46,911 nt of DNA from NCBI GenBank assembly GCA_903898185.1, contig CAIUEN010000523.1, positions 1-46,911 of the forward strand, given 5' to 3'. The stretch comes from an uncultured Verrucomicrobiales bacterium. GTDB lineage: Bacteria; Verrucomicrobiota; Verrucomicrobiia; Limisphaerales; Palsa-1400. Under the pieces are notes generated by a model, which was not told where the DNA came from, made no database searches, and saw only the letters and a program-made list of their open reading frames with translations. The position numbers and the translations under genes are program-made. Below are positions 1 through 46,911 of this stretch, one piece after another; positions within the stretch are counted from its first letter, which is position 1, and each line of letters begins with the position of its first letter.

Positions 1-164
1 CCGCTTTTCTCACTATCCGAAGTCTTTTGCCCGGCAATTCGCATTTTGGCAGGGGGCTGTTGGGTTGAATCTCAAATTTGAAATTTGAAATCCACAACTG
101 AATATCTGACGTTACATGAGAATAAGGATGGGCGAGAGAAACAGAAGTTTTTGTCAGAATTCCT

Positions 165-246
165 CACTTCATTATTGGAAATTCCTTGTTCGATATTGGA
201 TATTCATTGGGTATTCTTGCTTGCCTGCCATAATGAGAATTGCTGA
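165..246. repeat. Partial copy (right end) of the ~400-bp dispersed element
   Basis: This stretch matches the right end of the fuller element at 35033-35433: a CTTCATTATTGG segment, TTGTTCGATATTGGATATTC, then the terminus CCTGCCATAATGAGAATTGCTG. The left part of the element is missing. Positions 1-164 hold no recognisable gene. They contain only a short A/T-rich tandem motif (AAATTTGAAATTTGAAAT near 75-92). No promoter or terminator could be assigned here. Confidence 0.75.
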
Positions 247-322
247 TTCCAACTGGGCTTTTCTTAACTCAATTGTAGTGAGGCATGCCCCACAGGGTTG
301 CTTTCCTGTAACGCGCACAATG

Positions 323-380
323 TCAGCGTCTTGCTGACACTCTCCGGAAAGAAAGGCACAGGCAAGATGGCCTACGCTAC
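323..380. repeat. Diverged, inverted copy of the AGGCATCC-type repeat
   Basis: This copy reads in the opposite orientation to most copies. GTCAGCGTCTTGCTGACACTC is followed by GGCACAGGCAAGATGGCCTACGCTAC, which corresponds to the intact copy at 21288-21369 with several substitutions. It lies just beyond the stop codon of the leftward gene at 394-2073. It may act as a transcript-end hairpin for that gene; this is inferred from position only. Confidence 0.7.
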
Positions 381-393
381 CTGCTGGCAAGCT

Positions 394-2073
394 CTACTGT
401 CCCACCTTGTATAACAGAATTTGGGCGGGACCATTGGTTGCATGTGGCACGGCGACGGCGAGGGTTTGCAGCTCGGGGATGAACAGGCCGGTTCGAGCTT
501 GGGGACGTGTCCAGATGCGAGTCAACAATACGGCTTCTGCGGCATTGTCGGGGACCATGAAAATGTCAATGGCGCCTTCACCGCCGATCACGTAGAGACG
601 TTTCAACGCGTCGTCATAAAACAGGCCGGCGGCGTCGCCGACGCACGGCGACTGAAAGAGCAGACGTCCCGTGCCGGTGTGATAGGCCAGGATGCAGGCT
701 GGCTTGCGGCAGCCGACAAATAGCCGGCTTTTTGCGGCGTCCAATGCCATTGGGAAGTTCTGCTCGGCAGCGCTTATTGACCATGAGGCTGAAGTCCTCC
801 ATTTGGACGATCTGACATCAATCACGGCAATCTGACGAGCATCGGGCACATTGACGAAAACCTGGCGATGTATGAAGTCGAATTGAAATGATTCAGGATG
901 CGCTGGCAGTTGGATTTGTGACAGGAGCGATGTTTGTTGTCCTGCTTTGTTTGGGTTGAAGAACGAGATGTCGATTCCTGTCAGGAGCCCCAGTCCTGAC
1001 TCCACCCGGGAGCCGACAAAAGCCATGTGGTCATCCAAACGGATATTGTCGGCGTTTTGTCCAAGATTGATTCGTGGTCCTTCTTCAAATGAATTGGCGT
1101 CGAAGCTGCGAACAGATCCATCGTTGCGGCTGCAGACCAGCAAACGGTTGGCGTCCGGCGCGAACGCCAAGCCTTGGGGTTCGTTGATTCCGGTAATCTG
1201 ACGGATCCGGCGGCCTGCCTTTAGATCAATCACCTCAACCGAATGATTCTCCGGCGCTGCGACAAAGAGTCGGCCTGTCTTGGGGGCGGCGGCAAAGTAA
1301 TCCAAGCGTCCATCCACTCCTTCGAGTGGGATCGAATTAATGCGCTTCATGCTTGGAGGTTCCAACATCGAAACCAGGAAATCCGCAGGCACTGTGGGAT
1401 TGGCCAAATGGCGGATGTCTCCTTCGAAAATAACGCGATTGGCCTCGACTCTAAATTTTGTTTTTCCGGCCAACGATGTTGCTTCGAGCAGTTCCCAACC
1501 GGTCAGATCGGATGCCGCGAAGCTGTGGCGGAAGAAATGATGGCTTTGAAGCGAGTTCGAGCTCGGTTCCACATGGATTCCCAAGGTCTTGGCCAGAAAT
1601 GGTTGGAGCGCACCCCAGTCTTGGTCGTCGAAACGAGCTTCCGAAGCTAATCGCGCGGCTTTGATGCGCTCGGCGGTGGGAGTGTCTGAGACAAAGCCGA
1701 TGGGATCCAGAGGATCTTCATCGGTGTGCAAGATGAGGAATGGGGCGCGCCAGATGGCGTGAAGTGGAGTCTGGTTAGTCAGAGCCACCACTGCGTCGGA
1801 CAGGCTGGGGTTGGGATTTTGCATGCGAACATGAACTCGGTGGAAGAAATAGAGTTCATCGGTTGCGCCCGGCATGAAAATCAGCGATTTCACCGATTTG
1901 CACCCATGAAACGCCTGGAGCATCAGCGGAATGCAATTGGTCTCATTGAGCTCGGAGGGATTGCCGCGCAAAGGCATCCGCGCCAAATCCTCGCGCCAGT
2001 CGGCTTGAACAGACGCTGCAAGGCACAAGAGCGCGGCCATTACGACGCATGGCGTTCGGTTGACGCAGGGCAT
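394..2073 (-). CDS. Secreted protein with C-terminal YVTN/SMP-30-like beta-propeller
   Basis: The 559-residue product starts with a signal peptide (hydrophobic stretch at about residues 9-21, AxA-like cleavage before DW). The N-terminal half, about 25-245, contains no domain I recognise. From about residue 250 the sequence repeats blade-like units of the YVTN/NHL beta-propeller type: GRLDYFAAAPKTGRLFVA, EVIDLKAGRRI, PQGLAFAPDANRLLVCSRND, KRLYVIGGEGAIDIF. Such proteins are usually exported and bind ligands or act as quinoprotein-like scaffolds, but no catalytic residues are evident and the substrate is unknown. The ATG at 2073 has no clear Shine-Dalgarno; an ATG 11 codons downstream would still leave a shorter signal peptide. 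It lies 75 bp after ilvB on the same strand, but a functional link is not evident. Confidence 0.7.
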   Translation of the reverse strand: MPCVNRTPCVVMAALLCLAASVQADWREDLARMPLRGNPSELNETNCIPLMLQAFHGCKSVKSLIFMPGATDELYFFHRVHVRMQNPNPSLSDAVVALTNQTPLHAIWRAPFLILHTDEDPLDPIGFVSDTPTAERIKAARLASEARFDDQDWGALQPFLAKTLGIHVEPSSNSLQSHHFFRHSFAASDLTGWELLEATSLAGKTKFRVEANRVIFEGDIRHLANPTVPADFLVSMLEPPSMKRINSIPLEGVDGRLDYFAAAPKTGRLFVAAPENHSVEVIDLKAGRRIRQITGINEPQGLAFAPDANRLLVCSRNDGSVRSFDANSFEEGPRINLGQNADNIRLDDHMAFVGSRVESGLGLLTGIDISFFNPNKAGQQTSLLSQIQLPAHPESFQFDFIHRQVFVNVPDARQIAVIDVRSSKWRTSASWSISAAEQNFPMALDAAKSRLFVGCRKPACILAYHTGTGRLLFQSPCVGDAAGLFYDDALKRLYVIGGEGAIDIFMVPDNAAEAVLLTRIWTRPQARTGLFIPELQTLAVAVPHATNGPAQILLYKVGQ

Positions 2074-2148
2074 GGTATCTTGGGGCTGAGGTCACCATGA
2101 TTCAACGATGTCATTGAGCCGCGGTGTCCTCGCCACAGTGTCGTGCCG

Positions 2149-4005
2149 CTAAATCACCATATCCGCAACCGTTCGTCCGGCGGGGATGAATGGGAGCACA
2201 TGCTCGGTGTTCGGACAAATCACATCCAGCAAATACGGCTGATCTGAGTCGAGCATGCGCTGGATCGCTCCGCGCAAATCCTGCCGGTACATGACACGTT
2301 CGGCGGGGACGTTGAAGCTGTTGGCCACGGCCACGTAATCGGGATAAATCTTTTTCCGGCATTCGGGATCGCCCAAGTAAGTATTGCCACGGTTGCCTTT
2401 GTAAAATCTATCCTCCCACTGCATGACCATGCCCAAGTGCTGGTTGTTTAGAATAATCACCTTGGCGGCAATTCTTTCAATGTGCGCGCAGGCCAGTTCC
2501 TGGACGTTCATCAGAAACGCGCCGTCGCCGTCAATATCAACAACCTGGCGATCAGGGAACGCCACCTTTGCTCCCATGGCTGCGGGATAGCCAAAGCCCA
2601 TGGAACCGAGCCCTCCGCTGGTCAGGAATTGGCGGGGATCCTTGAACTTATAGAATTGCCCGGTCCACATCTGGTGCTGGCCGACACCGGTTGAGATGAT
2701 CGCATCTCCTTTGGTCAATTCATACAGCATCTCAATTGCCATTTGTGGAAGAATCACATCGCCCTCGCGGCCTTTGAGATGATCTTGAACGTGGTCCGAA
2801 CGCATGATTTCTGAGGTCAGCTCATAGCGGAACGGAGCGCGTTGCTTCCATTCGGCGACTTGCGCGTGCCAAGCGGAAAGATCGCGAGAGAGCGAGCGTT
2901 TGGCCAGCATCTCGTTCAAACGGCCCAAGGCATATTTGATGTCGCTCTCAATGGCCAACTGTGCTTTCTTGTTCTTGTTATGCTCGGACCGGTCGATGTC
3001 GATATGGACAATCGTTCCGCCCTTGCAGAATTCGTCGAGCTTGCCGGTCACACGGTCGTCGAAGCGGACTCCAAACGCCAGCAGCAGGTCGGCGCCAGGA
3101 TTGATCTTCACCATCGGTTCGTCCACGCTCTTGCGATGCTTGTACTCGCCGTTGACCGCCCAATTGGCGAAGGCTGCGCCATGCATGCCCAGCCATCGAA
3201 GCGAGAGGGGATGCGTCTCGGGGAACGCGCCGCACCCCATTAACGTGGTGGTCACCGGGATTTGGGTCTTTTCGACGAATTCCCGCAGTTCAGCCGAGGC
3301 TTCACCGGTGATGATGCCGCCGCCGCAATAGAGCACCGGGCGCTCCGCTTTTTCGATCAGGTCGATAACGCGCGTCAGAGATGCGTCATCCGCCTTTCGG
3401 ATGGGATCATAACCGCGCAAGTTCACCTCGGTGGGCCAAACGGGCTTGGCCTTGGTTTGCTGGAGGTTCTTGGGGAAATCGATCAACACGGGTCCCGGTC
3501 GGCCAGTTCGGGCCACATAAAGAGCCTCTTTGACAATTCGCGTGATGTCGTTGACGTCGGTAATAAGGTAACTGTGTTTGACGATGGGAAGCGTGATGCC
3601 GTAAATGTCGATTTCCTGGAAAGCGCTTTTGCCGATCATTGCCTGTGCCACCTGGCCGGTAATGGCCACAAGCGGAACAGAATCCATGTAACAATCGGCG
3701 ATGGCGGTGACCAGGTTTGTCGCGCCGGGGCCGCTGGTGGCCATGCAGACTCCGGGCTTGCCGGTGGCTCGGGCGTAACCGGCGGCGGCAAATGATCCGC
3801 CTTGCTCGTGCCGGGGAAGAATGGTGCGAATGGTCGAACGGGTCAGCGACTGGTGAATTTCCAAGCTGGCGCCGCCGGGGTAGGCGAAGATGTGCTCGAC
3901 GCCTTCGCGTTCAAGAGACCTCACCAATATATCGCAACCGAGCATCAGCTCACCGGAGTCGGCTTGCGGGGCCGGGTTCGATTTTGTTTCTGTTTTGTGT
4001 GTCAT
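2149..4005 (-). CDS. ilvB: Acetolactate synthase large (catalytic) subunit
   Basis: Thiamine-diphosphate enzyme of branched-chain amino acid synthesis. It condenses two pyruvates to acetolactate, or pyruvate with 2-oxobutyrate to acetohydroxybutyrate. In the 618-residue protein the N-terminal PYR domain carries the catalytic-glutamate region ([19 protein letters not shown]). It is followed by [21 protein letters not shown], a central FAD-binding-type domain, and the C-terminal ThDP motif running from [12 protein letters not shown] to ILNN. Length is slightly above the usual 560-600 because of a polar N-terminal tail. No regulatory subunit gene (ilvN/ilvH) or ilvC lies next to it; the neighbours are unrelated. 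Expression is probably controlled by the leader peptide and terminator upstream (4044-4173). The start ATG at 4005 has only a weak ribosome-binding site. Confidence 0.96.
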
Positions 4006-4043
4006 ATCTATTTTGCTCTATTTTGGCTGATGGTCATGCGCAT

Positions 4044-4074
4044 AAAAAAACCCACGACCGTTTCCAGCCGTGGG
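4044..4074 (-). terminator. Intrinsic terminator upstream of ilvB (attenuator)
   Basis: Read on the minus strand, a 10-bp stem (outer arm CCCACG/CGTGGG, with two G-U pairs further in) is closed by a GAAA tetraloop and followed directly by seven T. It sits 18 nt after the stop codon of the Val-rich leader peptide and about 38 nt before the ilvB start codon. That is the arrangement of a transcription attenuator. A competing antiterminator helix was not convincingly found by eye. Confidence 0.85.
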
Positions 4075-4092
4075 TTCTTGTTTAAAGCTATG

Positions 4093-4173
4093 CTAAGCGC
4101 AACAAGCACCTGCGGCGTAATCGTCTGTTACGACTACGACACTTACCAGAACTTGCAGCGTATTTGAATTCAT
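4093..4173 (-). CDS. Val/Leu-rich leader peptide of ilvB
   Basis: A 26-codon open frame on the minus strand starts with ATG at 4173 and stops with TAG at 4093-4095. Residues 8-15 read VLVSVVVV, and another Leu is at residue 6. This gives six Val codons and one Leu codon within eight positions; there is no Ile. Known enterobacterial ilvB leaders (IvbL) are likewise Val/Leu-rich, and ribosome stalling at these codons controls a downstream terminator. Here the terminator lies 18 nt past the stop. The peptide itself presumably has no function other than sensing charged tRNA-Val and tRNA-Leu. Its ribosome-binding site is weak. A TTGACC hexamer (4206-4211) stands 17 nt from a poor -10 (TAGCCT, 4183-4188), which would give an almost leaderless transcript, so the promoter is uncertain. 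Confidence 0.85.
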   Translation of the reverse strand: MNSNTLQVLVSVVVVTDDYAAGACCA

Positions 4174-4256
4174 TACGTTGCGAGGCTAGACGAACAGTTT
4201 CGAACGGTCAAGCGCCTTATTTGGCATTTAAGAAAGTCGCTTGATTGCGGATATTT

Positions 4257-4326
4257 ATACTGTAAACGGGTAAGATCGTTCCTTGTTCTCGGCGCAAAAA
4301 ATAACATTCTTACCCGTTCAAAGTAT
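4257..4326. repeat. 70-bp inverted-repeat element, copy 1
   Basis: Eighteen-base arms (4257-4274 and 4309-4326), with two mismatches, begin ATACT and contain AACGGGTAAG. A 34-base centre contains ATCGTTC and GGCGCAAAAAATAAC. A second copy of exactly the same length, with better-matched arms, is at 24893-24962. There is no internal coding capacity. It lies upstream of the ilvB leader and abuts an AGGCATCC-type repeat that begins at 4325. It may be a non-autonomous mobile element or a structured RNA hairpin. Confidence 0.85.
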
Positions 4327-4405
4327 AGCATAGGCATCCTTGCCTGCGCCCCTCTTCCGGCGAGCGTCAGCGAGACGCTAATTTCTCCTTCTGACCTGAA
4401 CAGTT
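4325..4405. repeat. AGGCATCC-type repeat overlapping the DAHP synthase 3' end
   Basis: This is one of four near-full-length copies of an about 82-bp sequence. It contains TAGCATAGGCATCCTTGCCT, then GAGCGTCAGCGAGACGCTAA, and ends CTGACCTGAACAGTT. The other long copies are at 21192-21274, 21288-21369 (inverted) and 22902-22983. Inside are short self-complementary parts (AGGCA-TCCT-TGCCT and AGCGTC..GACGCT), so transcripts would fold. It extends 36 coding bases into the leftward gene at 4367-5803 and supplies its stop codon. Confidence 0.85.
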
Positions 4406-5803
4406 GGTGATGGTGTTCTCTTTGTTTCGGTTGCGGGCCATGAGACGGGCCAGCAAGAAAGCCATTTCGAGGGCTTGCTCGCCGTTAAGCCGGGGATCGA
4501 CTGGAGTTCGATAGTCCCTCCCCAAGTCTGCTTCGGTCACGCCGCTGGCGCCGCCAATGCATTCGGTCACGTTTTCACCTGTCAATTCAAAATGAACACC
4601 GCCCAGATGGGCATTGTGATCCCGCAAGATGAGGAATGCCTTTTCCAGTTCCGCCAGGATCTTTTCAAAACGCCGGGTCTTGACGCCGGAGGCCGTGATC
4701 TCTGTGTTTTTATGCATCGGATCGCAGCACCAGAGAACCGACTGTCCGGCTTCTTGAACAGCCTTGATGATTGGTGGAAACGTGGCTTCGATTTCGTCTG
4801 CGCCAAATCGGTGGACTAGCGTGAGTTTGCCGGGCTCGTTGTGAGGGTTGAGAATTTGGCACAGGCTCACCACTTCGTCGGGCGTGATGGGGGCGCCGAT
4901 CTTCAATGCCACCGGGTTTTGAATGCCGCGAAAAAACTCGACATGGGCGCCGTTCAGAGCGCGGGTGCGATTGCCAATCCACGGAAAATGAGCGCAGAGA
5001 TCATACCATCCGACGCGGCGCGGCACCTGGCGCGTCTGAGCTTGTTCATAATGCAGCAACAATCCTTCGTGACTGGTGAAAAAATCGACGCGATTCATGT
5101 CGGTCAACGAGGTGCCGGTAACCGTCTCCATAAACTGAAGCGATTCGCGGATGGAATCGACCATGTGCGTGTATTCGCCTGCCAAGGGCGAATTGTGGAC
5201 AAATTGCATGTTCCAATATTCGGGATGATGCAAGTCGGCAAATCCGCCGTCGATCAGCGCCCGAATGAAGTTGATCGTCAGCGCCGAGCGCTCATATCCG
5301 CGCAGCAGCAAAGCCGGATCGGGAATGCGTTCGGCCTTCGAAAATCCAGGACGATTCACAAGATCGCCTCGATAGACTGGCAGCGAGATTCCGTCGCGCA
5401 TTTCCGTTTCCGAAGAGCGCGGCTTGGCGTACTGTCCGGCAAAGCGCCCGACCCGTATGACCCGTTGGCGGCTGCCGTGGACAAGCACCAAGCTCATTTG
5501 CAGAAGAATTTTAAGCTTCGCCGCGATCTGAGTGGGCTCGCAGTCCTCGAATGTCTCCGAGCAGTCGCCTCCCTGAAGCAGAAAACGCCCGCCCCGGACG
5601 GCTTCGGCCAACTGAGATTTCAAACTCTCGACTTCCCAACTGGAAACCAGCGGCGGCAACCGGGAAAGCTGGGCTAACACCGCCCGTAACTCCTTATCGT
5701 CTGGATATGAAGGCTGCTGCAAAGCCCGTTTCATCTGCCATGAATTGGGTCGCCACGAGCTCGCAGGATCGGTTGGCTGAGTTAAAGGATTGGCTGAATG
5801 CAT
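4367..5803 (-). CDS. aroG: Class II (plant-type) 3-deoxy-7-phosphoheptulonate synthase
   Basis: First enzyme of the shikimate pathway, joining phosphoenolpyruvate and erythrose 4-phosphate. The 478-residue protein is a clear class II DAHP synthase: WRPNSWQMKRALQQPSY at the N-terminus, the cysteine motif LLQGGDCSETFEDC, RVGRFAGQYAKPRS, MRDGISLPVYRGD, CDPMHKNTE and GGVHFELTGENVTECIGG. The start is placed at the ATG at 5803, with GGTGA upstream. The open frame runs a further 52 codons upstream but includes a short repeat (5862-5890) and has no family similarity. The last 12 residues (467-478) are encoded by the dispersed repeat at 4325-4405, so the natural C-terminus seems to have been replaced. 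The symbol follows common usage; class II enzymes are also called aroF or aroH. Confidence 0.95.
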   Translation of the reverse strand: MHSANPLTQPTDPASSWRPNSWQMKRALQQPSYPDDKELRAVLAQLSRLPPLVSSWEVESLKSQLAEAVRGGRFLLQGGDCSETFEDCEPTQIAAKLKILLQMSLVLVHGSRQRVIRVGRFAGQYAKPRSSETEMRDGISLPVYRGDLVNRPGFSKAERIPDPALLLRGYERSALTINFIRALIDGGFADLHHPEYWNMQFVHNSPLAGEYTHMVDSIRESLQFMETVTGTSLTDMNRVDFFTSHEGLLLHYEQAQTRQVPRRVGWYDLCAHFPWIGNRTRALNGAHVEFFRGIQNPVALKIGAPITPDEVVSLCQILNPHNEPGKLTLVHRFGADEIEATFPPIIKAVQEAGQSVLWCCDPMHKNTEITASGVKTRRFEKILAELEKAFLILRDHNAHLGGVHFELTGENVTECIGGASGVTEADLGRDYRTPVDPRLNGEQALEMAFLLARLMARNRNKENTITNCSGQKEKLASR

Positions 5804-5861
5804 CGTCAAATCACCGTCACGCTGCCACAGGAGAACGGAGGATGCAACGAAAACGCCAAAG

Positions 5862-5890
5862 TAGAACAGGCATCCTTGCCTGTTCCGGGC
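5862..5890. repeat. Short AGGCATCC-type hairpin
   Basis: GTAGAACAGGCATCCTTGCC, followed by TGTTCC, contains a perfect 8-bp hairpin (AACAGGCA-TCCT-TGCCTGTT). The AGGCATCCTTGCCT core is shared with the longer repeats at 4325, 21192, 21288 and 22902, but the GAGCGTCAGCGAGACGC half is absent. It lies upstream of the DAHP synthase start codon. Confidence 0.6.
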
Positions 5891-5998
5891 AAAGGGGAAA
5901 ATCCAAACAGGATCAAAAGAATTGATGAATTGGAAGAAGGGGTGGGCTTTTGGTAACACTTACGTTTTCGCGGATTGCATTCCCGGAACTAAATTGCT

Positions 5999-6601
5999 AT
6001 GAGCAATGCTATGTTGAAACTGTTTAAACTGGAAAACGTAATTCCAGAGCTGCGAGCCAAATTCGAAGAAGCTGGCATTAATGGCGAAAAGCTGATCCAT
6101 GTGGCGACTTTTGCCAAGTCGCCTGGATTGCCAGTGCCGCCCTCCCAGCAGCAGAGCAGTCGTTCGGTGGTGCGCATAGCCTTTGGCGAATCAATCATAC
6201 GTTGGGATGCGCAATCATTGCCATTGCTGTTCCGCGGCAGCAAGAAGCCGCCGGTGTTTAGAGGCGCACCGCCAGAGGATTACAATCTGATTTTCATGTT
6301 TCTTGAGCTTCAGATTGTGGAGTTCGGGCGCGTCGTTGGAGAGCCCAAGGATGTCGAGATGGAGGAGATCTATTCGTTGGTGCGACGGCGTCCCGATGGC
6401 AAAAGCATTGGCGCGCTCCACGATCATGTGTGGCAATCTGTGGCACTGATGCTGGGTGTTTTTCCGCTCAGCCGCGAGGAATTCGAGGCCATGTTGGGCA
6501 GGCTTGAGCGATCCTGCCGAAACTTCACCCTGAGCCCCAGTTCTCGCAATTACATTCAAACGTTGCGAATGACTATGGACCACAATCAGTGGAAACAGTA
6601 G
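5999..6601 (+). CDS. Hypothetical protein, 200 aa
   Basis: I do not recognise this family. The product has no signal peptide or membrane segment and appears cytosolic, with helical segments near both ends (LKLFKLENVIPELRAKFEEAGING and SREEFEAMLGRLERSCRNF). The middle contains the apolar, aromatic stretch YNLIFMFLELQIVEFGRVVG. The chosen ATG has a GGAA 11 nt upstream; an ATG four codons later is an alternative. It is divergent from the DAHP synthase gene and lies 76 bp ahead of hppA on the same strand, so cotranscription with hppA is possible. The continuous frame and position make it a probable real gene of unknown function. Confidence 0.65.
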   Translation: MSNAMLKLFKLENVIPELRAKFEEAGINGEKLIHVATFAKSPGLPVPPSQQQSSRSVVRIAFGESIIRWDAQSLPLLFRGSKKPPVFRGAPPEDYNLIFMFLELQIVEFGRVVGEPKDVEMEEIYSLVRRRPDGKSIGALHDHVWQSVALMLGVFPLSREEFEAMLGRLERSCRNFTLSPSSRNYIQTLRMTMDHNQWKQ

Positions 6602-6677
6602 ATCGCGCAGATCCCGTTGAACATTTACAAAAAAGTATTGCGTTTGCCGATTTGCCTCGCGATACTTTAATCCAATT

Positions 6678-9128
6678 ATGTTAATGACTAAGTATTGGTG
6701 TCGGACAGCGGGGCTACTCGCTGCCGTCGGTGTTTCGCCCGCGGCTTTCGCGAGTGAAGCAGATATTAAGCTTCCTGATCTGAACGCGGTTAAGTTCGCA
6801 ATTGGCGATGGGGCTTTCGCCGGGATGAACATTCTATACGCCGGATTGTTTGTTTGCTTGCTTGGCGTGATTTTCGGTTTGGTTCAGTATGCGCAGACCA
6901 AGGCTCTGCCGGTTCACAAGCAGATGGCGTTTGTCTCGAACACCATTTGGGAAACCTGCAAAACCTACCTTGCCCAGCAAGGCAAGTTCCTTGCGATTCT
7001 GTGGGTTTTGATCGCGGCCTGCATGGCATACTACTTCCTGGGTTTGGAGCACAAGCCCATGGGCGACTTTATGATCATCCTAGGTTGCTCGGTACTGGGC
7101 ATCTTGGGTTCCTATGCTGTGGCTTGGTTTGGCATCCGTATCAATACGGTCGCCAACTCACGCACCGCCTTTTCCTCGCTCAAGGGAAACCCTCTCGCGA
7201 CGCTGTTGATTCCGCTCAAGTCGGGCATGAGCGTCGGCATGCTGCTCGTCAGTGTTGAGTTGTTCTTCATGATCTGTATTTTGGCGTTTCTGCCCAAGGA
7301 ACTCGTCGGCTCCTGCTTCATCGGTTTCGCCATTGGTGAATCCCTAGGTGCCAGCGCGTTGCGTATTTGCGGCGGTATCTTCACCAAGATCGCCGATATC
7401 GGTTCTGACCTTATGAAAATCGTCTTCAATCTTCCTGAAGATGATCCGAAGAATCCAGGTGTGATCGCGGATTGCACCGGTGATAACGCGGGTGATAGTG
7501 TCGGGCCAACGGCTGACGGCTTTGAGACCTACGGTGTGACGGGCGTTGCTTTGATCACCTTCCTGGCGCTGGCTTTAGGCGAAAATCCCGCCAACATGGG
7601 TGGCAAGCTGATCATCTGGATCTTCGCGATGCGTATTTTGATGGTTATTACCTCGCTTCTCTCTTATTTCCTTAATGGCGCAGTCAGCAAAGCCAAGTAT
7701 GGCAACAAGAAGGACTTCGATCTGGAAGCTCCTCTAACTCACTTGGTCTGGATTACCTCGATCGTTTCGATTATCGTCACCTTCGTCGCAAGCAAGTTTC
7801 TGTTGGGCGACCAGCCGGACGGCCTCTGGTTCGATCTCTCAGTCATTATTAGCTGCGGCACTTTGGCTGGCGCTCTGATTCCTGAGTTCACCAAAGTGTT
7901 TACCAGCACCAATTCCCGTCACGTCAAGGAAGTGGTCAATGCTTCCGGCCACGGCGGCGCTTCGCTGAACGTACTCTCCGGGTTCGTTGCAGGTAACTTC
8001 TCCGCCTTCTGGCAGGGATTGGTCATCATGGTACTGATGTTGGTCAGTTATAAAGTTGCCCAAAATCCGGCTCTGACAATCCTGATGCCTGGTTTCGCAG
8101 CTCCGATCTTCGCCTTCGGCTTGGTCGCGTTCGGCTTCTTGGGCATGGGGCCCGTGACCATTGCGGTCGATAGCTTTGGGCCGGTGACTGACAACGCTCA
8201 ATCTGTCTATGAATTGAGCCAGATCGAAAGCATCAGCGGCATCAAAGCCGAAATCAAACGCGACTTCGGATTTGACGCTGACTTTGTAGGTGCCAAGCAC
8301 CAACTCGAAAAAGGTGACGGCGCGGGCAATACCTTTAAAGCTACGGCCAAGCCGGTGCTCATCGGCACGGCGGTCGTCGGTGCCACTACAATGGTGTTCG
8401 GCATCATCATGCTGTTAAAGAAAATTTACCCTGACGTGATCGAAAGACTCAGCTTGGTTCAACCGGAAGTGCTCTTGGGGCTGCTCATGGGCGGTTCGGT
8501 GGTTTACTGGTTCACAGGCGCTTCGACGCAGGCGGTCGTGACTGGTGCCTATCGCGCTGTGGTTTACATCAAGGAACATATCAAGCTTGACGGTGGATCC
8601 GCTTCGATCGCTGACAGTAAGGAAGTCGTGAAGATTTGCACAATCTATGCGCAAAAAGGCATGTTCAACATCTTCATCGTCATCTTCTCCTTCTCGCTAT
8701 CACTGGCGTTCTTCAATCCCTTCTTCTTCATCGGCTACTTGATCGGTCTGGCGTTCTTCGGACTGTTCCAGGCTATTTTCATGGCCAATGCCGGTGGCGC
8801 TTGGGATAATGCCAAGAAAGTCGTCGAAGTCGATCTGCGTCAGAAAGGCACCCCATTGCATGCCGCCAGCGTCGTTGGCGATACTGTGGGCGATCCATTC
8901 AAAGACACTTCATCTGTCTCGCTGAACCCGGTGATCAAGTTCACCACGCTGTTCGGTTTGCTGGCTACTGAAATTGCTGTAACCATGAAGAATCAGGATA
9001 CCAAGTGGGCCATCGGCGGCGTCTTCTTCGTCATCGCACTGATCTTCGTTTATCGCTCGTTCTACGGAATGCGCATTCCTGAGGATACTGCTTCCGGCGC
9101 GAACGCTGGCGCTGGACATGGGCACTGA
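6678..9128 (+). CDS. hppA: Membrane-bound, ion-translocating pyrophosphatase
   Basis: Hydrolyses pyrophosphate and couples it to H+ and/or Na+ export across the inner membrane. The 816 residues include about 16 hydrophobic segments. The substrate-binding motif is of the divergent form GDNAGDSVGPTADGFETYG, and the C-terminal metal/substrate motif is GDTVGDPFKDTSS. The N-terminus (residues 1-25, ending AFAS) looks like a cleavable signal or first helix. In the segment equivalent to the K+-selectivity site (GNTFKATAK) the key position is Lys, which in characterised enzymes goes with K+-independence. An insertion of about 25 residues rich in charge precedes it (GIKAEIKRDFGFDADF). Both features point to the divergent lineage that includes Na+-regulated proton pumps, but ion specificity cannot be fixed by eye. 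A strong terminator follows at 9163-9197. Confidence 0.95.
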   Translation: MLMTKYWCRTAGLLAAVGVSPAAFASEADIKLPDLNAVKFAIGDGAFAGMNILYAGLFVCLLGVIFGLVQYAQTKALPVHKQMAFVSNTIWETCKTYLAQQGKFLAILWVLIAACMAYYFLGLEHKPMGDFMIILGCSVLGILGSYAVAWFGIRINTVANSRTAFSSLKGNPLATLLIPLKSGMSVGMLLVSVELFFMICILAFLPKELVGSCFIGFAIGESLGASALRICGGIFTKIADIGSDLMKIVFNLPEDDPKNPGVIADCTGDNAGDSVGPTADGFETYGVTGVALITFLALALGENPANMGGKLIIWIFAMRILMVITSLLSYFLNGAVSKAKYGNKKDFDLEAPLTHLVWITSIVSIIVTFVASKFLLGDQPDGLWFDLSVIISCGTLAGALIPEFTKVFTSTNSRHVKEVVNASGHGGASLNVLSGFVAGNFSAFWQGLVIMVLMLVSYKVAQNPALTILMPGFAAPIFAFGLVAFGFLGMGPVTIAVDSFGPVTDNAQSVYELSQIESISGIKAEIKRDFGFDADFVGAKHQLEKGDGAGNTFKATAKPVLIGTAVVGATTMVFGIIMLLKKIYPDVIERLSLVQPEVLLGLLMGGSVVYWFTGASTQAVVTGAYRAVVYIKEHIKLDGGSASIADSKEVVKICTIYAQKGMFNIFIVIFSFSLSLAFFNPFFFIGYLIGLAFFGLFQAIFMANAGGAWDNAKKVVEVDLRQKGTPLHAASVVGDTVGDPFKDTSSVSLNPVIKFTTLFGLLATEIAVTMKNQDTKWAIGGVFFVIALIFVYRSFYGMRIPEDTASGANAGAGHGH

Positions 9129-9162
9129 GCCAGGCAACCTGACTGTACCCCATTAAATTCAC

Positions 9163-9197
9163 AACAGGAGTCGGAGCAATCCGGCTCCTGTTTTTTT
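9163..9197 (+). terminator. Rho-independent terminator of hppA
   Basis: ACAGGAG-T-CGGA, a GCAA loop, then TCCG-G-CTCCTGT form an 11-bp stem with one internal mismatch, followed by a run of seven T. It begins 35 bp after the hppA stop codon. Confidence 0.9.
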
Positions 9198-9200
9198 GCG

Positions 9201-9540
9201 CTTCTCATTATGGCAGATAGGCAAGAATACCCAATCAATGGAAGATTCCTCACTTCCGGGACTGCGCATGAATGGGATTGAATATCCAATATCGAACAAG
9301 GAATGTCCAATAATGAAGTAAAAAAGCGTTCCAACCCGAGTTCAGTTCCAGTGCAGCAAAGGAGTTCGAGATATCGTTTGCGATACAATAGAAGGAGCAA
9401 AGCAGCAGGCAGGATTGATGATGTTGGAGTGAGTTCACCTTTCGCGCGTGTTCCGTATTCTGCGATTTCAATTGCCAATTCCAGGTTTGATGGCTTCCCT
9501 ACTTCATCATTGGAGATTCTTTGTTCGATATTGGATATGC
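9201..9540. repeat. ~340-bp copy of the ~400-bp dispersed element, right end missing
   Basis: Starts with the terminus CTTCTCATTATGGCAG immediately after the hppA terminator. It aligns by eye over its whole length with 35039-35380, including GAATATCCAATATCGAACAA and the tract GCAGGCAGGATTGATGATG. It also carries an internal inverted repeat (ATTGAATATCCAATATCGAACAA... against ...TTGTTCGATATTGGATAT). The right-hand CCATAATGAGAATTGCTG terminus is missing; other repeats follow instead. The short frames it contains are not believed to be genes. This begins a gene-free stretch (9129-10122) that is almost entirely repeats. Confidence 0.85.
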
Positions 9541-9563
9541 ACCGGAGGAGGAACCAGGGAAGG

Positions 9564-9673
9564 CTCACACAAAGACACAAAGACACGAAGACACGAAGAG
9601 GCAGGAAAAGAACTCTCTTTTTTCGATTCTGTTTATACCCAATCCTCTTTGTGCCTTTGTGCCTTTGTGTGAG
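9564..9673. repeat. Inverted repeat of short tandem units (CACAAAGAC-type hairpin)
   Basis: The left arm (9564-9601) consists of tandem ACAAAGAC/ACGAAGAC units starting CTCACACAAAGACAC. The right arm (9644-9673) is its complement, CCTCTTTGTGCCTTTGTG followed by CCTTTGTGTGAG. The arms are separated by about 42 bases. The left arm is one unit longer than the right, as expected if units are gained and lost by slippage. Confidence 0.85.
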
Positions 9674-9715
9674 TCTTCCGCTGATTTGAAATTTTAAATC
9701 CAAAAACTGCAAATG

Positions 9716-9834
9716 AACCGCAGAACACGCGGAAAAAGAACCCATTGCGAAGAATGTATTTCTAATCTGACGGATGGCATCTTCAAAACTTTATTCCACC
9801 TCTTCTTTTCGCGTGTTTCGCGTGTTCTGCGGTT
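9716..9834. repeat. Inverted repeat with AACCGCAGAACACGCG arms
   Basis: Left arm AACCGCAGAACACGCGGAAA (9716 onward) pairs with the right arm ending TTCGCGTGTTCTGCGGTT (to 9834). A 60-base centre shows no gene. The right arm contains an extra GCGTGTTTC unit. A related CCGTGTTCTGCGGTTTC tract occurs inside the element at 35033-35433. Confidence 0.8.
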
Positions 9835-9991
9835 AACCCAACTGCGGTTTCCAAGCTGGAACAAATCAATTCACTGACTTGCGCCTGATACCCATCTGTG
9901 ACTTTCAAAATAAGCCTTTCACTTCTATTTGATATCATCTGCCTGCGCACGAAGTTTTCGATTCCCTTGCGGAGCCAGAGGCACCGCAACC

Positions 9992-10029
9992 GGCAGACCG
10001 GAGGTCTGCCCCACATAATGAGAACTGCT
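9992..10029. repeat. Hairpin plus shared ATAATGAGAA terminus
   Basis: A perfect 8-bp hairpin (GGCAGACC-GGA-GGTCTGCC) is followed by CCACATAATGAGAACTGCTG. The same join (TCT.CCCCACATAATGAGAA) recurs at 25084-25113. The ATAATGAGAA terminus also ends the larger elements at 246 and 35433. The rest of the gap to 10122 shows nothing recognisable beyond the ribosome-binding site of the next gene. Confidence 0.65.
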
Positions 10030-10122
10030 GTTTTTTGTCTATTCTTTTGTCTGGTGAATTGTGCGGAAAGTTTTAACATCGCGATTATTCTCGATTGCCT
10101 TTAGGCGCGAGCGGAAGTTTTT

Positions 10123-13100
10123 ATGACAATGCACAGCCAGAACGATCACCCCCAATTTGCCGTGGTGGTCAACGATAATCCCGCACAGCTTGATATGCTT
10201 GCCGGGAAGCTGCGCAAGGCGGGCATTGAACCCCATGTTTTCGCCGGGGCCGAGGCGGCCCTTGCCGCATTGGATGGCGAGCATCCACCCGCTCTCATCG
10301 TTACCGACCTCTACATGCCAGGGATTGATGGCTGGCGATTCTGCCGCTTGCTGCGTTCGCCCGAGTACGCCGCCTTTAATCAGATTCCAATCTTGGTGGT
10401 TTCGGCCACATTCTCTGGAGACGATGCCGCCCGCATCGCCACCGATCTGGGGGCGGAAGCATTCCTTCCCTCTCAGTTGGACGGGCAGCGTTTTTGCCAG
10501 CAGGTGCGGGCAGCTTTGAACCGTGAGCGGTTGCCGATACCGCCGCGCATCCTGATCGTGGACGACGACGACGCGCTCTGCGACTTGCTTAAGAAACTCT
10601 TCTCGATTAACGGCTACGAGGTCGAAACGGCGCTTACGTTGCGATCTGCCTCTGAAGCTTTCGGGAAAAACGTCTTCGATGTGGCGGTTTTGGACTACCA
10701 CCTGTCCGACGGCTTTGGCGACGTCCTGCTTGATGAGTTTCGCGCATTGCGACCGGACTGCGTTTGCCTGATGATCACGAGCGACACCGACACCAATCTG
10801 GCCGTCAAGTGGATGAGGAAAGGGGCCGCCGCATACTTGTGCAAACCCTTCCAAGCGGCGTATCTCATTGAGTTGTGCGCACGGGCGCGCCGGGAGCGGG
10901 CGCTGCTGCGAGTGCAGGACTTGCTCGAACTGCGCACCCGCGAACTGCGCCAGAGTGAGGCATTTGCTCGAAATGTGATTAATTCACTCTCTGCGCAAAT
11001 TGCGGTGCTTGACGAAAATGGAGTCATCGTGGCCGTCAATGAAGCCTGGAAGCGTTTTGCCATGGATAATGGCGGCAAATCCGATGATGTTCATATAGGA
11101 GTAAGTTATTTTTCGGTCTGTCAGACAGCCATTGACTCGCCGATGAGCGAACTTGCGTCAGTGGCGTTGCAGGGCATTCGCTCGGTCATGAATGGCGCTC
11201 AGTCGTCTTTCTCTTTGGAGTATCCATGCCATTCTGCCGCCGAGCAACGGTGGTTTTGCATGAATGTTCGACCTCTTGGAGAAAGACCGATGTGGGTGGT
11301 TGTCGCTCACGAGAACATCACCGAGCGCAAACGAGTTGAGATTGCGTTGCGCGAGAGTGAGGATGCCGCCTTGCGCAAGAACGCTCTGCTACGTTCGATC
11401 ATGGAAAGTCCATTGGACATTATTATTTTCGCTCTCGATACCCATTACCACTACACCATGTTTGCCCAAGCGCATAAGAGGGCGATGAAGGCGATCTGGG
11501 GCACTGATATCGAATTGGGTATGAACATGCTCAATGCAATTACCAACCCGATTGATCGCGAAAAGGCCCGGAAGAACTTCGATCGTGCTTTGCAGGGGGA
11601 ACATTTCATTTCGATCGAAGAATATGGGGACCCGGCGCTGTTCCGAACCGTCTTCAAAGATCGCTACAACCCCATTCTTGGCGATGGTGGCGTTGTGTCC
11701 GGACTGACCGTCTTCGTCAACGACATTACCGAGCGAAAGCGGGCGGAGCAGGAAACGAAAAATGCCCTGGCCTTGCTGGAAGCCTCAATTTCGCAGTCGC
11801 CTTCCGGAATTTTGATTGCCGATGCTCCTGACGTTACCATCCGTTGGGCCAATGCCGCTGCCTTAAGCATCCGGGGCGAAACCAACCAACCACTGACCGG
11901 GATCAAGGTTGCTCAACATACCGATCATTGGCAGACGTTTCGACCCGATGGCACGGTCTATCCGTCTGAGGACCTGCCCCTTTCTCGGGCCGTGCTCAAA
12001 GGCGAGATCACGCATAATGAAGAACTCATTATTCACAATGTCAAAGGCGAAGACCGCTGGGTGTCCGTAAATGCGGCGCCTATCTACAACCAGGACGGTG
12101 CCATCACCGCCGGTCTTGTCATCTTTCACGACATCACTGAGCACAAGCGCACCGAGGCGGAGAAGTCGAAACTTGAGGGGCAGCTTCACCAGGCCAAAAA
12201 GATGGAATTAGTGGGGCGGCTGGCTGGCGGCGTAGCTCACGATTTTAATAATATGATCCAAGTCATTATAGGCAATGCGGATCTGGCCTTGGACAGAATT
12301 TCGCCAGCCAGTCCGATTCGGGAATGCTTGGATGAAATCCAAAACAGCGCCCAGCGCGCGGCCGATATGACCCGGCAACTGTTGGGCTTTGCCCGCCAGC
12401 AGACCATCATGCCCAAGGTGCTGGATTTCAATGAGAGTGTGGAAGGTCTTCTCAAACTGATGCGCCGACTCATTGGCGAGAACATCGACCTGATCTGGAA
12501 GCCAGCGGCAGGCTTGGGGTTGGTCAAAGTGGACCCAACCCAAATCAATCAGATATTGACCAACCTCTGTGTCAATGCCCGGGACGCTATCGCTGGGGTG
12601 GGCGAGGTTATCATTGAGACGGAGGGCGCGGTGTTCGACCAAGCCGATTGTGCCGAGCACCCCGGGTTTATTCCAGGCGACTATGTAATGCTGGCCGTCA
12701 GCGACAACGGGTGCGGCATGGATAAGGAAACGCAGGCCCGCATTTTCGAGCCGTTCTTCACAACCAAAGGCGTGGGCAAGGGCACTGGCTTGGGGCTGGC
12801 TACGGTCTATGGCATTGTCAAGCAGAACAACGGGTTCATCACCGTTTACAGCGAGCCCAACATGGGCACGACCTTCAAGGTTTACCTGCCTCGGCACACG
12901 GGCCAGGCTGCCGCGTTCCGAACTGAAAGCGCTTCGCCACCGCCCAAGAGTTGTGGAGAGACGGTGCTGCTGGTGGAGGACGACTTGCCAATATTGTCCA
13001 GCACGCAGAGAATTCTCAATCGTTTGGGTTACACCGTGCTGACCGCGAGCACCCCAAGCGAGGCGATCCGGTTGGCGGAAGCGCACACTGGGGAGATTCA

Positions 13101-13320
13101 TCTGCTGATAACCGACGTGGTGATGCCCGATATGAATGGGTTGGATTTGTCCAAGCGGTTATTGTCTCGCAATCCCAAGCTCAAGTGCCTATTCATGAGC
13201 GGCCATACCGCTGACGTCATAGCCGATCACGGCGTGCTCAATGAAGGCGTGTGTTTCGTTCATAAACCGTTCACAACAAAAGACCTGGCGAGCAATATAC
13301 GAAAGACGCTGGATCAGTGA
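10123..13320 (+). CDS. Hybrid sensor histidine kinase (REC-REC-PAS-PAS-PAS-HisKA-HATPase-REC)
   Basis: A 1065-residue cytosolic signalling protein with no membrane segments. Receiver 1 spans about 10-130 and keeps the phospho-acceptor D62 (TDLYMP). However, it has N17 in the acidic pocket and lacks the conserved Lys (FLPSQLD), so it may not be regulated normally. Receiver 2 (142-255) is complete: DDDD at 147-150, D191, K241. Three PAS-type domains follow at about 280-405, 417-540 and 548-678, the first two ending in (N/D)ITERKR. The H-box is LAGGVAHDFNN with His706. The ATP-binding domain has NARDAI, DNGCGM, FEPFFTTKGVGKGTGLGL. A third receiver (about 945-1065) has D998 and K1048. Start ATG has GGAAG 5 nt upstream. 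The next gene begins within 20 bp, suggesting an operon. Confidence 0.95.
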   Translation: MTMHSQNDHPQFAVVVNDNPAQLDMLAGKLRKAGIEPHVFAGAEAALAALDGEHPPALIVTDLYMPGIDGWRFCRLLRSPEYAAFNQIPILVVSATFSGDDAARIATDLGAEAFLPSQLDGQRFCQQVRAALNRERLPIPPRILIVDDDDALCDLLKKLFSINGYEVETALTLRSASEAFGKNVFDVAVLDYHLSDGFGDVLLDEFRALRPDCVCLMITSDTDTNLAVKWMRKGAAAYLCKPFQAAYLIELCARARRERALLRVQDLLELRTRELRQSEAFARNVINSLSAQIAVLDENGVIVAVNEAWKRFAMDNGGKSDDVHIGVSYFSVCQTAIDSPMSELASVALQGIRSVMNGAQSSFSLEYPCHSAAEQRWFCMNVRPLGERPMWVVVAHENITERKRVEIALRESEDAALRKNALLRSIMESPLDIIIFALDTHYHYTMFAQAHKRAMKAIWGTDIELGMNMLNAITNPIDREKARKNFDRALQGEHFISIEEYGDPALFRTVFKDRYNPILGDGGVVSGLTVFVNDITERKRAEQETKNALALLEASISQSPSGILIADAPDVTIRWANAAALSIRGETNQPLTGIKVAQHTDHWQTFRPDGTVYPSEDLPLSRAVLKGEITHNEELIIHNVKGEDRWVSVNAAPIYNQDGAITAGLVIFHDITEHKRTEAEKSKLEGQLHQAKKMELVGRLAGGVAHDFNNMIQVIIGNADLALDRISPASPIRECLDEIQNSAQRAADMTRQLLGFARQQTIMPKVLDFNESVEGLLKLMRRLIGENIDLIWKPAAGLGLVKVDPTQINQILTNLCVNARDAIAGVGEVIIETEGAVFDQADCAEHPGFIPGDYVMLAVSDNGCGMDKETQARIFEPFFTTKGVGKGTGLGLATVYGIVKQNNGFITVYSEPNMGTTFKVYLPRHTGQAAAFRTESASPPPKSCGETVLLVEDDLPILSSTQRILNRLGYTVLTASTPSEAIRLAEAHTGEIHLLITDVVMPDMNGLDLSKRLLSRNPKLKCLFMSGHTADVIADHGVLNEGVCFVHKPFTTKDLASNIRKTLDQ

Positions 13321-13337
13321 GGACATCTAATGGAGCT

Positions 13338-14069
13338 ATGGATTTGAAATCCGTGAAATCATTTTGTCTGGGAAGCTGCGTCATATTATTTCTTAGATTG
13401 ACAGTTGTCCTTTTCTTCGTGTTTGCGGCTCAGCCTCAGTCTTACGCCCAAGGGGCATCAACTGTCTTGAACGGGGTGATTCTCAAGCTCTTCGGAAAAC
13501 ACGATAATTTCGCTGTGGATTCCGAGTTTCAGCTCATGGACGAGAATCAAAAACTGGCGATCACCCTGACGCTGAGCATCGCAGTGGGCGAAGGCAAGAT
13601 GCGCGCCGACGCGAATATGGCCACAGCCAAAGGCCCCGCGATTTCGCCTGAGGATATTGCCCAAGCCAAGGCGGCGGGTCAGGATCGGGTGATCAGCATC
13701 CTGCGCCAGGACAAGGGGCGAATGTTCATTCTCTATCCCGCCCTTCGCAGTTATGAGGACGCAATCTTGCCCAAGGAACTTGCCAGCGTCAGCGGACTGG
13801 CCAGGATTCAAAAAACGCCTCTCGGAAAAGAGACTATCGACGGCCATCTCTGTATAAAAAACAAGGTTGTGCTCACGGATGACAAAGGGCGTAAACAGGA
13901 GATGATTGCGTGGGAAGCATCCGATTTGAAGGAGTTTCCGATCAAGGTCAAGCTGTCCGACGGCGGGCAGAACTGGATTGTCCACAATCGCAATATCCGT
14001 TTTGGGAAGATTGACGTGGTTCACTTTGATGTGCCGGCTGGATTTACAAGAATGGCACCTAAGAAATAA
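13338..14069 (+). CDS. Secreted hypothetical protein (DUF4412/LolA-like)
   Basis: About 243 residues with an N-terminal signal peptide (hydrophobic core within residues 9-30, cleavage near SYA-QGAS). The mature part has alternating beta-strand character. The C-terminal block, from the DGHLC region through WEASDLKEFPIKVKL to FDVPAGFTRM, parallels the lipoprotein at 25500-26306 (DGHRC, WRATDLKALPLQIKA, NPPEGFTRH). The fold therefore resembles DUF4412/outer-membrane-lipoprotein-sorting-like proteins; this is by resemblance only. ATG at 13338 is chosen with GGAG just upstream; a GTG at 13317, overlapping the kinase stop codon, would add seven residues before the signal peptide. Cotranscription with the kinase suggests a periplasmic partner, but this is inference. 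Confidence 0.7.
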   Translation: MDLKSVKSFCLGSCVILFLRLTVVLFFVFAAQPQSYAQGASTVLNGVILKLFGKHDNFAVDSEFQLMDENQKLAITLTLSIAVGEGKMRADANMATAKGPAISPEDIAQAKAAGQDRVISILRQDKGRMFILYPALRSYEDAILPKELASVSGLARIQKTPLGKETIDGHLCIKNKVVLTDDKGRKQEMIAWEASDLKEFPIKVKLSDGGQNWIVHNRNIRFGKIDVVHFDVPAGFTRMAPKK

Positions 14070-14075
14070 TATCAC

Positions 14076-14109
14076 AAAAAAAGGGCGGACGCCGTTGCGG
14101 CGTCCGCCC
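14076..14109 (-). terminator. Strong GC hairpin; T-run on the minus strand
   Basis: A perfect 11-bp stem (GGGCGGACGCC, loop 14094-14098, GGCGTCCGCCC) is flanked by seven A on its left, so a canonical hairpin-plus-U terminator exists only for leftward transcription. Both neighbouring genes are rightward. It may still act for the gene ending at 14069 (a hairpin without a U-run), or stop antisense transcription. The remainder of the gap to 14263 is A/T-rich with an inverted TAAGAA..TTCTTA near 14236. Confidence 0.5.
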
Positions 14110-14263
14110 CCCAACAACCAAACTAACCAACCCTTGTGCTCAGAAGCATGGTTGGAAATGTAAACCAAAAAACCAACCTATCCACTTCTGCCACATAAAT
14201 AATGACGCATATTATGGCGTTATGTTCAATCTTTTTTTAAGAATCTGTTCTTAGCTTAAAATT

Positions 14264-15640
14264 ATGCAAATTACCAACCTTAACCCAGACCCGGAAATTG
14301 GTGCCAGCGCGTGGTGCCTTGATATTGAGGATCATCGACTCCTTATGGATGCTGGCACCCATCCCAAGCGGGAAGGTCTCGCCAGCCTGCCCCTTTATAG
14401 AGCCATCGCGAAACAGGAATTGGATGCCATCGCCATCTCCCACTGCCACCACGACCACGTCGGCACTCTGCCGGTGGCTATGCGCCACTTTCCAAAAGCA
14501 CATGTTCTGATGACTGAGTTGAGCTATTTCCTCGTCGAGCGGGTTCTGCACAATTCCGTCAACGTGATGACCCGACAGCGCGACGAGCTGGGAATCAAGA
14601 AATACCCTCTATATACCCACGACGAGGTGGACGACATCGCCCCTTTGTTTCAGGGGTTTAAGTACAACCGTGAGGTCGAATGGGCTGCATTTAGCAAAAC
14701 GCGGGCTGGGTTCTTTTCGCCGACAGTCGAGTTTTACGACGCCGGCCACACCCTGGGTTCTGCTGGAATCATGGTGCGAGGTCAAAAACAGACGCTTTTT
14801 TATACCGGCGACGTCTGTTTTCACGATCAGACGATCCTACGCGGCGCCCGGTTCGACGATGTTCGTGCCGACGTTTTGATCATGGAGACGACGCGGGGTA
14901 ACCGGGCGGTTCCTCCCGGTTTTACACGCGAAGCGGAAATCTTAAGGCTGGCCGAAGCCATTCGGGAGGTCATCAAACGCAAAGGCTCGGTTTTGATTCC
15001 CTCGTTTGCATTGGGACGCACCCAAGAGATTCTTGCCCAGCTAGCTTTGATGATGAAAGCTGGCCAGCTTGATCCCCAACCAATCTACATTGGCGGTTTG
15101 GGGCGGGTCTTTACGGAAATCTACGACTTGGAGGCTCACCGCGCCAACCGCCAGCATAGCAACCTCAAGTTCTCGGAAGCCCTTACACTCTTGGTTCTTG
15201 AGAAAAATCAAGCTGACAAGATGAAACTGACTGGCGGTCGCATTTTTGTGGTCACCGCCGGGATGATAACCGAGCACACGCCCGCGCATCAGTTGGCCAT
15301 CCGAATGCTGGGCGATGAGCGGCATGCGATCTTTTTTGTCGGATACGCGGATTCGGGCACCCCTGGTGGCCGTCTCAAAGCCGCCAAGCCAGGGGAAACA
15401 TTTGTCTTAAGCCCCAGCGCCGGTGAGGTGACCGTTCGCTGTGATGTTCGCGACTATGACCTGACCGCCCATGCGAACCGCGATGACCTCCTCGATTTTG
15501 TTGGATCGGTGGGGCCGAAAACGGTGGTGCTGGGGCATGGAGAATCCGGTTCCTGCAAATGGTTTACGGAACAAATCGGGGCTCGTTACCCTCGCATCAA
15601 GATTCTCCAACCCGGTCCGGGTGAAACGGTCGAGGCTTAG
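14264..15640 (+). CDS. Metallo-beta-lactamase/beta-CASP family RNase-like hydrolase
   Basis: A 458-residue zinc-dependent hydrolase of the CPSF73/RNase J-like superfamily, expected to process RNA in the cytoplasm. The metal-binding motif HxHxDH is at residues 60-65 (HCHHDH). Further family features are AGHTLGSAGIMV, the YTGDVCFHD aspartate motif, and the beta-CASP insert with PSFALGRTQEIL and PIYIGGLGRVFTEIYD. A late HANRDDLLDFV followed by VLGHGE matches the C-terminal beta-CASP/MBL histidines. No extra KH or RNA-binding domain is present. Orthologues of this form are often annotated only as MBL-fold hydrolases; the RNA substrate is unknown. Confidence 0.88.
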   Translation: MQITNLNPDPEIGASAWCLDIEDHRLLMDAGTHPKREGLASLPLYRAIAKQELDAIAISHCHHDHVGTLPVAMRHFPKAHVLMTELSYFLVERVLHNSVNVMTRQRDELGIKKYPLYTHDEVDDIAPLFQGFKYNREVEWAAFSKTRAGFFSPTVEFYDAGHTLGSAGIMVRGQKQTLFYTGDVCFHDQTILRGARFDDVRADVLIMETTRGNRAVPPGFTREAEILRLAEAIREVIKRKGSVLIPSFALGRTQEILAQLALMMKAGQLDPQPIYIGGLGRVFTEIYDLEAHRANRQHSNLKFSEALTLLVLEKNQADKMKLTGGRIFVVTAGMITEHTPAHQLAIRMLGDERHAIFFVGYADSGTPGGRLKAAKPGETFVLSPSAGEVTVRCDVRDYDLTAHANRDDLLDFVGSVGPKTVVLGHGESGSCKWFTEQIGARYPRIKILQPGPGETVEA

Positions 15641-15663
15641 CGGAGAATGCGTTTGAATCGTTC

Positions 15664-17082
15664 TCAAATTCGACTGACCTGAACGATTCTCAGGTAATCG
15701 TTAATAGCCTTTGCCGTGTTCTTGCCATCGCCCATAGCCAGGATAACGGTCGCAGCGCCGCGAACGATGTCGCCGCCGGCAAAGACGCCGGGAATGCTGG
15801 TCATCCCTTTGTCGTCCACCATGATGTTGCCCCGCTTGTCCAACTTGAGGTCCGGGCAGGTGTGGGTCAGGAGTGGGTTGGCGCGGGAGCCCAAGGCGCT
15901 GATCACCATATCGCATTCGACGACGAATTCGGAACCCGGGATTGGCTCGGGTCTGCAGCGTCCCGATGCATCCGGTTCGCCCAGTTGCATTCGCAGGCAC
16001 TTCAAGCCGGTGACCCAGCGATTCTCGCTGCCGAGTATTTCCACCGGGAGCGATAGCAGTTCAAACTCGATTCCCTCCTGCTCGGCATGATGAACTTCTT
16101 CGGCACGGGCCGGCATTTCAGCCTTGCCGCGCCGGTAAACAATGGCCACCCGCTGAGCGCCCATGCGCTTGGCGGTGCGGGCGGCGTCCATGGCGACATT
16201 TCCGCCGCCGACCACGGCAGCCCGCGCCGGACGCAGAACCGGCGTCTGCGCGTCTGGATCATAAGCGGCCATCAGGTTTACTCGCGTAAGATATTCGTTG
16301 GCGGAATAGACACCTTTGAGGTTCTCGCCGGGGATATTCATGAAAGTTGGCAGGCCAGCGCCGTTGGCAATGAATACCGCGTCGAATCGTTCCTTCAATT
16401 CGGGAAGCGTGTAGGTGCGGCCCACGATGATATTACATTCGATCTTCACGCCCAAACGTTGGAGCCGCTCGATTTCCTGAGCGACAATGGCTTTTGGGAG
16501 GCGAAACTCGGGAATCCCGTAAACCAAAACTCCACCCGGCTGATGCAGCGCTTCGTAAACCGTAACCGCATGACCGAGTTTGGCTAATTCACCCGCTGCT
16601 GTGAGGCCAGCGGGGCCGGATCCAATGACGGCAATTTTTTTGCCGGTGGGAGCCGCCACTGACGTGGAAAGTTGATCTTCATGCCCGCGCGCCCAATCAG
16701 CGACGTATCGCTCAAGATAACCAATGGCGACAGGCAAGCCTTTGAATCCCCGCACGCACTCGCATTCGCACTGGGTCTCCTGTGGGCAGACGCGTCCGGT
16801 CACGGCGGGCAGGGCGTTGTCGCCGAGCAGGCTGAGCGCGGCGGCTGGCATATTGCCTTGCGCCACAAAGTCAATGAACTGGGAGATGTTGACATTGACA
16901 GGACAGCCGCTCATGCACTTGGGTTCTTTGCATTGCAGGCAGCGCTGAGCCTCCATGATGGCGACTTGTTCTGGAAGCCCCAGGTTGACTTCAGCGAAAT
17001 TAGCGTTGCGAATAGTCGCCAGTTGCTCAGGCATGGTTTGCCGGTTGATTTTTAGGCGCTCTTTGACGGTGATTTTGCTCAC
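15664..17082 (-). CDS. GltD-like NADPH flavoprotein; NfnB/SudA subunit
   Basis: A 472-residue iron-sulfur flavoprotein. An N-terminal double-cluster domain has CLQCKEPKCMSGCPVNV and CPQETQCECECVRG. It is followed by the FAD Rossmann motif GSGPAGLTAAGELAKLGH, the GIPEFRLPK signature, and an NADPH motif GGGNVAMDAARTAKRMGA. This architecture serves both as the small subunit of glutamate synthase and as NfnB of NADH-dependent ferredoxin:NADP+ oxidoreductase or SudA of sulfide dehydrogenase. The upstream partner (17091-17933, 8-bp gap) is the NfnA/SudB-type subunit and no large GltB gene is present, so the Nfn/Sud reading is preferred. The start is a GTG at 17082 with no obvious Shine-Dalgarno; the N-terminal KITVKERLKINRQTMPEQ fits family starts. 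Confidence 0.88.
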   Translation of the reverse strand: MSKITVKERLKINRQTMPEQLATIRNANFAEVNLGLPEQVAIMEAQRCLQCKEPKCMSGCPVNVNISQFIDFVAQGNMPAAALSLLGDNALPAVTGRVCPQETQCECECVRGFKGLPVAIGYLERYVADWARGHEDQLSTSVAAPTGKKIAVIGSGPAGLTAAGELAKLGHAVTVYEALHQPGGVLVYGIPEFRLPKAIVAQEIERLQRLGVKIECNIIVGRTYTLPELKERFDAVFIANGAGLPTFMNIPGENLKGVYSANEYLTRVNLMAAYDPDAQTPVLRPARAAVVGGGNVAMDAARTAKRMGAQRVAIVYRRGKAEMPARAEEVHHAEQEGIEFELLSLPVEILGSENRWVTGLKCLRMQLGEPDASGRCRPEPIPGSEFVVECDMVISALGSRANPLLTHTCPDLKLDKRGNIMVDDKGMTSIPGVFAGGDIVRGAATVILAMGDGKNTAKAINDYLRIVQVSRI

Positions 17083-17090
17083 GAGAAAAG

Positions 17091-17933
17091 TTAAATCTTG
17101 TTCAGGCCAACCCGGCAGGCGCCGGGCGCGCAGGCAGTTGCGGCCTGCTCCAGTTCGCGGTAGGTCGTCAACCTGTCACTCAACAGGTCAAAATCGACCA
17201 GGTGACCGTCAAACTCCGGCCCATCCACGCAGGCAAACTTGGTTTCGTTTCCCACGCCCACACGGCAACCGCCGCACATTCCGGTGCCATCGACCATCAC
17301 GGGATTAAGCGAGACGATGGTTCGCACGCCAAAAGGCCGCGTCAGATTGGCAATCGCCCGCATCATCGGCACAGGGCCGATGGCATAGACGATATCGACA
17401 CCTCCGGCGGCGAGCAATTCGCGTGTGGCCTCGGTGACGAAACCCTTGCGTCCGTAACTGCCGTCGTCGGTGCAAACAACCACTTCGCCCAGCAACCGCA
17501 ATTCGGGCTCCATGATGACCCATTCGCGGGAACGTCCACCGATGACACTGGTGACGCGCGCTCCCGCGCGGCGCAGCGCCTGCGCAATCGGATGAACGAC
17601 CGCCGTGCCAACCCCGCCACCGACGCAGACGGCGTGACCTGAAGAGATCAATTCGGTGGGATGCCCCAGCGGACCAGCCACGTCCTGAATGGCTTCGCCA
17701 GGTTCCATTGCGACCAATTCACGCGTGCTTCTGCCGACCGCCTGGATGATCAGCGTAATCGTGCCGCTGGCTGAATTGGAATCGGCAATGGTGAGAGGAA
17801 TCCGCTCGGAGCCCTCGCCACGGCGCACAATCACAAATTGTCCGGCCCGGCGAATTTCCGCCAACCGGGGAGCTTCGACGTCCAATCGAGTGACATTCGG
17901 ACTAAGTTGAGCTTTGGCTACGATTTTATGCAT
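17091..17933 (-). CDS. FAD/NAD-binding [2Fe-2S] subunit, NfnA/SudB-like
   Basis: A 280-residue relative of the dihydroorotate dehydrogenase electron-transfer subunit. It has an FAD-binding beta-barrel (AGQFVIVRRGEGSERIPLTI), an NAD-binding segment (VCVGGGVGTAVVHPIAQAL), GPVPMMRAI, and a late cysteine cluster, GTGMCGGCRVGV...KFACVDGPEFDGH, for a [2Fe-2S] centre. Paired with the GltD-like protein it matches NfnAB (electron-bifurcating reduced ferredoxin:NADP+ oxidoreductase) or SudAB. In a genome with an [FeFe] hydrogenase, Nfn would balance ferredoxin, NADH and NADPH. ATG at 17933 is preferred (AAGG upstream, homology begins there); the open frame continues 49 codons upstream without family similarity. 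Confidence 0.88.
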   Translation of the reverse strand: MHKIVAKAQLSPNVTRLDVEAPRLAEIRRAGQFVIVRRGEGSERIPLTIADSNSASGTITLIIQAVGRSTRELVAMEPGEAIQDVAGPLGHPTELISSGHAVCVGGGVGTAVVHPIAQALRRAGARVTSVIGGRSREWVIMEPELRLLGEVVVCTDDGSYGRKGFVTEATRELLAAGGVDIVYAIGPVPMMRAIANLTRPFGVRTIVSLNPVMVDGTGMCGGCRVGVGNETKFACVDGPEFDGHLVDFDLLSDRLTTYRELEQAATACAPGACRVGLNKI

Positions 17934-18205
17934 TACTGGACCTTGCACGCGCGAACGATGGCGGTCGAATGATTGTGATGCCATTGGCCGATGCCTTCTT
18001 CGCAATGGTGGACCGCAAGACTCAGATGTCGAAAGATCAGGACATAGTTCATGCGCATGATTGTGATCAATCTGACTCAATCGTCAAGGAACTGTTGGTG
18101 TTGGCCAACGGCGGTCACTGAATTGTTGCATTTTGAGCACAGAATCATTAGGTTTTGCCACTCGCGATGGCGGACAACCTGCGCTCGCAATCAAAACTGA
18201 AAGAA

Positions 18206-19426
18206 ATGGCACTCATCGTCCAGAAATTTGGTGGAACTTCGGTCGCCAATCCCGACCGTATTAAGAACGTGGCGACGCGCGTGGCCAAATACCATGCCGC
18301 CGGCGACCAAGTGGTGGTAGTGGTCTCGGCCATGAGTGGCGTGACCGATGGCCTGATCAAGATGGCCAAAGAGATCATGCCTTTGCCAAATGAACGCGAA
18401 ATGGACATGCTTCTGGCTACCGGTGAGCAAACGACCATCGCGCTGATGGCGATCGCGTTGCACGCTTTGAAAGTGCCGGCCGTTTCGATGACCGGAGCGC
18501 AAGCAGGGATCGTCACAGATGGCGTCCATACCAAGGCCAAAATCCAGAATATCACTCCAAAGCAGGTCCGCTCTCTGCTCAATCAAGGGAATGTGGTTAT
18601 TGTCGCCGGATTTCAGGGGCAGACCCACGAGGGGCAGATTACAACGCTGGGACGCGGAGGTTCGGATTTGACCGGCATTGCGCTGGCGGCTGCGTTGAAA
18701 GCCGACTTGTGCCAGATTTATACCGATGTGGACGGCGTCTATACGGCCGATCCTCGCATTGTGCCCGGCGCGCAAAAGCTCAACGAAATCTCGTATGACG
18801 AGATGCTGGAGCTGGCCAGCCTGGGCGCTAAAGTAATGCAATCCCGCTCAGTGGAATTCGCCAAGAAATTTGGCGTCGTTTTCGAAGTCCGCTCCAGTTT
18901 GAATGACAACCCAGGAACGATTGTGAAAGAAGAAACTCGCAGCATGGAAGGCGTCGTGATTCGCGGCGTCTCGCTCGACAAAAACCAGGCCAAAATCACT
19001 TTGATCAGCGTGCCCGACCGTCCGGGCGTCGCCGCCGCCGTTTTCAAGGCGATTGCCGACGCCAACATTAACGTCGATATTATTGTCCAGAACGTCAGCC
19101 ATCAGACCGACGCTCCCTCGACCGATATCTCCTTCACGGTGGACAAGCCCGATTTGCTCAAGGCGAACAAGGTCATTGAGAGCCTCAAGGAGAGCATCGG
19201 CTATCGCGCGGTTACGACGAACGAGAAGATTGGCAAGGTATCAATTGTTGGCGTGGGCATGCGCAGCCATCCCGGCGTGGCGGCGAAGATGTTCGAGACG
19301 CTGGCCCGCGAATCGATCAACATCGACATGATTTCGACCAGTGAAATCAAGGTCTCGGTCGTCATCGACCTCGCCAAGGGCGAGCAGGCGATGCGCGCCG
19401 TTCACGAAGCGTTTCTTGGCAAATAA
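18206..19426 (+). CDS. lysC: Aspartate kinase (monofunctional, ACT-regulated)
   Basis: Phosphorylates aspartate at the start of the Lys/Thr/Met/diaminopimelate pathway. The 406-residue protein starts [15 protein letters not shown], then [12 protein letters not shown], the [38 protein letters not shown] catalytic block, and two C-terminal ACT domains (about 265-400: [28 protein letters not shown] and [19 protein letters not shown]). Length is typical. ATG at 18206 is chosen because family similarity begins there and GAAAG lies just upstream; the frame extends 17 codons further without support. The 272-bp gap to the divergent nfnA-like gene shows no recognisable lysine riboswitch. argC follows after 9 bp, so the two are probably cotranscribed. 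Confidence 0.95.
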
Positions 19427-19435
19427 GGCCGCTCT

Positions 19436-20494
19436 ATGAAACCCAAAGTGGCGATTGTAGGGGCATCTGGTTATTCCGGCGAAGAGCTGGTTCGGCTGCT
19501 TTTACGGCATCCAGAGGTGGAATTATCGGCGGTAACCTCAAGGCAGTACGCCGGGCAGACGCTGGCCCAGATTTTTCCAAAGTTTGCAGGTTTTCCGGTT
19601 GCCCGGACGCTTTGCTTCACTGAGCCCAAGTCTGACTGGCTTGCCCGCGAGGCTCAGATTGTTTTCCTGGCACTGCCTCATGGCGTGGCTGCGGAATATG
19701 CGGTGCCGCTGCTGGAACTTGGCAGCCAAGTGATCGATTTGAGCGCGGATTTCCGGCTCAAGAGCGCGGACGTTTACAAAGATTTCTACGGCCACGATCA
19801 TCCGGCCCCGGCGTTGCTCGCAAAATCTGTTTACGGCCTGCCGGAGGTTTACCGCAACCAGATCAAGAGCGCCAAGCTCATTGCCTCGCCGGGCTGTTAT
19901 CCCACGAGCATTCTGCTGCCCACATTGCCGTTGATCCGGTCCAAGCTCATCAAACCCGGCGAGATCATTGCCGACTCGCTCAGTGGCGTCAGCGGCGCTG
20001 GACGCAAGGCGGAGTTGGACTATTTGTTTGTGGAATGCAACGAAAGCGCGCGGCCTTACGGCTTGCCCAAACATCGGCATCTGTCAGAGATCGAACAGGA
20101 GTTGAGCGTGGCTGCCGATCAGCCAGTGGTGATGCAATTCACGCCGCATTTGATCCCGGTCAATCGCGGTATTCTGACGACTCTTTACCTGGCGCCTGAA
20201 AAACCGGTCACCAATGCAGCCGAGGCTGCTGAATTGGCGGCGCAGGTTTCCGGTTGCTACCAAGCGGCCTACGCGCAGGAACCGTTTGTGCGCTTGCTTG
20301 CAGGCAAGGCGCTGCCAGACACAAAGAATGTCGTTGGATCGAACCAGATTGAGATCGGCTGGCGTGTGGATCCGCGATCGGGGCGGTTGATCGTGATGAG
20401 CGCCATAGACAACATTACCAAAGGTGCCAGCGGCCAGGCAGTTCAAAGCATGAATGTCTTGTGCGGATTCCCTGAGATAACCGGGCTTCTTTGA
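19436..20494 (+). CDS. argC: N-acetyl-gamma-glutamyl-phosphate reductase
   Basis: NADPH-dependent third step of arginine biosynthesis. The 352 residues begin with the nucleotide-binding motif VAIVGASGYSGEELVRLLLRHP. The active-site cysteine is in ASPGCYPTS, followed by SGVSGAGRKAELD and the C-terminal GSNQIEIGWRVD and AIDNITKGASGQAVQ blocks. Length matches the family (about 345). An AAGG lies 7 nt before the ATG. It sits between lysC and the YggS gene with which it overlaps or nearly overlaps; other arg genes are not in the window. Confidence 0.96.
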   Translation: MKPKVAIVGASGYSGEELVRLLLRHPEVELSAVTSRQYAGQTLAQIFPKFAGFPVARTLCFTEPKSDWLAREAQIVFLALPHGVAAEYAVPLLELGSQVIDLSADFRLKSADVYKDFYGHDHPAPALLAKSVYGLPEVYRNQIKSAKLIASPGCYPTSILLPTLPLIRSKLIKPGEIIADSLSGVSGAGRKAELDYLFVECNESARPYGLPKHRHLSEIEQELSVAADQPVVMQFTPHLIPVNRGILTTLYLAPEKPVTNAAEAAELAAQVSGCYQAAYAQEPFVRLLAGKALPDTKNVVGSNQIEIGWRVDPRSGRLIVMSAIDNITKGASGQAVQSMNVLCGFPEITGLL

Positions 20495-20496
20495 CC

Positions 20497-21195
20497 ATGA
20501 GCCTTGCCGGGAATTTAGAGAAAGTTGAGCGTCGCATTGCGGATGCCTGCGCGCGGTCTGGACGGAATCCGGACGAAGTCCAATTGGTGGCCGTTACCAA
20601 AGGCCATCCGCCGGAGGCTATCCGTGAGGCCGTTGACTTGGGACTTACGCTTTTCGGAGAAAACAAGTTACAGGAAGCCAAAGTCAAGATCAGCCGTTGT
20701 CCTGGACGGTTGCGCTGGCACATGATCGGCCATCTCCAATCCAACAAGGTCCGAGACGCAGTGCATTTTTTCGAAATGATCCAGAGCGTGGATAGTCTCT
20801 CGCTGGCTGAGGAAATAAACAGGTGGGCAGATCGTGGAGCCAAGACCATGCCGATCCTGCTGGAGGTCAATGTGGCCGGTGAATCGAGCAAGTTCGGCTA
20901 TCGTCCGGACCGGCTGCTCGCTGAACTTGCGCAGATCAATGCCCTGCCGAAAATTGAAATTCACGGCCTGATGACCATCGCGCCATGGACTCCGGAGCCT
21001 GAGAAAGTCCGTCCGGTGTTCCGGCGTTTGCGCGAGCTCAAGGCCGAATGCGATGCGATTCTTGGCGCGCCGCTGCCGCACCTCAGCATGGGGATGAGCG
21101 GCGACTTGGAGGTGGCGGTGGAGGAAGGCGCCACGATGGTGCGGATCGGCAGCGCGCTCTTTGGTCCGCGTCAAAAGATCGTAACGGAACGGTAG
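20497..21195 (+). CDS. YggS/PLPBP family pyridoxal-phosphate homeostasis protein
   Basis: A 232-residue PLP-binding protein of the alanine-racemase-like TIM-barrel fold, thought to buffer PLP rather than catalyse a reaction. Motifs are LVAVTKGHPPEAIREAVDLG (PLP lysine), FGENKLQEAKVK, WHMIGHLQSNKV, LLEVNVAGESSKFGY, IEIHGLMTIAP, and LSMGMSGDLEVAVEEGATMVRIGSALFG. ATG at 20497 starts 2 bp past argC; a TTG at 20491 overlapping the argC stop is an alternative. The TAG stop codon falls on the first bases of the repeat at 21192-21274, so the original 3' end may have been altered there. Confidence 0.93.
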   Translation: MSLAGNLEKVERRIADACARSGRNPDEVQLVAVTKGHPPEAIREAVDLGLTLFGENKLQEAKVKISRCPGRLRWHMIGHLQSNKVRDAVHFFEMIQSVDSLSLAEEINRWADRGAKTMPILLEVNVAGESSKFGYRPDRLLAELAQINALPKIEIHGLMTIAPWTPEPEKVRPVFRRLRELKAECDAILGAPLPHLSMGMSGDLEVAVEEGATMVRIGSALFGPRQKIVTER

Positions 21196-21274
21196 CATAG
21201 GCATCCTTGCCTGTGCCCCTCTCTCCGGCGAGCGTCAGCGAGACGCTAATTTATTCCGGCGACCCGAACAGTTA
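21192..21274. repeat. AGGCATCC-type repeat (forward), half of a head-to-head pair
   Basis: Same sequence as 4325-4405 and 22902-22983 in the same orientation. Its GTAGC start contains the stop codon of the upstream gene. Its inverted partner follows at 21288-21369, separated by a small hairpin (GTTAC AAAAAATC GTAAC). The pair forms a palindrome of about 180 bp. Confidence 0.88.
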
Positions 21275-21287
21275 CAAAAAATCGTAA

Positions 21288-21369
21288 CAGTTCAGGTCAG
21301 AGGGAGAAATTAGCGTCTCGCTGACGCTCGCCGACCGAGGGGGGCACAGGCAAGGATGCCTATGCTACG
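21288..21369. repeat. AGGCATCC-type repeat (inverted), half of a head-to-head pair
   Basis: Reverse complement of the family sequence, beginning CAGTTCAGGTCAGAGGGAG and ending GGATGCCTATGCTACG. A further GAACAGTTACAAAAAATC follows at about 21372, duplicating the sequence just before this copy. Confidence 0.88.
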
Positions 21370-21437
21370 TGAACAGTTACAAAAAATCAACAAGCAGGAA
21401 GATGTGTGCTAGTGTAGGGTAACGGGAAATTGAATCT

Positions 21438-21722
21438 ATGGAATTGACGGTAAAGACATTTGAACAGGAGCTTGCGGAAGCCAACAAGGCATACGAGAGA
21501 TTTATCGTGTGCATTGACAAGGTGCCGGAGGAGTGCGGAGAATCTCTGCTATCCCTGATGGAAAAGGCGATCAAAGCCTACGTCAATCGCGGCCCCGGTT
21601 TGCGCCACGGCATCGCGTTGGATAAATTCGTCACGATCATCCTGAGCCAGACCGATGACGACCGCCCCCTATGCGGAATCTACTTCAATTTGCATTCGCC
21701 TTATAAAAAGCCGAGGAAGTGA
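21438..21722 (+). CDS. Small hypothetical protein, 94 aa
   Basis: I do not recognise this family. The product is cytosolic and mostly helical in its first 55 residues (TVKTFEQELAEANKAYERF... and ESLLSLMEKAIKAYVNRG). A basic tail ends YKKPRK. The start ATG has only a weak upstream GGGAAAT. The gene stands alone between a repeat pair and the convergent phospholipase D gene, whose stop codon is 18 bp beyond. The clean frame and balanced composition make it a plausible gene, but confidence is moderate. Confidence 0.5.
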   Translation: MELTVKTFEQELAEANKAYERFIVCIDKVPEECGESLLSLMEKAIKAYVNRGPGLRHGIALDKFVTIILSQTDDDRPLCGIYFNLHSPYKKPRK

Positions 21723-21740
21723 GGGAGTCGGCGTGAACAG

Positions 21741-22883
21741 TTACCGTCTTTGTTTCAGCCTCTGTCCTATATTCCGCCATTGGTAGTGGGCGATGCTGGG
21801 ATCGAGCCGGGCCAGAAGGAGATATGACATCCGCGCTTTGAGTTTTTCCCACATGCTCCTTGATTTGCGCCACTGTTGGGGGTCGATGCGTCGGCAGAGT
21901 GGCAAGTCGTGAGCAAAGATGTCACGTCCCTGAGCGGCGAGATGCGAATTCGCCAACCTGAGAGTTAATTCGTAGTTGATGCCCAAGCTGCGAGTATCGA
22001 GGTTTGCGGAACCAGCGTAAACGACGTCGTCGATGAGAATCAGCTTCGCATGTAAAATTTGAGGTTGATACTCGAAGATTTCAACCCCGGACCGCAAAAG
22101 CCGGGTATAAAAGCTTTGTGCTGCGAGAGACGACAGGGGGACATCGGTTTTGCCCGGAAGAATGAGCTGAACTTGAGCCCCGCGCCGCGCTGCTTTAGCG
22201 AGAGCGCGCCGCAGGCGCCAAGTCGGAAGGAAATAAGCCGACATGATCTGGATTCTGGAGGCATTTTGAAAATCGTTTAGTAGCGCTCGTTTGATCGGAT
22301 TGTTGCGTCCAGGACCGCTCAGCAGGAGGCGTCCCCCAGAGGTCTGAATGGTCCGCTGCCGCGACGGAAGCAGCCGCGCAAATGGCGGATGTGTGAAATC
22401 CGCGTCTGTGAACATTTCATCGAACGCCAGCGCCAACTCCTGAGCAAGGGTACCGCAAAGGGCCACACCGAGATCACGCCAGCCGCGCGTGACCCCGTCG
22501 CCTGTATAGGATGGCCCGATATTGAATCCACCGATTATGGCCGACTCGTCGTCGCAGACCAGCATCTTGCGATGATCGCGGAATACGAGTTGACGAAGGG
22601 TTATCGGATTGAACCAGCGAAATTGACCGCTGTTCACTCGGAGAATATCCCAAAAAGTCGAGGGCAATCCGATGGAACCCCAAGCGTCAAGCAGGATACG
22701 GACCCGAACACCTCGTTGGCAGGCGCTGACCAATGCATGTCTGAGCAGCTCCGCCGATGGCCCCGGTGCAAAGATGTACATTTCCATTCGAATCGAGCGC
22801 TTGGCTCCGCTGATGGCGGCCATCATCTCGGCTATGACTTGGTCGCCGGTCGTAATCCAGCGAAACGGAACGTTTGGGTCCAT
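21741..22883 (-). CDS. Phospholipase D family cardiolipin synthase-like protein
   Basis: Two HKD catalytic motifs identify the family: HRKMLVCDDESAIIGGFN (H104, K106, D111) and HAKLILIDDVVYAGSANLD near residue 300. Such proteins transfer phosphatidyl groups at the inner membrane to make cardiolipin; this one resembles the ClsB-type short form of about 380 residues without N-terminal membrane helices. ATG at 22883 is used; a GTG six codons upstream (22901) directly touches a dispersed repeat. Neither start has a good Shine-Dalgarno. The C-terminal tail WRKSRSMWEKLKARMSYLLLARLDPSI is typical of verrucomicrobial/proteobacterial cardiolipin synthases. Confidence 0.9.
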   Translation of the reverse strand: MDPNVPFRWITTGDQVIAEMMAAISGAKRSIRMEMYIFAPGPSAELLRHALVSACQRGVRVRILLDAWGSIGLPSTFWDILRVNSGQFRWFNPITLRQLVFRDHRKMLVCDDESAIIGGFNIGPSYTGDGVTRGWRDLGVALCGTLAQELALAFDEMFTDADFTHPPFARLLPSRQRTIQTSGGRLLLSGPGRNNPIKRALLNDFQNASRIQIMSAYFLPTWRLRRALAKAARRGAQVQLILPGKTDVPLSSLAAQSFYTRLLRSGVEIFEYQPQILHAKLILIDDVVYAGSANLDTRSLGINYELTLRLANSHLAAQGRDIFAHDLPLCRRIDPQQWRKSRSMWEKLKARMSYLLLARLDPSIAHYQWRNIGQRLKQRR

Positions 22884-22901
22884 GCGAAGATAACTATTCA
22901 C

Positions 22902-22983
22902 GTAGCATAGGCATCCTTGCCTGTGCCCCTCTTTCCGTTGAGCGTCAGCGAGACGCTCATTTTTCCTTCTGACCTGAACGGTT
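22902..22983. repeat. AGGCATCC-type repeat between divergent genes
   Basis: Forward copy with GTAGCATAGGCATCCTTGCC, GAGCGTCAGCGAGACGCTCA and CTGACCTGAACGGTTA. It sits in the divergent promoter region between the phospholipase D gene and rfaE1 and directly abuts the possible GTG start of the former. Confidence 0.88.
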
Positions 22984-23080
22984 ATGAATGAAGATAGGGA
23001 CCGAAGCGCGGATTTTCAAGGCCTTAGGCATTTTTCATATTCTTATTTCCTGCCCGCCCGGAAGGGTTTAAAACTCATCT

Positions 23081-24100
23081 ATGAATCGAACGACGTTGTC
23101 GGTAGGGCAGGTGCGCCGGTTGCTGGAAGGGGCGGCCAAAGCTCGCATTGTTGTCTTGGGGGACGTGATCCTGGATCAATTCGTCTGGGGGCGAGTCACT
23201 CGAATATCCCCGGAAGCTCCCGTGCCGGTTGTCGATTTCGACCGCGAAAGTTTCATCCCCGGCGGCGCAGCCAACGTGGCGCGCAACTTGGCGAACTTGA
23301 ACGTTACGACCGAGATTCTCGGCGTCGTTGGCCAGGATGACGCGGCGCACACGCTGCGCAAGTTGTTAACGCAAAACAAGATTGGCTGTTCAGGGCTCCT
23401 CTCGTTGCCAGGACGGATCACGAGCATCAAAACCCGCATTGTTGCCCATCAGCAGCAGGTGGTGCGGGTGGACCGCGAAACGCGCGGCGATATTAGTGGT
23501 CCGATGCTAAAACGCCTTCTGCGACAATTGGAGAAAACGCTCGATGGCGCAGACGCCTTGATCCTGGGGGACTACGCCAAAGGGGTGATCACTCAACCGC
23601 TGCTTGACGTCGTGAGCAAGCTTTGCCGTGAGCGAGGCATTTGGCTGAGCCTCGACCCAAAGCCGCTGCATTCTCTCGACCTTTCCGGAGTATCGCTCCT
23701 GACACCGAATCGCAAGGAGGCGTTCGAACTGGCCGGCATGACCGACAATGGTCGGCATGATTCTCCCGCGCAGGATGCGAATCTTTTGCTGGTTGCTGAC
23801 AAGTTGTTCGTTGACTACGCCCCCGCGCTGCTGTTGATTACGCTTGGCGAGCAGGGCATGTTGCTCTGCCAGCGCGAGCAGAAGCCCTTTCACATCCCGA
23901 CCGTGGCACAAGAGGTGTTCGACGTCTCTGGCGCGGGAGACACCGTCATCGCCTCATTCACGCTGGCGGTGGTTTTGGGAGCCTCACCAATCGAGGCGGC
24001 CATCTTCTCGAATCACGCCGCTGGAGTTGTCGTTGGAAAGGTTGGCACCGCGACGGTTCACGCGCAGGAGTTGATCGATAGCTTTAACGGACAAAGGTAA
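23081..24100 (+). CDS. rfaE1: D-glycero-beta-D-manno-heptose-7-phosphate kinase (RfaE1 domain)
   Basis: PfkB-family sugar kinase of the ADP-heptose pathway for lipopolysaccharide core. The 339 residues contain LGDVILDQFVWGRVTRISPEAPVPV, the substrate motif FIPGGAANVARNLANL (about 58-73), and the PfkB signature DVSGAGDTVIASFTLAV. Length equals the kinase half only; the adenylyltransferase half (RfaE2) found in fused HldE is absent here. Its presence supports an outer membrane with heptose-containing LPS. panB begins 4 bp downstream, so the two are cotranscribed although unrelated in pathway. Confidence 0.94.
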   Translation: MNRTTLSVGQVRRLLEGAAKARIVVLGDVILDQFVWGRVTRISPEAPVPVVDFDRESFIPGGAANVARNLANLNVTTEILGVVGQDDAAHTLRKLLTQNKIGCSGLLSLPGRITSIKTRIVAHQQQVVRVDRETRGDISGPMLKRLLRQLEKTLDGADALILGDYAKGVITQPLLDVVSKLCRERGIWLSLDPKPLHSLDLSGVSLLTPNRKEAFELAGMTDNGRHDSPAQDANLLLVADKLFVDYAPALLLITLGEQGMLLCQREQKPFHIPTVAQEVFDVSGAGDTVIASFTLAVVLGASPIEAAIFSNHAAGVVVGKVGTATVHAQELIDSFNGQR

Positions 24101-24104
24101 TTGC

Positions 24105-24878
24105 ATGAGTCAGAGCAAGAGCACATCAATTCGGGATATGAAAGGCCGTCAGCGAGTGGCGGCATTGACAGCATACGATTATCCAACTGCCTGCATCCTT
24201 GATCAGGCGGGCATCCCGCTGATCCTTGTCGGCGATTCGCTCGGCATGGTCGTTCTGGGCTACCCGGACACCACGCATGTAACGATGGGGGAGATGGAGC
24301 ACCATGTTCGTGCCGTCGCGCGGGCAAAACCGCAAGGACTGCTGGTGGCCGATCTTCCGTATCGCAGTTGCGAGACCCCGGAACAAGCGGTTGAAAATGC
24401 GCGTCGTCTTGTCGCCGCCGGTGCGGAGGCGGTCAAAGCCGAAGGCGGACAAGCCATCCTGCCGCAGGTTCAGGCAATCCTCACGGACGGTATCCCCTTC
24501 TGCGGGCATTTGGGGATGCTGCCGCAAAGTGTTCTGGAAGAGGGCGGATACCATGTTAAGGGCAAGGCCGAGGCCGAACGCCAGGCGCTGCTCGCCGATG
24601 CGCGGGCCTTGGCTGACGTCGGCGCTTTTGCCATTGTCCTCGAATTAGTCACGGCGGTCGTCGCGCGCGAGATTTCGGAAAGCATTTCAATTCCCACCAT
24701 CGGCATCGGAGCCGGATCCCATTGCGATGGCGAAATACTCGTTGTAACCGACTTGTTTGGAACCTCTGGAGATTACATTCCCCGACATGTGAAAAAAAGT
24801 TGGCGTTTGAGCCAACAAATGCGATCAGCCGTTGTTGAATGGAAAGAGAGCGTGGTCAATCCCGTTCCGATCGGGTAG
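24105..24878 (+). CDS. panB: 3-methyl-2-oxobutanoate hydroxymethyltransferase
   Basis: First committed step of pantothenate synthesis: adds a hydroxymethyl group from methylene-tetrahydrofolate to 2-oxoisovalerate. Motifs over 257 residues are ALTAYDYPTACILDQAGIPLILVGDSLGMVVLGY, VTMGEMEHHVRAVARA, VKAEGG, GHLGMLPQSV, and the C-terminal IPTIGIGAGSHCDGEILV...DLFG. Length is normal. AAGG lies about 8 nt before the ATG. Its substrate comes from the valine pathway, which ilvB feeds, but the two genes are 20 kb apart. Confidence 0.95.
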   Translation: MSQSKSTSIRDMKGRQRVAALTAYDYPTACILDQAGIPLILVGDSLGMVVLGYPDTTHVTMGEMEHHVRAVARAKPQGLLVADLPYRSCETPEQAVENARRLVAAGAEAVKAEGGQAILPQVQAILTDGIPFCGHLGMLPQSVLEEGGYHVKGKAEAERQALLADARALADVGAFAIVLELVTAVVAREISESISIPTIGIGAGSHCDGEILVVTDLFGTSGDYIPRHVKKSWRLSQQMRSAVVEWKESVVNPVPIG

Positions 24879-24892
24879 GCACTCTGACGGCT

Positions 24893-24962
24893 ATACTTTG
24901 AACGGGTAATATCGTTCATTCTTCTTGGTGCAAAAAACAACCTTCTTACCCGTTCAAAGTTT
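24893..24962. repeat. 70-bp inverted-repeat element, copy 2
   Basis: Arms ATACTTTGAACGGGTAAT (24893-24910) and CTTACCCGTTCAAAGTTT (24945-24962) are near-perfect complements. The 34-base centre (ATCGTTC, GTGCAAAAAACAAC) matches copy 1 at 4257-4326 except for a few substitutions, and the total length is identical. It begins 14 bp after the panB stop and could act as its transcript-end hairpin. Confidence 0.88.
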
Positions 24963-24978
24963 AAATGCCTTGTTCTTC

Positions 24979-25048
24979 ATCTGCGTTAATCTGCGTCATC
25001 TGCGGTTAACAGTTCTTTAACCACAGATGAACGCAGATGAACGCAGAT
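24979..25048. repeat. Inverted repeat of ATCTGCG units
   Basis: Left arm ATCTGCGTTAATCTGCGTC plus ATCTGCGGTT, and right arm AACCACAGATGAACGCAGAT plus GAACGCAGAT, are complementary over about 29 bases with an 11-base loop. Each arm is itself a threefold tandem of a ten-base unit. It follows copy 2 of the 70-bp element with a 16-base gap. Confidence 0.88.
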
Positions 25049-25083
25049 ATTATGAATCAAAGAAATAGGGAGACTCTTGCCAG

Positions 25084-25113
25084 AGATCTACCCCACATAA
25101 TGAGAATTCCTGT
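25084..25113. repeat. Shared terminus CCCCACATAATGAGAA next to a start codon
   Basis: GATCTACCCCACATAATGAG, then AATTCCTGT, repeats the tract at 10003-10029 (GGTCTGCCCCACATAATGAG, then AACTGCTG). The ATG of the following lipoprotein gene begins at the very next base, so this repeat end supplies the region where its ribosome-binding site must lie (GAGAA is the only purine-rich stretch). Confidence 0.6.
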
Positions 25114-25482
25114 ATGCGAAATGCCCTGATTTTTTCCACGCTGCTGATGCTGACCGTCGGTTGCGTTTCAAAATCCGAAGCCCGTCGGCAGGCACATGAA
25201 GCGTTCATGGCCGGTCAGCTCCAATCCGTTGCGGCGGCAACCGCAAGGAGCCAACCTGCCGGCATAACTTTCCGGGGCGATGTCAAAAACGAGACTCTTC
25301 CCTGGACCGACGATCTCACTCTCACCCAGGCTATTGTCTCTGCCGAATACCAAGGCATGAACGATCCCAGTCGCATCGTCATCACCCGCAACGGCCAAAC
25401 CATCCAGGTCAAACCGCGCGATTTGCTTCATGGAAAAGACGTGCCGCTGGAACCGGGTGATATTATTGATCTCCAGCATTAG
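25114..25482 (+). CDS. Small lipoprotein with SLBB-like domain
   Basis: The 122-residue product has a lipoprotein signal (LLMLTVGC, Cys17). After a linker, residues about 65-120 resemble a soluble-ligand-binding beta-grasp (SLBB) domain of polysaccharide-export proteins: LTLTQAIVSAEYQGMNDPSRIVITRNGQTIQVKPRDLL, then PLEPGDIIDL. It lacks the poly_export domain of full Wza-type proteins. It is expected in the periplasm, anchored to a membrane. Initiation is within a repeat terminus. The next lipoprotein gene starts 17 bp downstream, indicating an operon. The function is unknown beyond the domain resemblance. Confidence 0.75.
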   Translation: MRNALIFSTLLMLTVGCVSKSEARRQAHEAFMAGQLQSVAAATARSQPAGITFRGDVKNETLPWTDDLTLTQAIVSAEYQGMNDPSRIVITRNGQTIQVKPRDLLHGKDVPLEPGDIIDLQH

Positions 25483-25499
25483 TCTGATAATCTGAGCGC

Positions 25500-26306
25500 A
25501 TGAAGCAGATGCAAAACGCATTCCGTAATTGGCCCAGAGTTCAATGTCTTGCCTTGGGCCTCGCAATTTTGGCGTTGATCGCCGGATGCGCCGGCCCCGC
25601 AATCGACCCGCAACGTGACAATGAGGCTCTCGAAATTCCTGGATTTCTCATCAGTCCCGCAATGGCGCTGATGACCAATACCGATGGGTTTACCGCGCGC
25701 GTCGAAGTTCAGACGCCAAGCTCCCTCGGTATAAAGACTCAGACGGGGCGCGTTTTTGGTCGAGGCTCCCGTCTCTTGTTCCTGCCCGACTATCGAAAAA
25801 GCGCCTTCAGCAAACAACGCGCAGCCGAGAAAACCAGCTTTGTCTGGGATGTGGCCGAGAGCAAAGGTTACGTGTTTAACGAGGCGCTGCAAGGTTATGC
25901 GCCCTATTCCATATCAGCTCGTGTCACCAGCCTTAAGGTGACTGACGTGGAATCGGTGTTCAACGAGTTTGATGGTCACCGCTGCCACCGGGGCGAAGCA
26001 TCAATCGGCATTAGTGAAGGTCCCGAAGCCCTGTTTACCATCTGGCGCGCCACTGATCTCAAAGCATTGCCGCTGCAGATCAAAGCCGCCAACGGACAGT
26101 GCGTCATTAATTTTTCAAAAATCAGCTTCGAACGGATTGGCGCCAGCCTCTTCAATCCGCCGGAAGGCTTTACCAGGCACGCGAGCCCGGAGATGATGCA
26201 AGGCACGCTGCTCGAACGCCAGATCTCAGCCAAGAAAAAGCGATACGAATCCGGCGACTCCGACATCGAGAACACCTCCGACCAGTCTCACAAGACACCC
26301 AAGTAG
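25500..26306 (+). CDS. Lipoprotein, paralogue of the 13338-14069 product
   Basis: The 268-residue product has a lipoprotein signal peptide (ALGLAILALIAGC, Cys near residue 30). The C-terminal region from VFNEFDGHRCHRGEASIGI through IWRATDLKALPLQIKA to FNPPEGFTRH aligns with the secreted protein at 13338-14069. The same order is kept (DGH-C, W-A-(S/T)DLK-(E/A)-(F/L)P, P-x-GFTR), so both belong to one DUF4412/LolA-like family. The tail is charged (KKKRYESGDSDIENTSDQ). There are no catalytic motifs. It is probably cotranscribed with the SLBB lipoprotein before it, hinting at a cell-envelope role, but the role is unknown. Confidence 0.72.
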   Translation: MKQMQNAFRNWPRVQCLALGLAILALIAGCAGPAIDPQRDNEALEIPGFLISPAMALMTNTDGFTARVEVQTPSSLGIKTQTGRVFGRGSRLLFLPDYRKSAFSKQRAAEKTSFVWDVAESKGYVFNEALQGYAPYSISARVTSLKVTDVESVFNEFDGHRCHRGEASIGISEGPEALFTIWRATDLKALPLQIKAANGQCVINFSKISFERIGASLFNPPEGFTRHASPEMMQGTLLERQISAKKKRYESGDSDIENTSDQSHKTPK

Positions 26307-26340
26307 AGCAGCGCTTCCAGCCTGCTCAGCGTCGGCGTGA

Positions 26341-26380
26341 ATCGTTGAATCGTTGAATTGTTGAACCGTTGAATCGTTTC
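26341..26380. repeat. 8-bp tandem repeat (ATCGTTGA)
   Basis: About 4.8 units: ATCGTTGA, ATCGTTGA, ATTGTTGA, ACCGTTGA, ATCGTTTC. It lies in the gap after the lipoprotein gene, at the left edge of a 798-bp stretch (26307-27104) that holds only this repeat, two gene remnants and a direct repeat. Confidence 0.85.
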
Positions 26381-26513
26381 AAGCTTTTGGAGTGTGACAT
26401 TACACTGGGGATGAGAAATAAAACAGTCGTTGCCGCCGCCCCGTTCAAGGCTCTGTTCAAAGAGTTGTTCACTTGGTATTTTATCTACTCACTGCTGCGT
26501 CAATGCGGCTTGC

Positions 26514-26774
26514 GTCGCCGTTGTCCACCAGAATCTCCCCAAGATGAATAAGCGAGACCGGGTCCGGGCCTGCTATCAACACAGTTGCTTACTCCATGTC
26601 TCGAACAAGGTCATGACTAACACAACGCTTCGCGAGCGATTCAAAATCTCGGAAGCCGATTATCCCATAGCTTCCAGAATTATTCGGGAAACGGTACAAT
26701 CCACGTTGATCAAGTTGGAAGATCCAGAGAGTAAATCCAAGAAGCATGCCAAATACGTTCCCTTTTGGACTTAA
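26514..26774 (+). pseudogene. Remnant: C-terminus of an AlbA_2/RecG-like ATP-binding protein
   Basis: The frame reads VVHQNLPKMNKRDRVRACYQ, then HSCLLHVSNKVMTNTTLRER, F, KISEADYPIASRIIRETVQS... and ends KYVPFW-T-stop. This matches, from memory, the conserved C-terminal winged-helix tail of Schlafen-AlbA_2-domain putative transcriptional regulators, also annotated as ATP-dependent DNA helicase RecG-like (ACYQHACL, MTN-SLRERF, SRIIRE, Y-PFWA). The preceding catalytic/AlbA and ATPase parts are absent, and no start codon belongs to this frame in a proper context. It is best read as the last about 85 codons of a decayed gene. Such genes are common in defence and mobile islands, consistent with the DUF499-like remnant just downstream. 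Confidence 0.6.
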
Positions 26775-26777
26775 GTT

Positions 26778-26886
26778 CTTATGTGCTGCTTATGTGCAAA
26801 ACAAACCATCCCACCACAACCTGTTGCGGTCAGGACTCTGATTGCATCCATACCATTGAAATGCTTATGTGCCGCTTATGTGCAAA
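26778..26886. repeat. Direct repeat CTTATGTGCTGCTTATGTGC
   Basis: A 23-base sequence (CTTATGTGCTGCTTATGTGC plus AAA) at 26778-26800 recurs at 26864-26886 with one substitution. Each copy is itself a doubled CTTATGTGC. It lies between the two gene remnants. Confidence 0.8.
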
Positions 26887-26928
26887 GTGCGTCAGAACCA
26901 TTCAAACCTAGCTTTAGTGCTCAATCCC

Positions 26929-27094
26929 ATGCCGCTCAAACCCTGGTATAAAGTCGTCAGTCGTCACCCCGCGCGAAGACCTTCGCGAGGGCAAGCCGCA
27001 CGACGCATCCAAATTTGCCGTCCATCTTGATCGGGTGCGCGAAGGCTCTGCCCCCGCCGATTATCAAAATCCGGAAAGGTTTTTGAGCGCATGA
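26929..27094 (+). pseudogene. Remnant: N-terminus of a DUF499-like AAA ATPase, frameshifted
   Basis: From the ATG at 26929 the frame gives MPLKPWYKVVS. A perfect 7-bp tandem duplication (GTCGTCA at 26953-26959 and 26960-26966) then shifts the frame. Reading on in the shifted frame gives VVTPREDLREGKPHDASKFA, VHLDRVREGSAPADYQNPER, F and a stop. The joined product resembles, from memory, the conserved start of DUF499 ATPases (KPWY-VV-PREDLREG-PLDASEFAVHLD-VR-G-AP-DY--P-RFF). Removing one 7-bp unit restores the frame. Homology ends at the TGA at 27092; the remaining roughly 900 codons are gone. DUF499 genes usually sit in restriction/defence clusters. Confidence 0.65.
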
Positions 27095-27104
27095 GAGCGC
27101 GCGG

Positions 27105-28850
27105 CTATTTCTGGTAGGCGGGGCGGTTGGTATAGCCGGTGTGCAGCAGCGACTCGGATTTGTGGCTGAGCGGTTTTTCCAGAAAGTCAGCGTAGAGTTG
27201 CTGAACGTAGGGGTTCTGGTGCGAGCAGCGCCAGAGTCCGGAGCCATCTTCGTGATAGAGTCCCTTGGCTCGGGCTTTGCGCAAAACGTCCGTCACCCCG
27301 TAAGGTTGGCCGCCGCCGCCGACGCAGCCGCCGGGACATGCCATCACCTCGATGAAGTGGTAGGGCATTTCAGCGCCTTTATCCTTGGCTTCGCGAACTT
27401 TGTTGATCACATATTCGACATTGCCCAGGCCGTGGGCAACCGCCACCCGGACTTTTGTCCCAACGATGTTGATCTCGCCTTCCTTGACGCCTTGAAGCCC
27501 GCGGACGACTTCAAACTCGAAACGAGGTGGGTTGCTGCCGGTAATCAGGTTGTAGGCAGTGCGCAAAGCGGCTTCCATGACGCCGCCGGTGGCGCCGAAG
27601 ATCGTGCCCGCGCCGGTGTAGGCACCCAGAATGTGATCGGGCTGATCGTCCGGAACGGTGATGAAGTCGATGCCTGATTGCTTGATCATGCGAGCCAGTT
27701 CGCGGGTGGTCAGGGAGACATCAACGTCTTGGAACCCGGATGCCTGCATTTCCTTGCTGCGACAGATTTCAAACTTCTTGGCGGTGCAAGGCATGATGGA
27801 CACCATGAATATCTTCGCCGGATTGAGCTTCATCTTCTGCGCGTAGTAAGTCTTGGCCAGCGCGCCAACCATGGCGTGGGGTGACTTGCATGTCGAGAAA
27901 TGCGGAATCATGTCGCCATGAAATTTCTCCATGAAATCAACCCAGGCCGGGCAGCAGGAGGTGATGAGAGGCAGAACCGATTTACCCTTCGTGAAGCGTT
28001 CGACGAACTCGCTGGCCTCCTCCACGATGGTGAGGTCCGCGCCGAAGTTGGTATCAAACACCGCTTTGAATCCCATGCGGCGCAGCGCGGCGTAGATTTT
28101 GCCCGTCAGGTTGGTGCCGGGCTCGAAGCCAAATGCTTCGCCAATGGCGACGCGGACAGCCGGGGCAATCTGCGCGACACAATAGGCGTGGGGATCGAGC
28201 AACTTGCTCCACACGGCCTCGGTCTCATCGTATTCGACAATGGCGCCTGTGGGACAGTGCGCGGAGCACTGACCGCAGCGCACGCAGGGAGAGTCGGCCA
28301 GATTGATGTCGCCGGCGGGGGCGATACGCGTCTCGATGCCGCGTTGCAGGAACGACAGCGCCCAGACATTTTGAATTTCCTGGCAGACTTGGATGCAGCG
28401 TCCGCAGGTGATGCACTTCTTGGGATCAAGCTTGATGGACAGTGTCGAAGTATCGGTGGGCAGTTGGGGCACGATGTTATCAAGTCCGTCCCAGACAAGG
28501 TTGAAATCCGCGGCCAGCGTTTGAAGTTCGCAATTCTGATTGCGCCCGCAGGTCAGGCACTGGTTGGGGTGTTTCGAGAGGATCAACTCCAGCACTGAGC
28601 GGCGGACTTGGATGATTTCGGGATCTTCGGTGGTGATGTCCATGCCGTCCTCAATGGGCGTGCAGCAGGCGCGCAGCATCTTGGGGGTGTTTTTGATGCG
28701 CACGATGCAGATGCCGCAGGCGGCGGTCGCGTCAAGATCCGGGTGTTTGCACAGTGTTGGAATTTTGACATGCACTTTGTGTCCGGCGTCGAGGATGGTG
28801 GTTCCCTGTTCGACTTGGACCGGCACTCCGTTGATAATTGCGTTAACCAT
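27105..28850 (-). CDS. hydA: [FeFe] hydrogenase catalytic subunit HydA
   Basis: Interconverts protons and H2 at the H-cluster, in the cytoplasm. The 581 residues run in order: [2Fe-2S] ferredoxin domain (C34, C45, C48, C62); His/Cys [4Fe-4S] site (HPNQCLTCGRNQNC); two [4Fe-4S] clusters (CITCGRCIQVCQ and CVRCGQCSAHCP); then the H-domain with all three signatures intact: L1 TSCCPAW (about 297-303), L2 MPCTAKKFE, L3 MACPGGCVGGGGQP. The short C-terminus lacks the extra [2Fe-2S] domain of Thermotoga HydA. With hydB and hydC it matches the multimeric NAD(P)-linked (A3-type) group. ATG at 28850 is chosen by homology; an ATG at 28892 overlapping the hydB stop (ATGA) would add 14 residues by coupling. 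Confidence 0.95.
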   Translation of the reverse strand: MVNAIINGVPVQVEQGTTILDAGHKVHVKIPTLCKHPDLDATAACGICIVRIKNTPKMLRACCTPIEDGMDITTEDPEIIQVRRSVLELILSKHPNQCLTCGRNQNCELQTLAADFNLVWDGLDNIVPQLPTDTSTLSIKLDPKKCITCGRCIQVCQEIQNVWALSFLQRGIETRIAPAGDINLADSPCVRCGQCSAHCPTGAIVEYDETEAVWSKLLDPHAYCVAQIAPAVRVAIGEAFGFEPGTNLTGKIYAALRRMGFKAVFDTNFGADLTIVEEASEFVERFTKGKSVLPLITSCCPAWVDFMEKFHGDMIPHFSTCKSPHAMVGALAKTYYAQKMKLNPAKIFMVSIMPCTAKKFEICRSKEMQASGFQDVDVSLTTRELARMIKQSGIDFITVPDDQPDHILGAYTGAGTIFGATGGVMEAALRTAYNLITGSNPPRFEFEVVRGLQGVKEGEINIVGTKVRVAVAHGLGNVEYVINKVREAKDKGAEMPYHFIEVMACPGGCVGGGGQPYGVTDVLRKARAKGLYHEDGSGLWRCSHQNPYVQQLYADFLEKPLSHKSESLLHTGYTNRPAYQK

Positions 28851-28888
28851 GTTGACAGTTCTTTCAGGCGGTTCGAGTGAGTGATGGA

Positions 28889-30583
28889 TCATTTCCTTGC
28901 GATTCCCGGTTCTTTGCGGGCTGTTTTGGCGGCGGCGATACGTTCCATGAATTCCGGTTCAAAATATCGAAGCGCCGACAGGATGGGATTGGGAGCGGTC
29001 TGACCCAAGCCGCAGAGGGACGCCTTCTGCATGGCGTGAGCGATACGGCGCACGGTGGCGATGTCTCGCTCTGTGCCCTTGAGATCGGCGATACGATTGA
29101 GGGTGCGCAGAATCTGAGTGCCGCCAATCCGGCAGGGCGCGCATTTTCCGCATGATTCATCGACACAGAAGCCAAGGTAAAACCGCGAGAGTTCGACCAC
29201 GCTGTCGGTGTCGTCCATCACAATCATGCCGCCCGATCCCATGATTGAGCCCAGCGCCTGGAGATGCTCGTAGCTGACAGGAGTGTCAAGATGCTGCTCG
29301 GGAATCAGGCCACCCGAAGGGCCGCCCGTCTGCACGGCCTTGACGCGTCTGCCCGATGCGATGCCGCCGCATATTCCGTTTACCACTTCCCGCAGCGTTG
29401 TACCCATCGGAATTTCAACCAGGCCGGAGTTCTTGATTTTGCCGGTGACAGCGAAAACTTTGGTGCCGGTGGATTTACCAATGCCAATCGAGCCGAACCA
29501 CTTACCGCCGCGCACCAGGATCGGCGCGATGTTGGCCAGTGTTTCGACGTTGTTGATCATCGTCGGCATATTCCACAAACCTTTGACGGAGGGAAATGGA
29601 GGGCGCGGTCGAGGTGTGCCGCGTTTGCCTTCGACCGATGCGATGAGAGCCGTTTCTTCGCCGCAGACAAACGCTCCGGCGCCAAGGCGAATTTCGAGAT
29701 CGAATGAAAACTCGGTGCCCAGGATGTTCTTGCCAAGCAGTCCAGCAGCGCGCGCTTGGCGGATTGCTTTTTCGATGCGCTGGACGGCCAGCGGATATTC
29801 CGCGCGAATGTAAAACACGCCCTGGCGCGCGCCGATCACATAGCCGCCAATGATCATGCCTTCGATGATCGAGTGAGGATCGCCTTCGAGCACCGATCTA
29901 TCCATGTAAGCGCCGGGATCACCTTCGTCTCCGTTGCAAATGATGTAGTGCTCGTCGCCTTGGGCATCACGCGTCAACTGCCACTTGTGCCAGGTTGGAA
30001 AACCAGCGCCGCCGCGTCCGCGCAGTCCGCTGACCTTGAGTTCCTCAATAATCTGTTCGGACGTCATGCCCGAGAGCGCTTTCTGGAGCGCTTGGTAGCC
30101 CTCGCGCGCGATGTATTCGTCGATGCTTTCGGGATCAATCACGCCGCAATTGCGCAGAACGATGCGGTATTGCCTTGGCCCCGAAGCGCCAGGTGGCGTG
30201 GGAGTGTCGGATTTATCGTAAGCCACTGCCAGAGCCTCAATGGAGGGTACCAGGCGTTCGACGATCGGCTGGCTGCTCAGGACGTGTTCGTTAATGATTC
30301 GGCGCGCCAGTTCGGCATCGACGTTTCCATACATGGCTGCGGGCTGGCCGGGGATGCAGACTTCAACCAGCGGCTCCATGCTGCACATGCCAGCGCAGCC
30401 GGTACGAGAGATGAGGATGTTGGCAGATTTGGATTTTGCTTCTTCAACCAGCGTGTCAAATGCTAACACAGCTCCAGCGGCCACACCGCATGTGCTCATG
30501 CCGACTTTAATCGAAGGCTTGTCGAGTAACTGGGTGACTTTTGCGCGGTGCGCGTCCAGTTCTTGCGCTGTAAAACGTGGCAT
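28889..30583 (-). CDS. hydB: Hydrogenase flavoprotein subunit HydB (NuoF-like)
   Basis: NADH/FMN-binding diaphorase subunit. In 564 residues, an N-terminal thioredoxin-like [2Fe-2S] domain (STCGVAAGAVL...CAGMCSMEPLVEVC) precedes the NuoF core. That core has GLRGRGGAGFPTWHKWQ, CNGDEGDPGAYMDRSVLEGDP, GAGAFVCGEETALIASVEGKRG and the [4Fe-4S] motif ESCGKCAPCRIGG. The protein ends soon after (SALRYFEPEFMERI), so the C-terminal two-cluster ferredoxin domain seen in several bifurcating HydB proteins is missing. ATG at 30583 overlaps the hydC stop codon as TAATG, with GGAG 11 nt upstream, and so is likely translationally coupled. The much longer open frame upstream is out of context. Confidence 0.93.
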   Translation of the reverse strand: MPRFTAQELDAHRAKVTQLLDKPSIKVGMSTCGVAAGAVLAFDTLVEEAKSKSANILISRTGCAGMCSMEPLVEVCIPGQPAAMYGNVDAELARRIINEHVLSSQPIVERLVPSIEALAVAYDKSDTPTPPGASGPRQYRIVLRNCGVIDPESIDEYIAREGYQALQKALSGMTSEQIIEELKVSGLRGRGGAGFPTWHKWQLTRDAQGDEHYIICNGDEGDPGAYMDRSVLEGDPHSIIEGMIIGGYVIGARQGVFYIRAEYPLAVQRIEKAIRQARAAGLLGKNILGTEFSFDLEIRLGAGAFVCGEETALIASVEGKRGTPRPRPPFPSVKGLWNMPTMINNVETLANIAPILVRGGKWFGSIGIGKSTGTKVFAVTGKIKNSGLVEIPMGTTLREVVNGICGGIASGRRVKAVQTGGPSGGLIPEQHLDTPVSYEHLQALGSIMGSGGMIVMDDTDSVVELSRFYLGFCVDESCGKCAPCRIGGTQILRTLNRIADLKGTERDIATVRRIAHAMQKASLCGLGQTAPNPILSALRYFEPEFMERIAAAKTARKEPGIARK

Positions 30584-31062
30584 TATTTCTCCGCTCCTTC
30601 CTTGATCTGGCAAATGTGCTCGACCGCGTCGTGCGGGTTCATCTTGGCCAGCAATTGTTCGTTGATGGTAACCACCGGCGCCAGCCCGCAGCAACCGATG
30701 CAGCGGACAATCTGCAGATGGAATTCGCCATTGGGCGTTGTCTCTCCGGATTTGATGCCGAGGTGTTTGGTGATGTCGTGGTAAATTCCCGGCGCGCCTT
30801 TTAAATAACACGCGGTGCCCATGCAGACGGAAACGACGTGTTTTCCGGGCGGCTTGAGTTTGAAGTAATTGTAGAAGGTTAGCACCTCATAAATGCGCGC
30901 CAGAGGCACGTCCATGTATTTGGCGAGTTTCATCGCCGACTCGCGAGGCACATAGCCATGGCGGCTTTGCAGGTCATGCAAGGCCATGATGAGGCTGCCG
31001 CGCGTGTTATTCCAGCGCTTGGCGATGACAGCGACGTCATCGACGACGGATGTATGTGTCAA
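30583..31062 (-). CDS. hydC: Hydrogenase [2Fe-2S] subunit HydC (NuoE-like), TTG start
   Basis: The 159-residue thioredoxin-fold subunit carries one [2Fe-2S] cluster through CMGTACYLKG and CIGCCGLAP (four cysteines, as in NuoE/HydC). N-terminal helical region: RGSLIMALHDLQSRHGYVPRESAMKLAKYMDVPLARIYEVLTFY. It passes electrons between HydB flavin and HydA. The start is a TTG at 31062, chosen because an AGGAG lies 6 nt upstream and no other start codon precedes the conserved region. It lies 33 bp after the hydF/hydE fusion gene, within the same leftward operon. Confidence 0.93.
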   Translation of the reverse strand: MTHTSVVDDVAVIAKRWNNTRGSLIMALHDLQSRHGYVPRESAMKLAKYMDVPLARIYEVLTFYNYFKLKPPGKHVVSVCMGTACYLKGAPGIYHDITKHLGIKSGETTPNGEFHLQIVRCIGCCGLAPVVTINEQLLAKMNPHDAVEHICQIKEGAEK

Positions 31063-31095
31063 GGTATTCTCCTGGGGTTGATGCTCATTGCCAAT

Positions 31096-33534
31096 TTATA
31101 ATCTGGCCCCTGCCCCCTGGCCAGGCACTCGTCCGATGTTCTGGAGCCGCTCGATCAGGCAGGCGTGACATTGCTCGGCGGTCTCCGTGATGCATGCTTT
31201 GTTGGGATAGATTTCGTAAAGTTTCCGATACTGAGTTGGCGTCAAGTTGGGCATCACAACGTTTGCGCCACGGCTCAGGCCCAATTCGCGTCCCTGTCGC
31301 GCATTGATCGTGGCCAGCGCTGTCGTGACCGGGAGATTGGCCGACGGACAAACCAACCGCGCCAAGGCAACGGTCTTGTAAACCATTTCTTCGGTGGCGG
31401 GCGCCTGGTCTTCCGGCGCAACGGCGCGCATCCACTCGCCTTTTCCCAGCGGCGTTGCCGGGTGCGGAATGAATGGACCAATGCCAATCATGTCGAGGTC
31501 CAGCCGCTGAAATGTCAAAATATCCTCCGCCAGGCTGGCATAGGTTTGGCCCGGAATGCCCACCATGACTCCCCCGCCGACTTCGTATCCGAGGGCGCGC
31601 AATTTTCTCAAGTTTGCGATGCGATCCGAAACGCGTCCCGGCAGCGGCGGATGAATGGCATCGTACAACTCACGATCTCTGGTTTCAAAACGGAGCAAAT
31701 ATCTGTCGGCTCCGGCTTGTTTCCAAGCGGCGAAATCCTCGTCTGAACGCTCGCCCAAACTCAGCGTCACGGCCAGCGGCGTTTCCTGTTTGATCTGGCG
31801 CGTGAGACTGGCGATGAACTCGCCGGTCAGCGCATAATCTTCGCCAGCCTGGAGCACAACAGTGCCATAGCCCATGCGCACGGCGTCGCGGACGCAGGCG
31901 AGAATTTCTGCGGCGCTCATGCGATAGCGTGTCAACGAGTTGTTTCCCGCGCGCAGACCACAGTAGCCGCATTGACGGACGCAGTGATTGGAAATTTCGA
32001 TCAGTCCGCGCAAGTGAACGGCAGGGCCAACGTTTTCCGCGCGAACCTTGTTGGCCTCGGCGTAAAGTTTTTCCAACTCGACCGCGCGAGTTTCGCGCAG
32101 CCACCCTTCAATCGAGGCAGCCGACATCAGACGGCTCAAACTCCCGGAAGCCGGAGTCTTCTGACGCATAGGCGCTAACTTAAAGGCATTGTTCCGTGGC
32201 GCGGGCGTCTCGCCTGCGGGTTCCGGCATCGTCTCGATGCACGGAGCAAAACCTTGGAGAACACGGGGCGGGGACGCCCCTTTAACCCGCAGCCGAGACG
32301 GCCGCGCTACGAGGCGTCGGCTGCCACGCGCAACCGTTAGCGCTTCCGGAAACGGACTCAACGCGCGCTCGAATATCCCAAGGCTATATGCAATGACCAA
32401 TCCATAATTGGTTATTGGCACGCCAGCCCGGCGGCATTTCATAATCCGGCTGAGCACCTCGCGCCGGTTCGACATACATGCCCCGCAGTGAATGACCAGC
32501 TTGAAGCCGGACAGATCGTCTGGAAAATCGCGGCCCTGCACATTCTTGAATTCCAACGGACCACCAACGTATTGCGTGAGCCAGAGTGGAATCTTGACGC
32601 GCCCGATGTCCTCTCCAATGGGATGATGAGTGCATGCTTCGGCCACCAAAATCCGGTCGCCTGGAACCAACCGGTCCACCGCAATCGCGCCCCTGACCTG
32701 TTCCACCAGGTCGCCCTTGAAACGGGAGAATAGAATCGAGAAACTTGTCAGCCATATCTCCGGCGGCGTATCGGCGGCCACTTTCAAAAATGCCTGAGAA
32801 TCAGTAACCACCAATTTGGGCGGCGCTTTCAGACGATTTAACGCCGCGCTCAAGTCGCTCTCTTTGACAACCATGCATAGCGAGTCGCCATCAAGCAAAT
32901 CACGGATGCTCTGGACTTGCGGCAGAATCAGCCTGCCTTTGGGCGCCTCTTTGTCAATTGGCACCACGAGCACGGCCAATTCGCCCGGCCCCACAAGATC
33001 GCGAAGAATCGCCGTGTTTTCGACAAATTCAGCCGGGGCAGTTTTGAGAATCGCCTCGCGCAATTCCGAAATTCCCGCTCCACTGCTCGCCACGGTTTGC
33101 GCAATCGCAACTGTTTTGAGCTTTTGCAGTAATTCCGCATCCGGCTTGGCGAGATCGCACTTGTTGAACACCACCACGACGGGTATTTTGCGCTGGGAAA
33201 ACTCGCTGAGGAGTTGTTCTTCAAAATCGCCCCACTGACCTGCCGCAGCCACAAGAATGCCCAAATCTGCATGATCAAAGACTGATTGGGTTTTGCGCGC
33301 CCGCAAAGCGCCCAGAACGCCTGTGTCGTCAATGCCCGCCGTGTCAATAAATAGAACCGGCCCGAGGGGCAGCAGCTCCATTGGTTTCTCAACCGGATCA
33401 GTTGTGGTGCCGGCGATTTCCGAAACAATCGAAACGTCCTGTCGCGCAATGGCGTTGAGGAGGCTTGATTTTCCAACATTGCGCCGCCCGAAAATTCCAA
33501 TATGGAGGCGCATTCCTTTGGGCGTGGATGTCAT
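31096..33534 (-). CDS. Fused hydrogenase maturase HydF-HydE
   Basis: A single 812-residue frame joins two H-cluster maturases. Residues 1 to about 395 are HydF: G1 loop GRRNVGKSS (16-24), DTAG, FNKCDL, then the [4Fe-4S] ligands C301-x-H303 (ACTHHPIGEDIG) and H349-C350-x-x-C353, ending NYGLVIAYSLGIFERALSPF as HydF normally does. Residues about 476-812 are HydE: radical-SAM cysteines C518, C522, C525 (CVRQCGYCG), GLRAGN, GYGTVVLQAGED, GVMVGIPGQT. Residues about 396-475 are a Pro/Arg/Ala-rich linker partly encoded by an in-frame dispersed palindrome (32196-32310). HydF is the scaffold GTPase and HydE makes part of the dithiolate-diiron precursor, so a fusion would tether two consecutive steps. 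ATG at 33534 has AAGGAG 10 nt upstream. Whether the product is cleaved or internally re-initiated is unknown. Confidence 0.93.
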   Translation of the reverse strand: MTSTPKGMRLHIGIFGRRNVGKSSLLNAIARQDVSIVSEIAGTTTDPVEKPMELLPLGPVLFIDTAGIDDTGVLGALRARKTQSVFDHADLGILVAAAGQWGDFEEQLLSEFSQRKIPVVVVFNKCDLAKPDAELLQKLKTVAIAQTVASSGAGISELREAILKTAPAEFVENTAILRDLVGPGELAVLVVPIDKEAPKGRLILPQVQSIRDLLDGDSLCMVVKESDLSAALNRLKAPPKLVVTDSQAFLKVAADTPPEIWLTSFSILFSRFKGDLVEQVRGAIAVDRLVPGDRILVAEACTHHPIGEDIGRVKIPLWLTQYVGGPLEFKNVQGRDFPDDLSGFKLVIHCGACMSNRREVLSRIMKCRRAGVPITNYGLVIAYSLGIFERALSPFPEALTVARGSRRLVARPSRLRVKGASPPRVLQGFAPCIETMPEPAGETPAPRNNAFKLAPMRQKTPASGSLSRLMSAASIEGWLRETRAVELEKLYAEANKVRAENVGPAVHLRGLIEISNHCVRQCGYCGLRAGNNSLTRYRMSAAEILACVRDAVRMGYGTVVLQAGEDYALTGEFIASLTRQIKQETPLAVTLSLGERSDEDFAAWKQAGADRYLLRFETRDRELYDAIHPPLPGRVSDRIANLRKLRALGYEVGGGVMVGIPGQTYASLAEDILTFQRLDLDMIGIGPFIPHPATPLGKGEWMRAVAPEDQAPATEEMVYKTVALARLVCPSANLPVTTALATINARQGRELGLSRGANVVMPNLTPTQYRKLYEIYPNKACITETAEQCHACLIERLQNIGRVPGQGAGARL
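32196..32310. repeat. 115-bp palindromic element inside the hydF-hydE gene
   Basis: Twenty-seven-base arms, GTGGCGCGGGCGTCTCGCCT.. (32196-32222) and ..GCAGCCGAGACGGCCGCGCT, AC (32284-32310), are complementary with three mismatches. A centre of about 60 bases contains a CATCGTCTCGATG palindrome. Its coding on the minus strand gives linker residues about 409-447 (ARPSRLRVKGASPPRV, CIETMPEPAGETPAPRN). Its length, 115 bp, together with flanking sequence keeps the frame open. This type of GETPAP/GASPP-encoding repeat is, from memory, common in verrucomicrobial genomes. Confidence 0.85.
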
Positions 33535-33571
33535 TATTGTTCGTCTCCTTTGGTTGGCATCCTGTTGAAAA

Positions 33572-34972
33572 TTACACAAAAACATCGCGATGTCCGCTCT
33601 TCACACGGGACACCATTTTTTCGCACTTTTGGCGCGGAACCGGTGACATTGTTTCCATCATCGCCTGTATCCTTTTCTCCCCTTCGGCGCGGGTTTGCGG
33701 CGTGGCGTAGTCGCAAAGATACTCCTGGAAAGTGCTCAGCCCGTTGGGCTCGCAGTGTTTTTTGATTTCGCCCGGTTTGGCAAGGTCCATAAAATCCCGT
33801 CCCGTGCGTCCCATCCGGTAACAGCCAGTGCAGAACGAGGGGATGAATCCCATCCGCACGGCGTCCAGCACGACTTCATCCAAAGGCCGGTGATCGCCCA
33901 ACTGAAACTGGCTTGTGTCCTGGCCGCTTTGGTGGCTGGTGTAGCCGCCGGGATCGGTACGGCTGCCCGCCGAGATTTGCGAAACGCCCAGTTGCAGTGT
34001 TTGGTTTCGCAGTTCCGAAGATTCGCGCGTGGACATAATAATCCCCGTGTAAGGCACGGCGATTCTCAAAATGGCCACCAGTTTTAGAAAGTCCTGGTCG
34101 CTCACCGCAAACGGCGGACGGCTGGCCACGTTCGATCCCGCCGCCAACTCCATGCGGGGCACGCTGATTGTGTGCGGTCCGACGCCAAACACATCTTCCA
34201 GATGCCGCGCGTGTTGGAGAAGGCTCAGCAATTCGAAACGCCAGTCGTAAAGCCCAAACAAAGCGCCGATGCCCACGTCGCCAATGCCAGCCTCCATCGC
34301 GCGGTCCATCGCCTCCAGTCGCCAGTGATAATCCCGCTTTGGACCGGCCAAATGATGCTGGCGGTAGGTCTCTTCATGGTAGGTCTCCTGAAAAAGCTGG
34401 TAGGTGCCGATATTTTCCGCTTTGAGCTGCCGAAATTGATCCACGGACAGAGGCGCAATGTTCACATTGACCCGCCGGATCTCACCGTTGCCGACCTTTG
34501 TCGCGTAAATCGTGCGGATGGATTCCAAAACATAATGGATGTTCTTGCCAGCGCCGAATTCCTCACCAGCAACCAGCAGTAACCGCTTGTGCCCTTGCGA
34601 CACGAGCGCCTTCACTTCTTCGGCGATTTCGGCCTGTGTCAGGGTGCGGCGGCGCAGCGCCAGGTTCTCGCGGCGAAAGCCACAGTAAGCGCATTCGTTT
34701 AAACAAGCGTTGGAAATGTAGAGCGGAGCAAAGAGCACCAACCGCGAGCCATAAATCTCATCCTTAACCCGGCGCGCGGCAACATGCAGCTCGTGCAATA
34801 ACGCCATATCCTCCACGCGGAGCAAGAAAACAACCTCTTCCAATTCAAGTCCGCGCAACTCGCCCGCTTTGGCCAGGATTTCACGCACGCGGCTCCCATC
34901 GGGCATAGCGGCTGACCGCAGGAGAGTCTGCGTTTGGGCATTGCTGACAAAATCAACGATGGCGCTACTCAT
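33572..34972 (-). CDS. hydG: [FeFe] hydrogenase maturase HydG (tyrosine lyase)
   Basis: Radical-SAM enzyme that cleaves tyrosine to supply CO and cyanide for the H-cluster. The 466-residue protein has the SAM cluster motif CLNECAYCGFRREN, then LLLVAGEEF, NVNIAPLSVDQFRQLKAENIGTYQLFQETYH, IGALFGLYDWRFE, and the C-terminal auxiliary-cluster motif CTGCYRMGRTG that separates HydG from ThiH. ATG at 34972 has AGAGG 4 nt upstream; the 14 extra upstream codons of the open frame have no support. It is the first gene of the leftward hydG-hydFE-hydC-hydB-hydA run; hydFE starts 37 bp after its stop. Confidence 0.95.
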   Translation of the reverse strand: MSSAIVDFVSNAQTQTLLRSAAMPDGSRVREILAKAGELRGLELEEVVFLLRVEDMALLHELHVAARRVKDEIYGSRLVLFAPLYISNACLNECAYCGFRRENLALRRRTLTQAEIAEEVKALVSQGHKRLLLVAGEEFGAGKNIHYVLESIRTIYATKVGNGEIRRVNVNIAPLSVDQFRQLKAENIGTYQLFQETYHEETYRQHHLAGPKRDYHWRLEAMDRAMEAGIGDVGIGALFGLYDWRFELLSLLQHARHLEDVFGVGPHTISVPRMELAAGSNVASRPPFAVSDQDFLKLVAILRIAVPYTGIIMSTRESSELRNQTLQLGVSQISAGSRTDPGGYTSHQSGQDTSQFQLGDHRPLDEVVLDAVRMGFIPSFCTGCYRMGRTGRDFMDLAKPGEIKKHCEPNGLSTFQEYLCDYATPQTRAEGEKRIQAMMETMSPVPRQKCEKMVSRVKSGHRDVFV

Positions 34973-35032
34973 AAAACCTCTTAAAGCTTGCTTCAAAAGC
35001 GGCAGCCGACGCAAGGATGCTCTGAGGGTCGC

Positions 35033-35433
35033 CAGCCATTCTCATTATGGCAGGTAACAAGAATATCCAATCAATGGAAGATTCCTGCCTTCCGGGCCTT
35101 GCTCATGACAGGGATTGAATATCCAATATCGAACAAGGAATGTCCAATAATGAAGTGAAAAAGCGTTCCAACCCGAATTCAGTTCCAGTGCAGCAGAGGA
35201 GTTCGCGAAATTGTGCGACATAATAGAAAGAGCAAAACAGCAGGCAGGATTGATGATGTTGGAGTGGGTTCACCTTCCGCGTTCCGTGTTCTGCGGTTTC
35301 AATTGCCAATTCCAGGTTTGACGGCTCCCCACTTCATTATTGGACATTCCTTGTTCGATATTGGATATTCGGGCAGAAACTTTCCTCTGCATATTGGGTA
35401 TTCTTGCTTGCCTGCCATAATGAGAATTGCTGG
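35033..35433. repeat. Near-complete ~400-bp element with terminal inverted repeats
   Basis: Left end CAGCCATTCTCATTATGGCA and right end TGCCATAATGAGAATTGCTG are inverted repeats; similarity continues inward (CAAGAATA.CCAAT). Second-order inverted repeats lie inside (GAATATCCAATATCGAACAA against TTGTTCGATATTGGATATTC). A 12-base direct repeat, GCCAGCCATTCT, occurs at 35031-35042 and 35440-35451. There is no transposase frame, so it fits a non-autonomous (MITE-like) element. Partial copies are at 165-246 and 9201-9540. The whole gap 34973-35542 holds no gene; the hydG promoter must lie between the element and 34972 or inside the element. Confidence 0.85.
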
Positions 35434-35542
35434 AGGGGTGCCAGCCATTCTTTGCGGCCATGTCGGCTGATTTGCACTCAAGAAACATTCAAAAGTGAAC
35501 TTTTGTGTACTATTTTTGTACCAAAATTCATTTTATGAGCGT

Positions 35543-36298
35543 TCATTTTAGGGCTTGGCAGTCCGGTGCTGAACCTGACGATGGCGCACGGGGGCACACA
35601 AGCCCGAACACGAGGTAGTCCTTTGCTTGAACGACCAAGGCGTCTTTCCGCTTCTGCCAGTCGGGCATCGCTCGACCAAGGGTGTTCCAAAAAGCAGGCC
35701 CGTGGTGGCCTTCGACCAAGTGAATCAGTTCATGCATGATGATGTAGTCCACCAACCGCACGGGCAACTGAAGAACTTTCCAGTTAAAAAGAACAACGCC
35801 ACTCTGGCTGCACGAGCCCCAGCGAAATCCCAAGTCGCGAACTTTGATTCGTTCCGGTTTGCGGGCGGTATGCAGTGAGAGCTGTTCGACCCGACGACGA
35901 AGCCAATCGGTGCCCGTGAGCAGATACCAGCGCCGGAAATGTTCCTCTGCCGGGCGGGCATCGCGTCGAAGAATGAACCGTGTGCCATCAAATTGGAGCG
36001 GATGCTCCTGTTTTGCCACAACCTTGAGTCCAAAGCGACGGCCCAAATAGCAAAACGCCTCCCCGGAAACGTATTCCGGCGCTTGCACCTTGGGAGCAAC
36101 TTCATCCTTTAGTGATAATTTGCGATGCACCCAAAGCAGTTTCTTGGTGATCCATCGATTGAGTTCTTCAACTGAAGTTTCAGATGGAGCGTGTGCAACC
36201 AACTCTCCAGCACGATCGACCGTCAGGCCGAGCGTTTTCCGCAAGTCGCTTCGGCGCACCTCAAAGACGAGGCCGCTGATATGAATCGTCTCTGTCAT
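35543..36298 (-). CDS. YgjP-like (DUF45) zinc metallopeptidase linked to hsdR
   Basis: A 251-residue protein with the zinc-peptidase motif HELIHLVEGHHGPAFW and the family block RWGSCSQSGVVLFNWKVLQLPVRLVDYIIMHELIH. DUF45/YgjP proteins are SprT-like putative proteases often found beside type I restriction genes. It starts with ATG at 36298 overlapping the hsdR stop (ATGA), so it is almost certainly cotranslated with HsdR. Possible roles are processing or turnover of the restriction subunit, but no substrate is known. The extended frame upstream is inside hsdR and is not used. The C-terminal tail (CPRAPSSGSAPDCQALK) shows no feature. Confidence 0.9.
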   Translation of the reverse strand: MTETIHISGLVFEVRRSDLRKTLGLTVDRAGELVAHAPSETSVEELNRWITKKLLWVHRKLSLKDEVAPKVQAPEYVSGEAFCYLGRRFGLKVVAKQEHPLQFDGTRFILRRDARPAEEHFRRWYLLTGTDWLRRRVEQLSLHTARKPERIKVRDLGFRWGSCSQSGVVLFNWKVLQLPVRLVDYIIMHELIHLVEGHHGPAFWNTLGRAMPDWQKRKDALVVQAKDYLVFGLVCPRAPSSGSAPDCQALK

Positions 36299-39200
36299 GA
36301 CCGGCTCAAATATTCGTGGTTCTCTTTCGCCAGCGCGACGAGACGTTGAGCGAGATCGCGTTCGCCGCCCGGACGGCATATTCCGGCCCGGTCGAGATCC
36401 CGAACCAGGGTCTTGGTCAGGAGGTCGCGCATGGCGTCGTTCTTCCAAAAACCGACTTTGCGAACTTCCTGACAGATGCGCTCAACCATGTCCAAGGTTG
36501 TTTTTATGATCTGCTCGCGCTTCTTCGCGTCAAGTTCCCGTCCTTCACTGCATTCTTCGATCACAAGACGAACGAACGGCACTTGCGCTTTAGCGTCCAA
36601 GTCCGGAAAATCGTTTCGGTCGCCATGCTGCAGCTCAGCAATGAGCTTTTTGAGTTCGCGTTCAAGCACGTCCCAATCGTCTTTGAACCGCTGAAGAATT
36701 TCCTCCAGCCGCTGGCTCATCTTCCGGGCGAAGGCTGGGCTCTGATTCGCAAAGCCGATTATGTGATAGCGCGCGGCGTGCTTCATCTCGGCCGCACGTT
36801 CGCGACTGCTCTTCTTGGATTTCAGAACCTTTTCAAAATCCGCGTCAGTGATGGCGGTGGACGGAATCTTCGGGTCAACGCCGCGAGCTGAGATGTGAGC
36901 ATCGATCAGTTCCTTGACCTTCTCCGCTACGCCGAAAAGATTGAGAGCGGGGTCGCGATAGAGGTTGGCCGCCACCTTGTTGATGAACCCAAGCAGCTTG
37001 GCATCTCGGAACACGTCGCCCGGAATTTCCGGACGGTGCTCCAATTGGCCCAGTGTTTCGTAAAACATCCGCAACTTGTTGATGAAATCGGCTCGAATCT
37101 TCAGGTCTTCAAGTAACTGCACGCACCTATCCACCTGCCCCTGCAAATCGGTGACGCCCAGGTCAAAGAATACCGCAACGGCGCGCGCCCGTCGGTCGAG
37201 CAACTTTGGCAACTCGACACTGATGTTGATCAATGCTCCTTCGGTGTCCTCGCCATCGTAATCGGTGAGAGCTTCCTTTAAGTGTCGGGCCACACCGATG
37301 TAGTCCACCACATAACCACACTTTTTCTGGCCGCAAGTTCGGTTTACCCGCGCAATGGCCTGCAAAAGGTCATGAGCTACGATTTTGCGGTCGAGGTAAA
37401 GCACCTGTTCAACCGGCGCATCGAATCCTGTCAATAGCATGTTCATCACGACAAGGATAGAGAGCGGATCGGTCTTTTCGGTCTTGGCTGGGGCAAACTT
37501 CCGCTTGAACCGTTTGATATACTCCTCCTGCTTTTCCTTGTCGGCCCATTCCCACCAGGATTCAGGGTCGTTGTGGTCGCCGGAAAAAACGGCCGCAATC
37601 TCCAGCGCTCGTAGCTTGGGCAATTGCGGGTGAATTTGCACCAGAAGGCGCGTCTTTGCATCGAGCTTTTCCACCTCATCATCGGGCAAGGCCAGTGTGG
37701 CGGCAGGCACAGCTTCCAATTCGCCGACAAATTCATCCCGAGCCCGCGCCAGCTTGTCGAGATAAGTCATGACCGCAGGGCGACTCGTCGCAACAACCTG
37801 CGCTTTGAATCCTTCCGGAAGCGCCACGCCAGCATAGTGCCTGATCATGTCGCGCGCCTTTTGTTCGATGAGCAAAGGCGCATCCATAACGTCCCCCTCG
37901 GTCGCATACTTGGCCTTGATAACGGCCAGTTCCTCTGGCTTGTAATCACGGAACATGTCCTCGAATACGGCGTCGAGGCTGGGGGCATCCTTGACAATGC
38001 CATCCGCCGTCCGGCCTTCGTAAAGAATCGGCACGGTCGCGCCATCCAACTCCGCGTCCCGGATAATATATTTGTCAATAAAGTCGCCGAAGATTTCGCG
38101 AGTCTCTTTCTTTTCGTGACTGAGGATGGGCGTTCCGGTAAAACCGATAATGGCCGCATTGGGCAGAGCCTTGCGCAGATTGCGATGCAACGTGCGTGTA
38201 TGCGAACGATGCGCCTCGTCCACCAACACGAGGATGTCCTCCGAGTCGTTAAGCAGCGGAAAATCCTCGAAATGTATATTCTCCGTAAAAGTGACCTCTT
38301 TTTCAATGACGGCCTCATTCTTGCCGGGCTTTTTCTCCTTGCGCAGAATGGTCATCGTAACCTTATCACCCGCCTCTGGCATCAGGGCCAGTTCATTGCC
38401 TTGGGACTTGCCGCCCACGGGCTGATATTTTTGCAACATCGCCATGATGATGTCCGGCGTCCGCTCGCTCAGGAGCCGCTGTGTCAATGCTGTCGGCGAC
38501 TCGCGCGATTTCAAATCTTCGTCCGTTGGGCGCACGGCTTCACCGCTCAACTGCGCCGTCGCGCCAAGCTGAGCCTGCAGATCGGTGCGGTCGGTCACCA
38601 CCACCACCATGAAACGGTTGAGGCGCGGCATCATGCGCATCTTGCGGACAAGAAAGACCATGGTGAGGCTCTTGCCGGAGCCTTGGGTGTTCCAGATGAT
38701 GCCGCCGCGCTTGTCGCGCTCGGCCCCCTGACTCTTTGTGCGGCCTTCCTGCAACTTGGTGACTGTCTTGTGAACGACGCGAAACTGCTGGTAGCGTGCC
38801 ACCACCTTGCGCGTCTTGCCATCCACCTGTTGAAATACAGTGAAGTTGCGGATCAGGTCGAGGAGGTGCGCTGGACGCAACATGCCGGCGGCGAGAATCT
38901 GCTGGCTTTGGAGCGTCGCGCCTTGGCCGCGCAACGCGGTGGGTCTTTGCTCGGCATTGCGGAAAAAGAGAGGGATGCCAGCACGGTCGCCTTGTTCCTG
39001 GCCGAGCGTGGTCAATTCCTGAGCGGCTTCTGTAACGTCAGCGGATGGCGGCAAGACACCCAGTTCCTGCGCCACGGTGCTCAGTGGCACGGGGCTGGTG
39101 TCCACCCATTCCAAGAAGGCTTCCGGCGGCGCGCCGACGGCGGCCGCGCGCGCCTCAAAGAAGTTGCTGGCGATAAGCAGTTGGTTTGTGTGGAACAGTC

Positions 39201-39813
39201 GCTCCACGCCTTCGTTATCAGTATAACGGGTCGGGTAAACCTCGCGGCGCTGATTCGTGTAGCGCAAGAGCTGGTTGATAGCCTCCTGCAACGGGTTCTG
39301 AATGCCGGGACTCTTAAATTCCGCCACTGACACGGGAATGCCGTTGATGAACATCACAGCGTCCGGGATGACGTGTCCGCACCCGCTGGTGAGTTCGACC
39401 TTGAATTGGTTGATGACGAGGAAATCGTTGTTGGCCGGATTCTTGAAATCAATGAACCGCACCGGCTGGTTGCGCCCAAAATTCCAATCGGGCACACCGT
39501 CAATCTCCGTTCCTTTCAGCAGAAGATTGGTCGCTGATTCGTTGATTTCCATCAGGCGATGGCCCCCGGCCTTTTCCAGCTTTTCAATAATGCGGCGGAT
39601 GCGGTCGTCATCCAGCCACGGCTGCCCATCGCGCAGATTGATCTTCCGCAGGGCTGCCGCTAGGCGGCCTTTCAGGAACACTTCTCGGAAATTGGCCCGC
39701 TCGGTAAAATCCGGCACGTCCTTGTCGCCTTTAATCCACTGCCAGCCCATCGCCTTGAGTTGCTCGCAAAAGGGGCGCTCGACCAGATCGTATTCCCATT
39801 GAATCTTGCTCAT
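36295..39813 (-). CDS. hsdR: Type I restriction enzyme R subunit (HsdR)
   Basis: ATP-dependent translocase and nuclease of the type I complex. The 1172 residues carry an N-terminal PD-(D/E)xK nuclease site (D151, E165, K167 in IPDAVMFINGIPVSVAEFK), then Walker A TQGSGKS (376-382), VVVTDRTDLQ, the DEAH box LVDEAHRSH, FTGTPI, MLLTGFDAP and QAIARVNRT of the SF2 motor. The helical C-terminus binds the methylase. A segment of about 50 residues (roughly 255-300) between ELGV and LQSQQILAAGML appears extra compared with relatives I remember. The start MSKIQWEYDLVERPFCEQ is duplicated in a fragment upstream. There is no good Shine-Dalgarno before the ATG. The 134-bp upstream gap (39814-39943) is A/T-rich and probably contains a separate promoter. 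Confidence 0.95.
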   Translation of the reverse strand: MSKIQWEYDLVERPFCEQLKAMGWQWIKGDKDVPDFTERANFREVFLKGRLAAALRKINLRDGQPWLDDDRIRRIIEKLEKAGGHRLMEINESATNLLLKGTEIDGVPDWNFGRNQPVRFIDFKNPANNDFLVINQFKVELTSGCGHVIPDAVMFINGIPVSVAEFKSPGIQNPLQEAINQLLRYTNQRREVYPTRYTDNEGVERLFHTNQLLIASNFFEARAAAVGAPPEAFLEWVDTSPVPLSTVAQELGVLPPSADVTEAAQELTTLGQEQGDRAGIPLFFRNAEQRPTALRGQGATLQSQQILAAGMLRPAHLLDLIRNFTVFQQVDGKTRKVVARYQQFRVVHKTVTKLQEGRTKSQGAERDKRGGIIWNTQGSGKSLTMVFLVRKMRMMPRLNRFMVVVVTDRTDLQAQLGATAQLSGEAVRPTDEDLKSRESPTALTQRLLSERTPDIIMAMLQKYQPVGGKSQGNELALMPEAGDKVTMTILRKEKKPGKNEAVIEKEVTFTENIHFEDFPLLNDSEDILVLVDEAHRSHTRTLHRNLRKALPNAAIIGFTGTPILSHEKKETREIFGDFIDKYIIRDAELDGATVPILYEGRTADGIVKDAPSLDAVFEDMFRDYKPEELAVIKAKYATEGDVMDAPLLIEQKARDMIRHYAGVALPEGFKAQVVATSRPAVMTYLDKLARARDEFVGELEAVPAATLALPDDEVEKLDAKTRLLVQIHPQLPKLRALEIAAVFSGDHNDPESWWEWADKEKQEEYIKRFKRKFAPAKTEKTDPLSILVVMNMLLTGFDAPVEQVLYLDRKIVAHDLLQAIARVNRTCGQKKCGYVVDYIGVARHLKEALTDYDGEDTEGALINISVELPKLLDRRARAVAVFFDLGVTDLQGQVDRCVQLLEDLKIRADFINKLRMFYETLGQLEHRPEIPGDVFRDAKLLGFINKVAANLYRDPALNLFGVAEKVKELIDAHISARGVDPKIPSTAITDADFEKVLKSKKSSRERAAEMKHAARYHIIGFANQSPAFARKMSQRLEEILQRFKDDWDVLERELKKLIAELQHGDRNDFPDLDAKAQVPFVRLVIEECSEGRELDAKKREQIIKTTLDMVERICQEVRKVGFWKNDAMRDLLTKTLVRDLDRAGICRPGGERDLAQRLVALAKENHEYLSRS

Positions 39814-39943
39814 AAAGGATGTTCACAAAATGGCGTTATCACAGAAGGGGGCGTTATGCTAAAAATAGATACGTACGCTATATATTGTGTATTCTTAAAT
39901 AATTGCGGCAAAGCATACAATTCAGGCTTTCTTAGACCTTGCG

Positions 39944-40162
39944 CTATTTAAGGTCTCTTGGACCATTGCGGCCCACGGTTCTGCCAGACAATAGTTCCTG
40001 ATCCGTAGCGTGCCCGGTTGTTCGGCTTGGGAGAAGCTCGACATCCTTGCCCTGCCACCATTCCACCACCTCCCGCATCATCTCCTTCCACTGGCAGCCC
40101 ATTGCCTTGAGCTGTTTGCAAAAGTGGCGCTCGACCAAATCGTATTCCCATTGGATTTTCAT
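39944..40162 (-). pseudogene. Truncated duplicate of the hsdR 5' end
   Basis: The first 26 codons (KIQWEYDLVERHFCKQLKAM, GCQW...) duplicate the start of HsdR with few changes, and the similarity is also clear in DNA (for example CAATGGGAATACGAT in both). After this the frame diverges (KEMMREVVEWWQGKDVELLPS...) and stops at codon 73. No nuclease or helicase part follows. It lies between the PIN gene and true hsdR, about 350 bp upstream of the hsdR start. It could be a scar of cassette insertion or gene conversion. It could also encode a 72-residue protein, since it is an open frame, but I see no evidence of function. Confidence 0.75.
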
Positions 40163-40190
40163 AAAGTCATCATGGCCGAGGCTATCTTGT

Positions 40191-40652
40191 TTAGACAAGC
40201 TCAGGCGCGCGATCAAAAACGCCAAGGTGCCCATCCAGCGACCAAATGAAAACCCGTCTTCCTCGATGGAGGGCGCATTGGCGTTCCCATTCTTTCACGA
40301 TGGTCAAATCGCCCAGACCCAGACCACCCATCGCCCGGTCTGGAAATTCTGCCAGCCAAGATTGTATTGAAACCATCTCAAAAAACGGCGTCGGCGTCCA
40401 GGGGGTGTGCCCATCGATGGCTGCGGTGACTTCGCTCACGAATCGCTCTGCCGCCCGGCGACGCTCGGCACCATTGCCATTTTGCGCAATATGGTTGCCT
40501 GTTTCGACCACTGCAGCCATGGGCAGAAGCAATGTAGTTCTCTCAGTGATGAGTTGCCTCAGTTGCGTTATGACGTCCGTATGGTACTGATCCCGGTTTG
40601 GCACCCGGATGACGTTGCAGAAGACACTGGTGTCGATTAAACAAATGCTCAT
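40191..40652 (-). CDS. PIN-domain nuclease-like protein in the hsd operon
   Basis: The 153-residue protein has PIN-type acidic residues at expected spacing: D7 (CLIDTSV), E50 (MAAVVETGNH), D115 (LGLGDLTIV) and D140 (IWSLDGHL). PIN domains are Mg2+-dependent RNases, best known as VapC toxins; here there is no VapB-like antitoxin gene. Instead it overlaps the end of an AAA ATPase gene by ATGA, implying coupled synthesis and a complex of ATPase and nuclease. It sits inside a type I restriction operon between hsdS and hsdR, like the R-linked ORFs of other type I loci. A role as an effector in anti-phage defence is inference. Confidence 0.82.
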   Translation of the reverse strand: MSICLIDTSVFCNVIRVPNRDQYHTDVITQLRQLITERTTLLLPMAAVVETGNHIAQNGNGAERRRAAERFVSEVTAAIDGHTPWTPTPFFEMVSIQSWLAEFPDRAMGGLGLGDLTIVKEWERQCALHRGRRVFIWSLDGHLGVFDRAPELV

Positions 40653-41956
40653 CGTTTGTCCGTGCTCAGTTCCAATTGCTCCACGTAGGCCAATGCCTCA
40701 CGCTGTTTTTCCTCTGACGGCTTTGCAGTCTTGACCATCCGATCCAAGACTCCCTGTGTCACCAAACGCCCCAACGGGCCTTGAGCAACCAGTTCGGGGT
40801 AATTTGGCAGTGCTTCCAATCGCACCAAGCGACTGTCCCCCTGTTGCGGGTCGCGGTAACAGAACACAACGTCGGGAATCGCGGTAATGGGCAAGGCATC
40901 CAGCAGGGCGGGATTATGGCTCGTCAAAAGAACCACCAGTTTCTGTTCCCGTGCCACCTTTTCAATATTGGCCAACAGCGTCTTTGCCCGGCTGGGATGC
41001 ACCCCATTGTCGATCTCCTCCACGACGACGGTTGAACCCGTGGGAGCTGACAGCAGCCCCGCCGCAACCGCGATTACCCGTAGTGTTCCATCGGACAAAA
41101 CGGCTGCCTCACGGAACTGCTTTTTGCCGCCAAAAGTCTCCTCCAGTTTAACCATCACTTCCTTCCTTGGCCCTTCGAGGAACTGGATGTCGCTGATATC
41201 CTGCTCGGGCAAATCGCGCACAAACGAGAGCATTTTCTCCTTGGCCTGCTGCGTGACGCATAAATCATAAAGCGTGCTGGAGATATTGCTGCCATCCCCT
41301 TTCAATACTTTGTCAACGATGAAACTGTAATTCCGCATTCGGCGCGGCATCGGGTCCAGAAAAAGAATGCGCTCCAATGCCTGCATGAACGACTTTGCCA
41401 CCGTGGAAATTTCTTTTTGCGAACGCTCGTGCTGCGCGGCAAACCGGGCTGGCGTCAGCAATTGTGTGAACACCGCCTGCTGATCGGTGCAGGTGATCTG
41501 CGGCTTGTTGCCGCCGCGCGAGAAATTATTGTAGCTGACCAGCAGATCATGCGAGAAGCCGCTGATACCCTGATCCACTTGATACAGCGGGAGATTTTCA
41601 TTGGGGCTTCCCACACGTTCCTGGACAATCCGCATTCCCTCCGGCCCGACGCTGATCTCGACCACCAAATCGCTCCACTCCGACAGGTGTTGGAGGACGC
41701 AGCCTAAACGGAAGCTGGCGGCACCTTCATAGGTCAGGTCGGAAACCGTCCCACGAATGAGCAATTCCGATTCCTGCACCGCTTGAAACACATCTTCAAG
41801 ACGCCGCCCCCGCGAGAGCCACGAAAGCATTTGCATGCCCTCCAAGGCATTGCTTTTCCCGGAAGCATTGGCACCAATCAACAAGGTCAGCGGCGAAAGG
41901 TCGAGCGATGCATCTCGATAACTCTTGAAGTTGGCCAATGTGAACTTCTTTAACAT
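40649..41956 (-). CDS. RecF/OLD-like AAA ATPase (AAA_21 type) without TOPRIM
   Basis: The 435-residue ABC-type ATPase starts FTLANFKSYRDASLDLSPLTLLIGANASGKSN, with Walker A GANASGKS at 28-35. Later come the signature-like LSDGTLRVIAVAAGLL, Walker B VVVEEIDNGVHP, and the switch histidine TSHNPALLDAL. It ends soon after, without the TOPRIM nuclease of OLD proteins, so any nuclease activity would come from the PIN protein encoded next, whose start overlaps its stop. ATPases of this class sense DNA ends or phage proteins in Septu, PARIS and RloC-like systems. Here the partner pairing is different. The gene lies 32 bp downstream of the small helical protein gene and is part of the leftward hsd operon. 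Confidence 0.88.
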   Translation of the reverse strand: MLKKFTLANFKSYRDASLDLSPLTLLIGANASGKSNALEGMQMLSWLSRGRRLEDVFQAVQESELLIRGTVSDLTYEGAASFRLGCVLQHLSEWSDLVVEISVGPEGMRIVQERVGSPNENLPLYQVDQGISGFSHDLLVSYNNFSRGGNKPQITCTDQQAVFTQLLTPARFAAQHERSQKEISTVAKSFMQALERILFLDPMPRRMRNYSFIVDKVLKGDGSNISSTLYDLCVTQQAKEKMLSFVRDLPEQDISDIQFLEGPRKEVMVKLEETFGGKKQFREAAVLSDGTLRVIAVAAGLLSAPTGSTVVVEEIDNGVHPSRAKTLLANIEKVAREQKLVVLLTSHNPALLDALPITAIPDVVFCYRDPQQGDSRLVRLEALPNYPELVAQGPLGRLVTQGVLDRMVKTAKPSEEKQREALAYVEQLELSTDKR

Positions 41957-41988
41957 AATGAAAATGTATCAGATGGGTGTGGCGTTGG

Positions 41989-42180
41989 TCATTTCTTAAT
42001 CTGAAGGGTGTCCTGCCCAAGCTGCGCCTCGCCAGAAAGCTCTGCCAGCTCTCGATTGATGATTTCAAGCCGCACCTTGAGGCTTCGCAGGTCAATCACA
42101 TCCTCTACTGGCATATCGGCAATCATGCGCTCCAGAGCAGACCGTTCCGATAAGAGACTTTGTTGCTCAATGCTGCGCAT
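41989..42180 (-). CDS. Small helical/coiled-coil protein, 63 aa
   Basis: Starts MRSIEQQSLLSERSALERMI and continues ADMPVEDVIDLRSLKVRLEI. The heptad-like spacing of Leu/Ile through residue 50 (SLLSERSALERMI, SLKVRLEIINRELAEL) suggests a two-helix coiled coil. I do not recognise a named family. It lies between hsdS (127-bp gap) and the AAA ATPase (32-bp gap) on the same strand. It could be an antitoxin-like inhibitor, adaptor or sensor for the ATPase/PIN pair; this is inference. No good Shine-Dalgarno precedes the ATG at 42180, and an upstream ATG at 42261 in the same frame would add a basic, Pro-rich leader that looks non-coding. Confidence 0.55.
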   Translation of the reverse strand: MRSIEQQSLLSERSALERMIADMPVEDVIDLRSLKVRLEIINRELAELSGEAQLGQDTLQIKK

Positions 42181-42307
42181 AGTGTTCGGAAAAGGGGACG
42201 GCGTAGAGATCCCGATCGGACGATGTCGAAGCCTCCGCGTCAATCGGCGACAAGATGCCATCGACGTTCCAATGATGTATGGCCACAAGTGGCAGCATAG
42301 GGAAAGC

Positions 42308-43522
42308 TTATAGTTTCGTTGTGGACAAGTCGAGCACGGGCACGCGGACGCGGCCGGTGAGAAGGTCGGTCATCAGGCCGGATTTCAGATGGTGGAGTTT
42401 TGCCTTCTCGTTTTCCTCGGCGCTCAGGCTCTTATCGGCTGCGTCTAATTGAGCTTCGATAATCGTCTGCTCTTCAATCTTGGGGAGCGCGATCTTCTGA
42501 AACGATATTTTTTGAACGGACAGTCCAGGTTGAGCCGACGATTCGGAAAAGCGATTAAGATTCATGCGCGTGAGATAACAGGCCAACCATCCCGCACTGA
42601 TTTTTTTTACTGGAGCACAAACAACTGCGTGCTCAGTAGCGAAGAATTTTCCCGAGGCCATGACGATGTTTCCGCACAAAGCTCCCTGCCTCCCAATTAT
42701 GGCGTAACGCCCATGGTGGGTAAAACGCGAAGTAAATCCCCGAACGCCATTCCCGCCGAAAACGGGATACGTTCCCATTTCTGAAACGTCTTCACTGGTC
42801 AACATCTCGCCTGCTTGCATTGACAAAGCTTCCCCAAGACTCGTTACCTCCCACTCTTTGGGGATTTGCCCGAGAGGGGAGTCTTGGAATTGTTCAGGGT
42901 GGGCGATGGGGTCGCGGAGTTGGCCGTGCTGGTCGAGGCCGCGGGTGAGGAGGTCGTGGAGCAAGCCGACGCGCACCTGCCGCAGCTTCGCAATCACCGC
43001 ACCGGTCTTTGAGATTGCCTCGTCAACTGTGTCCAGAACCGCCGCAATGCGGGACTGCTCTGCAATTCCCAATTTGGGAACTCGGAAGTTCGTGAAAAAG
43101 TCTGACTGAACTCGCTGCTGCCCCGCAGAACCACCCATAAATGCAATGGCTCGCATGCGTGTGTTACTATCTTGTAAGCAATGGAAAAGGAAGCGTGCAG
43201 AATTTTCGCCCCGCGCGCGCAATACGTGAAACTCAGTGCTGCCAAAGCCTACCCCGTTCGCCAGACCTATAGCATGCGCTCCTTTGCCGTTCTCCATGCA
43301 AGGCGTGATTTTTGCGAAAAGCACGTCATCTTCAGCGAACGGCGTGTATCCAAAACGCACGTCATCAAAGCGTCGTTCCTGGCGATTCACCCATTGACCA
43401 CTTTCGGTCACGTCCGACATCCGGATGAAAGAAACAGGTGTGTCCTCGCGCATTCGCTGCAGATCCACCCTTGGATTCACTTCGGCTAGGTCGGCGATTG
43501 CGTTGGTTTCCTGTGCGTTCAT
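42308..43522 (-). CDS. hsdS: Type I restriction specificity subunit (HsdS)
   Basis: The 404-residue DNA-recognition subunit has two target-recognition domains. TRD1 (about 5-165) contains FIRMSDVTESGQW, DDVLFAKITPCMENGKG and FGSTEFHVLR. A conserved central helix follows (EQSRIAAVLDTVDEAISKTGAVIAKLRQVRVGLLHDLLTRG). TRD2 (about 215-355) has GQIPKEWEVTSLGEA, YPVFGGNGVRGFTSRF and YAIIGRQGALCGNI. The C-terminal helix is KLHHLKSGLMTDLLTGRVRV. The start overlaps the hsdM stop (ATGA). There are no extra hsdS copies or inverted repeats in the window that would indicate phase-variable shuffling. Confidence 0.95.
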   Translation of the reverse strand: MNAQETNAIADLAEVNPRVDLQRMREDTPVSFIRMSDVTESGQWVNRQERRFDDVRFGYTPFAEDDVLFAKITPCMENGKGAHAIGLANGVGFGSTEFHVLRARGENSARFLFHCLQDSNTRMRAIAFMGGSAGQQRVQSDFFTNFRVPKLGIAEQSRIAAVLDTVDEAISKTGAVIAKLRQVRVGLLHDLLTRGLDQHGQLRDPIAHPEQFQDSPLGQIPKEWEVTSLGEALSMQAGEMLTSEDVSEMGTYPVFGGNGVRGFTSRFTHHGRYAIIGRQGALCGNIVMASGKFFATEHAVVCAPVKKISAGWLACYLTRMNLNRFSESSAQPGLSVQKISFQKIALPKIEEQTIIEAQLDAADKSLSAEENEKAKLHHLKSGLMTDLLTGRVRVPVLDLSTTKL

Positions 43523-46317
43523 CTGTAGGCCAGTTGCGTCAAGAAGTTCTCCAAACCTGTTTCTACTCTGTACCGCTCGTGTCGCAAATCTGTCAGCGTC
43601 ACTCGATACTTATCCCACAGCCCCTCGATAAATCGCACCAACTCCTGCCGCTTCTCGACCAAGGCGGCGTCGAGTCCAGCCAACACGTCCTGCGCAAAGA
43701 GTTCGAGCACCAGTTCGCGCTTTTTCTTGTCAATCATCACGTCGCATCGGGACTTGAGTTCGTTTACAAATTCATCGGTCAGCGTGCGGAAACGGGCGCG
43801 GGCTTCTGCAAGGTGTTGCTTGAGCTGCTCATAGGGCAGGAGTCGCTGCTCAACTGAAGTGATACGATCGTGGCAAGGCTGGCAGGAGGACTCAATGGCG
43901 GCGAGTTGGACAGACAACTGTTCCAGTTCACCCTGACATTCTCTCTCCGTTGCTTTGTTTTGCCGCAGAGCCTCCTCCAGTTCGGCAGTGGGAATGCCTA
44001 TCTTACGAGCCCGCGCGATGGACTTCGGCCCTTCGCCGGAAAGCGTAGCGATTATTGTCGCAGCAGCCTTGGAAGCCTTTCCGAGGTTCTTTTGCCGGCC
44101 GGAAAGATATTTCGCAGCTTGGAGCTTTTCCTTGATGGCGTCCTTGGTCTCCTTGATTTGCGATTCGAGCTCCCTGGCGTAATTCCAGCTTGCCAATTCA
44201 TCCTCATCCAAGTCGTCGGGCGCGTTGCTTTGCTCGAAGGCTTCCTTCTCGCTCTTGAGCCGGGCGATGTCTGCCTTGGCAGCGGCGATACGTTCCAGAT
44301 AGTCGGCCATGATGCGGCGGACGAGCTTGTGGCCGAAGGGGTCGAGAACCGGCCCGGAAGCTTCGTCATCTTCCACGGCGTCGGCGATGGCATCCACCCA
44401 GCCGTCAATGACGCCGGGGAATCCGTTTTCGAGCAGGGTCTTGAAGTCGGGCAGCGTGTCCGTCCACCAAGTGGCGATGATGCCAGCAAGCTTGAAGCGA
44501 TCCAAGGTTTTCAAGGGGAGCAGTGTGGCGACGAACGTATCGAGGAAATCGGTGCGGACGCGATTGAGGTCGCGACGCTTGGGCAGGTCGGCGATGCGAG
44601 TTGAATGTTCCTGCCACCACGCGTCGAGGTGCTGGCGCACAGCCACGAACCGCGCCTGAACGCCTGGATCATTCTCGACCAGCGGGCGGATGGCCGCGCG
44701 ATCGGGGAGCACGGGCGCAAAATCGAAGTATCTCGGATCTTTCGTTCGTTCGGCGAAGGCGTGGGCCGGATTGAAACCGAGCGCGTCGAAGAGCGGGCGT
44801 TTGTCTGCCACTTCAACCACTGGCACGCCGCCGAGCAAGTGAGCGCGCACGTCGTGTGGTTCTGGCGGAGGCGAGTTGTCCACATAGCGACGTATGTTGA
44901 GATTGAAATCGTTGGCCTCGCTGCTGATTTCCTCCAGCGACACGCTGCGTGCGTAGCCGGGAATGTCCTGGTAGCGGTCGAAAGTGGAAACGACTTTCTC
45001 GACGTGCTCGGGGCGGAGATAATTTTGCGCGCGGCCGGCATGAAACTCGGCATCGGCATTGATGAACAACACATGGCCACGACGGTGTGCGGGCTTGTTG
45101 GGATTGGGCGACTTGCCGATGAGGTTGGGCCGCATCACCAGAATGCAGGCCGGGATGCCCGCGCCGTAGAACAGGTTTTGCGGCAGGCCGATGACGGCTT
45201 CGATGAGGTCTTGTTCAAGGAATTTCTTGCGGATTTCCTTTTCCGCGCCGCCACGAAAAAGCACTCCGTGGGGCATAACAGTAGCGACCATGCCATTCGA
45301 TTTGCAAACGGCGAGCATGTGCTGGGCAAACATGAGGTCGCCCTTCTTGCCTGAGGTCGGACACCAGCCCCAACGGAAGCGCTCGGGAAATTCCATGTTG
45401 CTGCGGGTGTAGTTCTGGCTGAAGGGCGGATTGGCAATGACGCGGTCGAAACGTTCCAATTCGCCTGCGTCGCGGTGCAGCGGGTGGAGAAGTGTGTCCT
45501 GCAACTGAATATCCGCGCCGGGCACTCCGTGCAGGAGCATGTTCAAGCGGCAGATGGACCACGCGGAGGCATCGTTGACCTGGCCGCAAAGGCGGAGGTC
45601 GGTTGGGTCGCCACCGGATTGCTCGATAAACTCGCGGCTTATGATGAGCATTCCGCCCGAACCGCAAGTCGGGTCATACACGCTCATGCCGGGAGTGGGC
45701 TTGAGAACACGCACCATGAGCCGGATAACATCGCGCGGTGTGTAGAAGTCGCCACCCTTTTTGCCCGCCGATTCGGCGAACATGTTGATGAGAAACTCGT
45801 AAGCCGCGCCGAGCAGATCAGAGAACTGAAAATCCTCGTTACGCAGGCGGTGGCGTCCAAAAAGGCGGACGAGGTCTTTGCAACAGTCGTCGGAAACAAT
45901 GCGTTTTGTCCCCTGAGTGCGAAGGAAGCTGATGTGATCAAGGACGTGTTCAAGAGATTCATTGGCCTCGCTCAAAGCACCCAAAGCCGTATCAAGGACG
46001 CTGCCATAGACAGCGGTGGCGTCGTTGAGCTTGTCTTGAAGGTTTTTCCAGCGGGCGCGCTCGGGAACGAAGAAGCCATCGTAGTAATCGGGGTTTTCAC
46101 CGTATTGTGTTTTCGCATCACTGAGCGCCATGCCTTGCTCGACCTTGCGCACGACAATCTTCTCGTTCTCTGCGTCAAACACGTCGGAGCAGCGTTTCAG
46201 GAAGAGTATTCCGAAGATGTAATCCTTGTAAGTGGCCGCATCGAGGCCCTCCTGCCGCAGCCGGTCGGCAACGGAATAGAGGTGGCGTTCGAGTTTGGCA
46301 AGGGATAGTCGAGGCAT
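43519..46317 (-). CDS. hsdM: Type I restriction modification subunit (HsdM), long form
   Basis: N6-adenine methyltransferase of the type I system. The 932 residues start with the HsdM_N helical domain (LERHLYSVADRLRQEGLDAATYKDYIFGILFLKRCSDVF). Then comes the catalytic domain with GGDFYTPRDVIRLMVRVLKP, the SAM motif DPTCGSGG (215-222) and the NPPF motif (296-299). Beyond about residue 480 there is an unusually long C-terminal part, partly coiled coil (DYLERIAAAKADIARLKSEKEAFEQ, ARELESQIKETKDAIKEKLQ). Classical HsdM is about 500 residues; long forms exist in this branch and may absorb contacts normally made by other subunits. It is the first gene of the leftward operon. No convincing Shine-Dalgarno or promoter was seen in the 46318-46400 region. 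Confidence 0.95.
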   Translation of the reverse strand: MPRLSLAKLERHLYSVADRLRQEGLDAATYKDYIFGILFLKRCSDVFDAENEKIVVRKVEQGMALSDAKTQYGENPDYYDGFFVPERARWKNLQDKLNDATAVYGSVLDTALGALSEANESLEHVLDHISFLRTQGTKRIVSDDCCKDLVRLFGRHRLRNEDFQFSDLLGAAYEFLINMFAESAGKKGGDFYTPRDVIRLMVRVLKPTPGMSVYDPTCGSGGMLIISREFIEQSGGDPTDLRLCGQVNDASAWSICRLNMLLHGVPGADIQLQDTLLHPLHRDAGELERFDRVIANPPFSQNYTRSNMEFPERFRWGWCPTSGKKGDLMFAQHMLAVCKSNGMVATVMPHGVLFRGGAEKEIRKKFLEQDLIEAVIGLPQNLFYGAGIPACILVMRPNLIGKSPNPNKPAHRRGHVLFINADAEFHAGRAQNYLRPEHVEKVVSTFDRYQDIPGYARSVSLEEISSEANDFNLNIRRYVDNSPPPEPHDVRAHLLGGVPVVEVADKRPLFDALGFNPAHAFAERTKDPRYFDFAPVLPDRAAIRPLVENDPGVQARFVAVRQHLDAWWQEHSTRIADLPKRRDLNRVRTDFLDTFVATLLPLKTLDRFKLAGIIATWWTDTLPDFKTLLENGFPGVIDGWVDAIADAVEDDEASGPVLDPFGHKLVRRIMADYLERIAAAKADIARLKSEKEAFEQSNAPDDLDEDELASWNYARELESQIKETKDAIKEKLQAAKYLSGRQKNLGKASKAAATIIATLSGEGPKSIARARKIGIPTAELEEALRQNKATERECQGELEQLSVQLAAIESSCQPCHDRITSVEQRLLPYEQLKQHLAEARARFRTLTDEFVNELKSRCDVMIDKKKRELVLELFAQDVLAGLDAALVEKRQELVRFIEGLWDKYRVTLTDLRHERYRVETGLENFLTQLAYR

Positions 46318-46792
46318 GGTTATGGGGTGACTTCAAAGTTCATCACGGCGAGAGCGCCATGCAGCGGTTCTGAGATTGGAACCAGATCAGACAGCTTCCC
46401 CTGCCCCACATGGGTTGCCCCATGGATGCATGAGTCTTCCGACACTGAGGTGCAGAGATTCATAAAGCAGATTCCGAAACAGCCACCGTTGATGCGCAAG
46501 AAAATGTATGCATTGAGAAGACAATTACCAGAAAAAACGGACAGCAAAAATATCAAATTAGTCTGCCATGTTAATTCGGCATTCCTTGGGCTTGGGAACC
46601 AGACCATGGAAAAACCACGGCACCCACGAAGGCGGGGTCTCCACATCCGGGAAAAAAAGGGCGTTGCAGCCAAAAACGGCGTCGAAACAACCTCCCGCGC
46701 TATGAAAAAACGATGGCGGACTGGAAAAATGACCAGCAATTCTCATTTTGAGCAAGGAAGTGGAAAAACACTAAGGGAGTTGGAAGAAATAA
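46318..46792. other. Intergenic region upstream of hsdM, no gene seen
   Basis: Open frames exist on both strands here, but they have ordinary random composition, no ribosome-binding sites and no resemblance I can name. The region is expected to contain the promoter of the leftward hsd operon. A/T-rich segments near 46496-46565 and 46660-46800 are possible locations, but no hexamer pair is convincing. Confidence 0.5.
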
Positions 46793-46911
46793 TCATACCA
46801 GAGCGCACGGCTCAATAAGAACATCCCATTTAGGCAAAGTGGGTGATCGCTGCAATCGCTCTTCTAATTTCGCCTTGGCCGCTTTGCACAAGCGCACGCC
46901 TTTGGCATAGA
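46793..46911 (-). CDS. Possible C-terminal end of a leftward gene (5' end outside window)
   Basis: On the minus strand an open frame enters from the right edge and reads YAKGVRLCKAAKAKLEERLQ, RSPTLPKWDVLIEPCALV, then TGA at 46793-46795. The helical AKGVRLCKAAKAKLEE part is faintly like the exonuclease VII small subunit, but 38 residues are too few to decide. It may equally be a chance frame. Confidence 0.25.
   Translation of the reverse strand, partial: YAKGVRLCKAAKAKLEERLQRSPTLPKWDVLIEPCALV

Follow-up and report, generated by a model that had tools for sequence, protein, structure and literature searches.

The region upstream of ilvB in the window, a stretch of 46,911 nucleotides from an uncultured Verrucomicrobiales bacterium, very probably encodes a ribosome-dependent transcription attenuator through which ilvB would respond to charged Val-tRNA. 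We infer ribosome stalling, RNA switching and the transcription start site from the anatomy of the locus, its conservation, covariation, codon bias and the promoter pattern. The first-pass annotation of this DNA had described a 26-codon frame containing VLVSVVVV, a stop codon, an interval of 18 nt, a 10-bp stem with a GAAA loop, seven T residues and then ilvB, and all of these elements were borne out by direct reading of the minus strand (Table 1). The leader ATG is at 4173 and the stop codon TAG at 4095-4093; 18 nt separate this stop from the terminator stem, and the VVVV run is written GTC GTA GTC GTA. The stem, CCCACGGCTG-GAAA-CGGTCGTGGG (4074-4051), comprises 10 bp including a G-U pair, or 15 bp with the A/U flanks included, and the seven T residues follow at 4050-4044. 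The region folds more stably than all of 200 shuffled versions (z -4.2). The gene after ilvB in the window encodes a beta-propeller protein and is not ilvN; the ilvN-ilvC genes of the same genome are found on another contig (G000:C173). The interval from the DAHP synthase gene to the leader promoter holds two kinds of dispersed palindromic repeat, ~75 and ~72 nt long (window 4255-4400). These repeats have at least 50 matches in the genome of the window, some with both halves, and a similar repeat also precedes ilvN.

Table 1. Features of the putative ilvB attenuator and its flanking genes in the window
Feature	Coordinates	Strand	Basis or remark
-35 box TTGACC, leader promoter	4206..4211	(-)	TTGAC(C) in 47/49 loci, 96/97 independent loci
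-10 box TAGCCT, 17-nt spacer	4183..4188	(-)	TAnnnT pattern; 9 nt upstream of leader ATG
Predicted transcription start zone	4174..4178	(-)	Promoter geometry; leader 5' UTR would be ~0-5 nt
Leader peptide frame MNSNTLQVLVSVVVVTDDYAAGACCA, 26 codons + TAG	4093..4173	(-)	Direct sequence reading and related loci
Control codons VLVSVVVV, residues 8-15	4129..4152	(-)	Direct reading; order-wide Val enrichment
Segment 1 CGCTGCAAGT, codons T-L-Q-V, putative anti-antiterminator with segment 2	4151..4160	(-)	Free-RNA MFE; covariation in 48 and in 145 sequences
Segment 2 GCCGCAGGTGCTTGTTGC, codons A-A-G-A-C-C, putative antiterminator 5' strand	4099..4116	(-)	Covariation and folding
Segment 3 AACAAGAACCCACGGC, putative antiterminator 3' strand, overlaps terminator 5' arm	4067..4082	(-)	Covariation and folding
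Intrinsic terminator, segments 3:4, 10-bp core, GAAA loop, seven T	4044..4074	(-)	Direct reading; alignment
ilvB, large subunit of biosynthetic acetolactate synthase (618 aa), predicted regulated gene	2149..4005	(-)	TIGR00118, 668 bits, cut-off 538
Class II DAHP synthase, upstream neighbor, outside the switch	4367..5959	(-)	TIGR01358

With the IlvB protein as query, 55 of 58 related genomes gave a match. The first set of 50 ilvB loci, two of them truncated by contig ends, has a leader and a terminator at the same position before ilvB in nearly every case. The leaders in nearly all of these loci are Val-rich frames ending in DAxGxCR(x) and a stop codon, with lengths of 22-28 codons, and the terminators share the form ACCCACGGCTGG..ACGGTCGTGGGT plus a T-run, with substitutions. 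A covariance model built from 48 of the first-fetched loci matched 278 of 320 genomes of Limisphaerales, including 149 of the 154 good genomes of the order (completeness of 90% or more, contamination of 5% or less). Among 99 additional loci, independent of those used earlier, ilvB was directly downstream in every case, and both leader and terminator were present in 97. Among 388 genomes sampled from the phylum there were 13 model matches; two were within the order (the genome of the window and one other), and most of those outside it were weak. Upstream of the ilvB loci fetched from other orders of the class, among them Chthoniobacter and Opitutales (54-66% identity), no Val leader with a terminator was found, the exception being a few that carry the Limisphaerales element itself. 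A different-looking ilvB leader of the same design, MRTEEGISRILGNFHGTEVKILALLVVVVGNRAVGRVLS (..LALLVVVVGNRAVGRVLS, then a stop), is present in one genome of another class of the phylum (L091), with the terminator AAAACCACCGCCGAAAGCGGTGGTTTT (AACCACCGCCGAAAGCGGTGGTT). In a genome of another order (L090, G632:C11:410-545), the terminator of the Limisphaerales element recurs together with a frame that contains Val, MSILVAVSAVVAKRDHAAGQLRLE followed by a stop, but the genes after them encode a methyltransferase and homoserine dehydrogenase, not IlvB. The Verrucomicrobiales bacterium Cf509_bin41 has two ilvB paralogs of ~59% identity (L165 and L167), of which only L165 has the attenuator; these may represent a natural pair with and without the element, or a transfer. 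The second-best model match in the genome of the window itself (contig C268, E 0.025) falls among repeats, where neither a leader nor an amino acid gene is present, and was taken as a chance match.

The first-pass annotation had reported no obvious antiterminator pairing, and had supposed that the switching mechanism may differ from the classical one. Both points had to be revised. At its end the leader frame contains segment 2, GCCGNNGGNNCUUGUCG, whose complement is segment 3, CGACAAGAACCCACGGC; the latter begins in the spacer and extends into the terminator 5' arm. Pairing thus joins the leader codons (GCCGNNGG..CUUGUCG) to the RNA after the stop codon and to that arm (CGACAAG.ACCCACGGC). 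In the window the 2:3 helix consists of GCCG/CGGC, a 2x2 loop (CA against CA), GGU/ACC, a 1x1 loop and CUUGUU/AACAAG. Helix 2:3 covaries: 15 cells in 48 sequences have changes on both sides, against 5.7 in shuffled alignments (0/500), and in 145 sequences there are 45 such cells against a shuffled mean of 17 (maximum 27). In the larger set 82% of cells are paired; the highest value among 500 shuffles is 81.0%, and slid columns give 30-62%. The column pair 92:119, for example, is CG in 88 sequences, UA in 29 and UG in 7. The median energy of the 2:3 duplex is -24.5 kcal/mol, compared with -16.6 kcal/mol when synonymous codons are shuffled, a gain of ~8 kcal/mol, and the duplex beats the synonymous shuffles in 98.6% of loci. 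Thus selection for pairing acts on the codons, and not only on the peptide.

The R-Q-V or L-Q-V codons that immediately precede the Val run (CGACAAG or GCGCUGCAAG) are complementary to segment 2 (CUUGUCG or CUUGUCGCGC) and form helix 1:2 with it. Of the cells of this helix, 73.5% are paired in 48 sequences, against 66.3% in shuffles, and 37 cells are doubly changed against 17.3 (0/500), exceeding every slid version. In 145 sequences 83% of cells are paired, with 69 double-change cells against 24 in shuffles; versions slid by +1 to +3 have similar numbers of double changes (56-72) but are only 40-46% paired. Because slid columns match the double-change counts in the larger set, support for 1:2 comes from pairing and double changes taken together with the 48-sequence result. 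An earlier model of 1:2, which had the Asp-Ala-x-Gly codons as partners of the Val codons, gave no advantage over synonymous shuffles (mean z 0.01) and was dropped; the Val run is not constrained as RNA structure. Since 2:3 and 1:2 both covary, the element looks like a classical 1:2 / 2:3 / 3:4 switch, with an antiterminator and an anti-antiterminator. The order-wide conservation and the covariation strongly support the proposal that a phylum distant from the enterobacteria has an ilvB attenuator built from a terminator and a Val-rich leader.

In the terminator itself, 97.7% of cells are paired in the 48 sequences, and RNAalifold on the alignment predicted only this structure. The window RNA folds in three ways according to the segments available: the free RNA has 1:2 plus the terminator as its minimum free energy fold, RNA cut before segment 4 folds into 2:3 (-20.1 kcal/mol), and RNA with segment 2 hidden folds into the terminator. 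The median energies of terminator and antiterminator are almost equal (-21.7 vs -21.1 kcal/mol). For the complete RNA at equilibrium, however, folding places the terminator plus a local hairpin ahead of the antiterminator even with a stalled ribosome, and antitermination must therefore be under kinetic control, with 2:3 formed ahead of the emergence of segment 4.

The segments also bear on the possibility that the product of the leader frame, an arrest peptide or a trans-acting small protein, is the active agent rather than the supply of Val-tRNA. The residues QV..VVVV..DAxGxCR are conserved in the leader, and the S. meliloti trpL leader peptide has a known role in trans (PMC7298713). However, segments 2 and 1 are built from the codons for the conserved C-terminal residues and for R/L-Q-V, so that pairing of the RNA explains why these residues are conserved; the other residues vary. 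We therefore regard action of the peptide as improbable.

In 47 of 49 loci the leader is preceded by a promoter-like sequence consisting of a TTGACC box, a spacer of 16-18 nt (17 nt in 30 of 47 loci) and a TAnnnT box. The distance from the end of the -10 box to the leader start codon is 5-13 nt in these loci, most often 8 nt; with the independent loci included it is 4-13 nt, with a mode of 7-9 nt. Because the choice of start codons in these 49 loci had taken distance to the promoter into account, the analysis was repeated on the 99 unused loci, and the frame control on these is the fairer one. TTGAC was found at the promoter position, with an in-frame start codon, in 96 of 97 independent loci, and among the 96 loci with TTGAC a start codon 26-36 nt downstream lies in the leader frame in 95, as opposed to 5 and 1 in the other two frames. 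A scan of positions 3500-5000 with a strict sigma-70 consensus listed no promoter, since it was too strict for TTGACC/TAGCCT. The usual distance from the -10 box to the transcription start is 6-8 nt; the leader 5' untranslated region would therefore be ~0-5 nt long. No Shine-Dalgarno site is evident upstream of the leader in the sequences listed. Thus, from promoter geometry, the leader mRNA is probably essentially leaderless. There is precedent for such a start in the C. glutamicum ilvBNC leader, whose transcript begins one nucleotide from the leader start codon (PMC11857589), and in the S. meliloti trpL leader (PMC7298713). The promoter and the predicted near-leaderless start are additions to the first-pass annotation.

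Valine is the one branched-chain amino acid strongly enriched in the leaders. There are 6.8 Val codons per leader, 4.0-fold over ilvB, compared with 2.0 Leu codons (1.2-fold) and 0.7 Ile codons (0.4-fold), in each case for the last 24 codons. The choice of Val codon is likewise distinctive: GTA accounts for 32% of Val codons in leaders but 2.6% in ilvB, a 12-fold difference, whereas the share of GTG falls from 49% in ilvB to 10% in leaders. This bias fits a device that reads the charging of Val-tRNA. The first-pass annotation had taken the absence of Ile codons to fit a system sensing only Val and Leu; the enrichment points to Val rather than to both, since leucine is not enriched.

A riboswitch, with the short frame untranslated and the leader RNA bound directly by a small-molecule ligand (ppGpp or a branched-chain amino acid, for example), would agree with the good conservation of this RNA and with the ppGpp riboswitch that controls ilvB in some Firmicutes (PMC10272879). 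We consider it very unlikely, as conservation tracks the reading frame with its Val run, start and stop codons share a frame in 95 of 96 loci, the choice of Val codons is strongly biased, no conserved RNA structure involves the Val run and there is no Rfam match. Least credible of all is an assignment of the terminator to a small RNA or to the DAHP synthase gene upstream, which ends at 4367, with the Val-rich frame incidental: terminators after same-strand upstream genes are common, but the element has its own putative promoter between the DAHP synthase gene and ilvB, a dispersed repeat sits between aroG and the leader, ilvB is directly downstream in 99/99 checked loci, and pairing between the leader codons and the terminator arm is much stronger than after synonymous shuffling.

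Under the attenuation model, RNA polymerase would start at the dedicated promoter almost at the leader ATG, and a ribosome would load on the essentially leaderless mRNA and trail the polymerase. With ample valine the ribosome would reach the stop codon and cover segment 2, so that the 3:4 terminator forms and transcription stops before ilvB. When valine is scarce, a ribosome stalled in the Val run would cover segment 1 and leave segment 2 free. Free segment 2 (codons A-x-G-x-C-R) could then pair with segment 3 (CGACAAG.ACCCACGGC) before segment 4 is made; with 2:3 formed there would be no terminator, and ilvB would be transcribed. If the leader were not translated, 1:2 would pair and the terminator would form by default.

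The enterobacterial ivbL-ilvBN system has a short Val-rich leader, a stop codon, an intrinsic terminator and competing helices, with valine as the signal. The arrangement in the window had been likened to it, and the likeness holds for the Val-rich leader before ilvB, the terminator, the competing helices and the predicted Val signal. The window element differs in belonging to another phylum, in having no recognizable sequence relation to ivbL and no ilvN after ilvB, in its apparently near-leaderless start and in the lack of Leu enrichment. It also resembles the Corynebacterium ilvBNC leader, or ilvB-II motif, in which a leader with VVV precedes ilvB, the attenuator has three hairpins and the start codon is near the transcript 5' end (PMC11857589, PMC10272879). 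The Corynebacterium leader, however, has 15-17 codons (MTIIRLVVVTARRLP in C. glutamicum) and a different RNA sequence and gene order, whereas the element described here has 22-28 codons and the antiterminator strand in its last codons. The ilvB-OMG and Leptospira ilvB motifs, compared by description, likewise carry short frames rich in branched-chain codons before ilvB and are proposed attenuators (PMC10272879), but they are rare, whereas the present element occurs in most of an order. In Mycobacterium tuberculosis ilvB1NC, an upstream ORF with branched-chain codons, a terminator and an antiterminator precede ilvB1; this system is actinobacterial, with an ordinary, longer leader and the control codons LVVI, unlike the element in the window (PMC13236596). 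A search of Rfam 15 with the window element gave no match at the gathering score, and at a relaxed E-value only sub-threshold matches to unrelated families. According to a 2010 survey, leader-peptide attenuators were known only from Proteobacteria and Actinobacteria, to which the survey itself added Firmicutes (PMC2965389). Our literature search found no report joining Verrucomicrobia with ilvB leaders or transcription attenuation. The putative attenuator is a new RNA family in a new lineage, with a known mechanism.

Similar leaders were found elsewhere in the order. Leu-rich, apparently leaderless frames with their own terminator precede leuA of one type in 28 of 29 loci, a few being weak or without a clear terminator; for leuA of the other type, a Leu leader was found in 19 of 28 fetched loci, some of them partial. 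The leuA of the window's own genome (L370, G000:C401, upstream of 15265) has TTGACC..GTG with the frame MKLNLNLFVGYALLLSNAAVEV, a stop codon and the terminator CCCCCACTGCCAGCTTGGCGGTGGGGG; the general form of the leuA terminator is CCCACTGCC..GGCGGTGGG (L331-L357, L358-L386). An antiterminator of the same design is visible in relatives, pairing GGCAGU-C-GGGUUC with GAACCC-C-ACUGCC (by eye, unscored). Leucine would thus be read separately, by the leuA leader, a predicted sibling of the ilvB element that reads Leu. In the window's own genome, ahead of ilvN-ilvC (L387, G000:C173, near 1120-1300), we observed TTGACC-17-TAAATT-11-ATG and the frame MKHWINILTVVVVTAWLGLGH with its stop codon; this frame has the same GTC GTA GTC GTA run, and no T-run terminator was seen there. 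A third leader-like element combines a TTGACAA-type promoter, a frame of 30-38 codons, often with W-x-R-C or a similar Trp motif, and the terminator ACCCGCGATTGCC..GGCAATCGCGGGT. It precedes an uncharacterized protein of ~115 aa without a Pfam match in 9 of 9 model matches and 17 of 30 further loci (L226, L234, L235, L241, L242, L246, L247, L248, L250; L389-L417).

The Limisphaerales may well share, as a standard device, an undescribed class of leaderless leader-peptide attenuators, with a TTGAC promoter, the start codon at the RNA 5' end and the antiterminator in the last codons of the leader; its members would pair Val with ilvB, Leu with leuA, possibly Val with ilvN-ilvC, and a W-x-R-C leader with the small protein. 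The ilvB element provides an order-wide example of a putative attenuator supported by covariation, with hundreds of natural variants, and a good data set on how antiterminators are written into codons. With its predicted start site, it would also be a clear case of translation starting on top of the transcription start. Control by valine and leucine in uncultured bacteria would thereby become predictable from their genomes.
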